Positions 1 to 64,000 of a DNA stretch of 64,000 nt are shown piece after piece (position 1 is the first letter of the stretch; each line of letters starts with the position of its first letter). The notes beneath the pieces were generated by a model. The model had not been told where the DNA came from. It searched no databases and was given only the letters and a program-made list of their open reading frames with translations. The DNA is from Bradyrhizobium viridifuturi (GTDB lineage Bacteria; Pseudomonadota; Alphaproteobacteria; Rhizobiales; Xanthobacteraceae): positions 62,001 to 126,000 of the forward strand of contig NZ_LGTB01000021.1 in assembly GCF_001238275.1 (NCBI RefSeq), read 5' to 3'. A program made the translations under genes and the position numbers.

Positions 1-2
1 TC

Positions 3-1814
3 ATCGCGATCTCGCTAGTGCTGCTCTCGGTGTTCGTGCCGATCGCGTTCATCCCCGGCATTTCCGGCACCCTGTTCCGCCAGTTCGCGGTGACGATCAG
101 CGCTGCGATGGTGATCTCGGCACTGAATGCGCTGACCTTGTCGCCGGCGCTGTGCGCGGTGTTCCTGCGTCATGGCGGACCGCGGCGCGGCATCATGGGA
201 CGGGTGCTCGACGGCATCGACTGGGTGCGCGACGGTTATGCCGGCGTGGTGCAGCGGCTGGTCCGCCTTGCGGTGCTGTCGCTGGTTGCGGTGCTGGTGT
301 TCGCCGGCGCGGTGTTCGGGGTGTCGAAGGTCACGCCGACCGGCTTCCTGCCCGAGGAGGACCAGGGTGCCTTCTTCATCGCAGTGCAATTGCCCGACGG
401 CGCGTCGGTGGCGCGCACCAGCGAGGTCACCAAGCAGGTCGAGGCGCTGCTGAAGAAGAACCCGGCGGTCGACCACGTGCTGTCGATCATCGGCTTCTCG
501 CTGCTCGACGGTGCGAGCGAGCCGAACTCCGCTTTCATGGTGGCGCGCATGAAGGCGTTCGCCGATCGCAAGGCCACGACCGACTCGGTGCAGGCCGCGA
601 TCGGGCAGACCTTCGTCGGCGGTTCGCAGATCCGTCAGGCCTCGGTGCTGCCGTTCAACCTGCCGCCGATCATCGGGTTGTCGACATCAGGCGGCTTCGA
701 GTATCAGCTCGAGGCGCTGGAAGGGCAGGACCCGGCTTCGCTCAGCAGCGTGATGGGCGGATTGATCGGTGCGGCGAACCGCAATCCGAACCTGGCCCGC
801 GTGTTCTCGACCTTCACCGCGACCAATCCGTCCGTCTATCTCGACATCGATCGCGCCAAGGCGCAGGCGCTCGGTCTCAACATGGCCGACGTCTTCACCG
901 CGCTGCAAGCCACGCTCGGCGGCATCTATGTCAACAACTTCAACCTGTTTGGCCGCACCTGGCAGGTCAACGTGCAGGGCGATGCGGCGGACCGCCGCGA
1001 CATCCCCGACATCTGGCAGATCTATGTGCGCAATACCGGCGGCGAGATGGTGCCGATCCGCTCGATCGCAAGCTTGCGGATCGTCACCGGCCCGCAGGTG
1101 ATCACGCGCTACAACAATTATCGCTCGGTCACGGTGAACGGCAGCCCGGCGGCGGGCGTGTCGTCGGGTACCGCGATTGCGACGATGGCCGACCTCTCGA
1201 AGACGACGCTGCCGGCCGGCTACTCGTATGAATGGACCGGCACCGCCTATCAGGAGCAGGCGGCTTCCGGCCAGACCGGCATCATCCTCGCGCTCGCGGT
1301 GCTGTTTGCCTATCTGTTCCTGGTGGCGCTGTATGAGAGCTGGACGATCCCGATTCCCGTGCTGCTGTCGGTCACGGTCGGCGTGTTCGGCTCCTATCTC
1401 GCGATCAAGCTCGCAGGGCTCAACCTCGATCTCTACGGCCAGATCGGCCTCGTGGTGCTGATCGCGCTCGCCGCCAAGAACGGCATCCTGATCGTGGAAT
1501 TCGCCAAGGAGCAGCGCGAGGCCGGCAAGCCGATCATCGAAGCCGCGACGACGGGCGCGCAGATGCGCTTCCGCGCCGTCATGATGACCTCGATCGCCTT
1601 CATCCTCGGCCTGGTGCCGCTGGTGGTCGCGACGGGTGCTGCGGAGATCAGCCGCCGCGCAGTCGGCACCGCGGTGTTCGGCGGCATGCTGGCCGCGAGC
1701 TCGATCGGCATCTTCCTGGTGCCGATGCTCTTTGTCACCTTCCAGGGCTGGCGCGAAGGGGTGAAGAACCGCTTCGGCAGGCGGAGCAAGGCGGAACAGC
1801 CGGCGTCGCATTGA
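3..1814 (+). CDS. RND efflux pump inner-membrane permease (HAE1/AcrB family), 5'-truncated by window edge
   Basis: About 604 C-terminal residues of a pump that is normally near 1,040 residues. The frame is open to the first base, so the true start lies upstream. The piece begins in the membrane domain ([20 protein letters not shown]) and runs through the second periplasmic porter region (residues ~110-400) to the last six membrane helices. The RND signature [14 protein letters not shown] lies near residue 490; its Lys belongs to the proton relay in AcrB. By family, the protein is a proton-driven trimer exporting drugs or other amphiphiles together with a periplasmic adaptor and an outer-membrane channel; those genes are not in this window. 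The protein ends in a short charged tail. The substrate cannot be read from the sequence. Confidence 0.93.
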
Positions 1815-1892
1815 TTCAGCCTAATCCCATCGCGCATTAGCGGGGCGCGTGAGGCGGCGCTATACTGGCTGCCTCATCGAGGGAGTTCCAGA

Positions 1893-2375
1893 TTGAGCGT
1901 TGCCTTCACCAAGGAAGAAAGTGCCGAGACCGCGTCCGAAACGCTGTTGCCGGATCGTCCGATCTCGCCGCATCCCAACCTGGTGACCGAAGCGGGACGC
2001 AAGGCGCTGGAGCGCCAGCTTCAGGAGGCGCGCGCCGCCTTTGAGGCCGCGCAGCAACTGGAGGACGTCAACGAGCGTCGGCGGCAGTCGGCGGTTCCGT
2101 TGCGTGACACGCGCTATCTCACCGAGCGGCTCCGCACCGCGCAGGTCGTCGCAGATCCGACCTCGACCGAAACCGTCGCCTTCGGCAGCACGGTGACCTT
2201 CAGCCGCGCCGACGGACGCGTGCAGACCTACCGCATCGTCGGTGAGGACGAAGCCGATCCGAAGGCGGGCTCGATCTCCTTCGTTTCCCCGGTAGCAAGG
2301 TCGCTGATGGGCAAGGCGCTGGGCGACGTCGTCGGGTCAGGCGATCAGGAGCTGGAGATCGTGGCGATCGCGTAG
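1893..2375 (+). CDS. GreA/GreB-family transcription elongation factor-like protein
   Basis: The protein has 160 residues. An N-terminal helical part (residues ~25-75, with LVTEAGRKALERQLQEARAAF) resembles the Gre coiled coil that enters the RNA polymerase secondary channel. The C-terminal part (residues ~85-158, with GSTVTFSRADGRVQTYRIVG and SPVARSLMGKALGDVV) is the FKBP-like Gre C-domain. The acidic tip residues that stimulate RNA cleavage in GreA cannot be assigned with certainty, so it may be an anti-Gre or Rnk-like variant. The start is TTG, chosen because GGGAG at 1881-1885 sits 7 bases upstream and the reading matches the family N-terminus. It stands alone, after the efflux gene and facing bioR. 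Confidence 0.8.
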   Translation: MSVAFTKEESAETASETLLPDRPISPHPNLVTEAGRKALERQLQEARAAFEAAQQLEDVNERRRQSAVPLRDTRYLTERLRTAQVVADPTSTETVAFGSTVTFSRADGRVQTYRIVGEDEADPKAGSISFVSPVARSLMGKALGDVVGSGDQELEIVAIA

Positions 2376-2392
2376 CGGATCGCAGATTTCTG

Positions 2393-3031
2393 TCACGCCG
2401 CCGGCAGCGCAAGCCGCTCGATCGTCTGGATATGCCGCGCCAGAAGACTGCAGGCCTGCTCGATGTTGCGGGCGCGCAGCGCCTGCAGGATCACGCGATG
2501 ATCCTGGCTCGGCCGCGGCCGCCAGCCGGCGTTGCGCGCCATCGCGAATACCAGGCGTGAATTCGCCAGCTGCAGGCCGTCGAGGCTGGCGAGCAGCCGC
2601 GGCATCGCGCAAGGCGCCACCAGCGCGTGATGAAAGGCGCGATTGGCCATCTCGAATTCCTCGACCGTCTCGGCATTGTCGCCTTCGACCAGCGCGACCT
2701 CGATCCGTGCCAGATGCGCCGACGTGAATTTCGGCGCCGCGTTGCGCAACGCGACCACCTCCAGCGCGGCGCGCATCTCGGCGATCTCCTTCACCGATTT
2801 GGTGTCGAGCGGCGCCACCCGCACGCCGCGGCGCGGCACCGCAACGACGAGATGCTGCGCCTCCAACTGCCTGAAGGCCTCGCGTACCGGGACGTGGCTG
2901 GAGTGGAATTCGTGCGCGACATGGTCCTGCCGGAGCGGCGCATCCGGCGGCAATGTGCCGCTGATGATGCGCTCGCCGATCGCCTCGGCGATGCGCCCGG
3001 CAGTTGTCGTGTTCTGGCCTTCGTCCATCAT
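2393..3031 (-). CDS. bioR: GntR-family (FCD) transcriptional regulator, probable biotin repressor BioR
   Basis: The protein has 212 residues. It has an N-terminal GntR winged helix (residues ~8-75, with ISGTLPPDAPLRQDHVAHEF and SHVPVREAFRQLEAQHLV) and a C-terminal FCD helical ligand domain (residues ~85-205). BioR is the GntR-type repressor of biotin genes known in alphaproteobacteria. The assignment here rests on divergence from bioB and on TTATCTAT-type palindromes in the shared promoter. One palindrome (3030-3042) overlaps this gene's own start codon, which suggests autorepression. Two consecutive ATG codons (3031 and 3028) are possible starts. A generic GntR regulator of another pathway is less likely given the operator match. 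Confidence 0.85.
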   Translation of the reverse strand: MMDEGQNTTTAGRIAEAIGERIISGTLPPDAPLRQDHVAHEFHSSHVPVREAFRQLEAQHLVVAVPRRGVRVAPLDTKSVKEIAEMRAALEVVALRNAAPKFTSAHLARIEVALVEGDNAETVEEFEMANRAFHHALVAPCAMPRLLASLDGLQLANSRLVFAMARNAGWRPRPSQDHRVILQALRARNIEQACSLLARHIQTIERLALPAA

Positions 3032-3042
3032 AGATTATCTAT
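3030..3042. promoter_or_regulatory. BioR-like operator overlapping the bioR start codon
   Basis: ATAGATTATCTAT is a perfect 13-bp palindrome around a central T. It covers the first base of the bioR coding sequence and its leader. It contains TTATCTAT, the half of the published BioR box (TTATMTATAA). Its position suggests negative autoregulation. Confidence 0.7.
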
Positions 3043-3095
3043 CATAAAAACGGGTGCGCTCACGCGGAGCCTCGGCTAGCATCATTCTAAGTCCG

Positions 3096-3130
3096 AAATC
3101 ATAGATAATATACCAGATTATCTATGATTT
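3096..3130. promoter_or_regulatory. Double BioR-like operator in the bioB leader
   Basis: Two perfect 14-bp inverted arms (AAATCATAGATAAT and its complement) are separated by 7 bases (ATACCAG). Each arm holds a BioR-box-like core (TCATAGATAA / TTATCTATGA). The two core centres are 21 bp apart, two helical turns, which would put two repressor dimers on one face. The right arm ends 24 bases before the bioB ATG, so binding should block transcription initiation of the bio operon. Confidence 0.78.
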
Positions 3131-3154
3131 GCAACAAGCGAGAAGGTTAGCCCG

Positions 3155-4150
3155 ATGGTTGATGTCGTTGAGATCGAACGCACCGAACACCGCGCCGGCG
3201 CGGCGCCGCGCAAGACCTGGCAGCGCGCCGAGGCCGAGGCGCTCTACAATCTGCCGTTCGCGGACCTGATGTTTCAGGCGCAGGGCGTCCATCGCGCCAA
3301 CTTCAATCCGAACCACGTCGAAACCGCGAGCCTGCTCAGCATCAAGACCGGCGGCTGCCCGGAAGACTGCGGTTACTGCTCCCAGAGCGCGCATTACGAT
3401 ACCGGCCTGAAAGCCACCCGCCTGATGCCCCGCGATGAGGTGGTCGCGGTCGCGCAGCGCGCCAAGGACGCCGGTGCCACACGCTTCTGCATGGCCGCGG
3501 CCTGGCGCAGTCCCAAGGACCGCGATCTCGATCAGGTCTGCGACATGGTCAGCGCGGTGAAGGGGCTCGGCATGGAGACCTGCGTCACGCTCGGCATGCT
3601 GACGCCGAAGCAGGCCGAGCGCCTCTCTGAGGCCGGGCTCGATTTCTACAACCACAATGTCGATACCTCGCCGGAATTCTACGACAAGATCATCACCACC
3701 CGCACCTTGCAGGAGCGCATCGATACGCTGGCGCATGTGCGCGACGCCGGCATCAAGGTCTGCTGCGGCGGCATCATCGGCATGGGTGAACAGGTCGAGG
3801 ACCGGCTCGGCATGCTGATGCTGCTCGCCAATCTCCCCAGCCATCCGGAAAGCGTGCCGATCAATCTGTGGAACGAGGTCAAGGGCGTGCCGGTCAACGA
3901 CACCGCGGAGCGTCCCGATCCGATCGCGCTGGTGCGGCTGGTCGCAACCGCGCGGATCATGATGCCGCAGAGCGTGGTGCGGCTGTCGGCCGGGCGGCAA
4001 TACATGACCGATGAGCTGCAGGCGATGTGCTTCCTCGCCGGCGCGAACTCGATCTTCATCGGCGATGTGCTGCTGACCACCAAGAATCCGCAGCGCGACC
4101 GCGACGCCGATTTGCTGGATCGGCTCGGCATCACCTCCCGCCTCGCCTGA
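3155..4150 (+). CDS. bioB: Biotin synthase BioB
   Basis: The protein has 331 residues, the usual length for the family. It is a radical-SAM enzyme that inserts sulfur into dethiobiotin to give biotin. The SAM [4Fe-4S] motif CxxxCxxC appears as CPEDCGYC (residues ~67-74), followed by [10 protein letters not shown]. Later family landmarks are [22 protein letters not shown] and the LSAGRQ segment near the C-terminus; the Arg of that segment ligates the auxiliary [2Fe-2S] cluster. The ATG at 3155 has AGAAGG at 3141-3146. It is the first gene of bioBFDA and lies directly behind the double BioR-like operator, so repression in the presence of biotin is expected. Confidence 0.98.
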
Positions 4151-4216
4151 TCGCAATCTTCCGCGAGCGCGCGGCCACAGTCCGCGCGTGACCAACCTTG
4201 CATCTGAGAGAGAAGC

Positions 4217-5371
4217 ATGAGCGCAATCCATGCGGCCAAGGCCGCTGATTACGCCGCGGCCTTGCACGCCCTGAGCAAGGACGATCGGCTGCGCGGCCTC
4301 AAGCCGCGCGCAGGCATCGATTTCGTCTCGAACGACTATCTGGCGCTAGCGACCGCGCCGCGCATCAAGCAGGCGGTTGCGGCCGCGCTCGAAGCCGGCA
4401 CGCCGATCGGCGCCGGCGGCTCGCGGCTCTTGCGCGGCAATTGCGAGGAGCATGAGTGGCTGGAGACCGAAGCCGCCACGTTCTTCCGTGCCGAGACTGC
4501 CTTGTTCTTCGGCGGCGGCTATGTCGCCAATTTCGCCGTGCTGACGACGCTGCCGCAGCGCGGCGATCTGCTGGTGCTCGATGCCCTGGTGCATGCGAGC
4601 ATCCATGAGGGTGCGCGGGCCGGCCGGGCGGAATTCAGGTTCAGCGCCCACAATGATCCGCAATCGGTCGAGGATACCATTCGCGGCTGGCGCGGCGAGG
4701 GCGGAACGGGCCGGGTCTGGATCGTGGTCGAGAGTGTCTACAGCATGGATGGCGACGTCGCGCCGCTCGACGATCTCGTCGTCATCGCGGATCGGCACGA
4801 CGCGTTCCTGATGGTGGACGAGGCGCATGGCACCGGTGTCTATGGCGAGCAGGGGCGCGGCCTGACGGCGCCCTATGAGGGCCGCGACAACCTCGTGATC
4901 GTTCATACCTGCGGCAAGGCGCTGGGCGCGGCGGGCGCGCTGGTCACGGCCCCGACCGTGCTGCGCGACTTCATGGTCAATCGCTGCCGCCCGTTCATCT
5001 TCGCCACCGCGCCATCGCCGCTGACCGCGGTTGCCGTGCGCGAGGCGCTGCTGATCCTGCAACAGGAGCCCCAGCATCAACAGCGTCTGGCAAACCTGGT
5101 CGCGTTCACCCATCGCGAGCTTGATCTGCGCGGCTGGCGCAGTCCGTCGCGCTCGCAGATCGTGCCCTATATCGTCGGCGACAATGCACGCGCGATGCAG
5201 CTTGCGTCCGCACTGCAGTCACGCGGCTTCGACGTCAGGGGCATCCGGCCGCCGACCGTGCCGGCGGGCACCGCGCGCCTGCGGATTGCGATCACCCTCA
5301 ATGTCGACGAGGACGACGTGCGCGCGCTGCTCGACACGCTGGTCGCGGAGACCAACGGATGGCCACAATGA
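4217..5371 (+). CDS. bioF: 8-amino-7-oxononanoate synthase BioF
   Basis: The protein has 384 residues. It is a PLP-dependent alpha-oxoamine synthase condensing a pimeloyl thioester with L-alanine to KAPA (8-amino-7-oxononanoate), the first ring-assembly step of biotin. Family motifs are [10 protein letters not shown] near the N-terminus, [11 protein letters not shown] (residues ~58-68), [13 protein letters not shown], the PLP-ring Asp in [12 protein letters not shown] (residues ~195-206), and the Schiff-base Lys in [12 protein letters not shown] (residues ~230-241). AGAGAGAAGC lies just before the ATG. It follows bioB by 66 bases and shares an ATGA stop/start overlap with bioD, which indicates translational coupling. 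Confidence 0.97.
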
Positions 5372-6000
5372 GCAGCGCGATCGTGGTGACCGGCACCGAT
5401 ACCGGAATTGGAAAGACCGTCTTCTCGGCGGGTCTCTCCAGCTTCCTCGGCGCGAACTACTGGAAGCCGGTTCAGTCGGGCCTCGACGAGGAGACCGACG
5501 CGCAACTGGTGGCTCGGCTAGGCGGCATCCCGGCCGACCGCATCGTGCCGGAACGCTACCGGCTTCGAACGCCGGCATCGCCGCATCAGGCCGCCGCGAT
5601 CGACGGCGTGCGCATCGATCCCGGCGCGCTCGATGTGCCCGCGACTTCGAACCGGCCGCTGGTGATCGAAGGCGCCGGCGGGCTGATGGTGCCGCTGAAT
5701 GACGACACGCTTTACATCGACATCTTCGAGCGATGGCGGTTGCCGGTCGTGCTCTGCGCCCGGACGGCACTTGGCACCATCAATCATTCGCTGCTGTCGG
5801 TCGAGGCGCTGCGCAAGCGCCGGATCGACATCGTCGGAGTGGCCTTCATCGGCGAGAGCAATCCCGAGAGCGAGCGCGCTATCTGCGCGTTAGGGCAGGT
5901 GCGCCGACTGGGCCGGTTGCCGCTGCTGTCGCCGCTTGCGCCGGACACGCTGCAGGCGGCATTCAGGGATTCATTCCGGCGCGAAGATTTCAATCCATGA
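5368..6000 (+). CDS. bioD: Dethiobiotin synthetase BioD
   Basis: About 210 residues. It is an ATP-dependent carboxylase that closes the ureido ring of 7,8-diaminononanoate to give dethiobiotin. The P-loop [15 protein letters not shown] starts near residue 9, the KPVQSG segment follows at ~34-39, and [11 protein letters not shown] is the family motif near residue 100. The ATG at 5368 overlaps the bioF TGA (ATGA). An in-frame ATG at 5359 would add three residues. The 3' end forms another ATGA overlap with bioA, so bioF, bioD and bioA are translated as a coupled chain. Confidence 0.95.
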
Positions 6001-7259
6001 TGCCCGCACGCAAGTCACCGATCTGGCACCCGTTCACGCAGCATGCGCTGCATGGCGAGATGACGAGGATCGTGCGCGGCGAGGGCGCCTATCTCTACAC
6101 CGCGGATGATCGCCGCATCATCGATGCGATCGCGTCCTGGTGGGTCGTGACACATGGCCATTGCCATCCGCACATCGTGCGCGCGATCCAGGATCAGGCG
6201 GAGCAGCTCAACCAGATCATTTTTGCCGGGCATACCCACGAACCGGCCGAAGCGGTCGCAGCGCAGCTCGTCAAGCTTGCGCCGGATGGGCTGGACCATG
6301 TGTTCTTTTCCGACTCCGGCTCGACCAGCGTGGAAGTGGCGCTGAAGATGGCGCTCGGCTATTGGCACAATATCGGCGTGCCGCGCACGCGGATCATCGT
6401 CATGGAGCACTCCTACCATGGCGACACCGTAGGGACGATGTCGGTCGGCGCGCGCGGTGTCTTCAACAAGGCTTACGAGCCGCTGCTGTTCGACGTCGCG
6501 TCTATCCCGTTTCCGGCTGTTGGCCACGAGCAGACAACGCTCGATGCGCTCGAAGCCGCGTGCAAGGACGAGAGCGCGGCAGCGTTCATCGTCGAGCCGC
6601 TGATCCTCGGCGCGGGCGGGATGCTGATGTATTTGCCCCGAGTGCTGAAGGAAATGAAGCGCATCTGCGAAGCGGCGGATGTGCTGTTCATTGCCGACGA
6701 AGTGATGACCGGCTGGGGCCGCACCGGCACCTTGTTCGCGTGCGAGCAGGCCGACGTCAGGCCGGATATCGCCTGCTACTCCAAGGGGCTCACCGGCGGA
6801 TCGCTGCCGCTCGCGGTGACGCTGTGCCGCGCCGAGATCTACGACGCGCACTATTCAAGCGATCGTTCGCGAACCTTCTTCCATTCCAGTTCCTATACGG
6901 CGAATCCGGTCGCCTGCGCCGCCGCAAGGGCCAACCTCGAGCTCTGGCAACACGGCGCGGACGCGCGCGTCGCCGCGCTCGCCGCGATGCAGGAGCGGAT
7001 GCTTGCGCCGTTCCGCGCCGATCCACGTTTCGAAAACGTCCGCCGCACCGGGACCATCACCGCACTCGACCTGAAGGCAAGTGACGCCGGTTATCTCGCC
7101 GGCATCGGCCCAAAACTTCAAGCGTTCTTCGCGCATCGAAATCTGTTGCTGCGCCCGCTCGGCAACACGATCTACCTCATGCCGCCCTACTGCGCGACGG
7201 AAGCGGACCTTGAGGAAATCTACGCCGCGATCAGAGACGCGGCCGACGCGTTGGCTTGA
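5997..7259 (+). CDS. bioA: Adenosylmethionine-8-amino-7-oxononanoate aminotransferase BioA
   Basis: The protein has 420 residues. It is a class-III PLP aminotransferase converting KAPA to 7,8-diaminononanoate with SAM as amino donor. It begins [16 protein letters not shown], the typical BioA N-terminus that lines the substrate pocket (WHPFTQ). Further motifs are [37 protein letters not shown] (PLP stacking Tyr), [14 protein letters not shown] (PLP Asp) and [12 protein letters not shown] with the Schiff-base Lys (residue ~264). The frame stays open to 5733, but the ATG in the ATGA overlap with bioD gives the family N-terminus. It is the last gene of the operon. No bioZ, bioC, bioH or bioW follows, so pimeloyl-precursor genes must lie elsewhere. 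Confidence 0.97.
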
Positions 7260-7311
7260 CGGCGGCACCTCGCGCGCCGCCGCTTTGTCCGCGATGGGCC
7301 CTCATGTGAAA

Positions 7312-7337
7312 TCGGCGTGCCCTTGCAGGCACGCCGA
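7312..7337 (-). terminator. Rho-independent terminator after the YXWGXW gene
   Basis: A perfect 10-bp stem (TCGGCGTGCC and its complement) surrounds a 6-base loop. On the minus strand it is followed by TTT, and it lies ten bases past the stop of the minus-strand gene. It may also stop bioA transcription from the other side. Confidence 0.7.
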
Positions 7338-7346
7338 CGAGCGCGA

Positions 7347-8675
7347 TCATGCGTGTTTGTGTGGCGCGGGTCGCGCAGCGGGATGCTGCGGCCGTGGCGC
7401 AGGATGAGGCCGCGGGGCCGGCCGCGACACGTGCGGCGCTGCAGGCCGGGGCGGCGGGGCACGATGTACGGCCGCTTGCGCGACGTGCGGGGCCGGCGGA
7501 TGCGCAGCCGGGCGTGACGCAGGCGGTGCATGCTGTGCGACCTGCGGCCTTGGCGCATGCACGGCTGGCGCGGCGACATGTGGCGCCGGCGAGGGGTGGT
7601 TGCCAGCGCCGGGCAGCGCGTGGGCTGTCGGCAACGTATGTCCTGTCGCTTGAGCGTGTTCCGCCGGTGCAGCGCGCGCGGCCGGCAGTGCGTTTCCTGT
7701 CGGCAGAGCGTGTCCTGCCGGCGGAGCGTTCCCGGCCGGTTGCGTGTGTCCTGCCGGCAGAGCATTTCCTGACGGCAGCGCGTGACCCGTCGTTTGAGCG
7801 TGCTCTGCCGGTGCGGCGTGCACTGGCGGCAGCGCGTTTCCGGTCGGCAAAGCGTGTCCAGGCGGCACGGCATTCCCCGTCGGCAGAGCGTGCTCGGCCG
7901 TCGGCTGCGCATGCCGGGGCGGCGGCGCCGCGATCGGCTTGCCCGGTCGCGCGGCGATCACGCCCGCGCCGCTGAATTGTGCGGCGTGTGCCGTCGCGGC
8001 GACCGCCGGATGACCATGGTTGTTGGCGAGCGTCAGCGCCGGATCCTTCATCGCCGCTTCCGCGTGCCGCGTCTGCTCGGCGGTCGCAGCCACGTGGTGC
8101 CCGTTCGCGGCCGCGACCTGCTGCGGCGTCGGCCTCACCGTGGTGCCGCCGGTGCCGCCATTGTAGCTGACGTTGGTCGTGTTGTTGATGACGGTCTTGT
8201 TGTAGACGTTGGTGACCGAGACGTTGGAGATGTTGTTGACCGAGCTGTTGTAGAAGAAGCTGCCGCCGCGCCAGTAGCCGCCCTCATAGCCGACGCCGGT
8301 GTAGCCGAAGCCATAGGAGATGCCGCCGTAGAAGCCGACGGTCGCTCCCCAATATCCGGCGTGGAAAGCGTAGACGCCATCGTTCCAGCCCCAATAGCCG
8401 GGTGTCCATAGCAGCTCGGGCGCGGGCGGCTGCACCCATGTGCCGGGCACCCAGTAGTAGCCGATATCGTCGCTCCAGGCCCAATAGCCCGGGGTCCAGA
8501 TGTAGCCGACCGCGGGCATCGGCGGCTGCACATAGACCGGCAATGGCGGCGGCGCCGCATTCACGGTGATGCCGATGCCGACACCGATGGCGAGCTGTGC
8601 GTGTGCAGCGTTGGGCGACGAGAGACAGCAGAGGCTGAGAGCTAAGGCGAGAGGCAGTCCGGCGATGCGGCGCAT
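7347..8675 (-). CDS. Secreted YXWGXW-repeat protein with a His/Pro/Ala-rich repeat tail
   Basis: The protein has 442 residues. A signal peptide (MRRIAGLPLALALSLCC, cleavage likely after AHA at residue 26) is followed by Gly/Tyr/Trp motifs of the YXWGXW type (GYWAWSDDIGYYW, GYWGWNDGVYAFH; residues ~60-115). Next come an Asn/Val-rich segment with NNTTNVSYNG (~140-175) and a long low-complexity tail rich in Pro, Ala and His (~240-442). The tail holds about eight imperfect copies of a HALPTGNALP-like unit (residues ~262-356) and ends in His/Pro-Arg stretches. Similar proteins are annotated as hypothetical; the His-rich tail could bind metal or cell wall (inference). The ATG at 8675 is chosen over a longer frame because of the signal peptide and a GGAG 8 bases upstream. 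Confidence 0.82.
   Translation of the reverse strand: MRRIAGLPLALALSLCCLSSPNAAHAQLAIGVGIGITVNAAPPPLPVYVQPPMPAVGYIWTPGYWAWSDDIGYYWVPGTWVQPPAPELLWTPGYWGWNDGVYAFHAGYWGATVGFYGGISYGFGYTGVGYEGGYWRGGSFFYNSSVNNISNVSVTNVYNKTVINNTTNVSYNGGTGGTTVRPTPQQVAAANGHHVAATAEQTRHAEAAMKDPALTLANNHGHPAVAATAHAAQFSGAGVIAARPGKPIAAPPPRHAQPTAEHALPTGNAVPPGHALPTGNALPPVHAAPAEHAQTTGHALPSGNALPAGHTQPAGNAPPAGHALPTGNALPAARAAPAEHAQATGHTLPTAHALPGAGNHPSPAPHVAAPAVHAPRPQVAQHAPPASRPAAHPPAPHVAQAAVHRAPPPRPAAPHVSRPAPRPHPAPRPQHPAARPAPHKHA
7608..7892 (-). repeat. In-gene tandem repeat encoding HALPTGNALP-like units
   Basis: Imperfect 24-45 base periodicity within the 3' half of the YXWGXW gene. Units alternate between ALPTGNALPPGH and APAEHAQTTGH variants. 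Copy number probably varies between strains. Confidence 0.7.
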
Positions 8676-9123
8676 GGCACATACTCCAATCTTCTTCCCC
8701 CAGCGTTGGAATCGAATAGTGGCGGCGACATGAACCCGTTGTGAATGTTTGCGCCGACACCGTGATTTCGAGATCGCGCGACGCGTGATCGTTAATGGCG
8801 ACGGATGCAAGTCAGCTTGGTGTCAGGATGGAACGCGATTGTGCAGTCGAAGTGGGAACGTGAGCCAGGCGACTCGCACGAAAGATGCAAGTGCCGCGTG
8901 TCTACCTCGTGCTCTGCCGTCGCGGTGTCTTCGTTGCCGATAGCTGCGTAGCTTCGACGCGCGGCTGAGCAACATTGCGCGGACATCGCGGGCTGCAAGG
9001 CGCGCGCTTCATCACTGCGCCAAATAGTCGAATTCTCGTTTTGAATTGGACGGCGACCCCCTGCGCATCATCAATCGGTGACCGGAGCATCGAGTTCCCA
9101 CAAAGACGACAGGGAGGTTTGGC
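8676..9123. other. Intergenic region, no gene seen
   Basis: 448 bases between the divergent YXWGXW gene and the MFS gene. Only short frames with no family resemblance are present, and I saw no hairpin or repeat I can name. It should contain both promoters. The bases just before 9124 (GACAGGGAGG) give a strong ribosome binding site for the MFS gene. Confidence 0.5.
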
Positions 9124-10533
9124 ATGGCGCGATCCGCCGACATCGACATCAACGCGGGCGCACGCCTCGACCGGCTTCCGATCTGCGGATTCCACTGGCG
9201 CATCCTGGCCCTGATCGGTGCCGGCATGTTCCTCGACGCATTCGATATCTATCTGGCCGGCGGCGTGCTGGGTGCGGTGCTGAAGGATGGCTGGTCGACG
9301 CTCGAGCTCAATGCTGCCTTCGTCTCCGCGACCTTTGTCGGAATGACGATCGGCGCCTGGTTCTCCGGCATCCTCGGCGACCGCTTCGGCCGCCGCTTCT
9401 CCTACCAGATGAACCTTGCGATCTTTGGCCTCGCGTCGATCGCGGCGGCCTTCGCACCCAGCATGACGGTGCTGATCGGCCTGCGTTTCATCATCGGCAT
9501 CGGGCTCGGTGCGGAGATCGTGGTCGGCTACGCGACCTTGACGGAGTTCGTGCCGGCATCATCGCGTGGCCGCTGGATCGGGCTCTTGGCTGTCATCACC
9601 AACTTCTCGCTGTTCGCGTCCTCCATGATCGGCCTGTGGGTGATCCCGACGCTTGGATGGCGCTACATGTTCGGCCTTGTCGGCCTGCTTGCGATGATCG
9701 TCTGGATCTTGCGCAAGTCGATGCCGGAATCGCCGCGCTGGTTGGCCGCCAACGGACGCGCCGATGAAGCCGAGAAGATCCTGGCGGCGATCGAGGCGGA
9801 GGCCGCGCGCAAGGGGACGCTGCCTCCTGTCGTCGCCGGCGCCCCGGCGCAGGACCCTCCCGGTTCGGTCTGGCGTTTGTTCCAGCCGCCGTATCTGGCG
9901 CGCACGCTGCTCGGCAGCCTGCTGCACATCGTCGTCGGGTTCAGTCTCTACGGATTCATCGGCTGGCTGCCGAGCTTCATGGTCAAGGGCGGCCACAGCG
10001 TGGTGTCCTCGCTGGGCTACATCACCGTGATGGCGCTGGGCGGGCCGGTCGGATCGCTGATCGGGCTGGTGTTGGCGGACCGGCTCGGACGCAGGCTGTC
10101 GATCGTCTGCTCGTCGATTGCGGCTGCGATCCTCGGTATCGCCTATCCACACATGCCGGATGGTGCGGCGCTCGCCGGCGTGGGCTTCCTGCTCGTCACG
10201 GCGATCTATGTCATGCTGGCGACCGGGTTCGCGATGCACGTCCCCGAATTGTTCCCGACGCGCTATCGGCTTCGCGGCACCGCGATCTGCGCCACGTCCG
10301 GCCGCATCGCGACCGCGCTGGTCCAGTACGTCGTGGTCGCGATCTTCGCCTGGCAAGGATTGACCGGCGTGCTGACGACCCTGGCCGGCATCCTCGTGTT
10401 CCAGGCCGTGGTCTTCCTCATGTTCGGGTTCGAGACCAAGGGACGCTCGCTGGAGGATGCGTCGGCCGTGGCGGAGGCCACAGCGGGAAGCCAGCCGTCG
10501 ATCGCGCGGAGGCCGGCGGATATCGGTGTCTAA
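9124..10533 (+). CDS. MFS transporter (sugar-porter/aromatic-acid type)
   Basis: The protein has 469 residues and twelve predicted membrane helices. TM1 has FLDAFDIYLAGG (residues ~37-48), with the Asp typical of the aromatic-acid and sugar-porter branches. The loop 2-3 signature GDRFGRR is at 85-91 and the half-two counterpart ADRLGRR near 320-326; PESPRWLAANGR follows TM6. By family it is a proton-coupled importer of an organic acid or sugar. A GGGAGG ribosome site precedes the ATG. It converges on the LysR gene with a 4-base 3' overlap. It probably serves the HAD/CoA-transferase catabolic genes beyond that regulator (inference). Confidence 0.88.
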   Translation: MARSADIDINAGARLDRLPICGFHWRILALIGAGMFLDAFDIYLAGGVLGAVLKDGWSTLELNAAFVSATFVGMTIGAWFSGILGDRFGRRFSYQMNLAIFGLASIAAAFAPSMTVLIGLRFIIGIGLGAEIVVGYATLTEFVPASSRGRWIGLLAVITNFSLFASSMIGLWVIPTLGWRYMFGLVGLLAMIVWILRKSMPESPRWLAANGRADEAEKILAAIEAEAARKGTLPPVVAGAPAQDPPGSVWRLFQPPYLARTLLGSLLHIVVGFSLYGFIGWLPSFMVKGGHSVVSSLGYITVMALGGPVGSLIGLVLADRLGRRLSIVCSSIAAAILGIAYPHMPDGAALAGVGFLLVTAIYVMLATGFAMHVPELFPTRYRLRGTAICATSGRIATALVQYVVVAIFAWQGLTGVLTTLAGILVFQAVVFLMFGFETKGRSLEDASAVAEATAGSQPSIARRPADIGV

Positions 10534-11432
10534 TCCAAGCCGGAGCAGGCTGCCTTGATCCGGTCGCGGAGCCAGCCGTTCGCGTTGCTCTGATCGTATC
10601 GGCGATGCCAATACAGCATCCAGTCGAACGGGGCGGACTCGAACGGCAGGTCCTCCATCCGCAGGCCGTCATCCATCAGCACGGCGGCTAGATGCCTCGG
10701 CATCACGGCGAGCAGATCGGTCTGCTTCAGAACATGCGGCACCACCAGCCAATGCGGTACATTCAGCGCGATGCGTCTGCGGTGGCCGCGCTCAGCGAGC
10801 ACGTCGTCGACGAAACGAAGATCGGCCGGGCTGATCGAGACTTTCATGTGCTCCTGCGCGATGAAGCGCTCGAAGGTCAGCCGTCCGTGCTTGATCTGGT
10901 GGCTGCTCCGCATCAGGCAGACCATGCGGTCGCGCAGCAGCGTCTCCGAACGGATCGATGCGGAATGGTCGAGCCCCATGCTGACCGCGACGTCGATCTC
11001 GTCCCGCTCCAGCGCATCGATCGTCAGCGCAGGCGGCAGGTGGATGACGTTGTAGGAGATCCGCGCGTCCGGCGGTCGTGCCGCCGCGAGCCTCGGCAGC
11101 AGCAGGCAGGCGAGAATGTCCGACATCCTGATCGTGAAGGTGCGCTCCGTCCGGCTCGGGTCGAAGCCGGCATCGCTTGCCATCACGCGCTCGACCTGGC
11201 GCAGCACCTGGCGCAGCGGCTCCGCCAGTTCGGTGGCGCGCGGCGTCGGCTTCATGCCGCTCGTCGTCCGCACCAGCAGCTCGTCCTCGAACATCGCGCG
11301 CAACCGGTTGAGCGCGTTGCTCATCGCCGGTTGACTGAGGCCGACGCGGTCCGCCGCCTTGGTGACGTGACGCTCGGCCAGCAGTGCGTCCAGCGCGACG
11401 AGCAGGTTGAGGTCGATGGATCGAAGGTTCAT
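10530..11432 (-). CDS. LysR-family transcriptional regulator (NodD/PcaQ-like branch)
   Basis: The protein has 300 residues. The N-terminal winged HTH is clear (residues ~5-62: DLNLLVALDALLAERHVTKAADRVGLSQPAMSNALNRLR), followed by FEDELLVRTTSGMKPTPRA and a periplasmic-binding-protein-like effector domain (~90-295). The opening MNLRSIDLNLLVALDALL is characteristic of the NodD-like subgroup that senses aromatic or organic-acid inducers. The gene is divergent from the HAD/CoA-transferase operon. A T-N11-A palindrome lies just upstream of its start, so it is the probable regulator of that operon and perhaps of the MFS gene. Confidence 0.92.
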   Translation of the reverse strand: MNLRSIDLNLLVALDALLAERHVTKAADRVGLSQPAMSNALNRLRAMFEDELLVRTTSGMKPTPRATELAEPLRQVLRQVERVMASDAGFDPSRTERTFTIRMSDILACLLLPRLAAARPPDARISYNVIHLPPALTIDALERDEIDVAVSMGLDHSASIRSETLLRDRMVCLMRSSHQIKHGRLTFERFIAQEHMKVSISPADLRFVDDVLAERGHRRRIALNVPHWLVVPHVLKQTDLLAVMPRHLAAVLMDDGLRMEDLPFESAPFDWMLYWHRRYDQSNANGWLRDRIKAACSGLD

Positions 11433-11437
11433 CGGTC

Positions 11438-11452
11438 ATTCATATCGTGAAT
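11438..11452. promoter_or_regulatory. Candidate LysR operator (T-N11-A palindrome)
   Basis: ATTCATATCGTGAAT has 5-bp inverted arms around a 5-base centre and contains T-N11-A, the general LysR-type binding pattern. It lies 6 bases before the LysR start and ~75 bases before the HAD gene, in the divergent promoter region. Confidence 0.5.
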
Positions 11453-11525
11453 ACTGACAGATAACAAATCCATTTCATCCATGACGGCGCAGGGCGTATC
11501 AATCGATCCGACCAAGGAGGCATCA

Positions 11526-12227
11526 ATGAGCTTTGAGACGATCAAGCGCGACGTGAAGGTCTGCATGTTCGATCAGTACGGGACCGTCGTCGACATGCAG
11601 GGCGGCCTGACAAAAATCGCGGCACCGTTCCTTCAGAACAAGGGCTGGAAGGGCGATCCGAATTCCTTCGTCACCTGGTGGCGCCGCACCCATTTCGAGA
11701 ACTCGATGATCGATGCGCTGCTGCATCGCGAGCACACGCCCTATCGCGAAATCGGGCACCGCGCGGTTGCCCACGTGATGGACCGCGCCAAGATCGACTA
11801 CACGATGGACGACGTGCGCTATCTCGTCGGCGAGATCGAGAAGCTGGTGCCGTTTCCGGAAGTGCCGGAGGCGCTCGCGCGGCTGCAAAGCAAGTACAAG
11901 CTCGTCGTGCTGTCGAACGGCGATTCCGACATGCTCGAGACCGCGAAGCAGTATCACAAGATCCCGTTCGATCGCGTGATCTCTGTGGCTGAGGCCAATT
12001 CGTTCAAGCCGCATGTCGCGACCTACACCAAGGCGGCCGAGATCATGGGCGTGAAGCCCGACCAGGTGCTGTTCGTGGCCAATCATGCCTTCGACTGCAT
12101 CGGCGCCAAGTCCGCCGGCATGCGCACGGCCTTCATCGACCGCCGCAGCCGTCCGTTCGGCGTCACGCCGCACCAGCCCGATATCCTGGTGCCGTCGATG
12201 AAAGACCTCGCCGATGCGATCGTCTGA
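11526..12227 (+). CDS. HAD-superfamily hydrolase, type II 2-haloacid dehalogenase-like
   Basis: The protein has 233 residues. Motif I is FDQYGTVVD with nucleophile Asp16, where L-2-haloacid dehalogenases have D-x-YGT. Motif II is VVLSNGD (Ser130-Asn131), motif III is FKPH with Lys161, and the acidic motif lies in [16 protein letters not shown] (~183-198). These features place it with L-2-haloacid dehalogenases, which replace a halogen by hydroxyl through an Asp ester. Phosphatase or phosphonoacetaldehyde-type activity cannot be excluded. The ATG at 11526 is supported by AAGGAGG at 11514-11520; a 45-base upstream extension lacks such support. It overlaps the following CoA-transferase start by 14 bases, so the genes are co-transcribed. 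Confidence 0.86.
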
Positions 12228-13451
12228 TCGCGAGCCGCTGTCGGGCATCAGGGTCCTCGATCTCTGCCGGGTGGTCTCGGGTCCCTTTGCCACCATGCAG
12301 CTTGGCGATCTCGGCGCCGACATCGTCAAGATCGAGGATCCCAGGCAAGGCGATGAGAGCCGCCGCTATGGGCCGCCCTTCGTCGGCGGCGAGAGCGCGT
12401 ATTTCCTGTCGGTGAACCGCAACAAGCGCAGCTGCGCCGTCGATCTGAAGTCGCCGGCGGGACGCGACGCGGTGCTCGATCTCGCATCCGCCGCCGAGTC
12501 GTGATCGAGAATTTCCGTCCCGGCACGCTCGACAGATGGGGGCTCGGCTTCGACGCGCTGCGAGCCCGCCGGCCTGACATCATCCTGTGCAGCATCACCG
12601 GGTTCGGCCGCACAGGTGCGGATGCCGGACGCCCCGGCTACGATCTGATCCTTCAGGGCGAGTGCGGCGTGATGGACATCACCGGCGATCCCAAGGGGCC
12701 GCCGACCAAGGTCGGCACGTCGATCGCCGATCTCGTCACCGGTCTCTACGCGTCGCATTCGGTGCTGGCGGCATTGATGCGGAAGAGCCGGACCGGTGAG
12801 GGCGGCCGGGTCGACGTCTCCATGCTCGACGCGATGGCGTCACTCCTGACATTCAATGCCGGCATGTACTTCGCCACGGGACAAAGCCCTGTGCGCCGCG
12901 GCAACGTCCATCCGACCATCAGTCCGTATGAAACGTTTGAAACCGGCGATGGCTGGATCAATGTCGGCGTCGCGAACGACAAGTTCTGGGTGGCGTTTTG
13001 CGACGTGATCGGCCGTCCGGATCTGCGCGAAGACGTCCGCTTCGAAACCGCCCCGAAGCGCGCGGCAAGCCGCAACGAGCTGGTCGCGATCCTCATCCCG
13101 ATCTTCGCGCAAGGCAGCCGCGCCGATTGGCTGCAAGCACTGGGCGCGGCCGGCATTCCCTGCGGCGCGATCAAGTCGGTCGGCGAAGTCTGCGAAACGC
13201 CGCAACTGACGCAGCGCGGCATGGTCCAGAGCGTCCGCCATCCGGCGGCGGGTGACGTCAGGTTCATCGCGAGGCCGACGCGGTTCGGCGACGAACCGCC
13301 GGCGCCGTCGACTCCGCCGCCAATGCTCGGCGAACACACGCGCGAGGTGCTTGCGGAATGGCTTGGCTGGACCGACGATCGGCTGGAGAGATTCGCGGTC
13401 GAAGGCGCGTTCGGAGATCATGGACGGAGCTTCGTGCGATCGCCCATGTGA
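12214..13451 (+). pseudogene. CaiB/BaiF (family III) CoA-transferase, interrupted by one frameshift
   Basis: Two pieces in different frames make one family III CoA-transferase of about 412 residues. Piece 1 (12214-12504) holds the N-terminus [30 protein letters not shown] and [13 protein letters not shown]. Piece 2 (12501-13451) resumes at [16 protein letters not shown] and contains GRVDVSMLDAM, where the catalytic Asp of the family lies. At ~12497 the sequence reads GCCGAGTCGTGATC where the family sequence DVVIENF would need GACGTCGTG, one base more. The break creates a GTGA stop/start, so coupled translation of two chains is formally possible. A missing base is far more likely. The enzyme would move CoA onto an organic acid for the cluster's catabolic route. 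Confidence 0.85.
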
Positions 13452-13459
13452 GTGTTGTC

Positions 13460-13882
13460 ATGAGAGATATTGCCGAGCAGATGCTGCGCCGCGCCGTCGA
13501 GGACGAGCGGCAGGAATTCGGATCGTTCTTCCTGTCGCGCTTCCTCGGACTTGATATCGCCTACCAGGGCGAGGCGTGCACCGTGTCCTTTCACGTCGTG
13601 CGACCGCTGTTCAACCCGCAGGGCACACTGCACGGCGGGATACTCGCGACCGCGCTCGATATTTCAATGGGGCATCTCGTCAACCATGTCGCGGGCGCCG
13701 GCACCACGCTCGAGATGAAGGTGCAATATCTCGCCGCGGTCCGCGAAGGGCGCGTGACCTGCCACGCGACCTTCCTGAAGCGCGGCCGCAAGACCTTCTT
13801 CGTCCAATCCGAGGCATCGAACGCGACCGGCGAGCCGATCGCGTTCGCCACATCGACCTGGCAGCTGCTGAACCGAAGCTGA
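13460..13882 (+). CDS. PaaI-family hot-dog thioesterase
   Basis: About 140 residues. The hot-dog fold is shown by NPQGTLHGGILATALDISMG (residues ~52-71); HGG and the following Asp are the usual PaaI active-site elements. GRVTCHATFLKRGRKTFFVQSEA covers the second half. By family it hydrolyses acyl-CoA thioesters and often releases trapped CoA in degradation pathways, fitting the upstream CoA-transferase. Start choice is open: the ATG at 13460 begins MRDIAEQML, while an in-frame GTG at 13448 overlaps the CoA-transferase TGA. The frame continues further upstream without family-like sequence. Confidence 0.82.
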   Translation: MRDIAEQMLRRAVEDERQEFGSFFLSRFLGLDIAYQGEACTVSFHVVRPLFNPQGTLHGGILATALDISMGHLVNHVAGAGTTLEMKVQYLAAVREGRVTCHATFLKRGRKTFFVQSEASNATGEPIAFATSTWQLLNRS

Positions 13883-14051
13883 GGGCGGGGAAGCGAGGGG
13901 CCGGCGGGCTGGTGCTTCCGTGATTTTACGGTAGAGAACACCGGACGAGCGTCACCCTTGGAAGCCATTCCGTCCTCGTGGGGCGCTCGCCTCGGTTGCG
14001 CCGAGCGGCTATGTTGCGGGGTCACTCATTGGAAGCTTTGAGGGGTATTAC

Positions 14052-14423
14052 GTGCAAGTCATACGAAATGGGTTTTTATCACTTCTTGCCTTGGGAGCGT
14101 TGACCCTGGAAGGTCACGCACAAAACACGGTCGCAGCGCTGGAGTGCGATTTTCCGCTTGCTTCAACTGACGACTGGAACATGGCCGCGTCGACCCTGCA
14201 ATATTACATCGATACAGCCGGAGGCTGGAAAGTGAGCCAGGATTCCTTCGCCTTCGATGGCCCGACCAAGGTTACGATCGATGGCAAGGAGCAAGCAGCT
14301 TCGCTTTCGATCACTATTTCCCGGCAGTCGGGCAAGGCGACCAAGACCCTTTCGTCAGGAGGAAAATCCCTGACGATCAGCGGGGAATGCAAAAAAATGG
14401 AATCCAGCGGACGGAAATTCTAG
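14052..14423 (+). CDS. Small secreted hypothetical protein
   Basis: The protein has 123 residues. A GTG start is preceded by AGGGG at 14041. The N-terminus MQVIRNGFLSLLALGALTLEGHAQ is a signal peptide, with cleavage likely after GHA. The mature part is polar, with two Cys (ECDF and GECKKM) that could form a disulfide across a beta-rich domain. I recognise no family. It lies alone, ahead of the convergent serine-hydrolase gene. Confidence 0.6.
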   Translation: MQVIRNGFLSLLALGALTLEGHAQNTVAALECDFPLASTDDWNMAASTLQYYIDTAGGWKVSQDSFAFDGPTKVTIDGKEQAASLSITISRQSGKATKTLSSGGKSLTISGECKKMESSGRKF

Positions 14424-14471
14424 GCGCATGTGAATGGCGATGGCCGCGGGAGCGCCAGCTGTCAGTGTGTC

Positions 14472-16415
14472 CTATTGGACGCGTGCGCCGCGTTGCTCCC
14501 AGGGTCCCGGATTGAGAACCGCGCGGTTGACTATGCCGGCGGCGTCGCGCGTGAAAGCGATCCGCGTATGATCGCCACCGTCGACGTAGAATTCATCCTT
14601 CGAAAGAACCGCCACGGGCATCGGCTCGCTCTTGTCGAAATCAAGGATCGACCAACCGCCCGTGGCTTCAACGACAAGCTTTCCGTCCGCGACACTGACT
14701 TGAAGCGCGACACTGTGCGAAGGGACCGCTTCCCGGGCAAAGGCGATCACGATCAGATCGTTCTGCCGCTCGCGGATGATCTTGAGCCTGATGGTCGCGT
14801 TGACCGGGCCGGAAATCCGGCGAAAGGCCGCTTCCAGGGTCAGGCCCTTGATCGATCTATCGCCGATAGCGGTGATAATATCTCCCGCCAGGACGCCCGC
14901 TCTTGCGGCGGGGCCGCCGTCGGCCAGCTTGATCACCTTGAGGCCACCGCTGTCCGCAACAACCGATTCAAGCCCGGTCCAACTATTCCCGTCAGCGACC
15001 GAGGTCTGTCTGTCCAGCGAGCTTGCAGACCCGCCGAAAACATAACGTCCAACGTATCCGGTGAGGGCGCCGGCATTTCGTTGCTCGGCTGCGACCGGCG
15101 CCGGCGCTTCAGGCACCTTCAACGCCGCATAGGGTAGGCGACGGATGGCGTTGAAATAGAAGCCGTTATCATTGCCCTGGTTTCGCTGCATCATCATGAT
15201 CAGGATCAGCTTCTGTACCGGGTCGACCGAGAAGAATGTGCCCCAGCTTCCCTGCCAGTTGAAGCTTCCGACCGCGCCCGGGATTAAGCTGAAGTTCGGA
15301 TTGGTGCGAATGGCGAAGCCCAGACCCCAACCCGTCCCATAGGCCGGACCGGCTTCGTGTCCCGCGAAGTGGATATCGGGCGGCATCGAATTTGTCAGCA
15401 TGAGCCGGACCGTTTCCGGCTTCAAAATGCGCACGCCATCGAGTTCGCCGCCATTGAGCAGCATCTGGCAGAAACGCAGGAAATCGGGGACCGTCGAGAC
15501 GATCCCTCCGCCGCCCGAAAAGAACGTTTGCGGTTTGCCGACGTCCCCATCCCAAAAAAGGACTGAGGGTTGCGCACCCGGCACAGCGACGAGACGGTCG
15601 AGTTTATCCGGGGGCACCGAGAAGCCGCTGTCGACCATATGGAGCGGCGCGAACAGGCGGCTTTGCAGAAACTGATCGAAATTCTGGCCCGATACGACTT
15701 CGATGACGCGGCCGAGAACATCGTAGCCGACAGCATATTCCCAGACTTCGCCTGGCTGATGCAGCAGCGGAAGTGTGCCGAGGCTCGCGACAAGGGACGA
15801 AATAGGCTTGTCGCGGCGGAACGGCGCCTTGACGCCGTAGAGTACGTGAATCGCGGCATTGCCAAATCCGGGATCGGCAAAGTCGGGGGACGCATAGACC
15901 AGACCGGACGTATTGCGCAGAAGGTCGCGGATGGTCATCGCCCGTTTGGCCGGTTCAAGCTCAAGGAGGATCGCGTCTCCGGTCGCCGGATCGGTCTTGA
16001 CGACCTGCATATCCTTGAGCTCCGGCAAATACTGCGCCACGGGAGCGTCAAGCTCGAGCTTGCCGTCATCGACCAGCATCATGGTGGCGACGCTGGTGAT
16101 CTGCTTGGACATCGATCCAATGCGGAAGATCGAATCCGGCCGCATCGGAATTTTCTTGTCGTGGTCCTCAAAGCCGGTGGGCTGCAAATAGGCGAGCTTG
16201 CCGTCCTTTACGATTCCAACGACAAAGCCTGAGGGATCGCCCTTTTGGCTCTGCGCCTCGAACCAGGAAGTCATGCGCGCCAGCCGTTTCGCCGAAAAGC
16301 CGAGACTGTCCGGATCGCCGACGGTCTGTAAATCATCGGCAAGCGCCACACCCCCCATACAGAGCGTGAGTGCCACCAGCGAAGTCAATGAAACGGCGAA
16401 TCGGCGATATCGCAT
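14472..16415 (-). CDS. Secreted beta-lactamase-fold serine hydrolase with C-terminal PDZ domain
   Basis: The protein has 647 residues. A signal peptide (MRYRRFAVSLTSLVALTLCM, cleavage likely at ALA-DD) precedes a class-C beta-lactamase/esterase domain (residues ~35-410). The SxxK pair is SMSK at 101-104 after FRIG; DLLRNTSGL, YAVGYDVLGRV (likely Tyr motif) and FFSGGGGIVST follow. A PDZ domain (residues ~470-560, with VVADSGGLKVIKLADGGPAARAGVLAGDIITAI) precedes a beta-rich tail. Such enzymes are usually periplasmic esterases or peptidases; the added PDZ suggests recognition of protein C-termini (inference). A remnant of a second copy of its 5' end lies at 17776-17900, beyond the AraC gene. Confidence 0.87.
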   Translation of the reverse strand: MRYRRFAVSLTSLVALTLCMGGVALADDLQTVGDPDSLGFSAKRLARMTSWFEAQSQKGDPSGFVVGIVKDGKLAYLQPTGFEDHDKKIPMRPDSIFRIGSMSKQITSVATMMLVDDGKLELDAPVAQYLPELKDMQVVKTDPATGDAILLELEPAKRAMTIRDLLRNTSGLVYASPDFADPGFGNAAIHVLYGVKAPFRRDKPISSLVASLGTLPLLHQPGEVWEYAVGYDVLGRVIEVVSGQNFDQFLQSRLFAPLHMVDSGFSVPPDKLDRLVAVPGAQPSVLFWDGDVGKPQTFFSGGGGIVSTVPDFLRFCQMLLNGGELDGVRILKPETVRLMLTNSMPPDIHFAGHEAGPAYGTGWGLGFAIRTNPNFSLIPGAVGSFNWQGSWGTFFSVDPVQKLILIMMMQRNQGNDNGFYFNAIRRLPYAALKVPEAPAPVAAEQRNAGALTGYVGRYVFGGSASSLDRQTSVADGNSWTGLESVVADSGGLKVIKLADGGPAARAGVLAGDIITAIGDRSIKGLTLEAAFRRISGPVNATIRLKIIRERQNDLIVIAFAREAVPSHSVALQVSVADGKLVVEATGGWSILDFDKSEPMPVAVLSKDEFYVDGGDHTRIAFTRDAAGIVNRAVLNPGPWEQRGARVQ

Positions 16416-16518
16416 GGGCCAGCCCCGTTGTCGCAGCTATTGCGAGGAGATCGCCATCAGTCTGTCAAATACTTTCGATTTCTTCTTGCCGATTTCTGCA
16501 ATCCGGCTGGCCGATTCT

Positions 16519-17646
16519 TTAACCTGACTGGCCGATTTTTAATCGGTCGCTTCCCGGCACAGCATTTTCCGTCATTGCAAGGCGACGGAACTCGGTTGGG
16601 GTCAGATCTGTCGCAGCCTTGAAGGCGCGATTGAACGGCCCGATCGACTGGAAACCAGCGTCCATCGCGATTGTCAGCACCGGGACTTGCACTTGTCCGG
16701 GGTCGACCAGTGCTGCCTTGACTTCCACAATCCGGTAATGATTGAGAAACGCGTTGAAATTGCGGTAACCAAGGCCCTCATTGATGAGCTGCCGCATCCG
16801 GTACTCCGCCACGCCAAGCTCGGCGGATAGCGATCCAATGGTTAGCCCCTCACGCCGATAGATGCGCTCGTCGGTCATCAGCTTTTTCAACCGACCCAGG
16901 ATAGCCGGTTCAATCGCGGCAGGCTGGCTCCGTTCGTCGGATGCCTTGGCTGGCGCGCCCAAGGGCAGATTTGGCGCGGGCGGCAGAATCGAACCTTTCC
17001 GCGCCTCCAGCAGATTCCAGACGCTTATGCCTGCCAACGCAAACAGAACAAAGACATTGGCGATGCCGGAAATGGAAAAAGTGCGAATCGAAGGCTGCTG
17101 CAACAAGCTCAAGTAAGAGTTGACAACGGTTTGGGCCGACGCCCCGATCAAGACGACCAGCCGGAGCCGGCGCCGGCCCTCCACCAGATCCGCCCGCCAG
17201 GTGAGAAGCGTCTGCGCCACCGCCAACAACGCGAAGCCGAGAAAGGCAAGCGATAGCGCACGCTCGATCGCGACCTCGAGCGCGGCCGACCGGGTGACGC
17301 CGCTGGCGTCCAGCCATTGCGCGGCGGCGACGGCCGCCCAGAGGGCGCCATGCCAGGGACGCGACACGAAATCGTCATCGAAGGCGGCACGTGCCCATAG
17401 CCAGAACATGACAGAGTTCGCGCTGGACAACGCCAGCAGCAACAAACCCCACCACGCATATGGTCGCGGGAACGTCGGTGCCGTACAGATCATCGAAGCC
17501 GCGGCGCCGATCGCGAGCGCGGCGCCCAGTAGCGCGGCCGTGCTATCTCGACGATCGCGCAGCGCCATGGCTGCGATCAGCAGGCACAATGCGACGACGG
17601 CGCCCCGTAACCCCAGATCGATCGACATCAAACCGCTGGTGTCCAC
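16519..17646 (-). CDS. Membrane-anchored AraC-family regulator
   Basis: The protein has 375 residues. The first ~215 residues form about seven hydrophobic segments (AVVALCLLIAAMAL, WGLLLLALSSANSVMFWLWA, ALSLAFLGFALLAVAQ, VVLIGASAQTVVNSYL, GIANVFVLFALAGISVW). The C-terminal ~110 residues are an AraC double HTH (REGLTIGSLSAELGVAEYRMRQLINEGLGYRNFNAFLNHYR; FQSIGPFNRAFKAATDLTPTEFRR). Regulators of this build sense a membrane or periplasmic signal. It lies just upstream of the serine hydrolase on the same strand, so it probably controls it. An internal ATG seven codons in is an alternative start. Confidence 0.87.
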   Translation of the reverse strand: MDTSGLMSIDLGLRGAVVALCLLIAAMALRDRRDSTAALLGAALAIGAAASMICTAPTFPRPYAWWGLLLLALSSANSVMFWLWARAAFDDDFVSRPWHGALWAAVAAAQWLDASGVTRSAALEVAIERALSLAFLGFALLAVAQTLLTWRADLVEGRRRLRLVVLIGASAQTVVNSYLSLLQQPSIRTFSISGIANVFVLFALAGISVWNLLEARKGSILPPAPNLPLGAPAKASDERSQPAAIEPAILGRLKKLMTDERIYRREGLTIGSLSAELGVAEYRMRQLINEGLGYRNFNAFLNHYRIVEVKAALVDPGQVQVPVLTIAMDAGFQSIGPFNRAFKAATDLTPTEFRRLAMTENAVPGSDRLKIGQSG

Positions 17647-17775
17647 GACCGGAAATACTCCGATGCCATTGTTGGCGCGAAAACCACGCAGGTTCGCTGA
17701 TACGCCCCTGACGCGGCCGATGTCGAGTCGGCGGATGATCTTGAAGCGGCTCCGAACCGGACGGGAGGTGCTGCC

Positions 17776-17900
17776 TCAACCAGGAGGCAATGTGTCCAAC
17801 CGCCACGCCGAAAAACCGAGACTGTCCGAATTGCCGACGGTCTGCAAATCGTCGGCAAGCGCCACACCCGCCAGACAGAGCGTCAGCGCCGCCATGCATG
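17776..17900 (-). pseudogene. Remnant of a duplicated serine-hydrolase 5' end
   Basis: On the minus strand this reads AALTLCLAGVALADDLQTVG followed by NSDSLGFSAWRL. That nearly repeats residues ~14-44 of the PDZ serine hydrolase (signal-peptide end plus ADDLQTVGDPDSLGFSAKRL). Over 87 bases (17807-17893 against 16291-16377) I count about ten mismatches. The reading then leaves the homology (DTLPPG) and stops. A free-standing gene is unlikely; this is the debris of a tandem duplication that spanned the AraC gene, or of an insertion next to the tRNA. Confidence 0.75.
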
Positions 17901-18248
17901 ATGACCGGACTTTGCCGATCACAACGCCCCCATGTTGCGCGAACGGGTCGATGCCCTCCGCCTCCAGCGCATCGAGCATGAAACCGCCATCGCTCAGCTT
18001 GGACGCCGCAAATCAATCAACCCAATCGTATTGAACCCGGTCGAACTTGGTCAGTCTTCTGATGCGATCAGGTCGCGGCTGCGCGGCGCCGATCCAGCTT
18101 TCGTCGCCAGTGGCTTCGCCTTTTCGTTGCCGAGGTCGTCTGCATTGGACCCCGAGCAAATCCGCATTACGGGGCCGAACGACGCGATTTGCGATCTCAA
18201 CGAGCGCCACGACAAGATGGGGCCATGGTGCCCAATTTTGACCGAGAA
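17901..18248. other. Gene-poor region 3' of the tRNA-Arg, content unresolved
   Basis: About 350 bases between the hydrolase remnant and the tRNA. Short frames exist on both strands. The minus-strand reading SDGGFMLDALEAEGIDPFAQ, which runs into the remnant, looks protein-like but matches nothing I know. No integrase, and no second copy of the tRNA 3' end, was seen. Confidence 0.4.
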
Positions 18249-18325
18249 TGGCGCACCCGACACGATTCGAACGTGTGACCTTTGCCTTCGGAGGGCAACG
18301 CTCTATCCAGCTGAGCTACGGGTGC
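18249..18325 (-). tRNA. tRNA-Arg (anticodon CCG)
   Basis: A 77-base cloverleaf with encoded CCA. The acceptor stem GCACCCG pairs with CGGGTGC. The D arm is GCTC-AGCTGGATA-GAGC. The anticodon stem TTGCC/GGCAA encloses loop CTCCGAA, giving anticodon CCG (reads CGG). The T arm is ACACG-TTCGAAT-CGTGT, and the discriminator G is followed by CCA. It stands alone. Confidence 0.96.
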
Positions 18326-18455
18326 GTGCAGGGGTTGATTTAGCTGATTGGTCCGTTGTCGGCAACGGCCTTGGCGGGGCCGGGCCAGGCTGTAAACTGC
18401 CTGCGTTAATATGACAGGTCCAAGCAAAAAGGCCGTCTTTCGAGGGAGTTTGCCT

Positions 18456-19535
18456 ATGCGTCCGCTGGAATTCGGCTGGTATCTGCCCACGCATGGCGAC
18501 ACCACGGCCTATGGGCTGATGGACGCGCAGGTTGCCGGGTCGCCGGAACTCTGCGAGCGCGTGGTTCAGGCGGCCGAGGATGCCGGCTTCGAGTATCTGC
18601 TGATCCCGGTCGGCTCGGTGTGCTGGGAGGCCTGGATCACGGGTGCCTTCATGGCGGCGCGCTCGGCGCGGATCAAGCCGCTGATCGCAGCGAGGCCCGG
18701 CTACATCAACCCGGTGCTGATGGCCAAGATGATCTCGACCTTCGACCAGATGTCGGGCGGGCGGATCTGCGTCAACCTGATCGCCGGCCAGAACGAGAGC
18801 GAGGTCGAGGCCGAAGGCGTGCGCTACGCGAAAGAGGAACGCTACGCGCTGATGGAGGAGGAGGTCTCGATCCTGAAGGCGCTGTGGACGACGCGCGGGC
18901 CGGTGACCTTCCAGGGCAAGTTTCACACCATCTCCGGCGCGCATATCCGGCCGCGTCCGTTGCAGCAGCCGTTTCCGAAATTCTATCTCGGCGGCGGCTC
19001 GCGGCAGGCCTGGGAGGTCTCGGCCAGGCATTCCGACGTCCATCTGTTCTGGGGCGACCTGCCGGAGCGGATCGCGGAGAATATCGCCGAGATCCGGCGG
19101 ATGGCGCGGGCGCATGATCGCGAGGATGCGATCGGCTTCGGCATGCGGCTGCAGGTGATCTGCCGCGAGAGCGAGGCGGACGCCTGGGAGGCGGCCGACC
19201 AGCTGGTGCGCCACGCCACCGAGCGGCAGAAGCAGGAGATGAAGACGCTCTACGTCAGGTCGGAGGCCAACCAGCGCGTGCAGCAGCTCGCGCGCGACTA
19301 TGGCGATCTCTTGATGCCGCATCTGTGGACCGGAATCACCAAGGTGCGGCCCGGCGCCGGGATTGCCGTGGTCGGCAATCCCGAGCAGTGCGCCGCGACC
19401 TTGCAGCAGTTCATCGACGCCGGCTGCCACTCTTTCTGCCTTTCCGGCTATCTGCACGACGAGGAGGCCGAGCGGTTCGGCCGCCTGATCCGCCCGATCC
19501 TTGCCGCGAATAATCGCGGACGGCTCGCGGCTTGA
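18456..19535 (+). CDS. LLM-class flavin-dependent oxidoreductase (SsuD-like)
   Basis: The protein has 359 residues. It is a bacterial-luciferase-like TIM barrel using reduced FMN and O2. It opens MRPLEFGWYLPTHGD and contains ARSARIKPLIAARPGYINPVLMAKMISTFDQMSGGRICVNLIAG, the usual LLM core, then FYLGGGSRQAWEVSARHSDVHLFWG. It ends in the SsuD-like VVGNPEQCAATLQQFIDAGCHSFCLSGYLHDEEAERFG. The closest known group is alkanesulfonate or dimethylsulfone monooxygenases, which release sulfite from organosulfur compounds. No sulfonate transporter genes are adjacent, so the substrate is open. The ATG at 18456 has GAGGGA 9 bases upstream. Confidence 0.88.
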   Translation: MRPLEFGWYLPTHGDTTAYGLMDAQVAGSPELCERVVQAAEDAGFEYLLIPVGSVCWEAWITGAFMAARSARIKPLIAARPGYINPVLMAKMISTFDQMSGGRICVNLIAGQNESEVEAEGVRYAKEERYALMEEEVSILKALWTTRGPVTFQGKFHTISGAHIRPRPLQQPFPKFYLGGGSRQAWEVSARHSDVHLFWGDLPERIAENIAEIRRMARAHDREDAIGFGMRLQVICRESEADAWEAADQLVRHATERQKQEMKTLYVRSEANQRVQQLARDYGDLLMPHLWTGITKVRPGAGIAVVGNPEQCAATLQQFIDAGCHSFCLSGYLHDEEAERFGRLIRPILAANNRGRLAA

Positions 19536-19650
19536 GCGTCGTCCGGAAGAAACGAGGCGGCTTACTGAAAATTCATGCTCGAACCGACGCGAAACGCGCC
19601 ATGATCGCGGCCGATCGCATCGCTGCCGGCGGCGCCAACGGAGTTGAACC

Positions 19651-20687
19651 ATGCATCATCGAGCCTGGCTCGCGGCCTTGGCGTTGGTCGTCGTGACGGC
19701 CGCGCACGCACCGATCGCGGCGGCAACGCAGGCGCAGATCGAGCGTGACAAGAAGCCGGTCAAGCAGGTCGCGAGCGGGCGGATCACGGTCGGCAGCGCG
19801 ACCTTTCCGGTCTACCTCTCGGCCGATTGGTCCAACCCGCTGCCTGACGTTACCCGCGCGGTGCTCGTGCTGCATGGCGTGCTGCGCAATGCCGACGATT
19901 ATTTTCGCGCGGCGCTGAGCGCACAGGCTGCGGCCGGCGACGCCGGCAAGAGCGCGCTGATGATCGCGCCGTCCTGATCGAGCCCGACGTCGAGGCGTTC
20001 AAGCTGCCGGCGGACACGCTGCGCTGGAGCCTTTATGGCTGGCAGGGCGGCGAGCCCGCGCTCGCGCCCGATCCGGCGAGCTCGTTCCAGGCGCTCGATG
20101 CGATCCTGGCGAAGCTCGCCGACCGCAAGCTGTTTCCGAACCTGAAGCAGGTCGTCGTGTTCGGCCATTCCGGCGGCGGCCAGGTGGTGCAGCGCTATGC
20201 GATCGCGGTGAAGGGCGATCAGGTGCTGCTGCGCGAGGGCGTCGGCGTACGCTATGTGGTCGCAAATCCGTCCTCCTACGCCTATTTCACCAAGGAGCGG
20301 CCGGAGCCCGCGATCGCGGCGACATGCGAAGGCTATAACAGCTGGAAGTTCGGCATGGACGATCGTCCGCCCTATCTCGCCGCGCCTTCGCCGGCTGCGC
20401 TGGAGCAGGCCTATGTCGCGCGCCGCGTGATCTATCTGCTGGGCACGCTCGACACCAACCCCGATCATCCCGCGCTCGACAAATCCTGCATGGCGGAGGC
20501 CGAAGGACCGTATCGCTACGCGCGCGGGCATTCCTACGTCACGGCGATGCAGGCACGCGACCACGGCGCGCCGAACCACAGCGTGTGGGACGTGCAAGGC
20601 GTCGGTCATCAGGGCGGCAAGATGCTCAACTCGCCCTGCGGCCTGACCGCGGTGTTCGACATTCCCGGCTGCGCGGTGGCGCGCTGA
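19651..20687 (+). pseudogene. Secreted alpha/beta hydrolase, interrupted by a frameshift
   Basis: Piece 1 (19651-19977) has a signal peptide (MHHRAWLAALALVVVTAAHA) and the fold's first strand and oxyanion loop (AVLVLHGVLRNADDYFRA), up to ALMIAP. The reading then hits TGA. In another frame, LIEPDVEAFKLPADTLRWSL continues without a gap in sense, and the remainder (to 20687) has the nucleophile elbow FGHSGGGQVVQRYA, the acid segment LGTLDTNPD and a late His in VQGVGHQGGKML. Together they give ~345 residues, a normal hydrolase length. The break is at ~19971 (GCGCCGTCCTGATC), where one base, or four, appear to be missing. Substrate unknown. Confidence 0.82.
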
Positions 20688-20761
20688 GCGTGATCCGGAA
20701 AAGTGGAAACCGGTTTTCCCTCGCGACAAACGCGGAACGCATTTGCGCGGAGATCATGCTC
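20686..20761. repeat. Intergenic palindromic repeat of the Bradyrhizobium type
   Basis: Near-inverted ends GAGCGTGATC and GATCATGCTC enclose a GGAAAAGTGGAAACCGG core. I know this as a dispersed short repeat in Bradyrhizobium and relatives. It starts at the hydrolase stop codon. Confidence 0.6.
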
Positions 20762-20921
20762 AAACAATGAGATGGATCATGGTGCGATGCAGTGGAATTG
20801 CATCATGATCGCATCACGCACACCGGAATGTGTGCGTCGGGTCAGTGGCAAGCCGCGTCGAGATCGCCTACGCTTAGGTCGCGAATGAAGCATCACGACC
20901 AAAAGCTCGATGGAGATCATC

Positions 20922-21179
20922 ATGAGAGCATGTTTGTTCGCGGTTCTGACGACAGGTGCGTTCCTGGGCCTGACTCCGGCCAACGCCGCGGAGGGATGCG
21001 GCGACGGCTGCCACAGGACCTCGGGAGGCGCCTGCGTGATCGACGGCTGGGGCACCAGTGCGCGGGTCAGGAACGAATGTCCCGCCACCACGCGCCCACG
21101 TCCGCCGTGCGGCGGCCATGGATTTGTCTGGCGGCGCGACTACCAGGCTTGCTCCCAGACGACCAAGGATTGGCTCTAG
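20922..21179 (+). CDS. Small secreted Cys-rich hypothetical protein
   Basis: The protein has 85 residues. The signal peptide MRACLFAVLTTGAFLGLTPANA is cleaved after ANA. The mature ~63 residues hold six Cys (EGCGDGCHRTSGGACV, NECPA, PPCGGHG, QACSQ), likely disulfide-bonded in the periplasm. It resembles the many short GCG-type exported proteins of Bradyrhizobium, none with a known role. The ATG at 20922 is preferred over the one at 20910 because GGAG at 20912-20915 lies between them. Confidence 0.65.
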   Translation: MRACLFAVLTTGAFLGLTPANAAEGCGDGCHRTSGGACVIDGWGTSARVRNECPATTRPRPPCGGHGFVWRRDYQACSQTTKDWL

Positions 21180-21261
21180 CTTTCCGCGCGCCGACTGGTC
21201 CGCCTTACGCCAGCACGTTTTGCTCATCAACGCGATCGACCCACGGCAGGCCGTCGCCGGG

Positions 21262-22260
21262 CTACGCCCTCAATGCGTGCCGCAGGGTTGCTGATGGCGG
21301 CTCGCCGAATGCGCGTCGATAGTATCCGGAGAAGTGGCCGAGATTGCCGAATCCGCATGTGAAGGCGACGTCGGTTACCGAGGTCGCGTTGCGCGTGTCT
21401 TGCAGCATCCGTCGGGCGTGGTTCAGTCGAACTCGCTTCACGAAATCCATTGGCGAATAGCCGCGGCTCTTCCTGAATGAATGGAATAACGTACGTGCGC
21501 TCACGCCGGTTACCGCCGCGAGTGCCTCGATCGTCAGAGGCTGCTGCCAATTTGCCTCGATATAGGCCTCGGCGCGATGGACTTGCCAGGAAGCCGCAGA
21601 CGGGAGGCTGCGACGCAGCAGAACGCTGTAATTGTTATCGTTCGCCCTCAGGAACGACACGATCATTGCCTGCTCGAATTCAGCCGATGCCAGTGGATGA
21701 AGGGGGTAATTGCCGCGGTCGAGCTGGTCGACAAGAAACGTGAATAGTCTTCGGAGATTCTCAGTGTCAGGACGCTGGAAATCCGCAGCCGGTGCAAACA
21801 CCGGAGGAGCCTTCAAGGGGGCTCCGGTCAACGCTTCCAGCTTCGCGCACAGCGCCCGGGGGTTCACGCTGAGGAGGAAGTGTTCAAATTCTGCACCATA
21901 GTCGAGATGGGCGCGCTCGAAGGGGGAGCCGATCAGGCCCCGATCGGCATCAATATCGACGCTGCCGCGGCCGATCACCCCTCGCGCGCTGCCCTTGAAC
22001 GCGAACAGCAGGGCGTAGACTTCGAGCGAAGGGATTTCGATCCGCAATCGTGCGCGATTCCTGGCATAGGCCAGCGCGATGCTGCCGAGCTGGCAGCGAT
22101 TGGCGACGGCGTCGAGGGTCCTGTCGCGGTCGTTGATATCGAACTTCGCGCCGGGGTAGTGCCGCCAAACGGCCGCTTCCAGTGCGCCGACGTGGCTGGT
22201 TCGCACGTGCTGAAACGATTGCAGCGGAGTGCGGTCACAGTCTGTTGCAGGACCTGCCAT
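21262..22260 (-). CDS. AraC-family transcriptional regulator
   Basis: The protein has 332 residues. The N-terminal ~190 residues resemble the AraC-binding-like domain 2 found in regulators of aromatic or amine catabolism (RIEIPSLEVYALLFAFKGSA, DRGLIGSPFERAHLDYGAEFEH). The C-terminal ~105 residues are a double HTH (EANWQQPLTIEALAAVTGVSARTLFHSFRKSRGYSPMDFVKRVRLNHARRML; TSVTDVAFTCGFGNLGHFSGYYRRAFGEPPS). No partner gene is obvious: it faces a small secreted protein on one side and is divergent from the cyclase gene on the other. Confidence 0.9.
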   Translation of the reverse strand: MAGPATDCDRTPLQSFQHVRTSHVGALEAAVWRHYPGAKFDINDRDRTLDAVANRCQLGSIALAYARNRARLRIEIPSLEVYALLFAFKGSARGVIGRGSVDIDADRGLIGSPFERAHLDYGAEFEHFLLSVNPRALCAKLEALTGAPLKAPPVFAPAADFQRPDTENLRRLFTFLVDQLDRGNYPLHPLASAEFEQAMIVSFLRANDNNYSVLLRRSLPSAASWQVHRAEAYIEANWQQPLTIEALAAVTGVSARTLFHSFRKSRGYSPMDFVKRVRLNHARRMLQDTRNATSVTDVAFTCGFGNLGHFSGYYRRAFGEPPSATLRHALRA

Positions 22261-22560
22261 GGACCCCCTCGGCTCCAGGAAAGTTCAACGCCGCTGCAAT
22301 TGCGCAATTTGAGCAACGGTTTCTCAGACTAGAGTGGGCGGGGTTGGCCGTACATTCCGGAACAATACTGAATTCGGGCTGCTGCGAAGACACCCACGCG
22401 GCGGCGCGTGTCGGCTGCTGCGATCCGAACCGTCCGTGAGATGGGTGGGCGCCGATTGCGCAAACTGAGTAGCGAAACGCGGCCGCTGCCCGATTAGATG
22501 GTTGGTATATCCGTCAGATAGTTGGATTTCCCCGTACCCAAGGGGCATGGAGTCCCGGCA
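22261..22560. promoter_or_regulatory. Divergent promoter region between AraC regulator and cyclase
   Basis: 300 bases without a gene. AATTGCGCAATT, a 12-bp perfect palindrome at 22299-22310, lies ~40 bases before the AraC-family start and could be an operator. Nothing else is recognisable. Confidence 0.35.
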
Positions 22561-24264
22561 ATGACAATCCGCAAGAAGTTCTTTTTGCTTGCCGGCATTC
22601 TGCTCGGACTGTTCGGTGCCGTCGTCGGAGTGCTCGCTTTTGTCCAGAAGCTCGATCGGGACCAACTCGCCAACATCAACGAATACGAGTTGCCCCTGAT
22701 GCAGTTGGTCGCGGATTTTGACGTCAATACCGACAGATATGAGCTTGAGATCCTGCGCGAGGTGCGATCGGATCACGATGCGGCAAGCCGTCGGGCTGCG
22801 GCCGGCGCCGCAAAGGCGCTGGCCGACGAGTTGCGCAACACGGTGGCGGCAGGGCGTACGATTCTGCAAAGAGCGATCCGCGACCCCGGCTACGAAACCG
22901 AGGACCGCGTCGAACTCGCGCGGATCACCGGTGTATTGCAGTATCTAAGCCGCAATCTCGAGGAGTTCATTGCAGTCGGCGAGTCGACGCTTGCGGCGCT
23001 CGCCGATGGCCGTCGCGACGATGCGCGTCAGGCATCGTTCGGATTTGGCAAGTTCGCGCAGGCGTTCGGTTCGGACCTCTCTCAAATCCGTCACGAGCTT
23101 GCCGATCTGACCAGCCGATCGACCCGTTCCGTTCTCGCCCGGCAGAAGCTGGACACCTATCTGAGCTTCGGCCTGTTCATTGCCGCCTGTGGCATCGGCC
23201 TCGGCGTCAGCGCGATCGGGTCGACCCGCGTGGTGTCGGGGTTGCGCCAGCTGGTTGCCAGCACCAAGGCCATTGAATCCGGCAAGGATATCGTGCCGGT
23301 CTCGATCCGCAGCCGCGACGAGGTCGGCGAGCTTGCGCTTGCATTCAACCGGATGTTGGAGGAACTGCGTGAGCGGGATCGCCTGAAGGACACGTTCGGC
23401 AAGTTTGTCGATCCGAGGCTGGTGAGCCGCCTGATTGCCAGCGGCGCCGATCAGGCCGAGCGGCGCAGCCTGACCGTCTTTTTCTCCGACATCAAGCAGT
23501 TCACCGGCATCAGCGAGCAACTGACGGCGAGCGCAGTGGTCCATCTGTTGAACAACTATTTCGGCGCCGTCGCCGACGTCATTCACCGCCATCGTGGCAT
23601 CATCGACAAGTATATCGGTGACGCCGTCATGGCATTCTGGGTGCCGCCGTTTTCGGCCGGCGACGATCACGCTAGCGATGCCTGCCGTGCCGCGCTGGCG
23701 CAGCAGCAGGCGATCGCAGCGCTGCGCGCACATCTGCCCGAGATCACCGGCATCAGGCGCAATACACCCGACGTCGTGATCCGGATGGGCATCGCCACGG
23801 GGGAAGCGATTGTCGGAACCATCGGCTCGGAAGCGGCGCGCTCTTATACTGTGATTGGCGATACCGTGAATCTCGCCTCGCGTCTGGAGAGCATCAACAA
23901 AGTCTATGGGACGTTGATTCTGATCACCGAGGAAACCCACCGCCTGGCACAAGGCGCAGTCGAGGCGCGCGAGGTCGACCAGATCATCGTGGCAGGCAAG
24001 ACAGAGCCGGTCCGGATCTACGAGCTGATGGCGTTTGCCGGAGAGCTCGATGCCTCGCAGAATGAGCTTCGAACGGCCTTCGCCGACGGGCTCGAAGCCT
24101 ATCGCAGGCAGGATTGGGACGACGCCCAAGCCCGGTTCGAGGAGTGTCAGCGTTGCGCACCGAACGACGGGCCGACGAAGCTGTTCCTCGAACGCATCAG
24201 CCTCATGCGCAAGACGCCGCCGCAGCCGGATTGGAACGGCGTCTGGCAGCATCTCGAAAAATAG
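22561..24264 (+). CDS. Membrane class III adenylate/guanylate cyclase with HAMP domain
   Basis: The protein has 567 residues. TM1 is LAGILLGLFGAVVGVLAFV (~8-27). A helical sensor region (~30-200) is followed by TM2 (YLSFGLFIAACGIGLGVSAI) and a HAMP domain ending SRDEVGELALAFNRMLEELRER (~260-285). The class III catalytic domain (~305-500) has metal Asp in FFSDIKQFTGIS and YIGDAVMAFW, and the transition-state motif IGDTVNLASRLESI. It should make cAMP (or cGMP) in response to a periplasmic signal. The C-terminal ~70 residues resemble a short TPR-like tail. It precedes the sulfatase gene by ~115 bases on the same strand. The ATG at 22561 is chosen over a 13-codon extension. Confidence 0.93.
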   Translation: MTIRKKFFLLAGILLGLFGAVVGVLAFVQKLDRDQLANINEYELPLMQLVADFDVNTDRYELEILREVRSDHDAASRRAAAGAAKALADELRNTVAAGRTILQRAIRDPGYETEDRVELARITGVLQYLSRNLEEFIAVGESTLAALADGRRDDARQASFGFGKFAQAFGSDLSQIRHELADLTSRSTRSVLARQKLDTYLSFGLFIAACGIGLGVSAIGSTRVVSGLRQLVASTKAIESGKDIVPVSIRSRDEVGELALAFNRMLEELRERDRLKDTFGKFVDPRLVSRLIASGADQAERRSLTVFFSDIKQFTGISEQLTASAVVHLLNNYFGAVADVIHRHRGIIDKYIGDAVMAFWVPPFSAGDDHASDACRAALAQQQAIAALRAHLPEITGIRRNTPDVVIRMGIATGEAIVGTIGSEAARSYTVIGDTVNLASRLESINKVYGTLILITEETHRLAQGAVEAREVDQIIVAGKTEPVRIYELMAFAGELDASQNELRTAFADGLEAYRRQDWDDAQARFEECQRCAPNDGPTKLFLERISLMRKTPPQPDWNGVWQHLEK

Positions 24265-24380
24265 CCAGCCGGCGTGTCAGCTGCCGCCGGTAGGCTTGCG
24301 CTATTTGAGTAGCCGGCCCATCGGCTGTTTGGTTCCATGCAGAGGAGGCGGCGCGTCACGCCTTGTTCGGAGCTGCTGAA

Positions 24381-26174
24381 ATGCATAGGGGCAACAAGGG
24401 CGAAGGAGGCGGGTCGCGGCGGGCGTTTCTTGCGCTGACGACCGCGGCGGCCGCCAGTATCGGCGCGCCGACATTCGGCCTTGGTGGACGGCATGCCGCG
24501 GCGCAGCAACGACCGGCCGCCGATCTGCCCCGCAAGCCGCCTGGCAGTCGAAAGCCCAACATCCTCTTCATCTTCACGGACCAGGAACGCTATCAGGCCA
24601 GCTGGCCGAAGGGCCTGTCGCTGCCCGCCCATGAACGCCTGCAGAAGACGGGCGTGACATTGCACAATCATTATTGTCCAGCGGTGATGTGCACGTCCTC
24701 GCGCGCCGTTCTTCTGACCGGCCTGCAAACAGCCGACAACCGGATGTTCGAGAACTGCGACGTCCCGTGGGTGAGGAGCCTGTCCACTAAGGTCCCGACC
24801 ATTGGTCACATGCTGCGCAAGGCCGGATACTACACGGCCTACAAGGGCAAGTGGCACCTCAATCGCAAGTTCGACAGCGAGGATCCGGACCGGCTGTTCA
24901 CCAAGGAAATGGATGCGTACGGCTTCTCGGATTATTTCTCCCCGGGCGACATCATCGGTCATACGCTCGGCGGTTATCAATTCGACCCGCTGATCGCCAG
25001 CAGCGCGATCACCTGGCTGCGGCGCAACGGGCGTCCGCTCAGCGACGACGGGAAACCGTGGGCCCTGTTCGTCAGCCTAGTCAACCCGCACGACGTGATG
25101 TACTTCAACACCGATCGCCCCGGGCAGAAAGTGCAGGACACCGGAAGCCTGATCAAGCATGCAGCGCGTGCGCCCGAGCACCAGCTGTTCAAAGCCAGCT
25201 GGGACGTTTCCCTTCCGAAGAATATCACCGAGGCGTTCGACAGTCCGGCGCGCCCGCCAGCTCATGGTGAGTTCCTGAAAGTTTGGGATTACGTGCTTGG
25301 GCACATCCCGCCCGAGGAGGAGCGCTGGCGGCGCTTCAACGACTACTACATCAACTGCATCCGTTCCGTGGATTCGCAGGTCGACCGAATCCTGCAGGAG
25401 ATCGATGCGCTCGGCCTGACCGACAACACCGTGATCTGCTTCACGTCGGATCACGGCGAAATGGCGGGAGCGCACGGATTGCACGGCAAGGGCCCGTTTG
25501 CCTACGAGGAAACGACGCATCTGCCGTTCTACGTGGTTCACCCCGATGTCCGCGGCGGGCAGGACTGCCGGGCCCTGAGCGGACACATCGACGTTGTGCC
25601 GACGCTGCTCTCGATCGCGGGAGTTCCGCCAGAGAAATCCGGCGAAATCGCCGGCCGCGCGCTGCCCGGCAAGGACATGACCAAGCTGCTGACAAATCCC
25701 GGCGCCGCCGACGTTCACGCCATCCGCGAGGCGATCCTCTTCACCTATAGCGGGCTCGGCGCCAACGACAGCACCCTCTGGCAGGTCGTCGGAGAGGCGC
25801 GAGCAGCGGGCAAGAATCCGGTCGTCGCGATCCTCAAGAAGGGCTTCAAGCCCGACATGAAGAAGCGCGGCAGCCTGCGCACGACATTCGACGGACGTTA
25901 CAAGTTCACACGCTATTTTGCTCCGGGAGAGCGCAATCGTCCGGTCAACCTCGCCGATCTGTACAAGCACAACGACGTCGAGCTGTTCGATCTCAAGGAA
26001 GATCCCGCCGAGATGAAGAACCTGGCGGCCGACAGGGCAGGCAAGGACGAACTGATCACCACCATGAGCGACAAGCTGGAGCGCATGATCAAGGCGGAGA
26101 TTGGGGTCGATGACGGTCGCGAAATGCCGAATCTTCCTCGCATCGAGTGGACCATCGATCGAGTCGATCTCTAG
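24381..26174 (+). CDS. Tat-exported sulfatase-like hydrolase
   Basis: The protein has 597 residues. The twin-arginine signal GSRRAFLALTTAAAAS (~11-26) indicates folded export. It has the alkaline-phosphatase/sulfatase fold: NILFIFTDQERYQ (metal Asp ~67), YCPAVMCTSSRAVLLTG with the nucleophile position at Cys104, GYYTAYKGKWHLN, CFTSDHGEMAGAHGL (metal Asp/His ~360) and GKGPFAYEETTHLPF. The nucleophile motif is C-T-S-S-R; the canonical CxPxR needed by the formylglycine-generating enzyme has Pro where Ser stands here. The substrate could be a sulfate or phosphate ester. The following outer-membrane channel gene starts 28 bases later, so they likely form an operon for uptake of a large ester. ATG chosen with GGAG at 24369. 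Confidence 0.88.
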   Translation: MHRGNKGEGGGSRRAFLALTTAAAASIGAPTFGLGGRHAAAQQRPAADLPRKPPGSRKPNILFIFTDQERYQASWPKGLSLPAHERLQKTGVTLHNHYCPAVMCTSSRAVLLTGLQTADNRMFENCDVPWVRSLSTKVPTIGHMLRKAGYYTAYKGKWHLNRKFDSEDPDRLFTKEMDAYGFSDYFSPGDIIGHTLGGYQFDPLIASSAITWLRRNGRPLSDDGKPWALFVSLVNPHDVMYFNTDRPGQKVQDTGSLIKHAARAPEHQLFKASWDVSLPKNITEAFDSPARPPAHGEFLKVWDYVLGHIPPEEERWRRFNDYYINCIRSVDSQVDRILQEIDALGLTDNTVICFTSDHGEMAGAHGLHGKGPFAYEETTHLPFYVVHPDVRGGQDCRALSGHIDVVPTLLSIAGVPPEKSGEIAGRALPGKDMTKLLTNPGAADVHAIREAILFTYSGLGANDSTLWQVVGEARAAGKNPVVAILKKGFKPDMKKRGSLRTTFDGRYKFTRYFAPGERNRPVNLADLYKHNDVELFDLKEDPAEMKNLAADRAGKDELITTMSDKLERMIKAEIGVDDGREMPNLPRIEWTIDRVDL

Positions 26175-26202
26175 GCGAATCAATCACCTTACGGGGGCGC
26201 AG

Positions 26203-27258
26203 ATGGCAGGTAGCGGAAGCCGACTGGCAGCGAACTTCAGACGCGGCGGATGGTGGCTGATAGCCGGGGCCGTCGTGCTTGCCGGAACACCCGCCTGGTC
26301 CGACGAAGCCGGTGTCAGCGCCTGGCTTCCCGGCACATTCGGATCGATGTCGGCGGTGCCGACCGCGCCAGGATGGTCGGCCGCTGCGGTCTACTATCAC
26401 ACGTCGGTCAATGCAGGCGCCAATGTGGCCGCCGCGCGCGAGGTCGAGATCGGGAGATTCACCCCGACCGCCACCGCCAGCCTGTCGGCCAGCCTGAACG
26501 CCAACGCCGATCTCTTCTTCCTGGCGCCGACCTACACCTTTGCAACGCCGGTGCTGGGCGGCCAGGCCTCGGTCGGCTTCACAAGCGTTTTCGGCCGCGC
26601 CAATGCCGGCCTGAACGGGACGCTGACGGCATCGATACCACCGTTCACCTTGATCCGCTCCGACTCGATCAACGACGCCGTGACCGGTGTGGGCGACCTG
26701 TATCCGATGGCGACGCTGAAATGGAATCAGGGAGTCAACAACTGGATGGTGTATGCGAGCGGCGACGCGCCGGTCGGCGCATACGAGCGCACGCGCATCA
26801 TCAATCTCGGTATCGGCCACGGATCGATCGATGGCGGCGGCGGCTACACTTATTTCAATCCAAAGACGGGCACGGAATTTTCCGCGATCGCCGGCTTCAC
26901 CTACAACTTCAAGAACACCGTCACCGACTATCAGAATGGTATCGATTTTCACCTCGACTGGGCGACCTCGCAGTTCGTGACCAAGCAGCTGTTCGTCGGC
27001 GCGGTCGGCTACGCCTACGAGCAGGTCACCGGTGACAGCGGATCTGGCGCCAGGCTCGGGCCGTTCAGATCCCGCGTCGAATCGATCGGCCCGCAGATCG
27101 GCTACGTGTTTCCACTCGGAACGATGCAGGGCGTTCTCAACGCCAAAGGCTATTGGGAGTTCGACGCCGAAAATCGGCCCAAGGGGTGGAATACCTGGCT
27201 GACATTTGCGATCTCCAATCCGCCGCCCCCGCCGCCTGGAAAGCCGATCGCCAAATAG
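26203..27258 (+). CDS. Outer-membrane channel, SphA/MetA (phenol-degradation) family
   Basis: The protein has 351 residues. A signal peptide (WWLIAGAVVLAGTPAWS) follows a short basic start. The mature part is a Gly/aromatic beta-barrel pattern with alternating hydrophobic strands (GVSAWLPGTFGSMSAVPTAPGW, DLFFLAPTYTFATPVLGG, WMVYASGDAPVGAYE, EFSAIAGFTYNFKNTVTDYQ, LFVGAVGYAYEQVTGD) and ends in a strand-like WLTFAISN plus a Pro-rich tail. This matches the MetA/SphA family of passive channels for hydrophobic substrates such as phenols or sphingoid bases. It is 28 bases after the sulfatase and probably feeds it or exports its product. ATG 26203 begins a normal signal peptide; the frame extends further upstream. 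Confidence 0.8.
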   Translation: MAGSGSRLAANFRRGGWWLIAGAVVLAGTPAWSDEAGVSAWLPGTFGSMSAVPTAPGWSAAAVYYHTSVNAGANVAAAREVEIGRFTPTATASLSASLNANADLFFLAPTYTFATPVLGGQASVGFTSVFGRANAGLNGTLTASIPPFTLIRSDSINDAVTGVGDLYPMATLKWNQGVNNWMVYASGDAPVGAYERTRIINLGIGHGSIDGGGGYTYFNPKTGTEFSAIAGFTYNFKNTVTDYQNGIDFHLDWATSQFVTKQLFVGAVGYAYEQVTGDSGSGARLGPFRSRVESIGPQIGYVFPLGTMQGVLNAKGYWEFDAENRPKGWNTWLTFAISNPPPPPPGKPIAK

Positions 27259-27303
27259 GTGGTCTTGCAGGCCTCTGCAAACGATGGCGAATGCGCGCCG
27301 GCG

Positions 27304-27708
27304 TCACGCCGGCACGATCACCTTGCCGATCGGCCACAGCGCGATGCCGGCGAGCTTGAGATGCGCCCAGGCAAAGGGGATGCCGATGATGGTCACCGCC
27401 AGCAGGATGGCCGTGATCACGTGGCCGATCGCGAGCCACCAGCCCGCCAGGATGAGCCAGATCAGATTGCCGATCACGCCGAGCGGCCCGGTCCCGATGT
27501 CGGACATGCCGGTGACCTCATCGCGGCGCACCGCACGCGAGCCGAACGGCAGCAGCGTATAGACCGCGATGTTGAAGGCGGCGCGCGCCCAGGGCAGTCC
27601 GATGATGGTGACCGCCATGATGACGGCGGCGACCAGCCAGCCGAACGCCATCCACGCGCCGCCGATCAGGATCCAGAGGATGTTCAGGAGGATAGACACA
27701 GGCTGCAT
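27304..27708 (-). CDS. YccF-family inner-membrane protein
   Basis: The protein has 134 residues. Four hydrophobic segments form two repeated halves with the YccF pattern: ILWILIGGAWMAFGWLVAAVIM with IIGLPWARAAFNIA and LLPFGS, then LIWLILAGWWLAIGHVITAILL with IIGIPFAWAHLKLA and LWPIGK. The family is a conserved inner-membrane protein of unknown role. The ATG at 27708 has AAGG six bases upstream; an in-frame GTG at 27717 is an alternative. It converges with the outer-membrane channel gene and diverges from the CMD gene. Confidence 0.88.
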   Translation of the reverse strand: MQPVSILLNILWILIGGAWMAFGWLVAAVIMAVTIIGLPWARAAFNIAVYTLLPFGSRAVRRDEVTGMSDIGTGPLGVIGNLIWLILAGWWLAIGHVITAILLAVTIIGIPFAWAHLKLAGIALWPIGKVIVPA

Positions 27709-27807
27709 GGCTGACACCTTCGCGTAACACCGGCCTCAATATAGGCCGGCGCGCGGCGCCGCGGTAGGGTGGGGCCGGGCGCGTTGCGCCCCAAAGGGAG
27801 AACGACA

Positions 27808-28461
27808 ATGAGAAAAAGATCTGGGGCAGGGATTCTTTCGGTTGGGAGTTTGGTGTTGCTGGCATTTTCAGTGCAGGCCGCGCGAGCCGATGACGCCGTG
27901 CGCTTCGCGCCGCTCAAGGCCGAGGAGCTGTCGCCGCCGCAAAGGGCCTGGGCCGACATGATCAGCGCGCCGCCGCGCAACGCCAAATTCACCGCACCGC
28001 CCTACCGGGCGTATATCCGCAATCCCGATTTGGCGCCGAAGCTGTCGAACCTGTCGGAGTATCTGCGCTGGAACACCTCGCTGCCGGCGCGGCTCAGCGA
28101 GATGGCGATCCTGATCACGGCGCGGCACTGGACCGCGCAATATGAATGGTCGGCGCATTATCCGCTGGCGATGAAGGGCGGGCTCGATCCGAAGATCGCG
28201 GACGCGATCGCCAAGGGCACGCGGCCCGAGGGCATGAAGGACGACGAAGCCGCGCTCTACGATCTCGGCAGCGCGCTCTATCGCGACAGGAAGGTCTCGG
28301 ACGCCGTCTACAAGGCCGCGCGGGAGAAGTTCGGCGAGCGCGGCATCATGGATATCATCGGCATCATGGGCTACTACGACCTGGTCTCGATGACGCTGAT
28401 CACGATGCAGGCCGGAGCCGCGAACAACGGCGTCGCGCCGTTGCCGGTGCTGGAGAAGTAG
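27808..28461 (+). CDS. Exported carboxymuconolactone-decarboxylase-family protein
   Basis: The protein has 217 residues. The N-terminus has a signal peptide (GILSVGSLVLLAFSVQAARA). The CMD/AhpD-like helical domain (~60-210) includes LPARLSEMAILITARHWTAQYEWSAHYPLAMKGGLDP; the family helix pair is present, but Cys of the AhpD CxxC type are absent, so peroxidase activity is unlikely. The His/Glu pair (YEWSAH) matches the gamma-carboxymuconolactone decarboxylase site. The substrate is unknown, and an exported form is unusual for the family. A good GGGAG lies 8 bases before the ATG at 27808; the longer frame is not supported. Confidence 0.83.
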   Translation: MRKRSGAGILSVGSLVLLAFSVQAARADDAVRFAPLKAEELSPPQRAWADMISAPPRNAKFTAPPYRAYIRNPDLAPKLSNLSEYLRWNTSLPARLSEMAILITARHWTAQYEWSAHYPLAMKGGLDPKIADAIAKGTRPEGMKDDEAALYDLGSALYRDRKVSDAVYKAAREKFGERGIMDIIGIMGYYDLVSMTLITMQAGAANNGVAPLPVLEK

Positions 28462-28471
28462 ACGGACTTCT

Positions 28472-28499
28472 CCCTCTCCCCGTTCTGATGGAGAGAGGG
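28472..28499 (+). terminator. Hairpin after the CMD gene
   Basis: CCCTCTC pairs with GAGAGGG around a 14-base loop, ten bases after the stop codon. It resembles a common Bradyrhizobium intergenic repeat (CCCTCTCCCCGTTCT type) and may act as a terminator. Confidence 0.45.
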
Positions 28500-28540
28500 T
28501 TGGGTGTGCGCACAATTTCGGGATAATAGAATTATATTGC

Positions 28541-28616
28541 TGATTTGCCCGACATGTCAATGTGCATGTCGAAGGCCGGCGCGCCGCCGGCTACTTTGCA
28601 TGAGGTTGTTTTCGAT
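28541..28616. repeat. Dispersed intergenic repeat, degenerate
   Basis: Holds TGATTTGCCCGACATGTCAA and, further on, GCCGGCTACTTTGCATG and GTTGTTTTCGA. I know these segments from many Bradyrhizobium intergenic regions. No coding content. Confidence 0.4.
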
Positions 28617-28693
28617 GTTTTGGCAGTGCGTCCCTGCGGAGGCAGGCCATATGCGATGGCCCTGCCACAAATGGCCGAGGTGAGTAGGATTGC

Positions 28694-30466
28694 CTACCGC
28701 CGAAAACCGTTGGCGCGCGAATAGCTCTGGCGGCTGTCCTGGGAGGGGCGCGCCGCCATGCTGGCGCGGCTCTCGCTGGCGACCGGCGTCGCGGGCTTCA
28801 GGTCCTCGAGGAAGATCGGCTTGGCGAAATAATAGCCCTGGGCATAGCGGATCTTGGTCGCCGCCTGCAGATAGGTGAGCTCCTCATAGGACTCGATGCC
28901 CTCGGCGATCACCGTCATGCCGAGCGCCTCGCTCAGCGATTCGATCGCGCGCAGGATGCCCTGGCTGCGCGGCCGTTGATGGATGTCGGTGATGAAGGAT
29001 CGGTCGATCTTGATCTCGTCGGCGGTGATGTCGGCGAGCGCCGACAGCGACGAATAGCCGATGCCGAAATCGTCGATCGAGATGCCGACGCCGATGCCGC
29101 GCAGGATCGGCAGGATCTGGTCCTGGAAATGCGACCGGGTCACGAAGGCGTCTTCGGTAACCTCGATCATGAAGCGCTTCGGGAAGCCGGTTTCCTCGAG
29201 TGCGCGCGCGAAGCGGCGCATGAATTCGAGATTGCCGGCCTGCTTGGCGGCGACATTGATGCTGATCGTCGCGGTCGGGCCGAACGTGTCGTTGATCAGG
29301 TCGATCGACTTGACGATTTCCGCCAGCACCAGAAATGTCAGCTCGTCGATCAGGCCGAGCTCCACGGCGAGGTTGATGAAGGTGCCGGGCGCCTGGATCA
29401 CGCCGTCATCGTCGCGCAGCCGCACCAATGCCTCGATGCCCTTGACCTCGTGGGTGCGGATATCGACCTTGGCCTGGAACGCGCAGCAGAAGCGCTTTTC
29501 CAGGATCGCCAGCCGCAGCGACTGCTCGATCTTCATCCGCGCCAGCGCCTCGCGCTCCATGCTGTTGTCGAAGAACGCGGTCGAGCCCTTGCCGTTGTTC
29601 TTGACGCGGTACATCGCGATATCGGCGTTCTGGCGCAGCGCCTCGTAGCTCCTGCCATGCATCGGGTAGAGGCTGACGCCGATCGAGGTCGAGGCGAAGA
29701 TCTCGGATTCCTCGATGAAGAACGGCGCCTTCAGCCGCTCCTGCATGACGTGGATGAATTCGGCAACCTCGTCATTGCTGCTGATCGGGTTCAGTAGCAG
29801 CAGGAACTCGTCGCCGGAGATCCGCGACAGGATATCGGTGTCGCGCAGCGCGTGGCCGAGCCGCTTGGACAGTTCGACCAGCAGCGCATCGCCGATCGCG
29901 TGGCCGTAATAGTCGTTGATGTGCTTGAAGTTGTCGACGTCGAGGAAGGCGAGCGCGAAATGGCTCTGCGCGGCGTCGCGGATCAGGCCGTTGACCCGAT
30001 GCTCGATCACCCGCCGGGTCGGCAGGCCGGTCAGTTCATCGTAATAGGCCGAGCGGAACAGCTGGTCCTCGAACGCCTTCTGCTCGCTGATGTCGGTCGA
30101 GGTCGAGACCAGGAGGTTGCGGCCGGCGATCCGGACCGGCCGGTGCGAGGTGAGAAACACGTATTTGGCTGCACCGCAGGAGAGCACCTCCTCGAGGACG
30201 ACGGGACGGCCGCTGCGCAGGAGGTCAAGGTTGGCGGTATGACGGTCGTCGACCGGCGCCGGCTGGCTCGCGTTCGCAGCCAGCTGCAACTGGCTCGCTG
30301 CCGCTTCGTTCACCAGGATGAACTGGCCCTGCTCGTCCTGGACCGTCACGCCCGCCGGCAGCAGCTGGAGCAGATCGCGCAAAATGCGCAGTTCATTTCC
30401 GAAAATGTCGTCTTGGCCGGTCGCTGCCGCGCCCGCCTGAAAATCGTTCTTGGTGAAACTATGCAT
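28694..30466 (-). CDS. PAS-GGDEF-EAL cyclic-di-GMP regulator
   Basis: The protein has 590 residues. A PAS-like domain (~25-130) is followed by GGDEF (~140-300), whose signature loop is RISGDEF (SGDEF at 217-221, first Gly replaced by Ser), with the inhibitory RxxD site (RDTD) five residues before it. The EAL domain (~320-570) has IEALVR (345-347), MIEVTEDAF, IDDFGIGYSSL, IKIDRSFI and AEGIES, all residues expected of an active phosphodiesterase. The cyclase may be weak because of SGDEF, so the net role may be c-di-GMP hydrolysis. The start at 30466 has AAGG upstream; the frame continues 57 codons further with no family sequence. The HWE kinase gene lies just upstream on the same strand. Confidence 0.92.
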   Translation of the reverse strand: MHSFTKNDFQAGAAATGQDDIFGNELRILRDLLQLLPAGVTVQDEQGQFILVNEAAASQLQLAANASQPAPVDDRHTANLDLLRSGRPVVLEEVLSCGAAKYVFLTSHRPVRIAGRNLLVSTSTDISEQKAFEDQLFRSAYYDELTGLPTRRVIEHRVNGLIRDAAQSHFALAFLDVDNFKHINDYYGHAIGDALLVELSKRLGHALRDTDILSRISGDEFLLLLNPISSNDEVAEFIHVMQERLKAPFFIEESEIFASTSIGVSLYPMHGRSYEALRQNADIAMYRVKNNGKGSTAFFDNSMEREALARMKIEQSLRLAILEKRFCCAFQAKVDIRTHEVKGIEALVRLRDDDGVIQAPGTFINLAVELGLIDELTFLVLAEIVKSIDLINDTFGPTATISINVAAKQAGNLEFMRRFARALEETGFPKRFMIEVTEDAFVTRSHFQDQILPILRGIGVGISIDDFGIGYSSLSALADITADEIKIDRSFITDIHQRPRSQGILRAIESLSEALGMTVIAEGIESYEELTYLQAATKIRYAQGYYFAKPIFLEDLKPATPVASESRASMAARPSQDSRQSYSRANGFRR

Positions 30467-30670
30467 GTGCCGACCTTGGCAAAGTCCGTTGTAGTTTTGG
30501 TTAAGCGGACTTGCGAAATGCCGTGACAGAATGAGACCCGGGCTGCTTTCGCAAGCCGTCGCGGCAATCGTCATTAACAGAGTATCAATGACGGATTCGG
30601 CTGCCGGTGAAAGCGATTGCGGCGCGCGCGGTTGCACCGGAAAACGCGCCTGTGCCGGAAAGCCCAGTTA

Positions 30671-31633
30671 TCAACAGTTGGGAAGCTTGCACTGCATAGT
30701 GCAGTGAACGCCGGTCTTCAGGTAACTGATCTCGGTCTTGCCGTCGAACGGCCGCAGCGCCGACTTCAACAGCTTGGTGCCGAAGCCGGGTTCGCCGAGC
30801 ACCTCGACCACCGGTCCCTCGGTTTCGTCCCAGATCACATTGAGACGTCCGTCGTCCACCGTCCACGACACCTGCAGAAATCCGCGCGGCGAGGAGAAGG
30901 CGCCGTACTTTCCTGCGTTGGTTGCGAGCTCGTGGAAGATCAGCGCCAACGAGACTGCGAGCTTGGCGGGCAGGAACAATTGCTCGCCGTTGAGATTGAA
31001 CCGCACGTGGCCGTAGGGGCCGAGCTCCGAGCGCAGCAAATCCTTGATATCGCAGCCATAGCCGTCGACCCGCGCGATCAGATCGTCGGTCGCCGAGAGC
31101 GCGCGGATGCGATGGTCGATGCGCTGCCAGACATCGGGCCGGTCCTGCAGCGCCTGATGCAGCACGGCGTGAATGGTCGAGGACTTGTTCTTCAGCCGGT
31201 GCTGCAATTCGTCGACCACGATCTTGCGGTACTGCTCCTCCTCGATCAGTCGCTTCGACACCTCGCGCTGCTGGGCGACCAGGGAACGGTAGTGCTCCAC
31301 GCCCCAGATCGCGATGCCGCACACCACCCAGAAGATCATCAGCAGGGCAAAGCGCGCCGGATCGGCGTGCCCGCTGCTGAAATTGATGACGACGCCGAGC
31401 AAGCCGCTGGCCAGCGCGGTCGCGATCCCGATCCGGAAGCCGCCAAGGGCGGTCGCGAAGAACACCGCCGGGAAATAGGGCGTGAAGAACACATCCGGCC
31501 TGATCTGGGCGAGCCCGAAGCGCGCCGCAGTGGCCAAAACGAGACAGAGGACGGCGAAGCTCGCCGCAAGCCGCATCGAAGGCTGGGAATCGCCCCGCCA
31601 ACCCGCCCTGAATTCGTCGATCCATTTCGCCAT
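30671..31633 (-). CDS. Membrane sensor histidine kinase, HWE/HisKA_2 type
   Basis: The protein has 320 residues. The N-terminal ~125 residues carry about four hydrophobic segments of DUF4118/MASE type (SFAVLCLVLATAARFGLAQIRPDVFFTPYFPAVFFATALGG). The phosphoacceptor region is IVVDELQHRLKNKSSTIHAVLHQ (~140-162), the HisKA_2/HWE pattern common in rhizobia. The ATPase domain has FHELATNAGKYGAFSSPRG and WDETEGPVVEVLGEPGFGTKLL. It would phosphorylate a response regulator, commonly the PhyR general-stress system or a CheY-like partner; none is adjacent. The GGDEF-EAL gene follows ~200 bases downstream. Confidence 0.92.
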   Translation of the reverse strand: MAKWIDEFRAGWRGDSQPSMRLAASFAVLCLVLATAARFGLAQIRPDVFFTPYFPAVFFATALGGFRIGIATALASGLLGVVINFSSGHADPARFALLMIFWVVCGIAIWGVEHYRSLVAQQREVSKRLIEEEQYRKIVVDELQHRLKNKSSTIHAVLHQALQDRPDVWQRIDHRIRALSATDDLIARVDGYGCDIKDLLRSELGPYGHVRFNLNGEQLFLPAKLAVSLALIFHELATNAGKYGAFSSPRGFLQVSWTVDDGRLNVIWDETEGPVVEVLGEPGFGTKLLKSALRPFDGKTEISYLKTGVHCTMQCKLPNC

Positions 31634-31812
31634 CGGTCGTTCCAGTTCACGTGAACAGGCGAACCAAAATAAGGCCGTTGCGACCGAAAAACCGCAGTTG
31701 TGGCCTTCTGGCCACAGATGGACCTCGCCGTACGGTCACCGCGCCCGTGCTTGCGTTGTCGGGAGCGGCTGGGGAATATCCGCAACATCAGACGTAAGTT
31801 GAGGGGACCGGC

Positions 31813-32652
31813 ATGGGACGACTGGACGGCAAGGTCGCGGTGATTACCGGGGCGACGAGCGGCATCGGGTTACGCACGGCGGAGGTCTTCGTCGCGGAGG
31901 GCGCGCGGATCGTGATCGCGGGACGCCGCGCCGCGGAGGGCGAGGCGCTGGCGCAGCAGCTCGGCGGCAATTGCCTGTTTCGGCAGACCGACGTCACGGT
32001 CGAGGAGCAGATGCAGGCGCTGATCGCGCTCGCGGTCGAGAAGTTCGGCCGCATCGACTGCCTGTTCAACAATGCCGGCGGCCCGGCGCAGACCGGCGGC
32101 ATCGAGGGCCTCGACGTCGAGCGGTTCGACGCCGCGATGGCAACCCTGGTGCGCAGCGTCATGCTCGGCATGAAGCATGCGGCGTCGTACATGCGCAAAC
32201 AGGGCTCCGGCAGCATCATCAACAATGGCAGCATTGCCGGACGGCTCGCCGGTTTTTCCTCGTCGATGGTCTATGGCGCGGCGAAGGCCGCGGTGATTCA
32301 TCTCACCAAATGCGTGGCGATGGAGCTCGGCGAATCCGGTATTCGCGTCAACTCGATCTCGCCCGGTGCGATCGCCACCGGCATTTTCGGCAAGGCGCTC
32401 GGGCTGTCGACCGATGCGGCCGAGAAGACCGCTTCCGTGATGCGCGAAGTCTACAAGGCGGCGCAGCCGATCCCGCGCGCCGGCCTGCCCGACGACATCG
32501 CCCATGCCGCGGTGTTCCTGGCGAGCGACGAATCGAGCTTCATCAACGGCCATGACCTCGTCGTCGACGGCGCCATCACCGGCGGCCGCAACTGGAGCCA
32601 GCAGCAGGCCGGCTACGTCACGCTGCGCAAGGCGTTCGATCAGGGGGGCTAG
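31813..32652 (+). CDS. Short-chain dehydrogenase/reductase
   Basis: The protein has 279 residues. The classical SDR pattern is complete: TGATSGIG cofactor loop (~12-19), NNAGG (~90), active-site Ser region NNGSIAG, YGAAK (Tyr/Lys, ~155-159) and SPGAIATGIFG. AGRRAAEG after strand 2 suggests NADP(H), or NAD in the cyclopentanol-dehydrogenase branch. The substrate is unknown. GAGGGG precedes the ATG. Confidence 0.92.
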   Translation: MGRLDGKVAVITGATSGIGLRTAEVFVAEGARIVIAGRRAAEGEALAQQLGGNCLFRQTDVTVEEQMQALIALAVEKFGRIDCLFNNAGGPAQTGGIEGLDVERFDAAMATLVRSVMLGMKHAASYMRKQGSGSIINNGSIAGRLAGFSSSMVYGAAKAAVIHLTKCVAMELGESGIRVNSISPGAIATGIFGKALGLSTDAAEKTASVMREVYKAAQPIPRAGLPDDIAHAAVFLASDESSFINGHDLVVDGAITGGRNWSQQQAGYVTLRKAFDQGG

Positions 32653-32664
32653 TTCGTATTGCAG

Positions 32665-32787
32665 CGTCATTGCGAAGAGCGATAGCGACGAAGCAAGCCA
32701 CCTTCCTTCGTGCGGCATGATGGATTGCTTTGGAGGAGCCTATCATCCGGCGACGCTTCGCGCCGACCGGATGGCTCGCAAATGACG
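32665..32787. repeat. Dispersed palindromic repeat (GTCATTGCGA...GCAAATGAC type)
   Basis: Begins CGTCATTGCGAAGAGCGAT and ends GGCTCGCAAATGACG, inverted ends around AAGCAAGCCA and TGGATTGCTTTGG. This is a degenerate copy of the common Bradyrhizobium/Rhodopseudomonas CGTCATTGCGAG element. It fills the SDR-cyclase intergenic space. Confidence 0.65.
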
Positions 32788-32806
32788 TGGGAAGGAGCAG
32801 TCTCGC

Positions 32807-33826
32807 GTGAACGCCAAACTCGAGCGGAAGCTGCGCACTCTCGGCGCCGTCATCGTGGCCGGTGTCGTCGCGAGTGTCGTGATCAATGTCGCGCAAGGCC
32901 GTCATTCGCTGACGGCGTTCCTGGTGGGGTTTGTTTACGCATTCGTATCCTGCGTGGCGCTCGGCGGGATCGAGTTGTTCGTGTTTCAGGGCCCGCTGTC
33001 GGAGCGCCTCAATCGCTTGTCCTTTGCCGGCCTTCTGACGGTGCGCAGCGCGGTCTACGCCGTCATCATCATCGCGATCCAGCTGCTGCAGCCGGGCGAG
33101 CGCTTCGCAGGATTGTCACTCGAGGTCTCCTATGAGGACTTCTGGCGCTCCATCGCCTATTCCGCCGTGATCTCGCTGGTGCTGAATTTCGGCTTCAGCA
33201 TCGCCATCTTGATCGGCCCGCGCGTCTTCATGAATTTCGTGACCGGGCGCTACCATTCCCCGGTCGAGGAGAACCGCTTCGTGCTGTTCGTCGACATCGC
33301 GGGTTCGACCGGGCTGGCCGAACGGCTCGGCGGCATCGGCATTCATCGCTTTCTCGATCGCACCTTTCGCCTGCTCACCGAATCGGTCGTCGATCATCGC
33401 GGCGAGGTGCTGAACTATATCGGCGATGAAATCATCGTGACGTGGCCGGAACGCAGTGGCGCGATCGATTGCCGGCCGCTGCGCTGCTTCGTGGCGATGC
33501 GCAGCGCGCTGCAGAAGGCCGCGTCGCAGTTCGAGCGCGAATTCGATGCGGTGCCGCAGATCCGCGGCAGCCTGCATTTCGGTTCGGTGATCGTCGGTGA
33601 GATCGGCGACGTCAAGCCGGCGATCGTGTTCAACGGCGATGTCATGAACACCGCGGCGCGGCTGGAGGAGTTGAGCCGCAAGGTCGATGGCGGCTTCCTC
33701 GCCTCACGCGCGGCGATGGCCCGCTTCGCCGCGCCGCCGCCATTTCCGGTGAGCGATCTCGGCACCTTGCCGATCCGCGGCCGCGTCGACGGCATCGACG
33801 TCGTCGGGATCGGAGCGGTGGCGTAG
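32807..33826 (+). CDS. Membrane adenylate/guanylate cyclase
   Basis: The protein has 339 residues. Four hydrophobic segments form an N-terminal membrane domain (~10-140: GAVIVAGVVASVVINVA, GFVYAFVSCVALGGIEL, SAVYAVIIIAIQLLQ, YSAVISLVLNFGFSIAILI). The class III catalytic domain (~155-320) has VLFVDIAGSTGLAERLGG (metal Asp), NYIGDEIIVTW (second Asp) and FNGDVMNTAARLEELSRK. It is the second cyclase within 10 kb but has a different membrane module from the HAMP-type one. The GTG start has GAAGGAG 11 bases upstream. Confidence 0.92.
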   Translation: MNAKLERKLRTLGAVIVAGVVASVVINVAQGRHSLTAFLVGFVYAFVSCVALGGIELFVFQGPLSERLNRLSFAGLLTVRSAVYAVIIIAIQLLQPGERFAGLSLEVSYEDFWRSIAYSAVISLVLNFGFSIAILIGPRVFMNFVTGRYHSPVEENRFVLFVDIAGSTGLAERLGGIGIHRFLDRTFRLLTESVVDHRGEVLNYIGDEIIVTWPERSGAIDCRPLRCFVAMRSALQKAASQFEREFDAVPQIRGSLHFGSVIVGEIGDVKPAIVFNGDVMNTAARLEELSRKVDGGFLASRAAMARFAAPPPFPVSDLGTLPIRGRVDGIDVVGIGAVA

Positions 33827-33955
33827 CCTTTCGTCGCCCTGGCAAGCGCAGCGGCGGCGCCGTCTCCGCCTTCGGCGGATGTCCGATCAACCTCCGAGCA
33901 GGCCAAACCGCCAGACGGGTTGATGACTGGGATTTGGACAACCCTTGAGATATGG

Positions 33956-33976
33956 TGTCAATGTAGTGCATTGACA
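33956..33976. promoter_or_regulatory. 21-bp palindrome upstream of the small membrane-protein gene
   Basis: TGTCAATG and CATTGACA are perfect 8-bp arms around TAGTG. The site lies 24 bases before the ATG at 34001 and looks like a regulator dimer site. It could instead be the end of a degenerate intergenic repeat covering 33890-33950. Confidence 0.45.
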
Positions 33977-34000
33977 GGGCAAATTGCTCGGGATTGTCCA

Positions 34001-34594
34001 ATGAGCCAGGATCGCAGCTTTGCGGTAAATCGTCTTTGGGCGACCGTCGCGCTGGCCGCGCTCCTGATCGCCATCCTGATTTTTGCTTTCATGTTCCTGG
34101 CGTGCGGCGCGGCTTCATTGGGCTTGGCTATGGAGTTCCCGCGCCACGTCGGCGAATCTGCCATGTTCTTCGTGGTGGCCGTGATCTGCGGTGCCGCCCT
34201 GCTTTGCCTGTGCGCGGCCTTTGGGAGTCTGTTCAAGACACTAAGGGCAGGCGGTCCTGCTCTGACGATATCGCCTGAAGGGTTCCGATACAGCTTCGCC
34301 TCCGACGATTTGATTCCGTGGAAGGAGATCAGGGACATCAGCCCTGACGGTGGTTTGGGGAGAGGAAAGTCCGCGACGGGGCTGCGTTTTCAACTGGACT
34401 CTGGTTTTGCCGACACTTTGCATTGGCGCAGCAAAATCGCAAACTCCTTCAAGTCACAAGTCATCGCAGTGCGTTTCGCGTTTATCAAAGCTCCAAAGGC
34501 AGAGCTGCGGGAGGCGCTGATCCGGCCGCTGCAATCGAAGTCCGTGCAAGCTTCGTCCGCTCTACTCGCGAAGGCGAACTGGCTGCTCGGCTGA
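34001..34594 (+). CDS. Two-helix membrane protein with PH-like tail (STM3941-like), function unknown
   Basis: The protein has 197 residues. Two membrane segments (LWATVALAALLIAILIFAFMFLACGA; SAMFFVVAVICGAALLCLCAAFGSLF) are followed by a cytoplasmic domain with ALTISPEGFRYSF and LIPWKEIRDI, the pattern of small PH-like membrane proteins annotated STM3941 family. GC content and codon use are lower than in neighbours, which suggests later acquisition. The ATG at 34001 is chosen; the frame extends 27 codons upstream through a palindrome and repeat. Confidence 0.68.
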   Translation: MSQDRSFAVNRLWATVALAALLIAILIFAFMFLACGAASLGLAMEFPRHVGESAMFFVVAVICGAALLCLCAAFGSLFKTLRAGGPALTISPEGFRYSFASDDLIPWKEIRDISPDGGLGRGKSATGLRFQLDSGFADTLHWRSKIANSFKSQVIAVRFAFIKAPKAELREALIRPLQSKSVQASSALLAKANWLLG

Positions 34595-34703
34595 ATTACC
34601 AAGGGTGCGAAAGCTATGTCTGCTCAGCCTGGCGATCCAGCATTCGCATTTGCGGGTGATGACACCGCGTATTTGATATCTTGAAGCGCGAGCAATCCTC
34701 AGC

Positions 34704-34729
34704 GTCGTCCCGGCCTTCGCCGGGACGAC
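34704..34729. repeat. Hairpin repeat GTCGTCCCGGC
   Basis: Perfect 11-bp stem with a 4-base loop, of the dispersed Bradyrhizobium CGTCGTCCCGGC family. It lies ~50 bases past the 3' end of the LLM gene and may end its transcription. Confidence 0.6.
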
Positions 34730-34777
34730 AGTTGTGGACGTGGCGCGAGCTGGTGTTCCTGCAAGGCGCCCGTGCTC

Positions 34778-36019
34778 TCACACCTTCTGCTTCGCGGCTT
34801 CCCTCGCAAGATCAGGCGCGTTCACGGCCGGGATCGCGACGCGGCCTGTGCCGGTATGCTGGAGTGCGGCGGCGGCCTTGTCGTTCTGCATGATCTTGGC
34901 CATCACGGCCTGGCCGGCGCGTTCGAACACGGCGCGGTTATCGATCAGGAACTGGCGCGACTTGCGCAGGCCGTCGATATAGCCGTTGATCTCCGGGATC
35001 ACGTAGCGCGCCACCAGGTCCCAGCTGCGGCGGGTGTTTTCGATGTTGGCCCAGTCATGCGCGAAGCCGATGATCGAGCCGACGCCGCCGGAGACGTCGA
35101 CCAGGTTCTTGATCATCTTGATCAGGTCATCCGGCGTGCCGATGGTGGACGCCGCACCCTCGATGAAGGCGGTCTTGTCGACCGCCTCGTCCGGCGAGCC
35201 GAACGCAGTCAGGCCCGGTCGCATCAAGGTGCCGACGTTATATTCGTTGTGCCAGCGCATCAGCCCGGCGCCGGCCTCGCGCCGCGCCTGCTCGCGGGTC
35301 TCGGCGATGTGCCAGGACAGCAGCACGCGCCAGTTGGCGCGGCTCACAGTGGTGCCGGCCTTCGCGGCGGCGTCCTCGGCGAACTGCCATTGCTGCGGCA
35401 GCGCCATCAGGCCCTGGGTCGACATCGAGCCCAGCGAGATGATGCCGATGCCGTATTTGCCGGCGAGCGTCATGCCCGACGGCGAGATCTGCGAGGCCAC
35501 CACGAACGGCATATCCTCCTGCAGCGGCAGGATCTGCAACGCGGCGTCGTGCATCTCGAACCAGTCGGTCTTGGCGGTGACGCGCTCGCCGTTGAACAGG
35601 CGGCGGATCACCGCGATCGCCTCGTCCTGGCGGTCGCGCTGGGTCATCGGGTCGATGCCGAGCGTATGGGCGTCGGAGGCGAGCGCGCCGGGCCCGGAGC
35701 CGAAGATGGCGCGGCCGCCGGTCATGTGGTCGAGCTGCACCATGCGCTGCGCGACGTTGAAGGGATGGTGATAGGGCAGCGAGATCACGCCGGTGCCGAG
35801 CTTGATGCGCTTGGTGCGCTCGCCGGCGGCGGCCAGGAACATTTCCGGCGAGGCGATCGTCTCCCAGCCCGAGGAATGGTGCTCGCCGCACCAGAATTCG
35901 TCATAGCCGAGGTTGTCGAGCTGTTCGACGAAATCGAGGTCGCGGCGGAATTGCAGCATCGGATGCTCGCCGATCGGGTGATGCGGGGCGAGGAAGGCTC
36001 CGAACTTGAGGCGCGCCAT
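34778..36019 (-). CDS. LLM-class flavin-dependent monooxygenase
   Basis: The protein has 413 residues and a luciferase-like TIM barrel. It opens MARLKFGAFLAPHHPIGEHP, then DEFWCGEHHSSGWETIASPEMFLAAAGERTKRIKLGTGVISLPYHHPFNVAQRMVQLDHMTGGRAIFGSGPGA, the pattern of the limonene-monooxygenase/luciferase-alpha-like branch. The C-terminal ~90 residues form an extra helical segment ending in AREAAKQKV. It uses reduced flavin and O2 on an unknown hydrophobic or cyclic substrate. A GGAGAG site is present on the minus strand. No flavin reductase is adjacent. Confidence 0.88.
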   Translation of the reverse strand: MARLKFGAFLAPHHPIGEHPMLQFRRDLDFVEQLDNLGYDEFWCGEHHSSGWETIASPEMFLAAAGERTKRIKLGTGVISLPYHHPFNVAQRMVQLDHMTGGRAIFGSGPGALASDAHTLGIDPMTQRDRQDEAIAVIRRLFNGERVTAKTDWFEMHDAALQILPLQEDMPFVVASQISPSGMTLAGKYGIGIISLGSMSTQGLMALPQQWQFAEDAAAKAGTTVSRANWRVLLSWHIAETREQARREAGAGLMRWHNEYNVGTLMRPGLTAFGSPDEAVDKTAFIEGAASTIGTPDDLIKMIKNLVDVSGGVGSIIGFAHDWANIENTRRSWDLVARYVIPEINGYIDGLRKSRQFLIDNRAVFERAGQAVMAKIMQNDKAAAALQHTGTGRVAIPAVNAPDLAREAAKQKV

Positions 36020-36317
36020 TGGTCGTTCTCTCCAACTTATTGTTATCGGGGGCTTTCCGCCAACCTACGGGGTGCCTCGGGGCAACGCAATGCTCCGAGC
36101 CTGCGGCGCCCGCATGGTTGTTGCGCAAATCGGCGGCGATTGCCGCGCTCCGGAATGTTTCCCAGCGCATCAACGCAAATTGCGCGGCGGAGCGCGGGCA
36201 GGTGGGGGATGGCGATGGATGACGCACCCGTGAACCAACGCTTACGTCCGAGGTAATCGAAGGGATGACCGGAATCTGTTGATGTCGGCCGTAACGTCAT
36301 TTCGGGCAGGACAGGGC
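36020..36317. other. Intergenic region between LLM and MFS genes
   Basis: About 300 bases with the divergent promoters. I saw no RNA gene, repeat or hairpin that I can support. Confidence 0.35.
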
Positions 36318-37724
36318 ATGCACCAGATCGTTGCGACGCGCGCGGAGACCTCCCGCCGCTGGTGGGTGCTGGCGATCGTCGTCGCCGCCCAGTTCATGTT
36401 CGGCGTCGATGCCTTCATCGTCAACGTCGCGATCCCGACGATCGCAGCCGAGCTGCACGCAACGCCGGCGCAGATCGAGGCCGTGATCGCGATCTATCTG
36501 ATCGCCTATGCCACGCTGGTGGTCACCGGCGGCCGGCTCGGCGATATCCACGGCACCAGGAACGTGTTCGTCGCCGGCGTCGCGGGCTTCTCGGTGACGT
36601 CGCTATGGTGTGGTCTGGCGCAATCCGGACCCGAGCTGATCATCGCACGGCTTGCGCAGGGCGCGACCGCGGCGCTGATGGTGCCGCAGGTGCTGGCGAC
36701 GCTGCATCTGTTGTTCTCCGACGCCGCCCGTGCACGGGCCTTCGCAATCTACGGCATCGTGCTGGGGCTCGCCGGCGCCGCCGGATTCATGCTTGGCGGC
36801 GTGCTGGTGACGCTCGATCTCGCCGGCCTCGGCTGGCGCGCGGTGTTTTTCGTCAACGTGCCGTTTGGCGTCGTCATCATCGCCGCCGCGCTGAGGATCA
36901 TGCCGACGGTGCCGCGCCGTGCCGGCACGCGGCTCGATATTCCCGGCGCGATCGTGCTGTTCGTGGGCCTGTTGTGCCTGATCGGCCCGCTGTTGTTTGG
37001 CCACGATCTCGGCTGGACGGCGTGGGTCTGGCTGGTGATGGCCGCGGGTGTCGCCGTGATTGCGGCCTTCGTGCAGCTCGAGCGCAGCGTTGCGCGCCGC
37101 GACGGCATGCCGCTGATCGACCTGTCGCTGCTGTCGGATGCTGCCTTCATGCGCGGGCTGGTCGCGGTGTTTTTCTTCTTCTTCGCGAACCTGTCGTTCT
37201 ACCTCGTCATGACCATGTTCATGCAGAAGGGCCTGCAGATTCCGCCTTTGCAGGCCGGACTGGTGTTCGTGCCGCTGGCGCTGACCTTCGTGATTGCCTC
37301 GCGGCACAGCGGCATCCGCGCCAGGCATCGCGGCACCCTGGTGCTGATCGAGGGCTGCGCGCTGCAGATCGTCGGTCTCGGCGTGCTGGTCGCGACGGTT
37401 CAGGCGATCGCAGCGCCGTCGGCGCCGCTGCTCGCGCTGGTGCTGATGATCTTCGGCTACGGCCAGGGCCTGGTGATGGCGCCGCTGTCGAGCGCGGTGC
37501 TGTCGAGCGTGAAGCCTGCGAGCGCCGGAGCCGGCTCCGGCATGTACGGCACCACGACGCAGATCGGCAATGCGGCCGGCGTTGCCGCGATCGGCGCGGT
37601 CTTCTTCGCCATCGAGAGCGCGAGATCGGCACATCTGGCGTTGTTTGCGGCATGCGCATTGTTTGTGCTGTCGATATCAATTTCAGCCGTATTTCTGTCA
37701 TGGATGCGCCGCGCCAGCGCATGA
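36318..37724 (+). CDS. MFS drug/solute exporter (DHA2, EmrB/QacA-like)
   Basis: The protein has about 468 residues and fourteen predicted membrane helices, as expected for DHA2. It begins near RRWWVLAIVVAAQFMFGVDAFIVNVAIPTI (TM1, with the Asp typical of multidrug exporters). GGRLGDIHGTRNVF is the loop 2-3 motif, and GIVLGLAGAAGFMLGGVL is motif C-like (TM5). The likely role is proton-driven efflux of small organic compounds. In-frame starts at 36282 (ATG) and 36279 (TTG) would add about a dozen residues; the ATG at 36318 fits homologue-like N-termini better, but this is uncertain. Confidence 0.88.
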   Translation: MHQIVATRAETSRRWWVLAIVVAAQFMFGVDAFIVNVAIPTIAAELHATPAQIEAVIAIYLIAYATLVVTGGRLGDIHGTRNVFVAGVAGFSVTSLWCGLAQSGPELIIARLAQGATAALMVPQVLATLHLLFSDAARARAFAIYGIVLGLAGAAGFMLGGVLVTLDLAGLGWRAVFFVNVPFGVVIIAAALRIMPTVPRRAGTRLDIPGAIVLFVGLLCLIGPLLFGHDLGWTAWVWLVMAAGVAVIAAFVQLERSVARRDGMPLIDLSLLSDAAFMRGLVAVFFFFFANLSFYLVMTMFMQKGLQIPPLQAGLVFVPLALTFVIASRHSGIRARHRGTLVLIEGCALQIVGLGVLVATVQAIAAPSAPLLALVLMIFGYGQGLVMAPLSSAVLSSVKPASAGAGSGMYGTTTQIGNAAGVAAIGAVFFAIESARSAHLALFAACALFVLSISISAVFLSWMRRASA

Positions 37725-37944
37725 ATCCGCAGGCAACGGTGCGCTATTTTCGAAAAGTTCATGCTCAAACAAGGTGCTGAGGCAGCTATTTCGAGCGATC
37801 CGCACCTTTGGCCGGTTCCGATCGCGCGTTAACGCCGAATCTCACTATTCCGCGGGGAAAGACAGCACACGGCCTTTTTATTTCGCAGTGCAGCAATTAT
37901 CTGATCGGGTGACACCCAAGAATAAATCACCTCAGGAGTTGCTG

Positions 37945-39150
37945 TTGTCGCTGGTCAACAACATCGAATTTCTGCGTCATCTGCCGAAGATCAGCGCGTT
38001 CAACGGCCTCGGTGCGCTTGCGCCGGCCGTGCCGACGCCGCTCGTCGAGACGACCGAATTCGGCGCCAATCCCGGCGCGCTGAAGATGTTCTCATACGTG
38101 CCCGAGCAGCTGGCGCGATCGCCCGCGCTCGTCGTCGTGCTGCATGGCTGCGGCCAGACCGCCGCGTCCTACGATCTCGGCGCCGGCTGGTCGACATTGG
38201 CGAAGCATTACGGCTTCGCGCTGTTGATGGCGGAGCAGCAGTCCGCCAACAACGCCAACACCTGCTTCAACTGGTTCGATCCGGACGACATCGCGCGCGG
38301 CCAGGGCGAAGCCGCATCGATCAGGGAGATGGTCGGGTACATCGCGGGGGCGCACAAGATCGATCCGCGCCGGATCTTCGTGACGGGCCTCTCCGCCGGT
38401 GGCGCGATGGCGACCGTCATGCTCGCGACCTATCCGGATGTGTTTGCGGCCGGCGCCGTCATCGCCGGGCTGCCGTTCGGCGCTGCCGGCAATCTGCGCG
38501 AGGCGCTCGGCGCCATGATGCAGGGAAGCGCATTGTCGGCGCCGGAGCTCGGCGACCTCGTGCGCGCGGCGTCCAGTCACAAGGGCGATTGGCCGAGGAT
38601 CTCGGTGTGGCACGGCAGCGCCGATCGCACCGTGCATCCGGGCAATGCCGATGCGATCGTCCGGCAGTGGCTCGACCTGCACGACCTGCCGCTTGCGGCG
38701 ATGTCGAAAGCCGACGTCGACGGCCATCCGCGCGAGGTGTGGTGGAATGCCGACGGCGAGACGCTGGTCGAATCCTACTCGATCACCGACATGGCGCACG
38801 GCACGCCGCTCGGCCTCGCCGGCAATGATGAGCGTTACGGCGTCGAGGGCGCGTTCCTGATCGAGGCCGGGATCTCCTCGTCCTATCACATCGCGAGCTT
38901 CTTCGGCCTGACCGACAAGGTCCGGCAGCCGCAGATCGCGCCGACCGGAGTGCCGCGCGAGAACGCCGACACGATCTCGATGACCATACCCGTGCCTGCG
39001 GACAAGCCCGAGCCTGCAAGCGCTCGCAGCAGCGGCCGACCGGGAAAGAGGCAAGCCAAGCAGCAGGGCAAGCCGCAGAGCAACGGCGTCAATATCAGCC
39101 GCGTCATCACGCGGGCGCTGACCGCCGCGGGGCTGATGAAGCAGCCCTGA
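37945..39150 (+). CDS. PHB-depolymerase-family esterase
   Basis: About 401 residues. The alpha/beta-hydrolase fold has LVVVLHGCGQTAASYD (oxyanion loop), CFNWFDPDDIARGQGEAASI, the lipase box VTGLSAGGAMATVML (Ser), WHGSADRTVHPGNAD (acid) and DMAHGTPLG (His). This is the extracellular PHB-depolymerase (PhaZ/LpqC-like) family. I see no signal peptide, so it may act inside the cell on polyester oligomers or other esters. The open frame reaches 37570, but the best start is TTG at 37945, six bases after AGGAG (37934-37938). It gives MSLVNNIEFLRHLPK, a plausible family N-terminus. GTG at 37909 is an alternative. The C-terminal ~50 residues are Lys/Arg/Gln-rich and variable. Confidence 0.85.
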   Translation: MSLVNNIEFLRHLPKISAFNGLGALAPAVPTPLVETTEFGANPGALKMFSYVPEQLARSPALVVVLHGCGQTAASYDLGAGWSTLAKHYGFALLMAEQQSANNANTCFNWFDPDDIARGQGEAASIREMVGYIAGAHKIDPRRIFVTGLSAGGAMATVMLATYPDVFAAGAVIAGLPFGAAGNLREALGAMMQGSALSAPELGDLVRAASSHKGDWPRISVWHGSADRTVHPGNADAIVRQWLDLHDLPLAAMSKADVDGHPREVWWNADGETLVESYSITDMAHGTPLGLAGNDERYGVEGAFLIEAGISSSYHIASFFGLTDKVRQPQIAPTGVPRENADTISMTIPVPADKPEPASARSSGRPGKRQAKQQGKPQSNGVNISRVITRALTAAGLMKQP

Positions 39151-39177
39151 GATCAAGCTCAAACAGGAAGCGCGCGG

Positions 39178-39843
39178 CTACATCTCGCCGGTCAGGAACG
39201 GGTTCGTCATCCGCTCCTGGCCGATGCTCGATCCAGCGCCGTGGCCGCAGATGAAGCCGACATCGTCGCCGAGCGGCAGCAGCTTCCGCTTGATCGACTG
39301 GATCAGCGTCGGGTGGCTGCCGCCGGGTAGGTCGGTGCGCCCGACCGAGCCGGCGAACAGCACGTCGCCGACATGGGCGAAGCGCAGCTCCTTGTTGAAG
39401 AACACCACGCTGCCCGGCGAATGGCCGGGGCAGTGCAGGATGTCGAAAGTCAGATCGCCGATCGAGACCTGATCGCCCTCGTCGAGCCAGCGGTCCGGAC
39501 CGAAATTGCGTACCCCGGTCATGCCGAAGCGTTCGCCGCTCGAGACGACGTTGTCGAGCAGATATTTGTCGGCGATATGCGGGCCCTCGATCTTGACCTG
39601 CAACGCATCGCGCAGATCGGCGGCGCCGCCGACATGGTCGATATGGCCGTGGGTCAGCCAGATCTTCTCGACCGTCACGCCGGTCTGCTTGATCGCGGCC
39701 TGAATCTTCGGCACGTCGCCGCCTGGGTCGATCACCACGGCCTTCTTGGTCGGCTCGTGCCAGATGATGGTGCAGTTCTGTTCGAACAGCGTCACCGGCA
39801 CGATGATCGCGCCGGCCTTCGGGGTGTCGGTTGTCTCGGTCAT
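39178..39843 (-). CDS. MBL-fold metallo-hydrolase, glyoxalase II-like
   Basis: The protein has 221 residues. The zinc motif THxHxDH is present as LTHGHIDHVGGAADL (~73-87). Further metal ligands are in LHCPGHSPGSVVF (His) and VGDVLFAGSVGRTDLPGG (Asp). The C-terminal His in CGHGAGSSIGQE follows the glyoxalase-II/YcbL pattern. It likely hydrolyses a thioester such as S-lactoylglutathione or a related small substrate. The start reads MTETTDTPKAGAII. It converges with the PHB-depolymerase-family gene. Confidence 0.9.
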   Translation of the reverse strand: MTETTDTPKAGAIIVPVTLFEQNCTIIWHEPTKKAVVIDPGGDVPKIQAAIKQTGVTVEKIWLTHGHIDHVGGAADLRDALQVKIEGPHIADKYLLDNVVSSGERFGMTGVRNFGPDRWLDEGDQVSIGDLTFDILHCPGHSPGSVVFFNKELRFAHVGDVLFAGSVGRTDLPGGSHPTLIQSIKRKLLPLGDDVGFICGHGAGSSIGQERMTNPFLTGEM

Positions 39844-40018
39844 GGGCGCACCATAGGCTTCCGGGCAGTGCCGTCAACACGCACGGGAAATGCGCCGGAC
39901 CCGGCGTGTGATCCCAAAACGGACCGTGATAAGGTCGCCCGCAGCAGAACAGGATCGTGAGCAGGCCGGTCGGCGGATGCTCTCGATCATGCGTCAAGTC
40001 CTCGCAGTCCGGAATTTC

Positions 40019-40831
40019 ATGACCCAGGCTCCCAACTCACCGCTCGGCGGACCCCGGACCACCGCCCGCGCCTTCTTCGTCGCGGACCGCATCAACACGT
40101 CCGGCCTCGAGCGCGGCGACGTGCTGGCCACGACGCCGCTGGCGTTTCGCGTCAATGAAAATGGTGTGGCGATCCTGTTCCGCTACGGCGTCGTCGTCCT
40201 GATCGGCCTCAATGCGCTGGAGGAGGATGAATTCCTCCGCAGCCTGCAATCGCGCATGACCGGCCTGTTCACGCGGCGCGAAGAGGAGATCGCGATCATC
40301 GAGCTCGCCGCCGAACGGGAAGACCAGATACCGCCGGGCGGTCCGATCTATCTGCAAAGCCTGTCGCCGGAGCGCTTGATCCTGGTCGGCGAGGCGCTGG
40401 CCAAGAGCGTGGTGCTGGCGCGGCACGAGCGCGAGGTCCGCGCCGTCTTCGACACCACCGAGCCGCTTGCGCGCGAGCTGGCCAAGGGCGGCCGTGTGCA
40501 TGGCGGCCGCGTTGCGATCCTCAAGCACATCGGCAACGCGCTGCTGGTGCGGCATCGCGTGGCCGGTCCGGTCGAGGTCTCGGAGAAGCCCGATATCCTC
40601 TGGGACAAGCCGCAGCTCGAGCGGCTCTATGCCCGGCTCGAGGACGAGTACGAGTTGAAGGAGCGTGCGGAATCGCTGAACCGCAAACTCGCAGTCGTGG
40701 CCGAGACCGCGCAGGTGCTGACCGATATCATCGACACCAGCCGCTCGCTGCGGCTTGAGCTGATCATCGTCTTCCTGATTCTGTTCGAGGTGCTGATCAC
40801 CATCTATCAGCTGGCGATGGCCCGCCACTGA
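40019..40831 (+). CDS. RMD1/DUF155-family membrane protein
   Basis: The protein has 270 residues. It has the DUF155 core (RAFFVADRINTSGLERG, FRYGVVVLIGLNALEEDEFLRSL, EKPDILWDKPQLERLYARLEDEYELKERAESLNRKL) and one C-terminal membrane helix (LRLELIIVFLILFEVLITIYQL). Eukaryotic relatives (Rmd1, RMND1) anchor mitochondrial ribosomes to the inner membrane; the bacterial role is unknown. The ATG at 40019 starts MTQAPNSPLGG; the frame extends upstream with no family sequence. Confidence 0.85.
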   Translation: MTQAPNSPLGGPRTTARAFFVADRINTSGLERGDVLATTPLAFRVNENGVAILFRYGVVVLIGLNALEEDEFLRSLQSRMTGLFTRREEEIAIIELAAEREDQIPPGGPIYLQSLSPERLILVGEALAKSVVLARHEREVRAVFDTTEPLARELAKGGRVHGGRVAILKHIGNALLVRHRVAGPVEVSEKPDILWDKPQLERLYARLEDEYELKERAESLNRKLAVVAETAQVLTDIIDTSRSLRLELIIVFLILFEVLITIYQLAMARH

Positions 40832-40926
40832 CGCGCTGCAGCGCCATCTTTCTGTCCCGAATTGTGCGTCATCCCTGAACGCGGACAACCCCCGGGGACA
40901 CGGGGTCACGAGCGAGGGGGAATGGG

Positions 40927-42533
40927 ATGGATCAGGACGAGCGGGACTGGTGGCGGCGCGGCATCTTCTATCAGGTCTATCCACGCTCGTTTCAGGACAG
41001 CAACGGCGACGGCGTCGGCGATCTCAGGGGCATCATCTCGCGGTTGCCTTATCTGACCCGGCTCGGCGTCGACGCGGTCTGGCTGTCGCCGATCTTCACC
41101 TCGCCGATGGCCGATTTCGGCTACGACATCTCCGATTACACCGGCGTCGATCCGCTGTTCGGCACGATGGAGGATTTCGACGCGCTGGTCGCGGCCGCGC
41201 ACGATAGCGGCCTCAAGCTGATCCTCGATCTCGTGCCGAACCACACCTCCGACCAACATCCCTGGTTCATCGAGGCGAGGAGCTCGCGCGACAACCCGAA
41301 GCGCGACTGGTACATCTGGCGCGATGGAGCGCCGGATGGCGGTCCGCCGAACAACTGGCTGTCGGAGTTCGGCGGCAGCGCCTGGGCCTATGACGAGGCC
41401 TCGGGCCAATATTACTATCACGCCTTCCTGGCGCAGCAGCCCGATCTGAATTGGCGCAATCGCGAGGTCAGGGATGCGATCTACGACGTGATGCGCGTCT
41501 GGCTACGCAAGGGCGTCGACGGCTTCCGTGTCGATGTGATCTGGCACCTGATCAAGGACGCCGAATTCCGCGACAACCCGCCGAACCCGCATTACCGCGA
41601 GGGCCGGCCGCCGCACGAGAAGGTGCTGACGCAATATTCGACCGATCAGCTCGAAGTGCACGCCGTCATCACCGAGATGCGCCGCGTCACCGAGGAGTTC
41701 GACAACCGCGTGCTGATCGGCGAGATCTATCTGCCGCTGCACCGGCTGGTGGCCTATTACGGCAACGATCTGCGCGGCGCGCAGATGCCGTTCAATTTCG
41801 CTCTGCTGTCGACCTTGTGGAGCGCGCGTGCGGTCGAGCAGATCATCGCCGATTACGAAAAGGCGCTGCCGCCCGGTGCATGGCCGAACTGGGTGCTCGG
41901 CAATCACGACCGGCCACGGGTGGCGAGCCGGGTGGGACCGGCGCAGGCACCGGTGGCGGCGATGCTGTTGCTGACGCTGCGCGGCACGCCGACGCTGTAT
42001 TACGGCGACGAGATCGGCATGCACCAGGTGGCGATTGCGCCGGACCAGGTGCGCGATCCCTTCGAGAAGAACGTGCCCGGTCTCGGCGTCGGCCGCGACG
42101 GCTGCCGCACGCCAATGCAATGGAGCGCCGAGCCTCACGCCGGGTTCTCGACGCTACGCCATGGCTGCCGCTCGCGCGGGATTTCGCAAGTGACAATGTC
42201 GCAAGCCTGGAGGCGGAGCGGAGCTCGATCCTCAACCTCTACAAGGCGCTGATCGCGCTGCGGCGCAGGCTGCCGCAACTCATCCATGGCAGCTACGAGC
42301 CTGTGGCGGCCCATGGCGATGTGCTGCTGTTCCGGCGCCGCAGCGCGGAGGGCGTGGCCGTGATCGCGCTGAATTTCGGCGCAGCTCCCGCGTCGGTCTC
42401 CTCCAGTGCGATCGGCTTCAGCAACGAGGTGCTGCTGTCGACTTTCATGGACCGGCAAGGCGAGAAGGTCGAAGGCGTCCTCGATCTGCGCGCCAACGAG
42501 GGCGTGATCCTCGGGCCGCATCAGGATGACTAG
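40927..42533 (+). pseudogene. GH13 alpha-glucosidase/alpha-amylase-family enzyme, frameshifted near the 3' end
   Basis: The main frame (40927 to 42252) carries the full GH13 barrel: IFYQVYPRSFQDSNGDGVGDL, GYDISDYTGVDPLFGT, DLVPNHTSDQHPWF, GFRVDVIW (nucleophile Asp), LIGEIYLP (acid Glu) and LGNHDRPR (third Asp). This resembles oligo-1,6-glucosidase or alpha-glucosidase. At ~42153 (TTCTCGACGCTACGCC) the sense moves to another frame, which continues ATPWLPLARDFASDNVASLEAE and the C-terminal beta domain (SILNLYKALIALRRRLPQL ... EGVILGPHQDD) to 42533. A single missing base explains it. The restored length is ~535 residues, normal. In the given sequence the protein loses most of its C-domain. It ends 4 bases inside the opposing GH13 gene. 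Confidence 0.85.
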
Positions 42534-44221
42534 CGCGACGTGCGGGGCGTCTTGGTGTCGATGTCACTGCGCTTGAGCAGGTAGTCGAGCCCGCCGACCC
42601 TGTACCAGCGATAGCCGTAGGCTTCGATCAGGAGCTTGTGACGACCGCCATCATCGGCGCGGCTGTGATCCTCGGTCAGGAGATTGACCAGCAGCTTGCC
42701 GGCGTCGTCAGGCAGCCCCACGTTGAACGATATTTCGAGCGGCTTTTCCGCGAAATTGTGCACGAACAATACCGAGTTGTTGCGCCAGTCGTATCGAATG
42801 ACCAGCACGGCAGGGTTTCGGGTACTAATGACCTTGAAGTCTCCCCAGCCGATCTCGGGGACTTCCTTGCGCATACGGATGATGCGCTCGGTCCAGTTCA
42901 GCATTGAATTCGGATCGCGCCGCTGCTTGGCTGCGTTGACGTGTTCATAGCCATAGGGACCCTCGTCGATCACGGGCACACATGGCCGGTCGCTCTCGGT
43001 AAAGCCGCCGTGAGGCTCGGTCGACCATTGCATCGGCGTGCGCGCGCAAGTGCGCTCCGGCAAGTCGAGATTATCGCCCATGCCGAGCTCATCGCCGTAG
43101 CGGATCACGGGCGTGCCGGGAAGAGTGCACATCAGACTGTAAGCGAGCTCCAGGCGCCGCCGGTCGCCGCCCAGCATGGGCGCAAGGCGCCGCCGGATGC
43201 CACGGCCGTAGAGCTGCATGCTCTTGTCGGGACCGAACGCCTTGAACACCGTGTCGCGCTGCGCCTTGGTGAGGCGGCCGAGGTCGAGCTCGTCGTGATT
43301 GCGCAGGAACAAGCCCCATTGCGCGGTCGCCGGCCGCGGCTTGGTCGCCGTCAACGCCTTCGCCAGCGGCTTCGTATCGGCCGATGCCAGCGCGTAGAAC
43401 AGATGTTGATTGACGTGGAAGTTGAACATCATCTGCATGCGGTCGCCGTCGCGCCCGAAGTACTCCATATCCGTTTCTGGCAGCACATTGGCCTCAGCGA
43501 GGATGATCGCGTTGCCCTGACGCCATTGCAGGAATTCGCGAAACGATCGCAGCATGTCATATTGCTCGACCGGCTTGCGCACCGATGCGCCCTTGGTCGC
43601 GATCACGAAAGGCACGGCGTCCATGCGGAAGCCGGAGACGCCGAGCTGGATCCAGAACCCCATGATCTTGAGGATCTCGGCCTGCACGTGCGGGTTCGAT
43701 GTATTGAGGTCCGGCTGGAAATCGTAGAAGCGATGGAAGTACCAGGCGCCCGCCTGCTTGTCGTGCGTCCAGGTCGTTTTCTGAACGCCGGGAAACACCA
43801 TGCCCGTGTTGGCGTTGGCCGGTTTCCTGTCCGACCAGACATACCAGTCGCGGAAGGGCGAGTCCTTCGAACTCCGTGCCGACTTGAACCAGGCGTGCTG
43901 ATCCGAGGTGTGATTGACGACGAGATCGATGATCACGCGAATGCCGCGTTGCTGGCAGCCATGGGTGAACTCGACAAAATCGCCCAGCGTGCCGTAGCGC
44001 GGATCGACGCCGTAATAGTCCGAAATGTCGTAGCCGCCGTCCTTGTTGGGCGAAGTCTGAAATGGCATCAACCAGATCGTGGTGATGCCGAGCCCGTCCA
44101 GGTAATCCAGGCGCCGCAGCAGGCCGCTGAAGTCGCCGACGCCATCGCCGTTGGCATCCATGTAGGTGCCAACGGACAGGCAATAGATCACGCCGTTCTT
44201 GTACCAGAGGTCGTCGATCAC
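42530..44221 (-). CDS. GH13 trehalose-synthase-like enzyme (maltose glucosyltransferase family)
   Basis: The protein has 563 residues. The GH13 barrel opens DLWYKNGVIYCLSVGTYMDANGDGVGDFSGL. Catalytic residues sit in GFRMDAVPFV (Asp), ILAEANVLP (Glu) and LRNHDELDL (Asp). CARTPMQWSTEPHGGF and the conserved GTPVIRYGDELGMGDNL follow. The WYKNGVIYCL/TYMD opening and the C-domain resemble TreS, which interconverts maltose and trehalose, but no maltokinase domain is fused, so the exact reaction is open. The GTG start has GGAGAGGAT upstream. It converges with the other GH13 gene over 4 bases; together they suggest alpha-glucan, maltose or trehalose metabolism, perhaps for osmoprotection. Confidence 0.86.
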   Translation of the reverse strand: MIDDLWYKNGVIYCLSVGTYMDANGDGVGDFSGLLRRLDYLDGLGITTIWLMPFQTSPNKDGGYDISDYYGVDPRYGTLGDFVEFTHGCQQRGIRVIIDLVVNHTSDQHAWFKSARSSKDSPFRDWYVWSDRKPANANTGMVFPGVQKTTWTHDKQAGAWYFHRFYDFQPDLNTSNPHVQAEILKIMGFWIQLGVSGFRMDAVPFVIATKGASVRKPVEQYDMLRSFREFLQWRQGNAIILAEANVLPETDMEYFGRDGDRMQMMFNFHVNQHLFYALASADTKPLAKALTATKPRPATAQWGLFLRNHDELDLGRLTKAQRDTVFKAFGPDKSMQLYGRGIRRRLAPMLGGDRRRLELAYSLMCTLPGTPVIRYGDELGMGDNLDLPERTCARTPMQWSTEPHGGFTESDRPCVPVIDEGPYGYEHVNAAKQRRDPNSMLNWTERIIRMRKEVPEIGWGDFKVISTRNPAVLVIRYDWRNNSVLFVHNFAEKPLEISFNVGLPDDAGKLLVNLLTEDHSRADDGGRHKLLIEAYGYRWYRVGGLDYLLKRSDIDTKTPRTSR

Positions 44222-44287
44222 CAGGCTTTATCCTCTCCGGTCAGGGCCGGAAGATAAGCGGCGAGGCGGCGACGGGTTCCTGCCCAG

Positions 44288-44318
44288 AGTGTGGTCCCGC
44301 AAGCTGCGGGACCACACT
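44288..44318 (-). terminator. Hairpin after the vWA gene
   Basis: Perfect 14-bp stem AGTGTGGTCCCGCA with a 3-base loop, just beyond the stop of the minus-strand vWA gene. It may serve as terminator; no clear T run follows. Confidence 0.5.
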
Positions 44319-44331
44319 CCTCGCCCTGTTG

Positions 44332-45450
44332 CTACCGCTTGATCTGCGCCTTCAGCGTATCCTCGACCACGCGATCGAACGACGATGCCTTCGGCGCGCT
44401 CTTGCGGTGCTCGACGACATATTTGTCGCGCTTGGCGACCAGGGCGGCGAGCTTCTCGTTCAGCGCCTTGCGCTGGGTGATCTGCTTGTCGATCTCGGCG
44501 CTGCGTGCCTCCGGTTTCATGGCCCGGAGATTATCGGGCAGGTCCTCGTCCTTGACCTTGGCGATCTCGTTGCGGCCGGCCGCGATGTCGGCAACCAGGT
44601 CGCCGTCGCCGGTGACCGCCTCCGACGTCACCTTGGCGCGCTTGTTGATGAAGCTCGCCATCTCCGAGGCGCGCGCCGGCGAAGCCGCGGCGACGCTCGC
44701 AAGCTGGTGGGTCTTGGATTCCGTGCGCTTCTGCTGCGCGCGGGGGCCATAAGGGATCACCGTGCCGTTGATCTCGCGCTGCAGGATGATGATGTCCTCG
44801 TCGAACGGCGTCTCGATGGTGACGATCTGGCCGCCGTCCTGCGGGATCGGGATGAACTCGCCGTTGCCGTTCTGCGCGATATCGCGCCAGACGCGCTCGG
44901 TATCCTGTGCGTTGCCGGCGAGCACGGCGTTGACGATGATGTCGCGCTGCTTCGCGACCGCGAGCGTCACCGGGTACTTGGTATCCTGGGCATAGTCCAT
45001 GTGCGGCGGGGCGTCGCCGACCAGGAATACGATGCGAGTGCCGTCGCGTTCCTGGGTCCACTGCATCTTGTTGACGGCGACGTCGAGCGCCTCATTGACG
45101 CTCTCCGGCCAGTCGCCGCCGCCGCGCGCCTTCAATTCCAGCAGATTGGCGTAGAGGTCCTGGATGTCGCGGGTCAGCTCGACCTTTTTCGTCACATAGT
45201 CATCGCCGATGTCGCGATAGGCGACCAGGCCCATCCTGATGTCGGCGTCGGGATTGGAATCGACGATCGCGGTCGCGATCGACCAGATCTTGCGCTTGGC
45301 GCCCTCGATCAATCCGCCCATCGAGCCCGTGGTATCGAGCACGAAGGCGACCTCGACCACGGGCTTGGCGATGGCCGAGGACAGTCCGGCTGACAGCGGA
45401 AGGGTTGCGAGAGCGAAGACGAACGAGCGAAGTGTGATGCGTGACCGCAT
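44332..45450 (-). CDS. Exported von Willebrand factor A-domain protein
   Basis: The protein has 372 residues. A signal peptide (MRSRITLRSFVFALATLPLSAGLSSAIA) is followed by a vWA domain (~30-230). Its metal-ion-dependent adhesion site opens VAFVLDTTGSMGG (DxTxS-like) and continues with MGLVAYRDIGDDY. IVFLVGDAPPHMDY supplies the later Asp. The C-terminal ~140 residues are Lys/Glu-rich and probably helical. Such proteins bind partner proteins through Mg2+; the partner is unknown here. A strong GGAGGAGAG precedes the ATG at 45450. Confidence 0.87.
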   Translation of the reverse strand: MRSRITLRSFVFALATLPLSAGLSSAIAKPVVEVAFVLDTTGSMGGLIEGAKRKIWSIATAIVDSNPDADIRMGLVAYRDIGDDYVTKKVELTRDIQDLYANLLELKARGGGDWPESVNEALDVAVNKMQWTQERDGTRIVFLVGDAPPHMDYAQDTKYPVTLAVAKQRDIIVNAVLAGNAQDTERVWRDIAQNGNGEFIPIPQDGGQIVTIETPFDEDIIILQREINGTVIPYGPRAQQKRTESKTHQLASVAAASPARASEMASFINKRAKVTSEAVTGDGDLVADIAAGRNEIAKVKDEDLPDNLRAMKPEARSAEIDKQITQRKALNEKLAALVAKRDKYVVEHRKSAPKASSFDRVVEDTLKAQIKR

Positions 45451-45598
45451 GGGTCTCTCCTCCAGTGGTTTCGTCCCTCGGAACCGAGGTTCCACCGGCT
45501 TCGCGGTGGCTTGAGGCCGGAATCAAGGCGCGATCCTCGCGAATTTACGGCCGATTCCGGCGCTGCCGCTGGATGATGGAATCGGCTAATCTTCTTGG

Positions 45599-46081
45599 AT
45601 GGAGTCACCCGCCCGCCAGATCGCACTTGTGCCCGTGCCCGACCGACGCCAGTCGGAGACCGCGCTTGCGATCGCCCGCGGCACCGCGCGGCTTCTGCGA
45701 TCGCTGGGATTTTCCTGCATCAGCGAATTGCCGCTGCCGTCCGGCCGCAGGGCCGATCTCGTCGCGCTGAACGAACGCGGCGAGATCTGGATCGTCGAGA
45801 TCAAGTCATCGATCGAGGATCTGCGCGCCGACCAGAAATGGCAGGACTACCGGATGCATTGCGACCGGCTGTTCTTCGCCTTCACGCAGGACCTGCCGTG
45901 CGAGATATTCCCGGTCGACACCGGCCTGATCATCGCCGACGCCTATGGCGCGCATCTGCACTGCGAGGCGCCGGAGCACCGCCTGCCGGCGGCCACCCGC
46001 AAGGCGATGACGGTACGGTTTGCGATGGCGGCGGCACAGCGGATCAACCGCCTCGTCGATCCGCAGGGGCATGAGTTTTAA
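45599..46081 (+). CDS. mmcB: MmcB-family DNA repair nuclease-like protein
   Basis: The protein has 160 residues. The PD-(D/E)xK-type core is visible as SGRRADLVALNERGEIWIVEIKSSIEDLRADQKWQDY (Asp ... Glu-x-Lys), preceded by a helix with SETALAIARGTARLL. The family is the alphaproteobacterial MmcB, reported in Caulobacter to be DNA-damage-inducible and to act in mutagenic repair. I do not see the alphaproteobacterial SOS box (GTTC-N7-GTTC) in the 150 bases before the gene. Confidence 0.85.
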   Translation: MESPARQIALVPVPDRRQSETALAIARGTARLLRSLGFSCISELPLPSGRRADLVALNERGEIWIVEIKSSIEDLRADQKWQDYRMHCDRLFFAFTQDLPCEIFPVDTGLIIADAYGAHLHCEAPEHRLPAATRKAMTVRFAMAAAQRINRLVDPQGHEF

Positions 46082-46116
46082 ATGCGAGCACTCGATCCGT
46101 CATTGCGGTTGGTCGA

Positions 46117-46201
46117 GTAGGATGGGTAGAGCGCAGCGAAACCCATCATGTCTCCGTGCGGGGGAAAGTTGATGGGTTTCGCTGCGCTCTACCCATCCTA
46201 C
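46117..46201. repeat. Perfect 32-bp inverted repeat, dispersed element
   Basis: Arms 46117-46148 and 46170-46201 are exact inverted copies (GTAGGATGGGTAGAGCGCAG... type) around a 21-base loop. The unit is familiar from Bradyrhizobium intergenic DNA. It separates mmcB from regR. Confidence 0.8.
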
Positions 46202-46209
46202 AAAAGCAA

Positions 46210-46233
46210 ATGGCCGGGGCTGAGCCCGGCCAT
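46210..46233 (-). terminator. Terminator of regSR
   Basis: ATGGCCGGG and its complement form a 9-bp stem with a 6-base loop. On the minus strand TTTGCTTTTG follows. It lies ~25 bases past the regR stop. Confidence 0.7.
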
Positions 46234-46257
46234 CGCGAAAACAGATGAAGCGATCGC

Positions 46258-46812
46258 TTAGCGCGGCGCGCGCTTGGCGAGGATGCGCTGCAGGGTGCGA
46301 CGGTGCATGTTGAGACGGCGCGCGGTCTCCGAGACGTTGCGGTTGCACATCTCGTAGATGCGCTGAATGTGTTCCCAGCGCACGCGGTCCGCCGACATCG
46401 GATTGGCCGGCAGCTCGGATTTCTCGGTGCCGGTCGCCAGCAGCGCGGCGACGACGTCGTCGGCATCGGCGGGCTTCGAGAGATAGTCGACGGCGCCCAT
46501 CTTCACTGCGGTGACGGCGGTCGCGATGTTGCCGTAACCGGTCAGCACGATGGCGCGCGCCTCGGGGCGCTTGCGCTTCAAGGCCGAGACGACGTCGAGG
46601 CCGTTGCCGTCGCCGAGGCGGAGGTCGACGACCGCGAATGCGGGGGCGGCGCGGCCGATCTCGGCGATGCCGTCAGACACTGTATCGCATGACTTCACTG
46701 AGAAGCCTCGCGTCTCCATCGCGCGCGACAGACGTTCCAGGAACGGCTTGTCGTCCTCGACGATGAGGAGCGATTTGTCAGCATGGTCATTCAGTTCAGC
46801 GATTGCGTTCAC
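46258..46812 (-). CDS. regR: RegR/ActR/PrrA-family redox response regulator
   Basis: The protein has 184 residues. The receiver domain (~15-125) has the acidic pair in LLIVEDDKPF, phospho-Asp in FAVVDLRLGDGNGLD (~62), LTGYGNIATAV and KPADADD with Lys. A short linker leads to the compact Fis-like HTH (WEHIQRIYEMCNRNVSETARRLNMHRRTLQRILAKRAPR), which is almost invariant in the RegA/PrrA/ActR group. In Bradyrhizobium RegR activates fixR-nifA and other low-oxygen genes. It follows regS by ~105 bases on the same strand, and both are likely cotranscribed. Confidence 0.96.
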   Translation of the reverse strand: MNAIAELNDHADKSLLIVEDDKPFLERLSRAMETRGFSVKSCDTVSDGIAEIGRAAPAFAVVDLRLGDGNGLDVVSALKRKRPEARAIVLTGYGNIATAVTAVKMGAVDYLSKPADADDVVAALLATGTEKSELPANPMSADRVRWEHIQRIYEMCNRNVSETARRLNMHRRTLQRILAKRAPR

Positions 46813-46918
46813 GATCCATTTTTCCCTGTGATAGACCCGCTAAATATGGGGTTGCACTGGGGCGCTGCCAAGGCAGCCGAAAGTCGCGGTGGCTGCATCC
46901 GGTATGCCAGAGGTGCGA

Positions 46919-48250
46919 TTAAGAACCGTTCTTAAGATGACGTCTCCGTGTCTCCCGCTGCTTCCTCGAAGCGCTCGCGCGGCCAAACGATCTGCACCAC
47001 GCGCCGTGATCGGGGAAGGGCCGATTGGTAAACGAGACCTTGGCTCCGGTGCGTTCCAGCAATGTCCTTGCGATGAAAACCCCCAAGCCCAAGCCGCCAC
47101 GTGCATTTTGGGCCTCATCGGCGCCCCGGCGGCGCGACAGATACGGCTCGCCGATCCGCTTCAGCATGTCCGGCGCGATGCCCGGGCCATCGTCGGAGAC
47201 GACGATTTCGATGGTTTCGGCGTTCCACCACGCGTTCACCTCGACCGTCTGGTGCGCGAAATCGACCGCATTTTCGAGAATGTTTCCGACGCCGTAGAGG
47301 ATCGCGGGATTGCGCGCGGCGACTGGTTCGCGCGTTGCTGCGACAGCAAGCCGCACCTTGATATTGATGCCGAAATCTCGATGAGGCGCCACCGCCTCCT
47401 CGATCAGGGTCGACAGCTTCATGGTGTCGAACGGCGCGCCGCTCGATGACAATTGCGCAATCTTGCTCAGGATGTCGCGGCAGCGCTGCGCCTGTTCGCG
47501 CACGGTCTTGAGGTCGCCGGCGATCACCGGGTCATGCACCGTCTTCTCGAGCTCGCGCGAGATCAGGAAGATCGTCGACAGCGGCGTGCCGAGTTCGTGC
47601 GCGGCGGCGGCGGCGAGGCCGTCGAGCTGGGTCAGATGCTGTTCGCGCGTCAGCACCAGCTCGGTTGCGGCGAGCGCATCGGAGAGCTGGCGGGCCTCCT
47701 CGGTCACCTGGAACGCATAGAGGCTGGTGACGCCGATCGCGAGCAGGATCGAAAGCCAGACGCCGATCAGATAGATCGGCGGCAGCACCAGGGGATCGTC
47801 GCCGTCCCAGGGCAGCGGCAGATGATAGAAGAACAGCGCCGAGGCGCAGGCGACCGCAAGGCAGCCAAGCGCGATCGTCAGCCGGATCGGCAGCACCGTG
47901 GCCGAGATCAGCACCGGCGCCAGGAACAGGAACGAGAACGGGTTCTGCAGACCCCCGGTGAAGTACAGGAGACCGCCGAGCTCGACGATGTTGAAGGCGA
48001 GCAGGGCCGCGGCATAGGCCGGCTCCAGCCGCTGCATCGGATTGAACGCGATCTGCAGCGCCAGATTGAGCAGCGCCGAGAACGTCACGATGATGACGCA
48101 GGGCACGATCGGAACGTCGAATTCCAGCCCTTGGGCGACGACGAAGATCGCGACGAGCTGGCCGAGCGCGGCGAGCCAGCGCAGCCGCAGGATCGTATCC
48201 AGGCGGACATAGCGGCGGGGTTGGCGGAAATCGGAGACGACGTCGGTCAT
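46919..48250 (-). CDS. regS: RegS/RegB/PrrB-family redox sensor histidine kinase, C-terminus altered by a frameshift
   Basis: About 443 residues. Six membrane helices (~25-180) include the quinone-binding-type motif GGLQNPF (99-105). The H-box AAAAHELGTPLSTI has phospho-His218; the redox Cys257 lies in AQRCRDIL, as in RegB. The ATPase domain has NILENAVDFA, SDDGPGIAP and GGLGLGVFIA. The sensible reading ends at FPDHGA; the listed frame then runs into a Ser/Arg tail. One extra base at ~47000 would give VVQIVWPRERFEEAAG and a stop at 46932, a normal RegB end. So a base is probably missing. Start MTDVV at 48250 is chosen over a 12-codon extension. It autophosphorylates under low oxygen and passes phosphate to RegR. 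Confidence 0.92.
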   Translation of the reverse strand: MTDVVSDFRQPRRYVRLDTILRLRWLAALGQLVAIFVVAQGLEFDVPIVPCVIIVTFSALLNLALQIAFNPMQRLEPAYAAALLAFNIVELGGLLYFTGGLQNPFSFLFLAPVLISATVLPIRLTIALGCLAVACASALFFYHLPLPWDGDDPLVLPPIYLIGVWLSILLAIGVTSLYAFQVTEEARQLSDALAATELVLTREQHLTQLDGLAAAAAHELGTPLSTIFLISRELEKTVHDPVIAGDLKTVREQAQRCRDILSKIAQLSSSGAPFDTMKLSTLIEEAVAPHRDFGINIKVRLAVAATREPVAARNPAILYGVGNILENAVDFAHQTVEVNAWWNAETIEIVVSDDGPGIAPDMLKRIGEPYLSRRRGADEAQNARGGLGLGVFIARTLLERTGAKVSFTNRPFPDHGAWCRSFGRASASRKQRETRRRHLKNGS

Positions 48251-48297
48251 GTCAGGGACTTTAGCTTTGCCGTGGGCGGCGCACAAATTCGCGACTT

Positions 48298-48327
48298 AGC
48301 GCAAGGATGCGGGCCAAGCCTTGCGCT
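48298..48327. promoter_or_regulatory. Inverted repeat in the regS / ABC-exporter divergent promoter
   Basis: AGCGCAAGG and CCTTGCGCT are perfect 9-bp arms separated by 12 bases. They lie between the regS start (48250) and the ABC ATPase start (48357). It may be an operator for either gene; it is too far apart for a terminator. Confidence 0.4.
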
Positions 48328-48356
48328 TATTGTCGCAATGGCTCAATGACGCCCAT

Positions 48357-49163
48357 ATGCAACAGCGCGGGACAGGTCAGGCGCAAGCGCCCAATCAGCC
48401 GCCTGCGGCCGATCAGGGCGGGTCGGCCGCGATCGACGTTGCGCACCTGGTCAAGGTCTACAAGACCACCCGCGCGGTCGACGATATCTCCTTCCGCATC
48501 GCGCGCGGCAGCATCACCGGCCTGCTCGGCGGCAACGGCGCCGGCAAGACCACGACGATCGCGATGATCATGGGGCTGGTGCTGCCGACCTCGGGCCGCG
48601 TCAGCGTGCTGGGCGCGAAAATCCCCGAGCAGCGCTACGACGTGCTCGGCCGGATGAATTTCGAGAGTCCCTATGTCGACATGCCGATGCGGCTCACGGT
48701 GCGGCAGAACCTGACGATTTTCGGCCGTCTCTATGCCGTGCAGCAGCTGCGCGAGCGGATCGACCAGCTCGCCGCCGATCTCGATCTCAAGGAATTTTTG
48801 GACCGCTCCAACGGCAAGCTCTCGGCCGGGCAGAAGACCCGCGTCGCACTGGCGAAGGCGCTGATCAACGAGCCGGACCTGCTGCTGCTCGACGAGCCGA
48901 CCGCCTCGCTCGACCCGGATACCGCCGACTGGGTGCGACAGCATCTCGAGACCTACCGCAAGACCCATAACGCGACCATCCTGCTGGCGTCGCACAACAT
49001 GCTGGAGGTCGAGCGGCTCTGCGACCGCGTCATCATCATGAAGCGCGGCAAGATCCAGGACGACGACAGCCCGGAAGCGATCATGGCGCGCTACAATCGC
49101 GACACGCTGGAGGAGGTGTTTCTCGACGTGGCGCGCGGCCGGGTACGGGAAGAGACACCATGA
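48357..49163 (+). CDS. ABC exporter ATP-binding protein
   Basis: The protein has 268 residues. Walker A is GLLGGNGAGKTTT, the Q-loop region lies in NFESPYVDMPMRLTVRQNL, the signature is LSAGQKTRVALAKALINEP (variant of LSGGQ), Walker B is LLLLDEPTASLDPDTA, and the switch His is in LLASHNMLEVE. It belongs to the ABC-2 (NodI/YadG-like) exporter class. It shares an ATGA overlap with the permease gene, so the pair is translationally coupled. The frame extends 12 codons upstream from TTG; the ATG at 48357 is preferred. Confidence 0.93.
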   Translation: MQQRGTGQAQAPNQPPAADQGGSAAIDVAHLVKVYKTTRAVDDISFRIARGSITGLLGGNGAGKTTTIAMIMGLVLPTSGRVSVLGAKIPEQRYDVLGRMNFESPYVDMPMRLTVRQNLTIFGRLYAVQQLRERIDQLAADLDLKEFLDRSNGKLSAGQKTRVALAKALINEPDLLLLDEPTASLDPDTADWVRQHLETYRKTHNATILLASHNMLEVERLCDRVIIMKRGKIQDDDSPEAIMARYNRDTLEEVFLDVARGRVREETP

Positions 49164-49984
49164 GCGAGATCGTCAGCCATCAGCCGCGCGCCATTTCACT
49201 GCAACGCATCAACGCGATGGTGCTGCGCTATTGGTACCTCCTGATGTCGTCATGGCCGCGGCTCCTGGAGCTGATCTATTGGCCGGCCTTGCAGATCATC
49301 ACCTGGGGCTTCCTGCAGAACTACATCTCGCAGGCGTCGGGCTTTTTCGCCAAGGCGGGCGGCACGCTGATCGGCGCGGTGATCCTGTGGGACATCCTGT
49401 TCCGCGGCCAGCTCGGCTTCTCGATCTCGTTCCTGGAAGAGATGTGGGCGCGCAATCTCGGCAACCTGATGATGAGCCCGCTGAAGCCGATCGAATTCCT
49501 GCTCTCGCTGATGATCATGAGCCTGATCCGGCTTGCCATCGGCGTGATCCCGATGACGCTGATGGCGCTGTTCTTTTTCGGTTTCAACTTCTACGCCATC
49601 GGGCTGCCGCTGATCGCGTTCTTCTGCAACCTGATCTTCACGAGCTGGTCGGTCGGGGTGTTCGCCTCGGGCCTCGTGCTGCGCAATGGGCTCGGGGCCG
49701 AGAGCATCGTCTGGACGCTGATGTTCGCGGTGATGCCGCTCGCCTGCATCTACTATCCGGTAGAGGTGCTGCCGGCCTGGCTGCAGGTGGTCGCCTGGAC
49801 GCTGCCGCCGACCTATGTGTTCGAAGGCATGCGCGCGCTCTTGATCGACCACGTCTTCCGCGCCGACCTGATGGCGTGGGCGCTGGTCATCAACGCCATC
49901 CTGTTCGCTGCCTCTTTTGCGGTCTTCCTTGCCCTTTTACAGAGCGCCAAGCGCAACGGATCGCTGCTCGGGGGTGGTGAATAA
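49160..49984 (+). CDS. ABC-2-type exporter permease
   Basis: The protein has 274 residues and six predicted membrane helices (WPALQIITWGFLQNYI, GGTLIGAVILWDILF, FLLSLMIMSLIRLAIGVIPMTLMALFFFG, LPLIAFFCNLIFTSWSVGVFA, LMFAVMPLACIYYPVEVLPAW, WALVINAILFAASFAVFLAL). VLPAWLQVVAWTLPPTYVFEGMRALL is the ABC-2 family signature. It works with the preceding ATPase; cargo may be lipid, polysaccharide or drug. The start overlaps the ATPase stop (ATGA). Confidence 0.92.
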   Translation: MSEIVSHQPRAISLQRINAMVLRYWYLLMSSWPRLLELIYWPALQIITWGFLQNYISQASGFFAKAGGTLIGAVILWDILFRGQLGFSISFLEEMWARNLGNLMMSPLKPIEFLLSLMIMSLIRLAIGVIPMTLMALFFFGFNFYAIGLPLIAFFCNLIFTSWSVGVFASGLVLRNGLGAESIVWTLMFAVMPLACIYYPVEVLPAWLQVVAWTLPPTYVFEGMRALLIDHVFRADLMAWALVINAILFAASFAVFLALLQSAKRNGSLLGGGE

Positions 49985-50111
49985 ATGTCACTTTCACGTG
50001 GATTCCCGGTGTTTTAGCCCGATATCGACCCCAGATTCGGTTTGCGGCGCATTGACGCAATGTTACGCATTGGTCAGTATGCTGCGGCGCAAACAGGGGT
50101 CTGAAGATACA

Positions 50112-51440
50112 ATGCCCATCGGTGAATTTGGCGGTGCCCCGCCACTAGCGGCGGAAGGCAGCCCGGCACTCACGACGCCGCTATACTGGATGTACGAGAT
50201 GGCGCATGCGTCGCTCAATCCGGCACGCGCCGTAACCGACGCCACCAAGATTCTGTTTCAGAACCCGCTCAATCCGTGGACGCACACCGAGTTCGGCAAG
50301 TCGATCGCCGCCGGCTGTGAGCTGTTCGAGCGCACCACGCGCCGCTACGGCAAGCCGGATTGGAACCTGCCGACCACCGAGGTCAACGGCATCCGTACGG
50401 CGGTCGAGGTTCGCACCGTCTGGGAAAAGCCGTTCTGCCGCCTGCTGCATTTCGATCGCAAGCTGACGCGCCCGCTGCGCGCGCCGCAGCCGCGCGTGCT
50501 GATCGTGGCGCCGATGTCCGGCCATTATGCGACGCTGCTGCGTGGCACGGTCGAGGCGTTCCTGCCAACGCATGAGGTCTACATCACCGATTGGGCCGAT
50601 GCGCGCATGGTGCCGCTCGCGGAAGGGCGGTTCGATCTCGACGACTACGTCGACTACGTGATCGAGATGCTGCACGCGCTCGGCGGCAACATGCATATTG
50701 TAGCGGTGTGCCAGCCCTCGGTGCCTGTAGTGGCAGCCGTTTCCGTCATGGAAGCCAACAGCGACCCGTTCGTGCCGCTGTCGATGACGCTGATGGGCGG
50801 CCCGATCGATACAAGGCGCAATCCGACCGCTGTCAATGATCTGGCGGCGGAGCGCGGCATCGATTGGTTCCGCAACAATGTCATCACCAAGGTGCCGTTC
50901 CCGCATCCGGGCGTGATGCGCGACGTCTATCCGGGCTTCCTGCAGCTCAACGGCTTCATCAGCATGAACCTGGATCGGCACATGGACGCGCACAAGGCGC
51001 TGTTCGCCAATCTGGTGAAGGGCGACGGCGATCTCGTCGACAAGCACCGTGAGTTCTATGACGAATATCTCGCGGTGATGGACCTCACAGCAGAGTATTA
51101 CCTGCAGACCGTCGACCTCGTCTTCGTCAAGCACGCGCTGCCGAAGGGCGAGATGACCCATCGCGGCAAGCCGGTCGATCCTTCGAAGATCCGCCGCGTC
51201 GCGCTGATGACGGTCGAGGGCGAGAAGGACGACATCTCCGGCCTCGGCCAGACCGAGGCGACGCACGCGCTCTGCACCGCGATTCCGAACCATCGCCGTG
51301 TCCACTACGTGCAGAAGGGCGTCGGGCACTATGGCGTGTTCAACGGCTCGCGTTTCCGCTCCGAAATCGTGCCGCGGATCTCCGATTTCATGGTTTCGGC
51401 GGCCAATACACGGCTTTCCCTGGTCGCCGCGGCCGAATAG
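50112..51440 (+). CDS. phaZ: Intracellular polyhydroxyalkanoate depolymerase PhaZ
   Basis: The protein has 442 residues. It is of the short-chain-length intracellular PhaZ type, which mobilises native PHB granules. The nucleophile is Cys200 in HIVAVCQPSVPVVAA instead of Ser, as in Ralstonia PhaZa1. APMSGHYATLLRGTV (oxyanion region), ITDWADARMVPL, LMGGPIDTRRNPT and the C-terminal GVGHYGVFNGSRFR (His) are family landmarks. No signal peptide is present. The ATG at 50112 begins MPIGEFGGAPPLAAE; the open frame runs back into the ABC permease gene without family sequence. Two hairpins follow the stop. Confidence 0.95.
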   Translation: MPIGEFGGAPPLAAEGSPALTTPLYWMYEMAHASLNPARAVTDATKILFQNPLNPWTHTEFGKSIAAGCELFERTTRRYGKPDWNLPTTEVNGIRTAVEVRTVWEKPFCRLLHFDRKLTRPLRAPQPRVLIVAPMSGHYATLLRGTVEAFLPTHEVYITDWADARMVPLAEGRFDLDDYVDYVIEMLHALGGNMHIVAVCQPSVPVVAAVSVMEANSDPFVPLSMTLMGGPIDTRRNPTAVNDLAAERGIDWFRNNVITKVPFPHPGVMRDVYPGFLQLNGFISMNLDRHMDAHKALFANLVKGDGDLVDKHREFYDEYLAVMDLTAEYYLQTVDLVFVKHALPKGEMTHRGKPVDPSKIRRVALMTVEGEKDDISGLGQTEATHALCTAIPNHRRVHYVQKGVGHYGVFNGSRFRSEIVPRISDFMVSAANTRLSLVAAAE

Positions 51441-51450
51441 GTATCGACCC

Positions 51451-51469
51451 GGCCGCGATTTTCGCGGCC
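51451..51469 (+). terminator. Hairpin after phaZ
   Basis: GGCCGCGA/TCGCGGCC, an 8-bp stem with a TTT loop, 11 bases past the phaZ stop. No T run follows, so it may be an mRNA-stabilising stem. Confidence 0.5.
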
Positions 51470-51511
51470 GCACAACTCACTGATTTAGCTAAAAGAATCT
51501 CAAATCGGGCG

Positions 51512-51553
51512 AGGCTCAAGTGATGAATTTAATTTCATCTCTTGGGCCTTTTT
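51512..51553 (+). terminator. Strong rho-independent terminator
   Basis: A 16-bp stem (left arm AGGCTCAAGTGATGAA, one mismatch and one G-T pair) with a 6-base AT loop is followed by TTTT. It lies 70 bases past phaZ. The AT-rich loop and low local GC are unlike the surroundings, and the unit could be the end of a small RNA. Confidence 0.7.
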
Positions 51554-51722
51554 CGCGACTTTGATTCATCGGAAAAATTCCGGTTCCGACCCCTGCCGGT
51601 AGAGGCCAATTAACGCCCGACCCCTGTATATTGGGCAAATGATTTGTTTTTGCGCCGAGCGCTTTCCCTGGCGGCGGATATGGCAAAGTTCGGGCGAACT
51701 CCTGCTCCCCGGACTCTCAGAC

Positions 51723-52477
51723 ATGGCTACTCGCGCGCTCCTCTATCGGCGGCCTGCCGAACCCGCGACCGTATTGGTCAGACACGGCTCCCAGTTTTTC
51801 ACCGTCAGGTTGCGTCGGCACCGGCGCGCGCGCCGCTATACGCTCAGGATCCATCCGACCGATCGCGAAGCATCCTGACCATGCCGCCGCGCGGGACCAT
51901 CGTCGAGGCGAAGGAGTTTGCCAACGTCCATGGCGGCTGGATCGCTGCGCGCCTCGGCCGTTTGCCAAAGGCCGCACCGTTTCAGCCCGGCACCGTGGTG
52001 CCGTTGCGCGGCGTGCCGCATCGGCTGGTGCATCGCTCGGGCGAGCGCGGCACGGTCTGGACCGAGACGCGGGACAGCGGCGAGAAGATCCTTTGCGTCG
52101 CCGGCGGCGTCGAGCACATGGATCGCCGGGTACATGACTTCCTCAAGCGCGAGGCGCGCAAGGATCTGCAAAAGGCGGCGACACTGCACGCTGCGGAACT
52201 CGGCGTGCGGGTGCGGCGGATTTCGATCCGCGACCAGTCGAGCCGCTGGGGCTCGTGCACGTCGGCGGGGTCGCTGTCGTTCTCGTGGCGCCTGATCCTG
52301 GCGCCGTCCTACGTGCTCGATTACCTCGCCGCGCACGAGGTCGCACATCTCGTCGAGATGAACCATTCGGCGCGGTTCTGGCGGGTGGTCGACAAGGTCT
52401 GTGCCTCGGTCACGCGCGCCAAGAACTGGCTCGACACCCACGGCAACGACCTGCACCGCTACGGGATCCAGGAGTAG
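51723..52477 (+). pseudogene. YgjP/SprT-like zinc metalloprotease, frameshifted near the 5' end
   Basis: Piece 1 (51723-51878) reads MATRALLYRRPAEPATVLVR to YTLRIHPTDREA, then TGA. In another frame, VLTMPPRGTIVEAKEFANVHGGWI continues directly to 52477. One base missing at ~51872 (GAAGCATCCTGACC, where GCAGTCCTGACC would read on) joins them into ~250 residues. The zincin motif is DYLAAHEVAHLVEMNHSARFW (HExxH plus downstream NHS), and SSRWGSCTSAGSLSFSWRL precedes it, as in the YgjP metallopeptidases. It is probably a cytosolic zinc hydrolase; its substrate is unknown. Confidence 0.83.
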
Positions 52478-52540
52478 GCGGCGGTCGCTCCGCTCTACCC
52501 ATCCGGGCCGCTGTCTCTGCCACCTCTGCTGTCATCGCCA

Positions 52541-52620
52541 GCGAAAGCGGGCGATCCAGTATTCCAGAGGCGCTTGTTTTCAACGGATAAGCCGCGGCGT
52601 ACTGGATCGCCCGCTTTCGC
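52541..52620. repeat. Dispersed palindromic repeat
   Basis: Perfect 21-bp inverted arms (52541-52561 and 52600-52620, core GGGCGATCCAGTA) enclose CTTGTTTTCAACGGATAAGCCGC. This is a familiar Bradyrhizobium intergenic unit. It fills the space between two convergent genes. Confidence 0.7.
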
Positions 52621-52664
52621 GGGGGATAGCAGTTGGCGTTGTGGTGAGACCGCGCGCCTAACGC

Positions 52665-54925
52665 CTACCGAAACAACCGATCAGCCAGCCAGCCATCCAG
52701 CCCCGCTGCGGCCTCGGGCCGCGCGTTGGGGTTAGGTGGCGGCGCTGCGGCGCGGGCCGGTGTCGGCGATGGCTGGCGATAATAGCCGCCGGACGGCACC
52801 GGCGCGGGTGGCGGCGCCTGCATCGGCGGCTGGATCTGCATCGGTGCCGTCGGCGCGGAAGGCGCCGTGATTTGCGACGAGATCTGCATCAGGTTCGCCG
52901 GCGCCCAGCTGCCTTGCGAGTTCGGGATCGCCGCGACCGGCACGCCCTGATGCGCCGCCTTCATGAAGCGGCTCCACACTTCCACCGGCAGCCCGCCGCC
53001 GGTCGCCTTCTTGGTCGGCGAGTTGTCGTCATTGCCGAGCCAAACGCCGGTGACGAGCTTGGCGGTGTAGCCGATGAACCAGGCGTCGCGATAATCCTGG
53101 CTGGTGCCGGTCTTGCCGGCGGCGGTCCAGCCGGGGATCTCGGCCTTGCGCGCGGTGCCGGAGATCAGCGTCTCGCGCATCATGCTGTTCATCATCGCGT
53201 CATAGCGCGGCTCGATCACCTGGTTGGGCGGATCGGTGGGGCGATCGTAGAGCAGCTTGCCGGAGCTGGTCTTGATCCTGGTCACCACATGCGGCGACAC
53301 GGCGTAGCCGCCATTGGCGAACGGCGCATAGGCGCCGACCAATTCGAGCACGGACACTTCCGAGGTGCCGAGCGCGATCGAGACGTTGGGCTCGAGCTTG
53401 GAGGAGATGCCGAGCCGGTGCGCGGTGCGCACCACGTTCTTGGCGCCGACTTCGACGCCGAGCCGCACCGCGACCGTGTTCAGCGACATCGCCAGCGCCT
53501 GGGTCAACGTCACCGAGCCGAAATATTCGTGGGTGTAGTTCTCCGGCTTCCAGCCCTTGATGTCGAGCGGCGCGTCGGTGCGGATCGTGTCCGGCGTCAA
53601 CCCTGCCTCGACCGCGGTCAGATAGACGAATGGCTTGAACGACGAGCCTGGCTGCCGCTTCGCAGTGACCGCGCGGTTGTACTGGCTCTCGGAATAGTTC
53701 CGGCCGCCGACCATGGCGCGCACCGCGCCGTCGGGCGTCATTGCCACCAGCGCGCCCTGGCTGACATTGAACTTCACGCTCTTGGCGGCAAGCTCGTCGA
53801 TCACGGCGGCTTCCGCGACGGCTTGCAGCTTCGGATCGATCGTGGTCTGCACCACGATGTCCTGGTCGATCTGGCCGACCAGATCGTCGAGCACCTCGCC
53901 GATCCAGTCGGCGACATAGTTGACGGTGCCGGCGCCCGCCGGCTTCACCGCGATCGAGGGCTGACCGATCGAGCTTTCGCTTGCGCCTCGGTGATGAACT
54001 TGGCGTCGGCCATCGCCGCCAGCACGACCTGCGCGCGCTGCTCGGCACCTTCGGGGTTGCGGTTCGGCGCCAGTCGCGACGGCGACTTGACGAGGCCCGC
54101 GAGCATTGCGGCTTCCGGCAAGGTCACGTTCTTCGCCGACTTGCCGAAATAGCGTTGCGCGGCGGCCTCGACGCCATAGGCGCCGGAGCCGAAATAGACG
54201 CGGTTGAGGTAGAGCTCGAGGATCTCGTTCTTGGAATGCTTGCGCTCCAGCCACAGCGCGAGCTCGGCCTCCTGCAGCTTGCGCTGCATGGTGCGTTCCT
54301 GGGTCAGGAACAGGTTCTTGGCGAGCTGCTGCGTCAGGGTCGAGCCGCCCTGCGATACGCCGCGATGCAGCAGGTTGGTGACGGCTGCGCGCAAAATGCC
54401 GACCGGGTCGACGCCGAAATGCGAATAGAAGCGGCGGTCTTCGATCGCGATGAACGCCTTCGGCAGATAGGGCGGCAGATCCTTCAACGCGATGTTGGCG
54501 CCGGCCATTTCGCCGCGCTGCGCCAGCACTGAGCCGTCGATGCCGACGATCTGGATGGTTGGCGGGCGCTTGGGAATTTCGAGCGACTGGATCGGCGGCA
54601 GATGCGCACCGACCCACACCACGACACCGATCACCGCAATGCCCGCCCAGAGGCCGAGCACCGCGGTCCAGTAGAACAGCCGGCCGATGCCGAAGCCGCG
54701 CGACTTGCTGCGCCGCTTGCTGCCGCTGCGCGACGGGCGCGGTCTCTCGCTACCGGAATCGCTGCTCCTGTCGGCGCTGTTCTTGGGTTTCGATTTGGCG
54801 GGCTTTTCGTCGTCGCCGCCGCCGGGAATGCGATCGGACGGCGACAGCCTGAGGTCGGCAAGCGCGGCTGGAAGCCCGAACAGCGGCTCCTTGCGTCCAC
54901 CGCCTTTTTTACGTCCCCACGCCAT
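52665..54925 (-). pseudogene. PBP1A-type bifunctional penicillin-binding protein, frameshifted
   Basis: Piece 1 (54925 down to ~53975) has a basic Lys/Arg/Ser-rich cytoplasmic start (MAWGRKKGGGRKEPLF), one membrane helix (YWTAVLGLWAGIAVIGVVVWVG) and the glycosyltransferase domain: AFIAIEDRRFYSHFGVDP (catalytic Glu), GGSTLTQQLAKNLFL, ERKHSKNEILELYLNRVYFG. At ~53973 the sense shifts frame and continues SIGQPSIAVKPAG with the transpeptidase domain: RQPGSSFKPFVYL (SxxK), SLNTVAVRLG, AGKTGTSQDYRDAWFIGYT (KTG) and a Pro-rich tail. The intact protein would have ~750 residues. It makes and crosslinks peptidoglycan. One missing base explains the break; a functional gene in the organism is likely. Confidence 0.88.
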
Positions 54926-55063
54926 CCGCAACGCTCACACCCTGACAGGGGCGCACGCTAACGTTCCCGGTTTAAGGGGCGGTTACGCAAAGCTTAACGG
55001 GGGATTAGGAGGTGAGGCGGCGCGTTGCTATATGACGCTGGAACAAGAAGCAGGGAGCACCGC

Positions 55064-55489
55064 ATGGGCCATATCGATCCGACCAAGGACGTGTTTGCGC
55101 AATTCCGGGACAACAACCGGCCAGGCCCGATCCACATGCTCAATCTGGTGCGCTTGCGCGAGTGGGCGGCCTATCCCGATGGCCGCAAGGCAACCGGCGC
55201 AGAGGCCTATGCCGCCTATGGCCGCGAGAGTGGCCCGGTGTTCGAGCGGCTCGGCGGCCGCATCGTCTGGCAGGGCCGCTTCGAACTTATGCTGATCGGC
55301 CCGCAAGAGGAGCGCTGGGACCACTGCTTCATCGCCGAATATCCGAGCGTCGCCGCCTTCGTCGAAATGATCCGCGATCCCGTTTATCGCGAGGCGGTCA
55401 AGCACCGCCAGGCCGCGGTGGAGGATTCGCGATTGATCCGACATGCGGTGCTGCCGGTCGGCAAGAACTTCGGCGAGATTCCGAAGTAG
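55064..55489 (+). CDS. DUF1330-family protein
   Basis: The protein has 141 residues of ferredoxin-like dimeric alpha-beta barrel type. Family features are GPIHMLNLVRLREWAAYPDG, GAEAYAAYGRESGPVFERLGGRIVWQG, WDHCFIAEYPSVAAFVEMIRDPVYREAVKHRQAAVEDSRLI. The function of the family is unknown. The ATG at 55064 (AGGGAG upstream) is chosen; an extension of 13 codons is unsupported. Confidence 0.85.
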   Translation: MGHIDPTKDVFAQFRDNNRPGPIHMLNLVRLREWAAYPDGRKATGAEAYAAYGRESGPVFERLGGRIVWQGRFELMLIGPQEERWDHCFIAEYPSVAAFVEMIRDPVYREAVKHRQAAVEDSRLIRHAVLPVGKNFGEIPK

Positions 55490-55519
55490 GTGCACGACGT
55501 TGAGCGCGATGCTCGTCCC

Positions 55520-55642
55520 GTCATCCTGAGGTGCGAGCCTTGCGGCGCATTTGCGCCGCTGGGCGAGCCTCGAAGGATGAATTGGCCACAGCCGGGCCGC
55601 CGACCCTTCGAGACGCCGCTTCGCGGCTCCTCAGGGTGACGG
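55520..55642. repeat. Dispersed intergenic repeat (GTCATCCTGAGG type)
   Basis: Starts GTCATCCTGAGGTGCGAG, has CTCGAAGGATGAA in the middle, and ends CGGCTCCTCAGGGTGACGG. This is a familiar imperfect palindrome in Bradyrhizobium genomes. No gene in it. Confidence 0.6.
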
Positions 55643-55668
55643 TGAGGGAGTGTGTGCTCCCCAAAACA

Positions 55669-55694
55669 AATCGGCGGCCCGGAGGCCGCCGATT
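55669..55694 (-). terminator. Terminator of the first binding-protein gene
   Basis: Perfect 11-bp stem AATCGGCGGCC with a 4-base loop; on the minus strand TGTTTTGGGG follows. It lies 24 bases past the stop at 55718. Confidence 0.75.
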
Positions 55695-55717
55695 GCATTT
55701 CAAACCTGCGCGAACCG

Positions 55718-56944
55718 CTAGCCCGCCGGGCTGCTGTCCTCGAGGATCGGGCCGAACAGCTCCCAGCGCTCGCCGTTGAACTTCATCATCTGCAGCTGCT
55801 TGTTGACGCGATAGTCGTTCGGCGTGGTGTTGCCCTTGATGCCGGGCAGCGCCATGTCGAGGTCGACGTTCTTCAGGTTGGTGGCCTGCTTCAGCACGTT
55901 CTCGCGGGTCAGCTCGTCGCCGCACTGCTTCAGCACATGCACCATCAGCTGGGCGGTGGAGTAGCCGTAGGTGTTGAAGTTCGAGTTCTTGTCGCCGTCG
56001 GGATAGTACTTGGCCATGAAGTCGAAATAGCGCTTCATGCCCGGATCGTCCTTCCACTGCGGATCGGCCGGATCCTTGCCGTAGTTGGTCGAGATCAGGC
56101 CCTTGGAGGCCTCGAGGCCGGCCGGCTGCAACACCGCGCCGACCGAGGTGGCGTTGATGTCGACGATGTGGACCGGATGCCAGCCGAGCTCGGCGATCTT
56201 CTTGATCGCCTGCGCGGCCTGCTTCGGCGTCGAGGCCGAGAAGAACAGGTCGGCGCCGGCATCCTTGATCTTGATCACCTGGGAATCGATGGTCGGGTCG
56301 GAGACCTCATAGGAGGCTTCGGCCACGATCATCTTGGCGGCCTTGTCGCCGAGGCCGGCCTTGATGCCGTTGAGATAGTCCTTGCCGAGGTCGTCGTTCT
56401 GATAGAGCACGCCGACCTTGGCATTCGGGTGCTCCTTCAGGATGTACTGGCCGTAGATGCGGCCCTCGACGAAGTAGTTCGGATTGAAGCCGAGCGTCCA
56501 GGGGAAGTTCTTCGGGTCGGTGAACTTCGAGGCGCCGGTGGCCGCGAACAGCTGCGGCACCTTCTTGGCGTTGAGATATTTCTGCACCGCGGCGTTCGAC
56601 GGCGTGCCGACGATCTGGAAGGTCAGGAGCACCTCGTCGCTCTCGACGAGCTTGCGCACCTGCTCGACCGCCTTCGGCGGCGAATAGGCGTCGTCATACT
56701 GGATCAGATTGATCTTGCGGCCGTTAATGCCGCCCTGGTCGTTGATCATCTTGAAATACGCCGCCTGGGTCTTGCCGATCGAGGCATAGGCGGAGGCCGG
56801 GCCGGAGAAGGGGACGGTTTGGCCGATCTTGATTTCGGTGTCGGTCGCGCCGGGATCGTATTTCTTCTGCGCGTAGGCCGACGTGGCAGACAACGCGATC
56901 GCGAGCGCCGTTCCCGTGACCAGGTGGAAAATCCCGTTCCTCAT
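55718..56944 (-). CDS. ABC-transporter substrate-binding protein (branched-chain amino-acid type), copy A
   Basis: The protein has 408 residues. A signal peptide (FHLVTGTALAIALSATSAYA, cleavage after AYA) precedes a type-I periplasmic binding fold: DTEIKIGQTVPFSGPASAYA, MINDQGGINGRKINLIQYDDAYSPPKAVEQVRKLVESDEV, VGVLYQNDDLGKDYLNGIKAGLGD. These match the LivK/urea/aromatic-acid binding group. No permease or ATPase gene is nearby, so it is an orphan receptor. A frame continuing upstream to 57643 is fortuitous; the ATG at 56944 has GAGGG before it and begins the signal peptide. It is a close paralogue of the next gene upstream. Confidence 0.93.
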   Translation of the reverse strand: MRNGIFHLVTGTALAIALSATSAYAQKKYDPGATDTEIKIGQTVPFSGPASAYASIGKTQAAYFKMINDQGGINGRKINLIQYDDAYSPPKAVEQVRKLVESDEVLLTFQIVGTPSNAAVQKYLNAKKVPQLFAATGASKFTDPKNFPWTLGFNPNYFVEGRIYGQYILKEHPNAKVGVLYQNDDLGKDYLNGIKAGLGDKAAKMIVAEASYEVSDPTIDSQVIKIKDAGADLFFSASTPKQAAQAIKKIAELGWHPVHIVDINATSVGAVLQPAGLEASKGLISTNYGKDPADPQWKDDPGMKRYFDFMAKYYPDGDKNSNFNTYGYSTAQLMVHVLKQCGDELTRENVLKQATNLKNVDLDMALPGIKGNTTPNDYRVNKQLQMMKFNGERWELFGPILEDSSPAG

Positions 56945-57123
56945 AATGCTGTTTCCCTCACGTGACTGATGTTGGCCGATGATCTTGTCCGCGGGTTCAA
57001 GGTCCGCGGTCGCCATCGCTGGGCCGGGATACTGGCGGAACGCTTGCTGCGACGCAAGACGAGCAATGCCGAAAAGGTGAGCGATTTCAGTCAACCAAAG
57101 TAGGGGGCACCGCAAAAAAGAGA

Positions 57124-57149
57124 CCGGCGCAGCGGGGGCGCTGCGCCGG
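57124..57149 (-). terminator. Terminator between the two binding-protein genes
   Basis: Perfect 11-bp stem CCGGCGCAGCG with a 4-base loop; the minus strand continues TCTCTTTTTTG. It should end transcription of the upstream copy (57178-58398), so the two paralogues are separate units. Confidence 0.82.
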
Positions 57150-57177
57150 CTTTTGCGGCCGGAGATAGTTACGGGCG

Positions 57178-58398
57178 CTAGCCCGCCGGTCCGGTGTCCT
57201 CGATGATCGGGCCGAACAGCTCCCAGCGCTCGCCGTTGAACTTCATCATCTGCATCTGCTTGTTGATGCGATAATCGTTCGGTCCTGTCGTGATCGACAT
57301 GCCCGGCAGCGCGAGAGACGGCACGAACTTCTTCAGGCTGGTCACCTGCTTCATCAGGTTCTCGCGGGTGAGGTCGTCGCCGCACTGCTTGAGCACCTGG
57401 ATCAAGAGCTCGGCCGTCGAGTAGCCGTAGGTGTTGACGGTGTTGAGCTTGTCGCCCTCCGGGTAATACTTGTCCATGAAGGCGAAATAGGCCTTTACGC
57501 CGGGATCGTCCTTCCACTGCGGATCGGCGGGGTCTTTGCCGTAATTGGTCGAGATGATGCCCTTGGAGATGTCGAGGCCGGCCGGCTTCAACGTCGCCGA
57601 CACCGGGCTCGCGTTGATGTCGAGGATGTGGACCGGGTGCCAATCCAGGTCGGCGATCTTGCGGATTGCCTGCGCGGCGAATTTCGGCGTCGAGGCGTCA
57701 TAGACTAGATCGACGCCGGCGGCCTTCAGCTTGACGATCTGGGAATCGACGGTCGGGTCGGTCAGCTCGTAGGACACTTCGGCCACGATCATGCTGGCGG
57801 CCTTGTCGCCGAGCCCGCTCTTCAGGCCGGTGATGTAGTCGCGGCCGAGATCGTCGTTCTGGTAGAAGATGCCGATCTTGGCGTTGGGGTGGTTGGCCAG
57901 GATGTATTTGGCGTAGATGCGGCCCTCGGACTGGTAGTTCGGGTTGAACGCGATGGTCCACGGCGCGTTCTGCGGATCGGAGAAGCGCGAGGCTCCGGTG
58001 GAGGCCAGCAGCTGCGGCACCTTCTTGGCATTCAGGTATTTCTGCACGGCGGCATTTGACGGCGTGCCGATGATCTGGAAGGTGAACAGCACCTCGTCGC
58101 CCTCGACGAGCTTGCGCACCTGCTCGACCGCCTTCGGCGGCGAATAGGCGTCGTCATACTGGATCAGGTTCAGCTTGCGGCCGTTGATGCCGCCCTGGTC
58201 GTTGATCATCTTGAGGTAGGCCGCCTGGGTCTTGCCGATGCCGGCATAGGCGGATGCCGGGCCCGAGAACGGCACGGTCTGGCCGATCTTGATCTCGGTG
58301 TCGGTTGCGCCGATGTCGTACTTCTTCTGTGCGGCGGCCGATGTAACCGACAACGCGATGGCAAGCGCTGTCGCAGCGAGCAATTGCACGCTCCTCAT
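57178..58398 (-). CDS. ABC-transporter substrate-binding protein (branched-chain amino-acid type), copy B
   Basis: The protein has 406 residues and runs gap-free or nearly so alongside copy A. Identical stretches include GATDTEIKIGQTVPFSGPAS, GGINGRK, IQYDDAYSPPKAVEQVRKLV, ISTNYGKDPADPQWKDDPG and MMKFNGERWELFGPI. The signal peptide is MRSVQLLAATALAIALSVTSAAA. Differences concentrate in signal peptide, mid-domain loops (YDASTPKFAAQAIRKIADLDW against FSASTPKQAAQAIKKIAELGW) and the 3' part, suggesting different ligands. It has its own leader and terminator. Like copy A it lacks adjacent membrane components. Confidence 0.93.
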   Translation of the reverse strand: MRSVQLLAATALAIALSVTSAAAQKKYDIGATDTEIKIGQTVPFSGPASAYAGIGKTQAAYLKMINDQGGINGRKLNLIQYDDAYSPPKAVEQVRKLVEGDEVLFTFQIIGTPSNAAVQKYLNAKKVPQLLASTGASRFSDPQNAPWTIAFNPNYQSEGRIYAKYILANHPNAKIGIFYQNDDLGRDYITGLKSGLGDKAASMIVAEVSYELTDPTVDSQIVKLKAAGVDLVYDASTPKFAAQAIRKIADLDWHPVHILDINASPVSATLKPAGLDISKGIISTNYGKDPADPQWKDDPGVKAYFAFMDKYYPEGDKLNTVNTYGYSTAELLIQVLKQCGDDLTRENLMKQVTSLKKFVPSLALPGMSITTGPNDYRINKQMQMMKFNGERWELFGPIIEDTGPAG

Positions 58399-58527
58399 GT
58401 CCGTGACCTCTCATGTTGCCGGTGATCTTGTCCGCAAGCGTTGGGCCAGCGGATGTCACCGTTGCCAGGGATGATGGAGGAAGGGCAGGGGCATTGCAAG
58501 ACGATGCGCCCTGCGCGCGATGTCGCG

Positions 58528-58890
58528 TCAGGCCAGCCACAGCAGGATCAGCGCCAGCGCCGCGGGAGCCGCCTGCACATAAAGGATGCGGCGGCTCACG
58601 GTGGCGGCGCCATAGGCGCCGGCGACGATCACGCATAGCAGGAAGAATGTCTTGATCTGGAATGCTAAGGCGGCATTGCCGTGTGCCAGGCCCCAGATCA
58701 ATCCGGCGGCGAGGAAGCCGTTATAGAGCCCCTGATTGGCGGCGAGCACGGCCGAGTCGGTTGCCTTCTCGAGCGAGTTGCGGAAGGTCTTCAGCCCGAG
58801 CGGCTTGGTCCACAGAAACATCTCGAGGATTAGGAAGTAGATGTGCAGCGCGGCCACCACCGCGACCAGAAAATTGGCAATCACAAGCAT
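58528..58890 (-). CDS. DUF1304-family membrane protein
   Basis: The protein has 120 residues and four membrane helices (IANFLVAVVAALHIYFLILEMFLW, NGFLAAGLIWGLAH, IKTFFLLCVIVAGAYGAATV, AAPAALALILLWL). The conserved ALHIYFLILEMFLW and NQGLYNGFLAAGL identify DUF1304, of unknown function. The ATG at 58890 follows GGGGGG at the minus-strand leader. A long perfect hairpin lies in its 5' leader. Confidence 0.85.
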   Translation of the reverse strand: MLVIANFLVAVVAALHIYFLILEMFLWTKPLGLKTFRNSLEKATDSAVLAANQGLYNGFLAAGLIWGLAHGNAALAFQIKTFFLLCVIVAGAYGAATVSRRILYVQAAPAALALILLWLA

Positions 58891-58905
58891 ATTCGGTCCC
58901 CCCAA

Positions 58906-58940
58906 GAGCTTCGGTTCTGATCTAATCAGAACCGAAGCTC
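58906..58940. repeat. 16-bp perfect hairpin in the DUF1304 leader, part of a dispersed repeat
   Basis: GAGCTTCGGTTCTGAT and its exact complement enclose CTA. The following bases to ~59020 (CTTGTTCTGACGCGTTTTCT, CACGCGAACCGGTGTCCAT, then GCTCGAAAACGCT) are a familiar Bradyrhizobium intergenic repeat. It separates the divergent DUF1304 and ogt genes. Confidence 0.6.
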
Positions 58941-59100
58941 AAGATCTTGTTCTGACGCGTTTTCTCCACGCGAACCGGTGTCCATCCCGCATCTAGCGCG
59001 GGATAGGCTCGCTCGAAAACGCTCCTGCCGGAATTCGGGTGGACGCTACCACGCGGGCGGTGAATTGTATGCCGAGCGACCCGTTTCCAGAGCGACGACC

Positions 59101-59625
59101 ATGGCCGACCGCAAGACCGCCCAGACCTTCAACCTCGATCGCCTCAAGACGCCGATCGGCACCGCGCTGCTGGTGACCGATGATGATGGTGTGCTGCGCG
59201 CGCTCGACTGGGACGACTACGAAGGACGCATGCTTGACCTGCTGCGGCTGCACTACGGCTCCGTGACGCTGCGGGACGGCCGCGCCCCGGCCGCGATGCG
59301 CAAGGCGCTCGGCGACTACTTCAGCGGCGATCTCGATCGGCTCGCGGATGTCGAATGGCGCGTCGCAGGCACGCCGTTCCAGCAGAAGGTCTGGCATGCG
59401 CTGCCGAAGATCCCACCAGGCACCACCATGAGTTACGGCGCGCTGGCGGCGAGGCTGAAAATGCCGAATGCGATGCGCGCGGTCGGCCACGCCAACGGCT
59501 CCAACCCGATCAGCGTGGTCGTGCCCTGTCATCGCCTGATCGGCGCCAACGGCTCGCTGGTCAAATATGGCGGCGGCCTTGAGCGCAAACGCTGGCTGCT
59601 GCGCCACGAGGGCGTGGAGGTCTAG
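59101..59625 (+). CDS. ogt: Methylated-DNA--protein-cysteine methyltransferase
   Basis: The protein has 174 residues. It repairs O6-alkylguanine by irreversible transfer of the alkyl group to a Cys. The active site VVVPCHRLIGANGSL has acceptor Cys143; FQQKVWHALPKIPPGTTMSYGALA (~93-116) is the winged HTH, and RAVGHANGSNP holds the Arg finger and Asn hinge. The N-terminal domain is the Ogt/MGMT type without an Ada domain. ATG 59101 is taken; the frame is open upstream, without family sequence. Confidence 0.95.
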   Translation: MADRKTAQTFNLDRLKTPIGTALLVTDDDGVLRALDWDDYEGRMLDLLRLHYGSVTLRDGRAPAAMRKALGDYFSGDLDRLADVEWRVAGTPFQQKVWHALPKIPPGTTMSYGALAARLKMPNAMRAVGHANGSNPISVVVPCHRLIGANGSLVKYGGGLERKRWLLRHEGVEV

Positions 59626-59652
59626 CGGGCGAATTGTCCGCCGGTGAGGCGA

Positions 59653-59769
59653 TCAGTCGAGATCCTCGCGCGGCATGTTTCGCAGATCGCGCACGATGTA
59701 GAGGAATACGATCAGCGAAGGCATCCATGCGAGGATCGCTCCTACCAGCATCGCATCGACCGTCGTCAT
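59653..59769 (-). CDS. 38-residue single-helix membrane protein
   Basis: Reads MTTVDAMLVGAILAWMPSLI followed by VFLYIVRDLRNMPREDLD: one membrane helix (residues ~7-26) and a charged C-terminal tail. The ATG at 59769 has AGGGAG five bases upstream. It lies 41 bases after the Cys-rich gene pair on the same strand, so probably in their transcript. Function unknown. Confidence 0.55.
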   Translation of the reverse strand: MTTVDAMLVGAILAWMPSLIVFLYIVRDLRNMPREDLD

Positions 59770-59810
59770 GGGATCTCCCTTGAGCGCGTCAAAACAAATG
59801 CCCCTCGCCG

Positions 59811-60002
59811 TCAGATCATTTTCTTCGATGGGCCGGAGGTTCTGGCGAAGGGATACAGCCACCTCCAATAGGCCCTGTTGCGCTCCAATTGCCGCTTGTA
59901 GATTTCGCGGCACTTCACCGAGCAAAATTGCTCGAAGTGCCAGCTGTGCCGGATCAACCCGAAGGGCCGCTTGCATCCGGGATTTCCGCAGCGGCACGTC
60001 AT
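59811..60002 (-). CDS. Small Cys/His-rich (zinc-ribbon-like) protein, 63 residues
   Basis: It begins MTCRCGNPGCKRPFGLIRHS and continues WHFEQFCSVKCREIYKRQLE, then an aromatic/basic tail (NRAYWRWLYPFARTSGPSKK). Potential metal ligands are Cys3, Cys5, Cys10, His19, His22, Cys27 and Cys31. The C-x3-C after an aromatic, followed by a Tyr/Arg helix, resembles FCS/MYM-type or treble-clef zinc fingers. Its ATG overlaps the stop of the next upstream gene (ATGA), so the two are translationally coupled. I recognise no named family. Confidence 0.62.
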   Translation of the reverse strand: MTCRCGNPGCKRPFGLIRHSWHFEQFCSVKCREIYKRQLERNRAYWRWLYPFARTSGPSKKMI

Positions 60003-60163
60003 GATGCGGCCTCGGCATTCGAACGCGCGAACCAGCGAATGAAGTTCTGCTGACCTTGGTAGAGGCAGAGGCGTCCGCAATAGCGTTCACCCGCCGGATT
60101 TCGCAAACAGATGATCTTGGGTTCTTCGCTGTCGCACTGGGCGCAGCGCGGTTCCGCACGCAT
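59999..60163 (-). CDS. Small Cys-rich (zinc-ribbon-like) protein, 54 residues
   Basis: It reads MRAEPRCAQCDSEEPKIICL, then RNPAGERYCGRLCLYQGQQN and FIRWFARSNAEAAS. Cys7, Cys10, Cys29 and Cys33 form a CxxC-x18-CxxxC array, with Cys19 between. The YCGRLC segment parallels FCSVKC of its partner. A very strong ribosome site (GGAGGGAGG) lies 6 bases before the ATG at 60163. The stop overlaps the partner's ATG. Probably a zinc-binding DNA, RNA or protein contact module. Confidence 0.65.
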   Translation of the reverse strand: MRAEPRCAQCDSEEPKIICLRNPAGERYCGRLCLYQGQQNFIRWFARSNAEAAS

Positions 60164-60343
60164 GGCGACCTCCCTCCGAGGAATTGCCATTTGCCATTCA
60201 AAATGTCTGAGGTGGTCCTTGCCGCCGGTCTTCTCGAAGAACGACGGTGCGAAATCTCGCGCCACCATCGTCCCCGCACAATCTGTCCAGATGTTTGCCG
60301 GCATCATCCTTGCGTATACCGGTCCGATCAGCCTGATTTGAAC

Positions 60344-60733
60344 TCAATCGCCCGTCGCGGCGCCGCGCTGGCCGAGCGCGGTATCGAGGCATTTGATCAG
60401 GACGTCGCCGTCGAAGGGCTTGATCAGAAAGCAGATCGCTCCCGCCTTCAGGGCCCGGGCGCGATCGTTTTCGACGGAGAAGGCTGTGATGAAAATGAAC
60501 GGAAGGTGGCGTCCGTTGGCAATCAGGTGACTCTGCAGGTCGAGCCCGCTCATCGCCGGCATCCTGACATCCGTGATCACGCACGATGTGTCATTCAGGC
60601 GGGGCGAGTGCAGGAATTCCTCGGCCGACGCGTAGGTCTCGACCGCATAGCCCAGCGACCTGACGAGATTGTGGGTCGCGGTGCGAACCGAGACGTCATC
60701 GTCGATGATTGATATCACTGGCGGATTGGACAA
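60344..60733 (-). CDS. Single-domain response regulator (FixJ-receiver-like)
   Basis: The protein has 129 residues, a receiver domain only. The acidic pair is in ISIIDDDVSVR, the phospho-Asp in SCVITDVRMPAMSGLDLQ (~54), Thr in FIFITAF and Lys in FLIKPFDGDVL. It lacks an output domain, so it would act as a phosphate sink, a kinase modulator or a partner-binding switch. It lies 3' of the FixJ-type regulator on the same strand, behind its own 27-bp promoter-like motif that overlaps that gene's stop codon. Confidence 0.92.
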   Translation of the reverse strand: MSNPPVISIIDDDVSVRTATHNLVRSLGYAVETYASAEEFLHSPRLNDTSCVITDVRMPAMSGLDLQSHLIANGRHLPFIFITAFSVENDRARALKAGAICFLIKPFDGDVLIKCLDTALGQRGAATGD

Positions 60734-60805
60734 AGAGGTCTTCCCGGAGGCGGTCGGTCAGGGCGCGGTCTGTGCGATGCTGCGGGCGCACAGTGCGTCG
60801 CCAAT

Positions 60806-60832
60806 CGGGGTCGGAGAATCATACTTAGGTTT
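60806..60832 (-). promoter_or_regulatory. 27-bp motif, copy 1, upstream of the single-domain receiver
   Basis: On the minus strand it opens AAACCTAAGTATG, then ATTCTCCGACCCCG. It matches the copy at 63453-63479 in 22 of 27 positions, including the first 13 without change. It covers the stop codon of the FixJ-type gene and ends 73 bases before the receiver start. A promoter/activator site is inferred, possibly for the adjacent FixJ-type regulator. Confidence 0.6.
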
Positions 60833-61499
60833 GCGGCCCGCCGGATGCCTGTCCGATCCCGAGAATCTCGGCCATCCTGACCAGATCGGGCAGCGACTTC
60901 GCTGTCATTTTCCGCATAATCTGGCCGCGGTGTATCTTCACCGTGATCTCGGCCACGCCGATTTCGGCGGCGACCTGCTTGTTCATCAGTCCGGCCGTGA
61001 CGAGTGTCATCACCTGGCGCTCGCGCGGGGTCAGGGTCGCGAAGGCGGCCCGCAGGTTTGCAAGAACCCTGGCCTCATCGCGACGATTCCTGTCGCGCTC
61101 GATCGCTGTCGTGACCGCATCCAGCATGTCCTGATCGCGGAACGGCTTGGTAAGGAAGTCGACCGCTCCGGCCTTCATGGCCCTGACCGTCATGGGGATA
61201 TCGCCATGGCCGGTCATGAAGATGATCGGAATATGAATGCCGGCCTTCGTCAGCTCTGCCTGAAAGTCGAGGCCGCTGAGCCGGGGCAGCCGGATGTCCA
61301 GGATCAGGCAGCTCGGGACATCCACCGGCTTGTGCTGCAGAAATTCGTGAGCCGACCCGAACGCTGCAGTGCGCAGGCCGACGGACCGGAACAGATTGCT
61401 CAGCGCGTCCCGCACCGAGGCGTCGTCGTCGATGACGAAGACGATCGGATCTTCGGCGTTTGCCCGCGTGGCAGGCGATGCCGTGCGCCCGGTCACCAT
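60825..61499 (-). CDS. FixJ/NarL-type response regulator (receiver plus LuxR HTH)
   Basis: The protein has 224 residues. The receiver (~18-135) has VFVIDDDASVRDAL, phospho-Asp in SCLILDIRLPRLSGLDFQ, FMTGHGDIPMTVRAMKAGAVDFLTKPFRD. The LuxR-type HTH (~155-215) reads LTPRERQVMTLVTAGLMNKQVAAEIGVAEITVKIHRGQIMRKM. This is the FixJ/NodW subgroup. The ATG at 61499 lies 7 bases inside the kinase 3' end, so kinase and regulator are a coupled pair. The frame continues upstream, antisense-like and without family sequence. Confidence 0.94.
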   Translation of the reverse strand: MVTGRTASPATRANAEDPIVFVIDDDASVRDALSNLFRSVGLRTAAFGSAHEFLQHKPVDVPSCLILDIRLPRLSGLDFQAELTKAGIHIPIIFMTGHGDIPMTVRAMKAGAVDFLTKPFRDQDMLDAVTTAIERDRNRRDEARVLANLRAAFATLTPRERQVMTLVTAGLMNKQVAAEIGVAEITVKIHRGQIMRKMTAKSLPDLVRMAEILGIGQASGGPQT

Positions 61500-63247
61500 G
61501 CATGCTCCTCTTGGCGCAGTGGCAGGGTGAACTGGAGTGTCGCGCCGGGGCCGGTATGCTCGACCAGGGACAGGCGGCCTCGATGGGCTTCGACGATCGA
61601 GCGGCAGATCGACAGGCCCATTCCCATGCCGCTGGCCTTGGTGGTGTAGAAGGCGTCGAACAGCCGGTCGGCACTCGCGCTCGCAACCCCGACGCCGCAA
61701 TCGGTGACCGTGACCAGGATCTGCTCGGCATCGTCGTCATGGCGGGTCCGGATCACGAGCTGCCGCGGCCGGTCCGTGACCGGCTGCATCGCCTCGATGC
61801 CGTTGAGGACCAGGTTGAGGATGACCTGCTGCAACTGGATACGGTCGGCAACCACAGGCGGGAGCGCGGGAGTGAGGTCGAGCCGCAGCGATATCAGGTG
61901 GCTCTGCACTTCATGCTGCACCAGGCCGATCACCTCGTTGATGACCTCATTGATGTCGAGCGGCGCCTTCTGATCGGTGGTCTTGTTCACCAGCGCGCGG
62001 ACGCGCTGGATGACCTCGCCCGCCCGGTTGCCGTCGCTGATGATCGAGCTCACCGCGCCGCGCACCTCATTCAGATCGGGAGCCGCCCGGTCGAGCCAGC
62101 GCAGGCAGGCCGCGGCGTTGGTGACCACGGCGGCAAGCGGCTGGTTCACTTCATGGGCGATCGATGCGGCTAGCTCGCCGAGCGCCGTCACGCGCGTGAC
62201 ATGCGCGAGGTTGGTCTGTGCCTCATGCAGTTGCGCCTCGGCCAGCTTGCGGGCGGTCACATCGGTGACCGCTCCGACGAATTCGGTGTCGCCCGAAACG
62301 TTCGTCACCGCGTGCGCCCTGGCGTGGACATATTTGATCGCTCCGTCGGGCATCAGCAATCGGTAGCCGTGCTCGAAGTCCTTGCGATCGAGCGAGGCAC
62401 GGTCGATGGTCCGTTGTACGCGGTCGCGGTCATCAGGATGGACGCGCTGAAGCACCGTACCGTGCTTGATGGATGGAACTCGGTCGAACCCGAATATCCG
62501 GAAGGTTTCTTCCGACCAGATGATCTCGCCGCTGGCGACATGCCAGCCGAAGCTGCCGGTATGGCTCAGTCGCTGGGCCTCGGTCAGGTACATTTCACTC
62601 TGCTGCAGCGCATTCTCGGCATGCTTGCGCTCGGTGACATCCTCGCAGGCGATCAGGACGATCAGCTGATCGTCGAGCCGCCGCACCGCCTTGGCATTTT
62701 CGCGGACCCAGAGCCTTGAACCGTCCTCGCGGATCTTGCGGATTTCCCAGCTGTGGGTCAGGCCGATGTTGTCGAGGCACGCCGCGACATTGCGCTGAAC
62801 CATCGGGTGGTCTTCGGCGTCAAACACCCGCAGCACGGATTGTCCGAGCAATTCGTCGACGGTGTAGCCGAGTTGTGCCGCGCCGAACGTGTTGACCGAC
62901 AGCACGAGGCCTGTTGCGTCGACCATGAAGTACATGACGGGGTTATGCTCGAACACTTCCTTCCATTGCGCTTCGCTGTTGCGTTGCGCCTCGATCGCGC
63001 GCTCTTCGCCGCTGGCCCGGCCGCGCAATATGGCCTCCATCTGCCTGTGGGTGCGGCCCACCAGGTGCATCATCAGCAGTGTAGCGATCAGCGAGGCGAT
63101 GAGCAGCGCGAGGGCAACCAGGTGGGCGGACGCTGTGGGCTGCGGACCAAGCACCAGCCCGATGCAGGTTGCGGCCAAGGCCAGCACCATGCCGCCGAGC
63201 AGCCATTGTTCGGCTGACCAGGACTTCGTGGTCGGATTCGGCATCAT
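61493..63247 (-). CDS. Membrane PAS-sensor histidine kinase
   Basis: About 584 residues. Two N-terminal membrane helices (LLGGMVLALAATCIGLVLG; LVALALLIASLIATLLMMHLVG; ~15-65) are followed by two PAS domains (~95-215: VFEHNPVMYFMVDATGLVLSVN; ~225-345: TGSFGWHVASGEIIWSEETFRIFG with PAC). HisKA has ASIAHEVNQPLAAVVTNAAA (phospho-His ~368). The ATPase domain has NLVLNGIEAMQ, VTDCGVGV and GMGMGLSICRSIVEAHRG. The architecture and HEVNQPL box match the FixL/NodV/NtrB-like kinases paired with FixJ-type regulators. No haem-PAS His is evident. Start is uncertain among 63262, 63247 and 63244. Confidence 0.92.
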   Translation of the reverse strand: MMPNPTTKSWSAEQWLLGGMVLALAATCIGLVLGPQPTASAHLVALALLIASLIATLLMMHLVGRTHRQMEAILRGRASGEERAIEAQRNSEAQWKEVFEHNPVMYFMVDATGLVLSVNTFGAAQLGYTVDELLGQSVLRVFDAEDHPMVQRNVAACLDNIGLTHSWEIRKIREDGSRLWVRENAKAVRRLDDQLIVLIACEDVTERKHAENALQQSEMYLTEAQRLSHTGSFGWHVASGEIIWSEETFRIFGFDRVPSIKHGTVLQRVHPDDRDRVQRTIDRASLDRKDFEHGYRLLMPDGAIKYVHARAHAVTNVSGDTEFVGAVTDVTARKLAEAQLHEAQTNLAHVTRVTALGELAASIAHEVNQPLAAVVTNAAACLRWLDRAAPDLNEVRGAVSSIISDGNRAGEVIQRVRALVNKTTDQKAPLDINEVINEVIGLVQHEVQSHLISLRLDLTPALPPVVADRIQLQQVILNLVLNGIEAMQPVTDRPRQLVIRTRHDDDAEQILVTVTDCGVGVASASADRLFDAFYTTKASGMGMGLSICRSIVEAHRGRLSLVEHTGPGATLQFTLPLRQEEHAW

Positions 63248-63607
63248 CGGCAGCACCAGCACTTGGCCGTCCGGGCCGCGCTGCGTCGCTAGGTGACCGC
63301 TATCATCAGCGGCGACAACGTCGCCCTCCTAACAGACTTGATATTAGCAGCTTTACCGGCGTCGGGACGAAATCATGCGGGCCTTGGCGATCCACGCATG
63401 AGATCGCGCAGAACGCGAGGTGCGCAGGCGCACTCAGGTCCAGGTTGCGGATAAACCTAAGTATGGTCCTCCCCACCCGAATGTAACGGCCGGATCAACC
63501 TCCGTTCAATGGCCCGTTTCTTCGCGGTGACTACGCTTATTCGGTAACTCGATGACAGTAGAGCTCTCCGGGCTTCGGCAATCGCCAATCAGAGACGGGA
63601 GATTGAA
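63248..63607. other. Divergent intergenic region of the signalling locus
   Basis: 360 bases between the kinase and the small orphan gene. It contains motif copy 2 at 63453-63479. I see no other gene, RNA or strong hairpin. The last 15 bases hold a GGGAG ribosome site for the orphan gene. Confidence 0.5.
63453..63479 (+). promoter_or_regulatory. 27-bp motif, copy 2, upstream of the orphan small gene
   Basis: Opens AAACCTAAGTATG, then GTCCTCCCCACCCG, oriented toward the plus-strand gene at 63608, ~128 bases away. It nearly matches the minus-strand copy at 60806-60832. Both copies precede a small gene of the same locus in the same relative orientation. Confidence 0.6.
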
Positions 63608-63874
63608 ATGTCCAACAGGCGCCTGCATTTGATCCTCTGCTCCGAGGATGCCGGACACGAGGCGGCGCGTCAGAGGCCCGCGCGCAGCTTCCAGCCGACC
63701 GTTATCGATGGCGGCAGGCAAGCCGCGAGCACTTCGTCGGATCAGTCCTGGATCGACCTGCTCGACGTCTTCGATTTGGGCGTCGTGATCTGTCAAGCGA
63801 GTTACCTGGCCTTGCTGGGCGCGAGCTTGGCAGCGCTGCAGGCACAGGCAGGCGTGCCGGATCCAGGATCCTAG
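63608..63874 (+). CDS. Small orphan protein of the signalling locus, 88 residues
   Basis: It begins MSNRRLHLILCSEDAGHEAA and ends in ASLAALQAQAGVPDPGS. A polar first half is followed by an amphipathic/hydrophobic stretch (SWIDLLDVFDLGVVICQASYLALLGASLAAL, ~47-77), possibly a membrane-associated or dimerising helix. No family recognised. A good GGGAG lies before the ATG and the 27-bp motif lies upstream, so it is likely expressed in parallel with the single-domain receiver. Confidence 0.55.
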   Translation: MSNRRLHLILCSEDAGHEAARQRPARSFQPTVIDGGRQAASTSSDQSWIDLLDVFDLGVVICQASYLALLGASLAALQAQAGVPDPGS

Positions 63875-64000
63875 GCCGCCCCAGGAGTTAGCCCCGGCAG
63901 GCTGCCGGACCGGAGCGATGGCTGCTCACGCCAGGGTCGCGCAAGACGGGTCCGATAACAGCCTCCGAGAGAGCCCGGAATCCAGTCCCCTCTAGCCCTG

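Follow-up and report, generated by a model that had tools for sequence, protein, structure and literature searches.

A StyR-type two-component locus of Bradyrhizobium with a lone receiver, four microproteins and a shared operator-like motif

NodV-NodW and NwsA-NwsB of Bradyrhizobium each combine a PAS kinase with a FixJ-family regulator. A role in nod gene induction is assigned to these pairs in excerpts of PMC5793154 and PMC4070704. For the StyS-StyR and TodS-TodT systems, the excerpted text of PMC5874301 gives the StyR/TodT operator as ATAAAC-N4-GTTTAT, lists Lys175, Val176, and His179 as contact residues of StyR-like regulators, and ascribes an internal receiver to TodS-like kinases. According to a part of PMC2442086, activation by StyR takes place from a site near -40. 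FixT, of the FixL-FixJ-FixT systems of Caulobacter and Sinorhizobium, is a receiver-only protein that is induced by its own system and inhibits its kinase; excerpts of PMC7078487 state that its authors never saw it phosphorylated.

The locus compared here lies in a 64,000-nucleotide stretch of Bradyrhizobium viridifuturi DNA (the window), in which a frame check found all the named genes open (Table 1). Kinase, response regulator, lone receiver (REC), CysB54, CysA63, and TM38 follow in this order, with P88 divergent, and form a syntenic unit. A first-pass annotation had described a combined signalling locus with its small genes under one regulator; the observation is confirmed and its interpretation is partly supported. 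A literature search confined to open-licence papers found no earlier description of the module. Judging from sequence, the locus probably encodes (probability roughly 0.55) a two-component system of the StyR type whose self-contained regulon consists of its own lone receiver, probably acting in feedback, and the microproteins.

Table 1. Features of the locus, in coordinates of the window
Feature	Position	Strand	Remarks
TM38, 38 aa	59653..59769	-	One hydrophobic segment by eye; present in syntenic loci
CysA63, 63 aa	59811..60002	-	C-x4-C...FCSxxC and FGL[IV]R motif (alignments)
CysB54, 54 aa	59999..60163	-	CxxC...YCGxxC; 44/195 genus genomes
Weak operator-like site ATCCTTGCGTAT, tentative	60306..60317	+	REC-CysB gap, PWM
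Lone receiver (REC)	60344..60733	-	Single Pfam receiver; TTG start
Operator-like motif AAACCTAAGTATG before REC	60820..60832	-	Overlaps regulator stop codon
Response regulator, StyR-like	60825..61499	-	Receiver and GerE/LuxR HTH (Pfam)
Sensor histidine kinase	61493..63262	-	Two PAS stretches, HisKA, HATPase_c (Pfam); N-terminal hydrophobic segments by eye
Operator-like motif AAACCTAAGTATG, kinase-P88 intergenic region	63453..63465	+	Letter search
Conserved box GATCAACCTCCGTTCAATGG	63493..63512	+	Downstream of P88 motif, in P88 loci
P88, 88-aa orphan protein	63608..63874	+	48/195 genus genomes

Kinase and regulator were identified by their Pfam domains; the regulator start codon, chosen by reading the sequence, overlaps the kinase stop. 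Kinase identity is 55-93% (best piece) across the named loci that hold the gene. Against the NCBIfam equivalog cut-offs, the kinase scored 230 bits where FixL requires 850, and the regulator 210.2 bits where FixJ requires 255. The best solved match of the regulator in a phmmer search of the PDB was 1yio (5.6e-61), ahead of FixJ 5xso (5.7e-43); we take 1yio to be StyR, although the structure record itself reads "response regulatory protein". Because both cut-offs were missed and 1yio came ahead of FixJ, the label FixJ-type is narrowed to StyR-type. The likeness to StyS-StyR and TodS-TodT lies in this closest solved relative and in the operator format described below. The contact motif reads KIHRG here versus KVHRH in 1yio; by our own reading of the numbering in the excerpt, Lys175 is kept, Val176 is replaced by Ile, and the residue read as His179 is Gly. 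In contrast to the TodS-like kinases of that text (PMC5874301), the kinase here has a single transmitter, and Pfam detected no receiver within it. The present set shares its genus and the format of PAS kinase with FixJ-family regulator with NodVW and NwsAB, and it has microproteins. In a quick regulator tree with SH-aLRT support and without bootstrap, in which identical sequences were counted once, the 38 type-A regulators (from loci with CysB and P88) fell on one side of one branch (SH-aLRT 96).

The upstream motif said to be common to two genes is indeed present, as AAACCTAAGTATG before REC and before P88. A 15-mer search at up to 3 mismatches found these two places only in the window (0.04 expected from shuffles), and the 8.8-Mb genome holds three exact copies, the third preceding the REC of a paralogous set. 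At up to 1 mismatch, the 13-mer gave 3 matches in the whole genome, all exact, and its reversed control also gave 3, none exact; it is thus exactness and placement that stand out, not number. The motif is exact in 35/35 named loci holding the REC spacer, which were fetched by CysB and not by the motif. Genus-wide, 92 exact AAACCTARGTATG sites were counted in 79 genomes versus 3 for the reversed control. Of these sites, 76 lie at most 300 bp before a REC match (here, the best tblastn match), 9 before P88, and 7 elsewhere; a regulator stands right upstream in 71 of the 76. Paralogous type-B sets show the same regulator-motif-receiver order, and no CysB, TM38, or P88 match was found in their fetched stretches. 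The circuit of motif and receiver is widespread in the genus, so what sets this locus apart is the microprotein set alone. For the CysA-like gene next to type-B systems, the operator was rejected as a general feature, being present in 1/17 loci and absent in 16/17.

Compared with the StyR/TodT operator as excerpted, the format here, AAAC-N4-GT-T, is similar: AAAC and the spacing agree, whereas GTATG shares only G, T, and the fourth base with the right half GTTTAT, and the sites here do not conserve the AT preceding AAAC. StyR and TodT, according to the same partial source, control catabolic operons, whereas the sites here precede a lone receiver and P88. Titles and abstract starts returned for the motif letters included none about bacterial gene regulation by the motif, and searches for StyR-box letters and NodW operators returned unrelated papers only. 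This short DNA mark before the genes suggests that the regulator may switch on its own accessories, and the view that a single regulator governs the small genes appears strengthened by the operator format and genus-wide placement.

Upstream of P88, AAAC-N4-GTATG occurs in 32/33 kinase-P88 regions, with nine kinds of N4 between fixed flanks, and in 11/6600 shuffled P88 regions; this pattern was counted without the limit of one mismatch that otherwise applied to the site list of named loci, in which each distinct sequence entered once. The conserved box GATCAACCTCCGTTCAATGG has one exact copy in its own genome and one other with 3 mismatches. On the other arm, the REC gene sits behind the regulator gene with an operator-like site between them, and the REC-CysB gap spans 164-302 bp across loci, a distance that leaves the continuity of the operon in doubt. 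The PWM detected no strong operator belonging to CysB-CysA-TM38 in this gap. Its best match occupied the same place in 32/34 gaps, clear only in some lineages, and 29/200 shuffles scored as high as the ATCCTTGCGTAT site here. Control of CysB-CysA-TM38 would have to come by read-through from REC or from this weak site. Shuffles in the gap, P88-region, and plasmid tests (the last described below) preserve base composition only. A scan of 59600-63900 for sigma-70-like promoters found 0, with 0.8 expected by chance.

CysB and P88 co-occur in 42 genus genomes (individual counts in Table 1), and in 42/42 they share one contig, 3353-4083 bp apart. Absence or scattering of the small genes in close relatives had been named as the refuting condition: they are absent from most genus genomes, but wherever both CysB and P88 are present they keep together. 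The Fisher p of about 1e-33 is uncorrected for kinship and takes the two 195-genome draws as the same genomes, the counts being built from the listed match places of CysB and P88.

The coupling of the two Cys-rich mini-proteins is supported by a 4-nt overlap of their genes, kept in 31/31 relatives counted. Median dN/dS was 0.19 for CysB, 0.24 for CysA, 0.30 for TM38, and 0.37 for P88 (29-33 sequences each); the small ORFs, including the open frames first listed as a membrane protein and an orphan protein, are under purifying selection and behave as proteins. The TM38 frame is broken in two loci, L225 and L246. CysB54 has no Pfam or NCBIfam match at E 1, and its profile weakly matched TOX4 chain 9ci7_B (E 0.005). 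CysA63 resembles treble-clef zinc proteins in its paired Cys motifs and in profile matches to DUF2116 (PF09889; E 0.003, 17.9 bits, below the cut-off of 26.8) and RLP24 (E 0.14). All these matches are weak, the CysA model is of low confidence (mean pLDDT 65), and its only Foldseek match, at E 2.5, is not significant. The AlphaFold model of P88 has a mean pLDDT of 69.6, with a low-confidence N-terminus and a helix at 47-81 mostly above 90.

REC, described at first pass as a receiver without an output domain, fits that description. It keeps D11, D12, D55, T83, and K105, which do not vary among the 21 sequences selected for alignment, and has cysteines at C51, C101, and C115. Its proposed likeness to FixT is that of a receiver-only protein feeding back on the kinase. 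The 4-Cys motif C53/C56/C59/C64 of Caulobacter FixT is absent from REC, which retains the acceptor Asp.

A PAS kinase of this family phosphorylates its StyR-like regulator, and the pair here would do likewise. The phosphorylated regulator would then bind AAAC-N4-GTATG, as operator format and placement suggest, and activate both P88 and the REC transcript, the latter probably extending into CysB54, CysA63, and TM38; the kinase-regulator pair could be autoregulated from the same divergent region. Induced REC may act back on the kinase, either as an inhibitor like FixT or as a competing phosphate acceptor. A probable role for CysB54 and CysA63 is that of small metal-binding partners; TM38 is probably a microprotein of the membrane close to the kinase, and P88 probably an adaptor that is largely disordered apart from a single helix. 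In the most speculative step, the four microproteins together might adjust this one system's output or pass it on.

Instead of feedback, REC and the small proteins could form an effector branch, in which a CheY- or DivK-type adaptor delivers a second output through the microproteins to another target. REC retains its phosphorylation residues, whereas FixT, in the excerpts of PMC7078487, was not seen phosphorylated, and REC is linked to microproteins rather than to a catabolic or transport operon. Against this, the type-B sets keep their order, and their fetched stretches show no match to CysB, TM38, or P88, so the receiver's job seems not to need these proteins, and we regard such a branch as unlikely. 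It is more doubtful still that common descent alone accounts for the genes being neighbours, with another regulator reading the motif and the small proteins doing unrelated jobs. In many loci the flanking ogt, DUF1304, and LivK genes are conserved next to the set as well, and a P88 relative can occur without the rest of the set, as in L029, where it lies behind a Peptidase_C92 gene. However, the motif also stands ahead of the putative operon of the L029 gene and comes after paralogous regulators elsewhere, and the block is kept without those flanks in the fetched stretches of L237, L238, L246, L250, and L251 (the last without P88).

The motif might also be conserved coding or RNA sequence around the regulator stop codon rather than an operator. 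With identical sequences counted once, 33/41 type-A and 42/56 type-B sites overlap this codon at offset -5 (one more type-B site lies at +1), so part of the REC-side conservation could be coding constraint. Speaking against this as the whole account, 8/41 type-A sites start 35 or more bases past the stop codon, and the copy at P88 is not within a gene. Moreover, 8/56 type-B sites start at least 7 bases past the first base of the stop codon (for 5 others there is no regulator from which to measure), as do those 8 type-A sites, and the P88 sites stand in the kinase-P88 spacer with N4 free. A known Rfam RNA was rejected as an explanation, with zero matches in 58400-64000. We consider a coding or RNA origin highly improbable.

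Returning to the proposed self-contained StyR-type regulon, its circuit core is found beyond the genus too, whereas the microprotein set is nearly confined to the genus. A wider reading, offered tentatively, is that StyR/NodW-type regulators of alpha- and betaproteobacteria act at an A[AT]AC-N4-GTATG operator to induce a lone, kinase-resetting receiver, and that in one lineage of Bradyrhizobium a microprotein set of four parts was added, working on its one kinase-regulator pair. That set would comprise two coupled Cys-rich proteins, a membrane peptide, and a disordered adaptor. For a set of FixJ-family regulators of Bradyrhizobium, the locus supplies a concrete candidate operator and, beside each regulator, a candidate for a built-in feedback receiver. 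It also makes four unannotated microproteins (38-88 residues) candidates with a predicted partner system. NodW and NwsB, known regulators of the flavonoid response, are members of the same broad family; should the operator apply to them as well, genome sequences could reveal their direct targets. As to a link with symbiosis, NodA matches in the own genome lie on C5 and C89 and marginally on C2, with none on C10 or C21, and a plasmid relative in Bradyrhizobium sp. 184 has zero named nod genes within 20 kb of its regulator.

The exact motif was rejected as a mark beyond the genus: 249 order genomes gave 5 copies outside it versus 10 for the reversed control, and the regulator-receiver order was not found in the 1.5-kb flanks of these copies. 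Outside the genus, L272 has weak regulator and kinase matches and no receiver. Among plasmid lone receivers near StyR-like regulators, 7/15 have the operator at up to 1 mismatch (0.34 expected from shuffles), against 2/15 for the reversed pattern; outside Bradyrhizobium the count is 5/12. The operator is absent from the other 8/15, those of S. medicae, S. meliloti GR4, R. sullae, Bosea, Rhizobium T136, C. insecticola, Paraburkholderia PGU19, and Bradyrhizobium CB82. This test covered 22/25 listed plasmid matches (H2, H8, and H22 left out) in two steps of 10 and then 12 loci, with 4/7 and 3/8 receivers positive, and dropped receivers whose frame exceeded 150 aa after the match start. One Methylobacterium receiver excluded by this frame rule has AAACCTGTGTATG.

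The end of the window carries, on the minus strand, genes for a PAS histidine kinase, a response regulator, a lone receiver (REC), two Cys-rich mini-proteins (CysB54 and CysA63) and a 38-residue protein with one hydrophobic segment (TM38), and, on the plus strand, a gene for an 88-residue orphan protein (P88). The response regulator gene overlaps the stop codon of the kinase gene, while CysB54 and CysA63 overlap by 4 nt, which suggests that these two are translationally coupled. The first-pass annotation had proposed this group as a module in which two genes share an upstream motif. Both the module and the common motif proved real, the genes being syntenic in relatives and the motif standing ahead of both the lone receiver and P88; the extent given to it was somewhat too small, as the motif is part of a circuit that recurs at numerous paralogous loci. 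The whole can be read as a signalling system of a known kind, of which the microprotein set is the special part. Two tandem genes for LivK-like substrate-binding proteins adjoin the module, and two LivK matches likewise follow it in many named loci.

A protein search found P88 in 12 of 60 genomes, our own included. Regions fetched around P88 matches showed all genes of the set, in unchanged order, at nine loci besides our own (at one of these, L030, TM38 is split over two frames) and the P88 match alone at four more. In a profile search of 195 genus genomes, CysB was present in 44 and P88 in 48; the 42 genomes that have both carry them on a single contig each time, separated by 3353-4083 bp. 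Of the two, CysB alone was seen in two genomes and P88 alone in six. Among 149 genomes drawn from the family, of which 7 belong to the same genus, 5 had CysB (one of these matches being marginal), 3 had P88 and 17 had CysA-like proteins. One genome of another genus (G223) shows the order regulator, motif, receiver, CysB, together with a CysA-like match that has a stop codon within its stretch. A single scan of named genomes yielded 36 loci, all titled Bradyrhizobium except a Tardiphaga MAG, which has the set and no P88 match in the fetched stretch. The regulator-receiver spacer was present in 35 of the 36, with the exact motif in all 35 spacers, and P88 in 33. TM38 is broken or frameshifted at two loci (L225 and L246). 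The small genes have median dN/dS values of 0.19-0.37 and the receiver one of 0.20; a quick tree of 99 rows placed the 38 regulators of set-bearing loci on one side of one branch (SH-aLRT 96). The gene set is a real unit; the microproteins, an addition almost specific to the genus, occur in a minority of it.

The motif AAACCTAAGTATG has two copies in the window, one before the lone receiver and one before P88. The 8.8-Mb assembly contains a single further copy. It lies on another contig, ahead of the receiver gene in a paralogous set of kinase, regulator and receiver. A search of this assembly allowing one mismatch returned exact copies only; the reversed pattern also gave three matches within one mismatch, but none exact. 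Across the genus, AAACCTARGTATG was found at 92 sites in 55 of 79 genomes (reversed control, 3). As counted in regions fetched around the sites, 76 are followed within 300 bp by a receiver match, and at 71 of these the regulator stands immediately upstream; 9 precede P88 and 7 lie elsewhere. Many belong to paralogous systems (type B) without CysB, TM38 or P88 matches. Copies outside the regulator-motif-receiver order were seen at L063, L068, L079, L085 and L097; at L068 and L079 the copy stands before a distant kinase-receiver-regulator set. In 17 type-B systems a distant CysA-like gene lies beyond the kinase; this gene lacks the operator in 16 of the 17 loci. Its protein (L066, L112 and 15 other loci) is 35-45% identical and carries an FGLIR motif.

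Coordinates of features at the module's flank and at related loci
Feature	Locus	Position
Two tandem LivK-like genes	window	55718-58398
P88 relative behind Peptidase_C92 gene	L029	7911-9349
Type-B CysA-like gene	L066	1258-1377
Type-B CysA-like gene	L112	8637
Palindrome, S. medicae plasmid	L259	4243-4254
Reading frame containing the palindrome	L259	4126-5733

The motif before P88 is looser than that before the receiver. AAAC and GTATG are retained in 32 of 33 P88 intergenic regions, with the four middle bases in nine forms, and the remaining region has ATACCACGGTATG in place of AAAC-N4-GTATG; shuffled P88 regions contained the site in 11 of 6600 cases. These regions also have a 20-base box in common, of which the only exact copy in our genome is that of the window. 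At L029, a Peptidase_C92 (YaeF/YiiX-like) gene is followed by a P88 relative, and AAACCTAGGTATG together with a P88-type box (one mismatch) occurs upstream of both. Judged by these upstream elements, this relative is possibly a second regulon member outside the module.

Among solved structures the regulator matches 1yio best (E 5.6e-61), with FixJ ranking lower (5.7e-43). We take 1yio to be StyR; its structure record says 'response regulatory protein'. PMC5874301 states that ATAAAC-N4-GTTTAT may be recognised by StyR, TodT, TutB and TmoT, and names three contact residues. The motif format here resembles this class: AAAC and the four-base spacer are the same, whereas GTATG matches only three of the five bases of the right half GTTTA, and the AT preceding AAAC, present at the window's P88 site, is not conserved among our sites. 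By our reading of the numbering, one contact His is replaced by Gly and one Val by Ile in the regulator. The activating StyR site is located near -40 according to PMC2442086; from this spacing, transcripts would be expected to start ~53 (REC) and ~109 (P88) bases before the start codons.

In the proposed circuit, the regulator would bind the motif and, once there, activate transcription; CysB, CysA and TM38 would be expressed by read-through from the receiver, and the receiver may act back on the kinase. Receiver phosphorylation residues are intact in 21 chosen sequences, and FixT, a receiver-only inhibitor of the FixL-FixJ kinase, offers a precedent for such feedback (PMC7078487), though it differs from the receiver here. 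The REC-CysB gap measures 164-302 bp, and a terminator scan gave no terminator-like site within it, both hits falling within REC. A weak operator-like site occupies the same position in 32 of 34 gaps. When the window's gap was shuffled 200 times, the site's score was reached 29 times; the site is clear in some lineages only (0/200 at L237 and L238).

CysB54 and CysA63 have two cysteine pairs apiece and gave weak matches only in profile searches. The structure model of CysA63 was poor, and that of P88 comprised one confident helix and a low-confidence stretch that contains conserved short motifs.

Beyond the genus, exact motif copies elsewhere in the order stood at background level. Plasmid matches of the regulator were taken up in two steps (25 listed, 22 fetched). 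AAAC-N4-GTATG with at most one mismatch occurred in the 250 bases upstream of 7 of 15 lone plasmid receivers passing the length rule (frames running >150 aa after the match start excluded). Shuffles led one to expect 0.34, and the reversed pattern was present at 2; counted by itself, the second batch, added to extend the first, gave 3 of 8. Outside Bradyrhizobium the operator preceded 5 of 12 plasmid receivers (Microvirga three times, Phyllobacterium and Caballeronia). Plasmid receivers lacking it upstream were those of S. medicae, S. meliloti, R. sullae, Rhizobium T136, Bosea, C. insecticola, Paraburkholderia and Bradyrhizobium CB82. On the S. medicae plasmid, a perfect palindrome, ATACCTAGGTAT, follows the lone receiver, inside a reading frame that continues into an epoxide-hydrolase-like gene.

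Elsewhere in our genome, NodA matches occur at L266-L268 (contigs C5 and C89): one is whole, on C5, and a second is split over two overlapping stretches on C89. A marginal one lies on contig C2.
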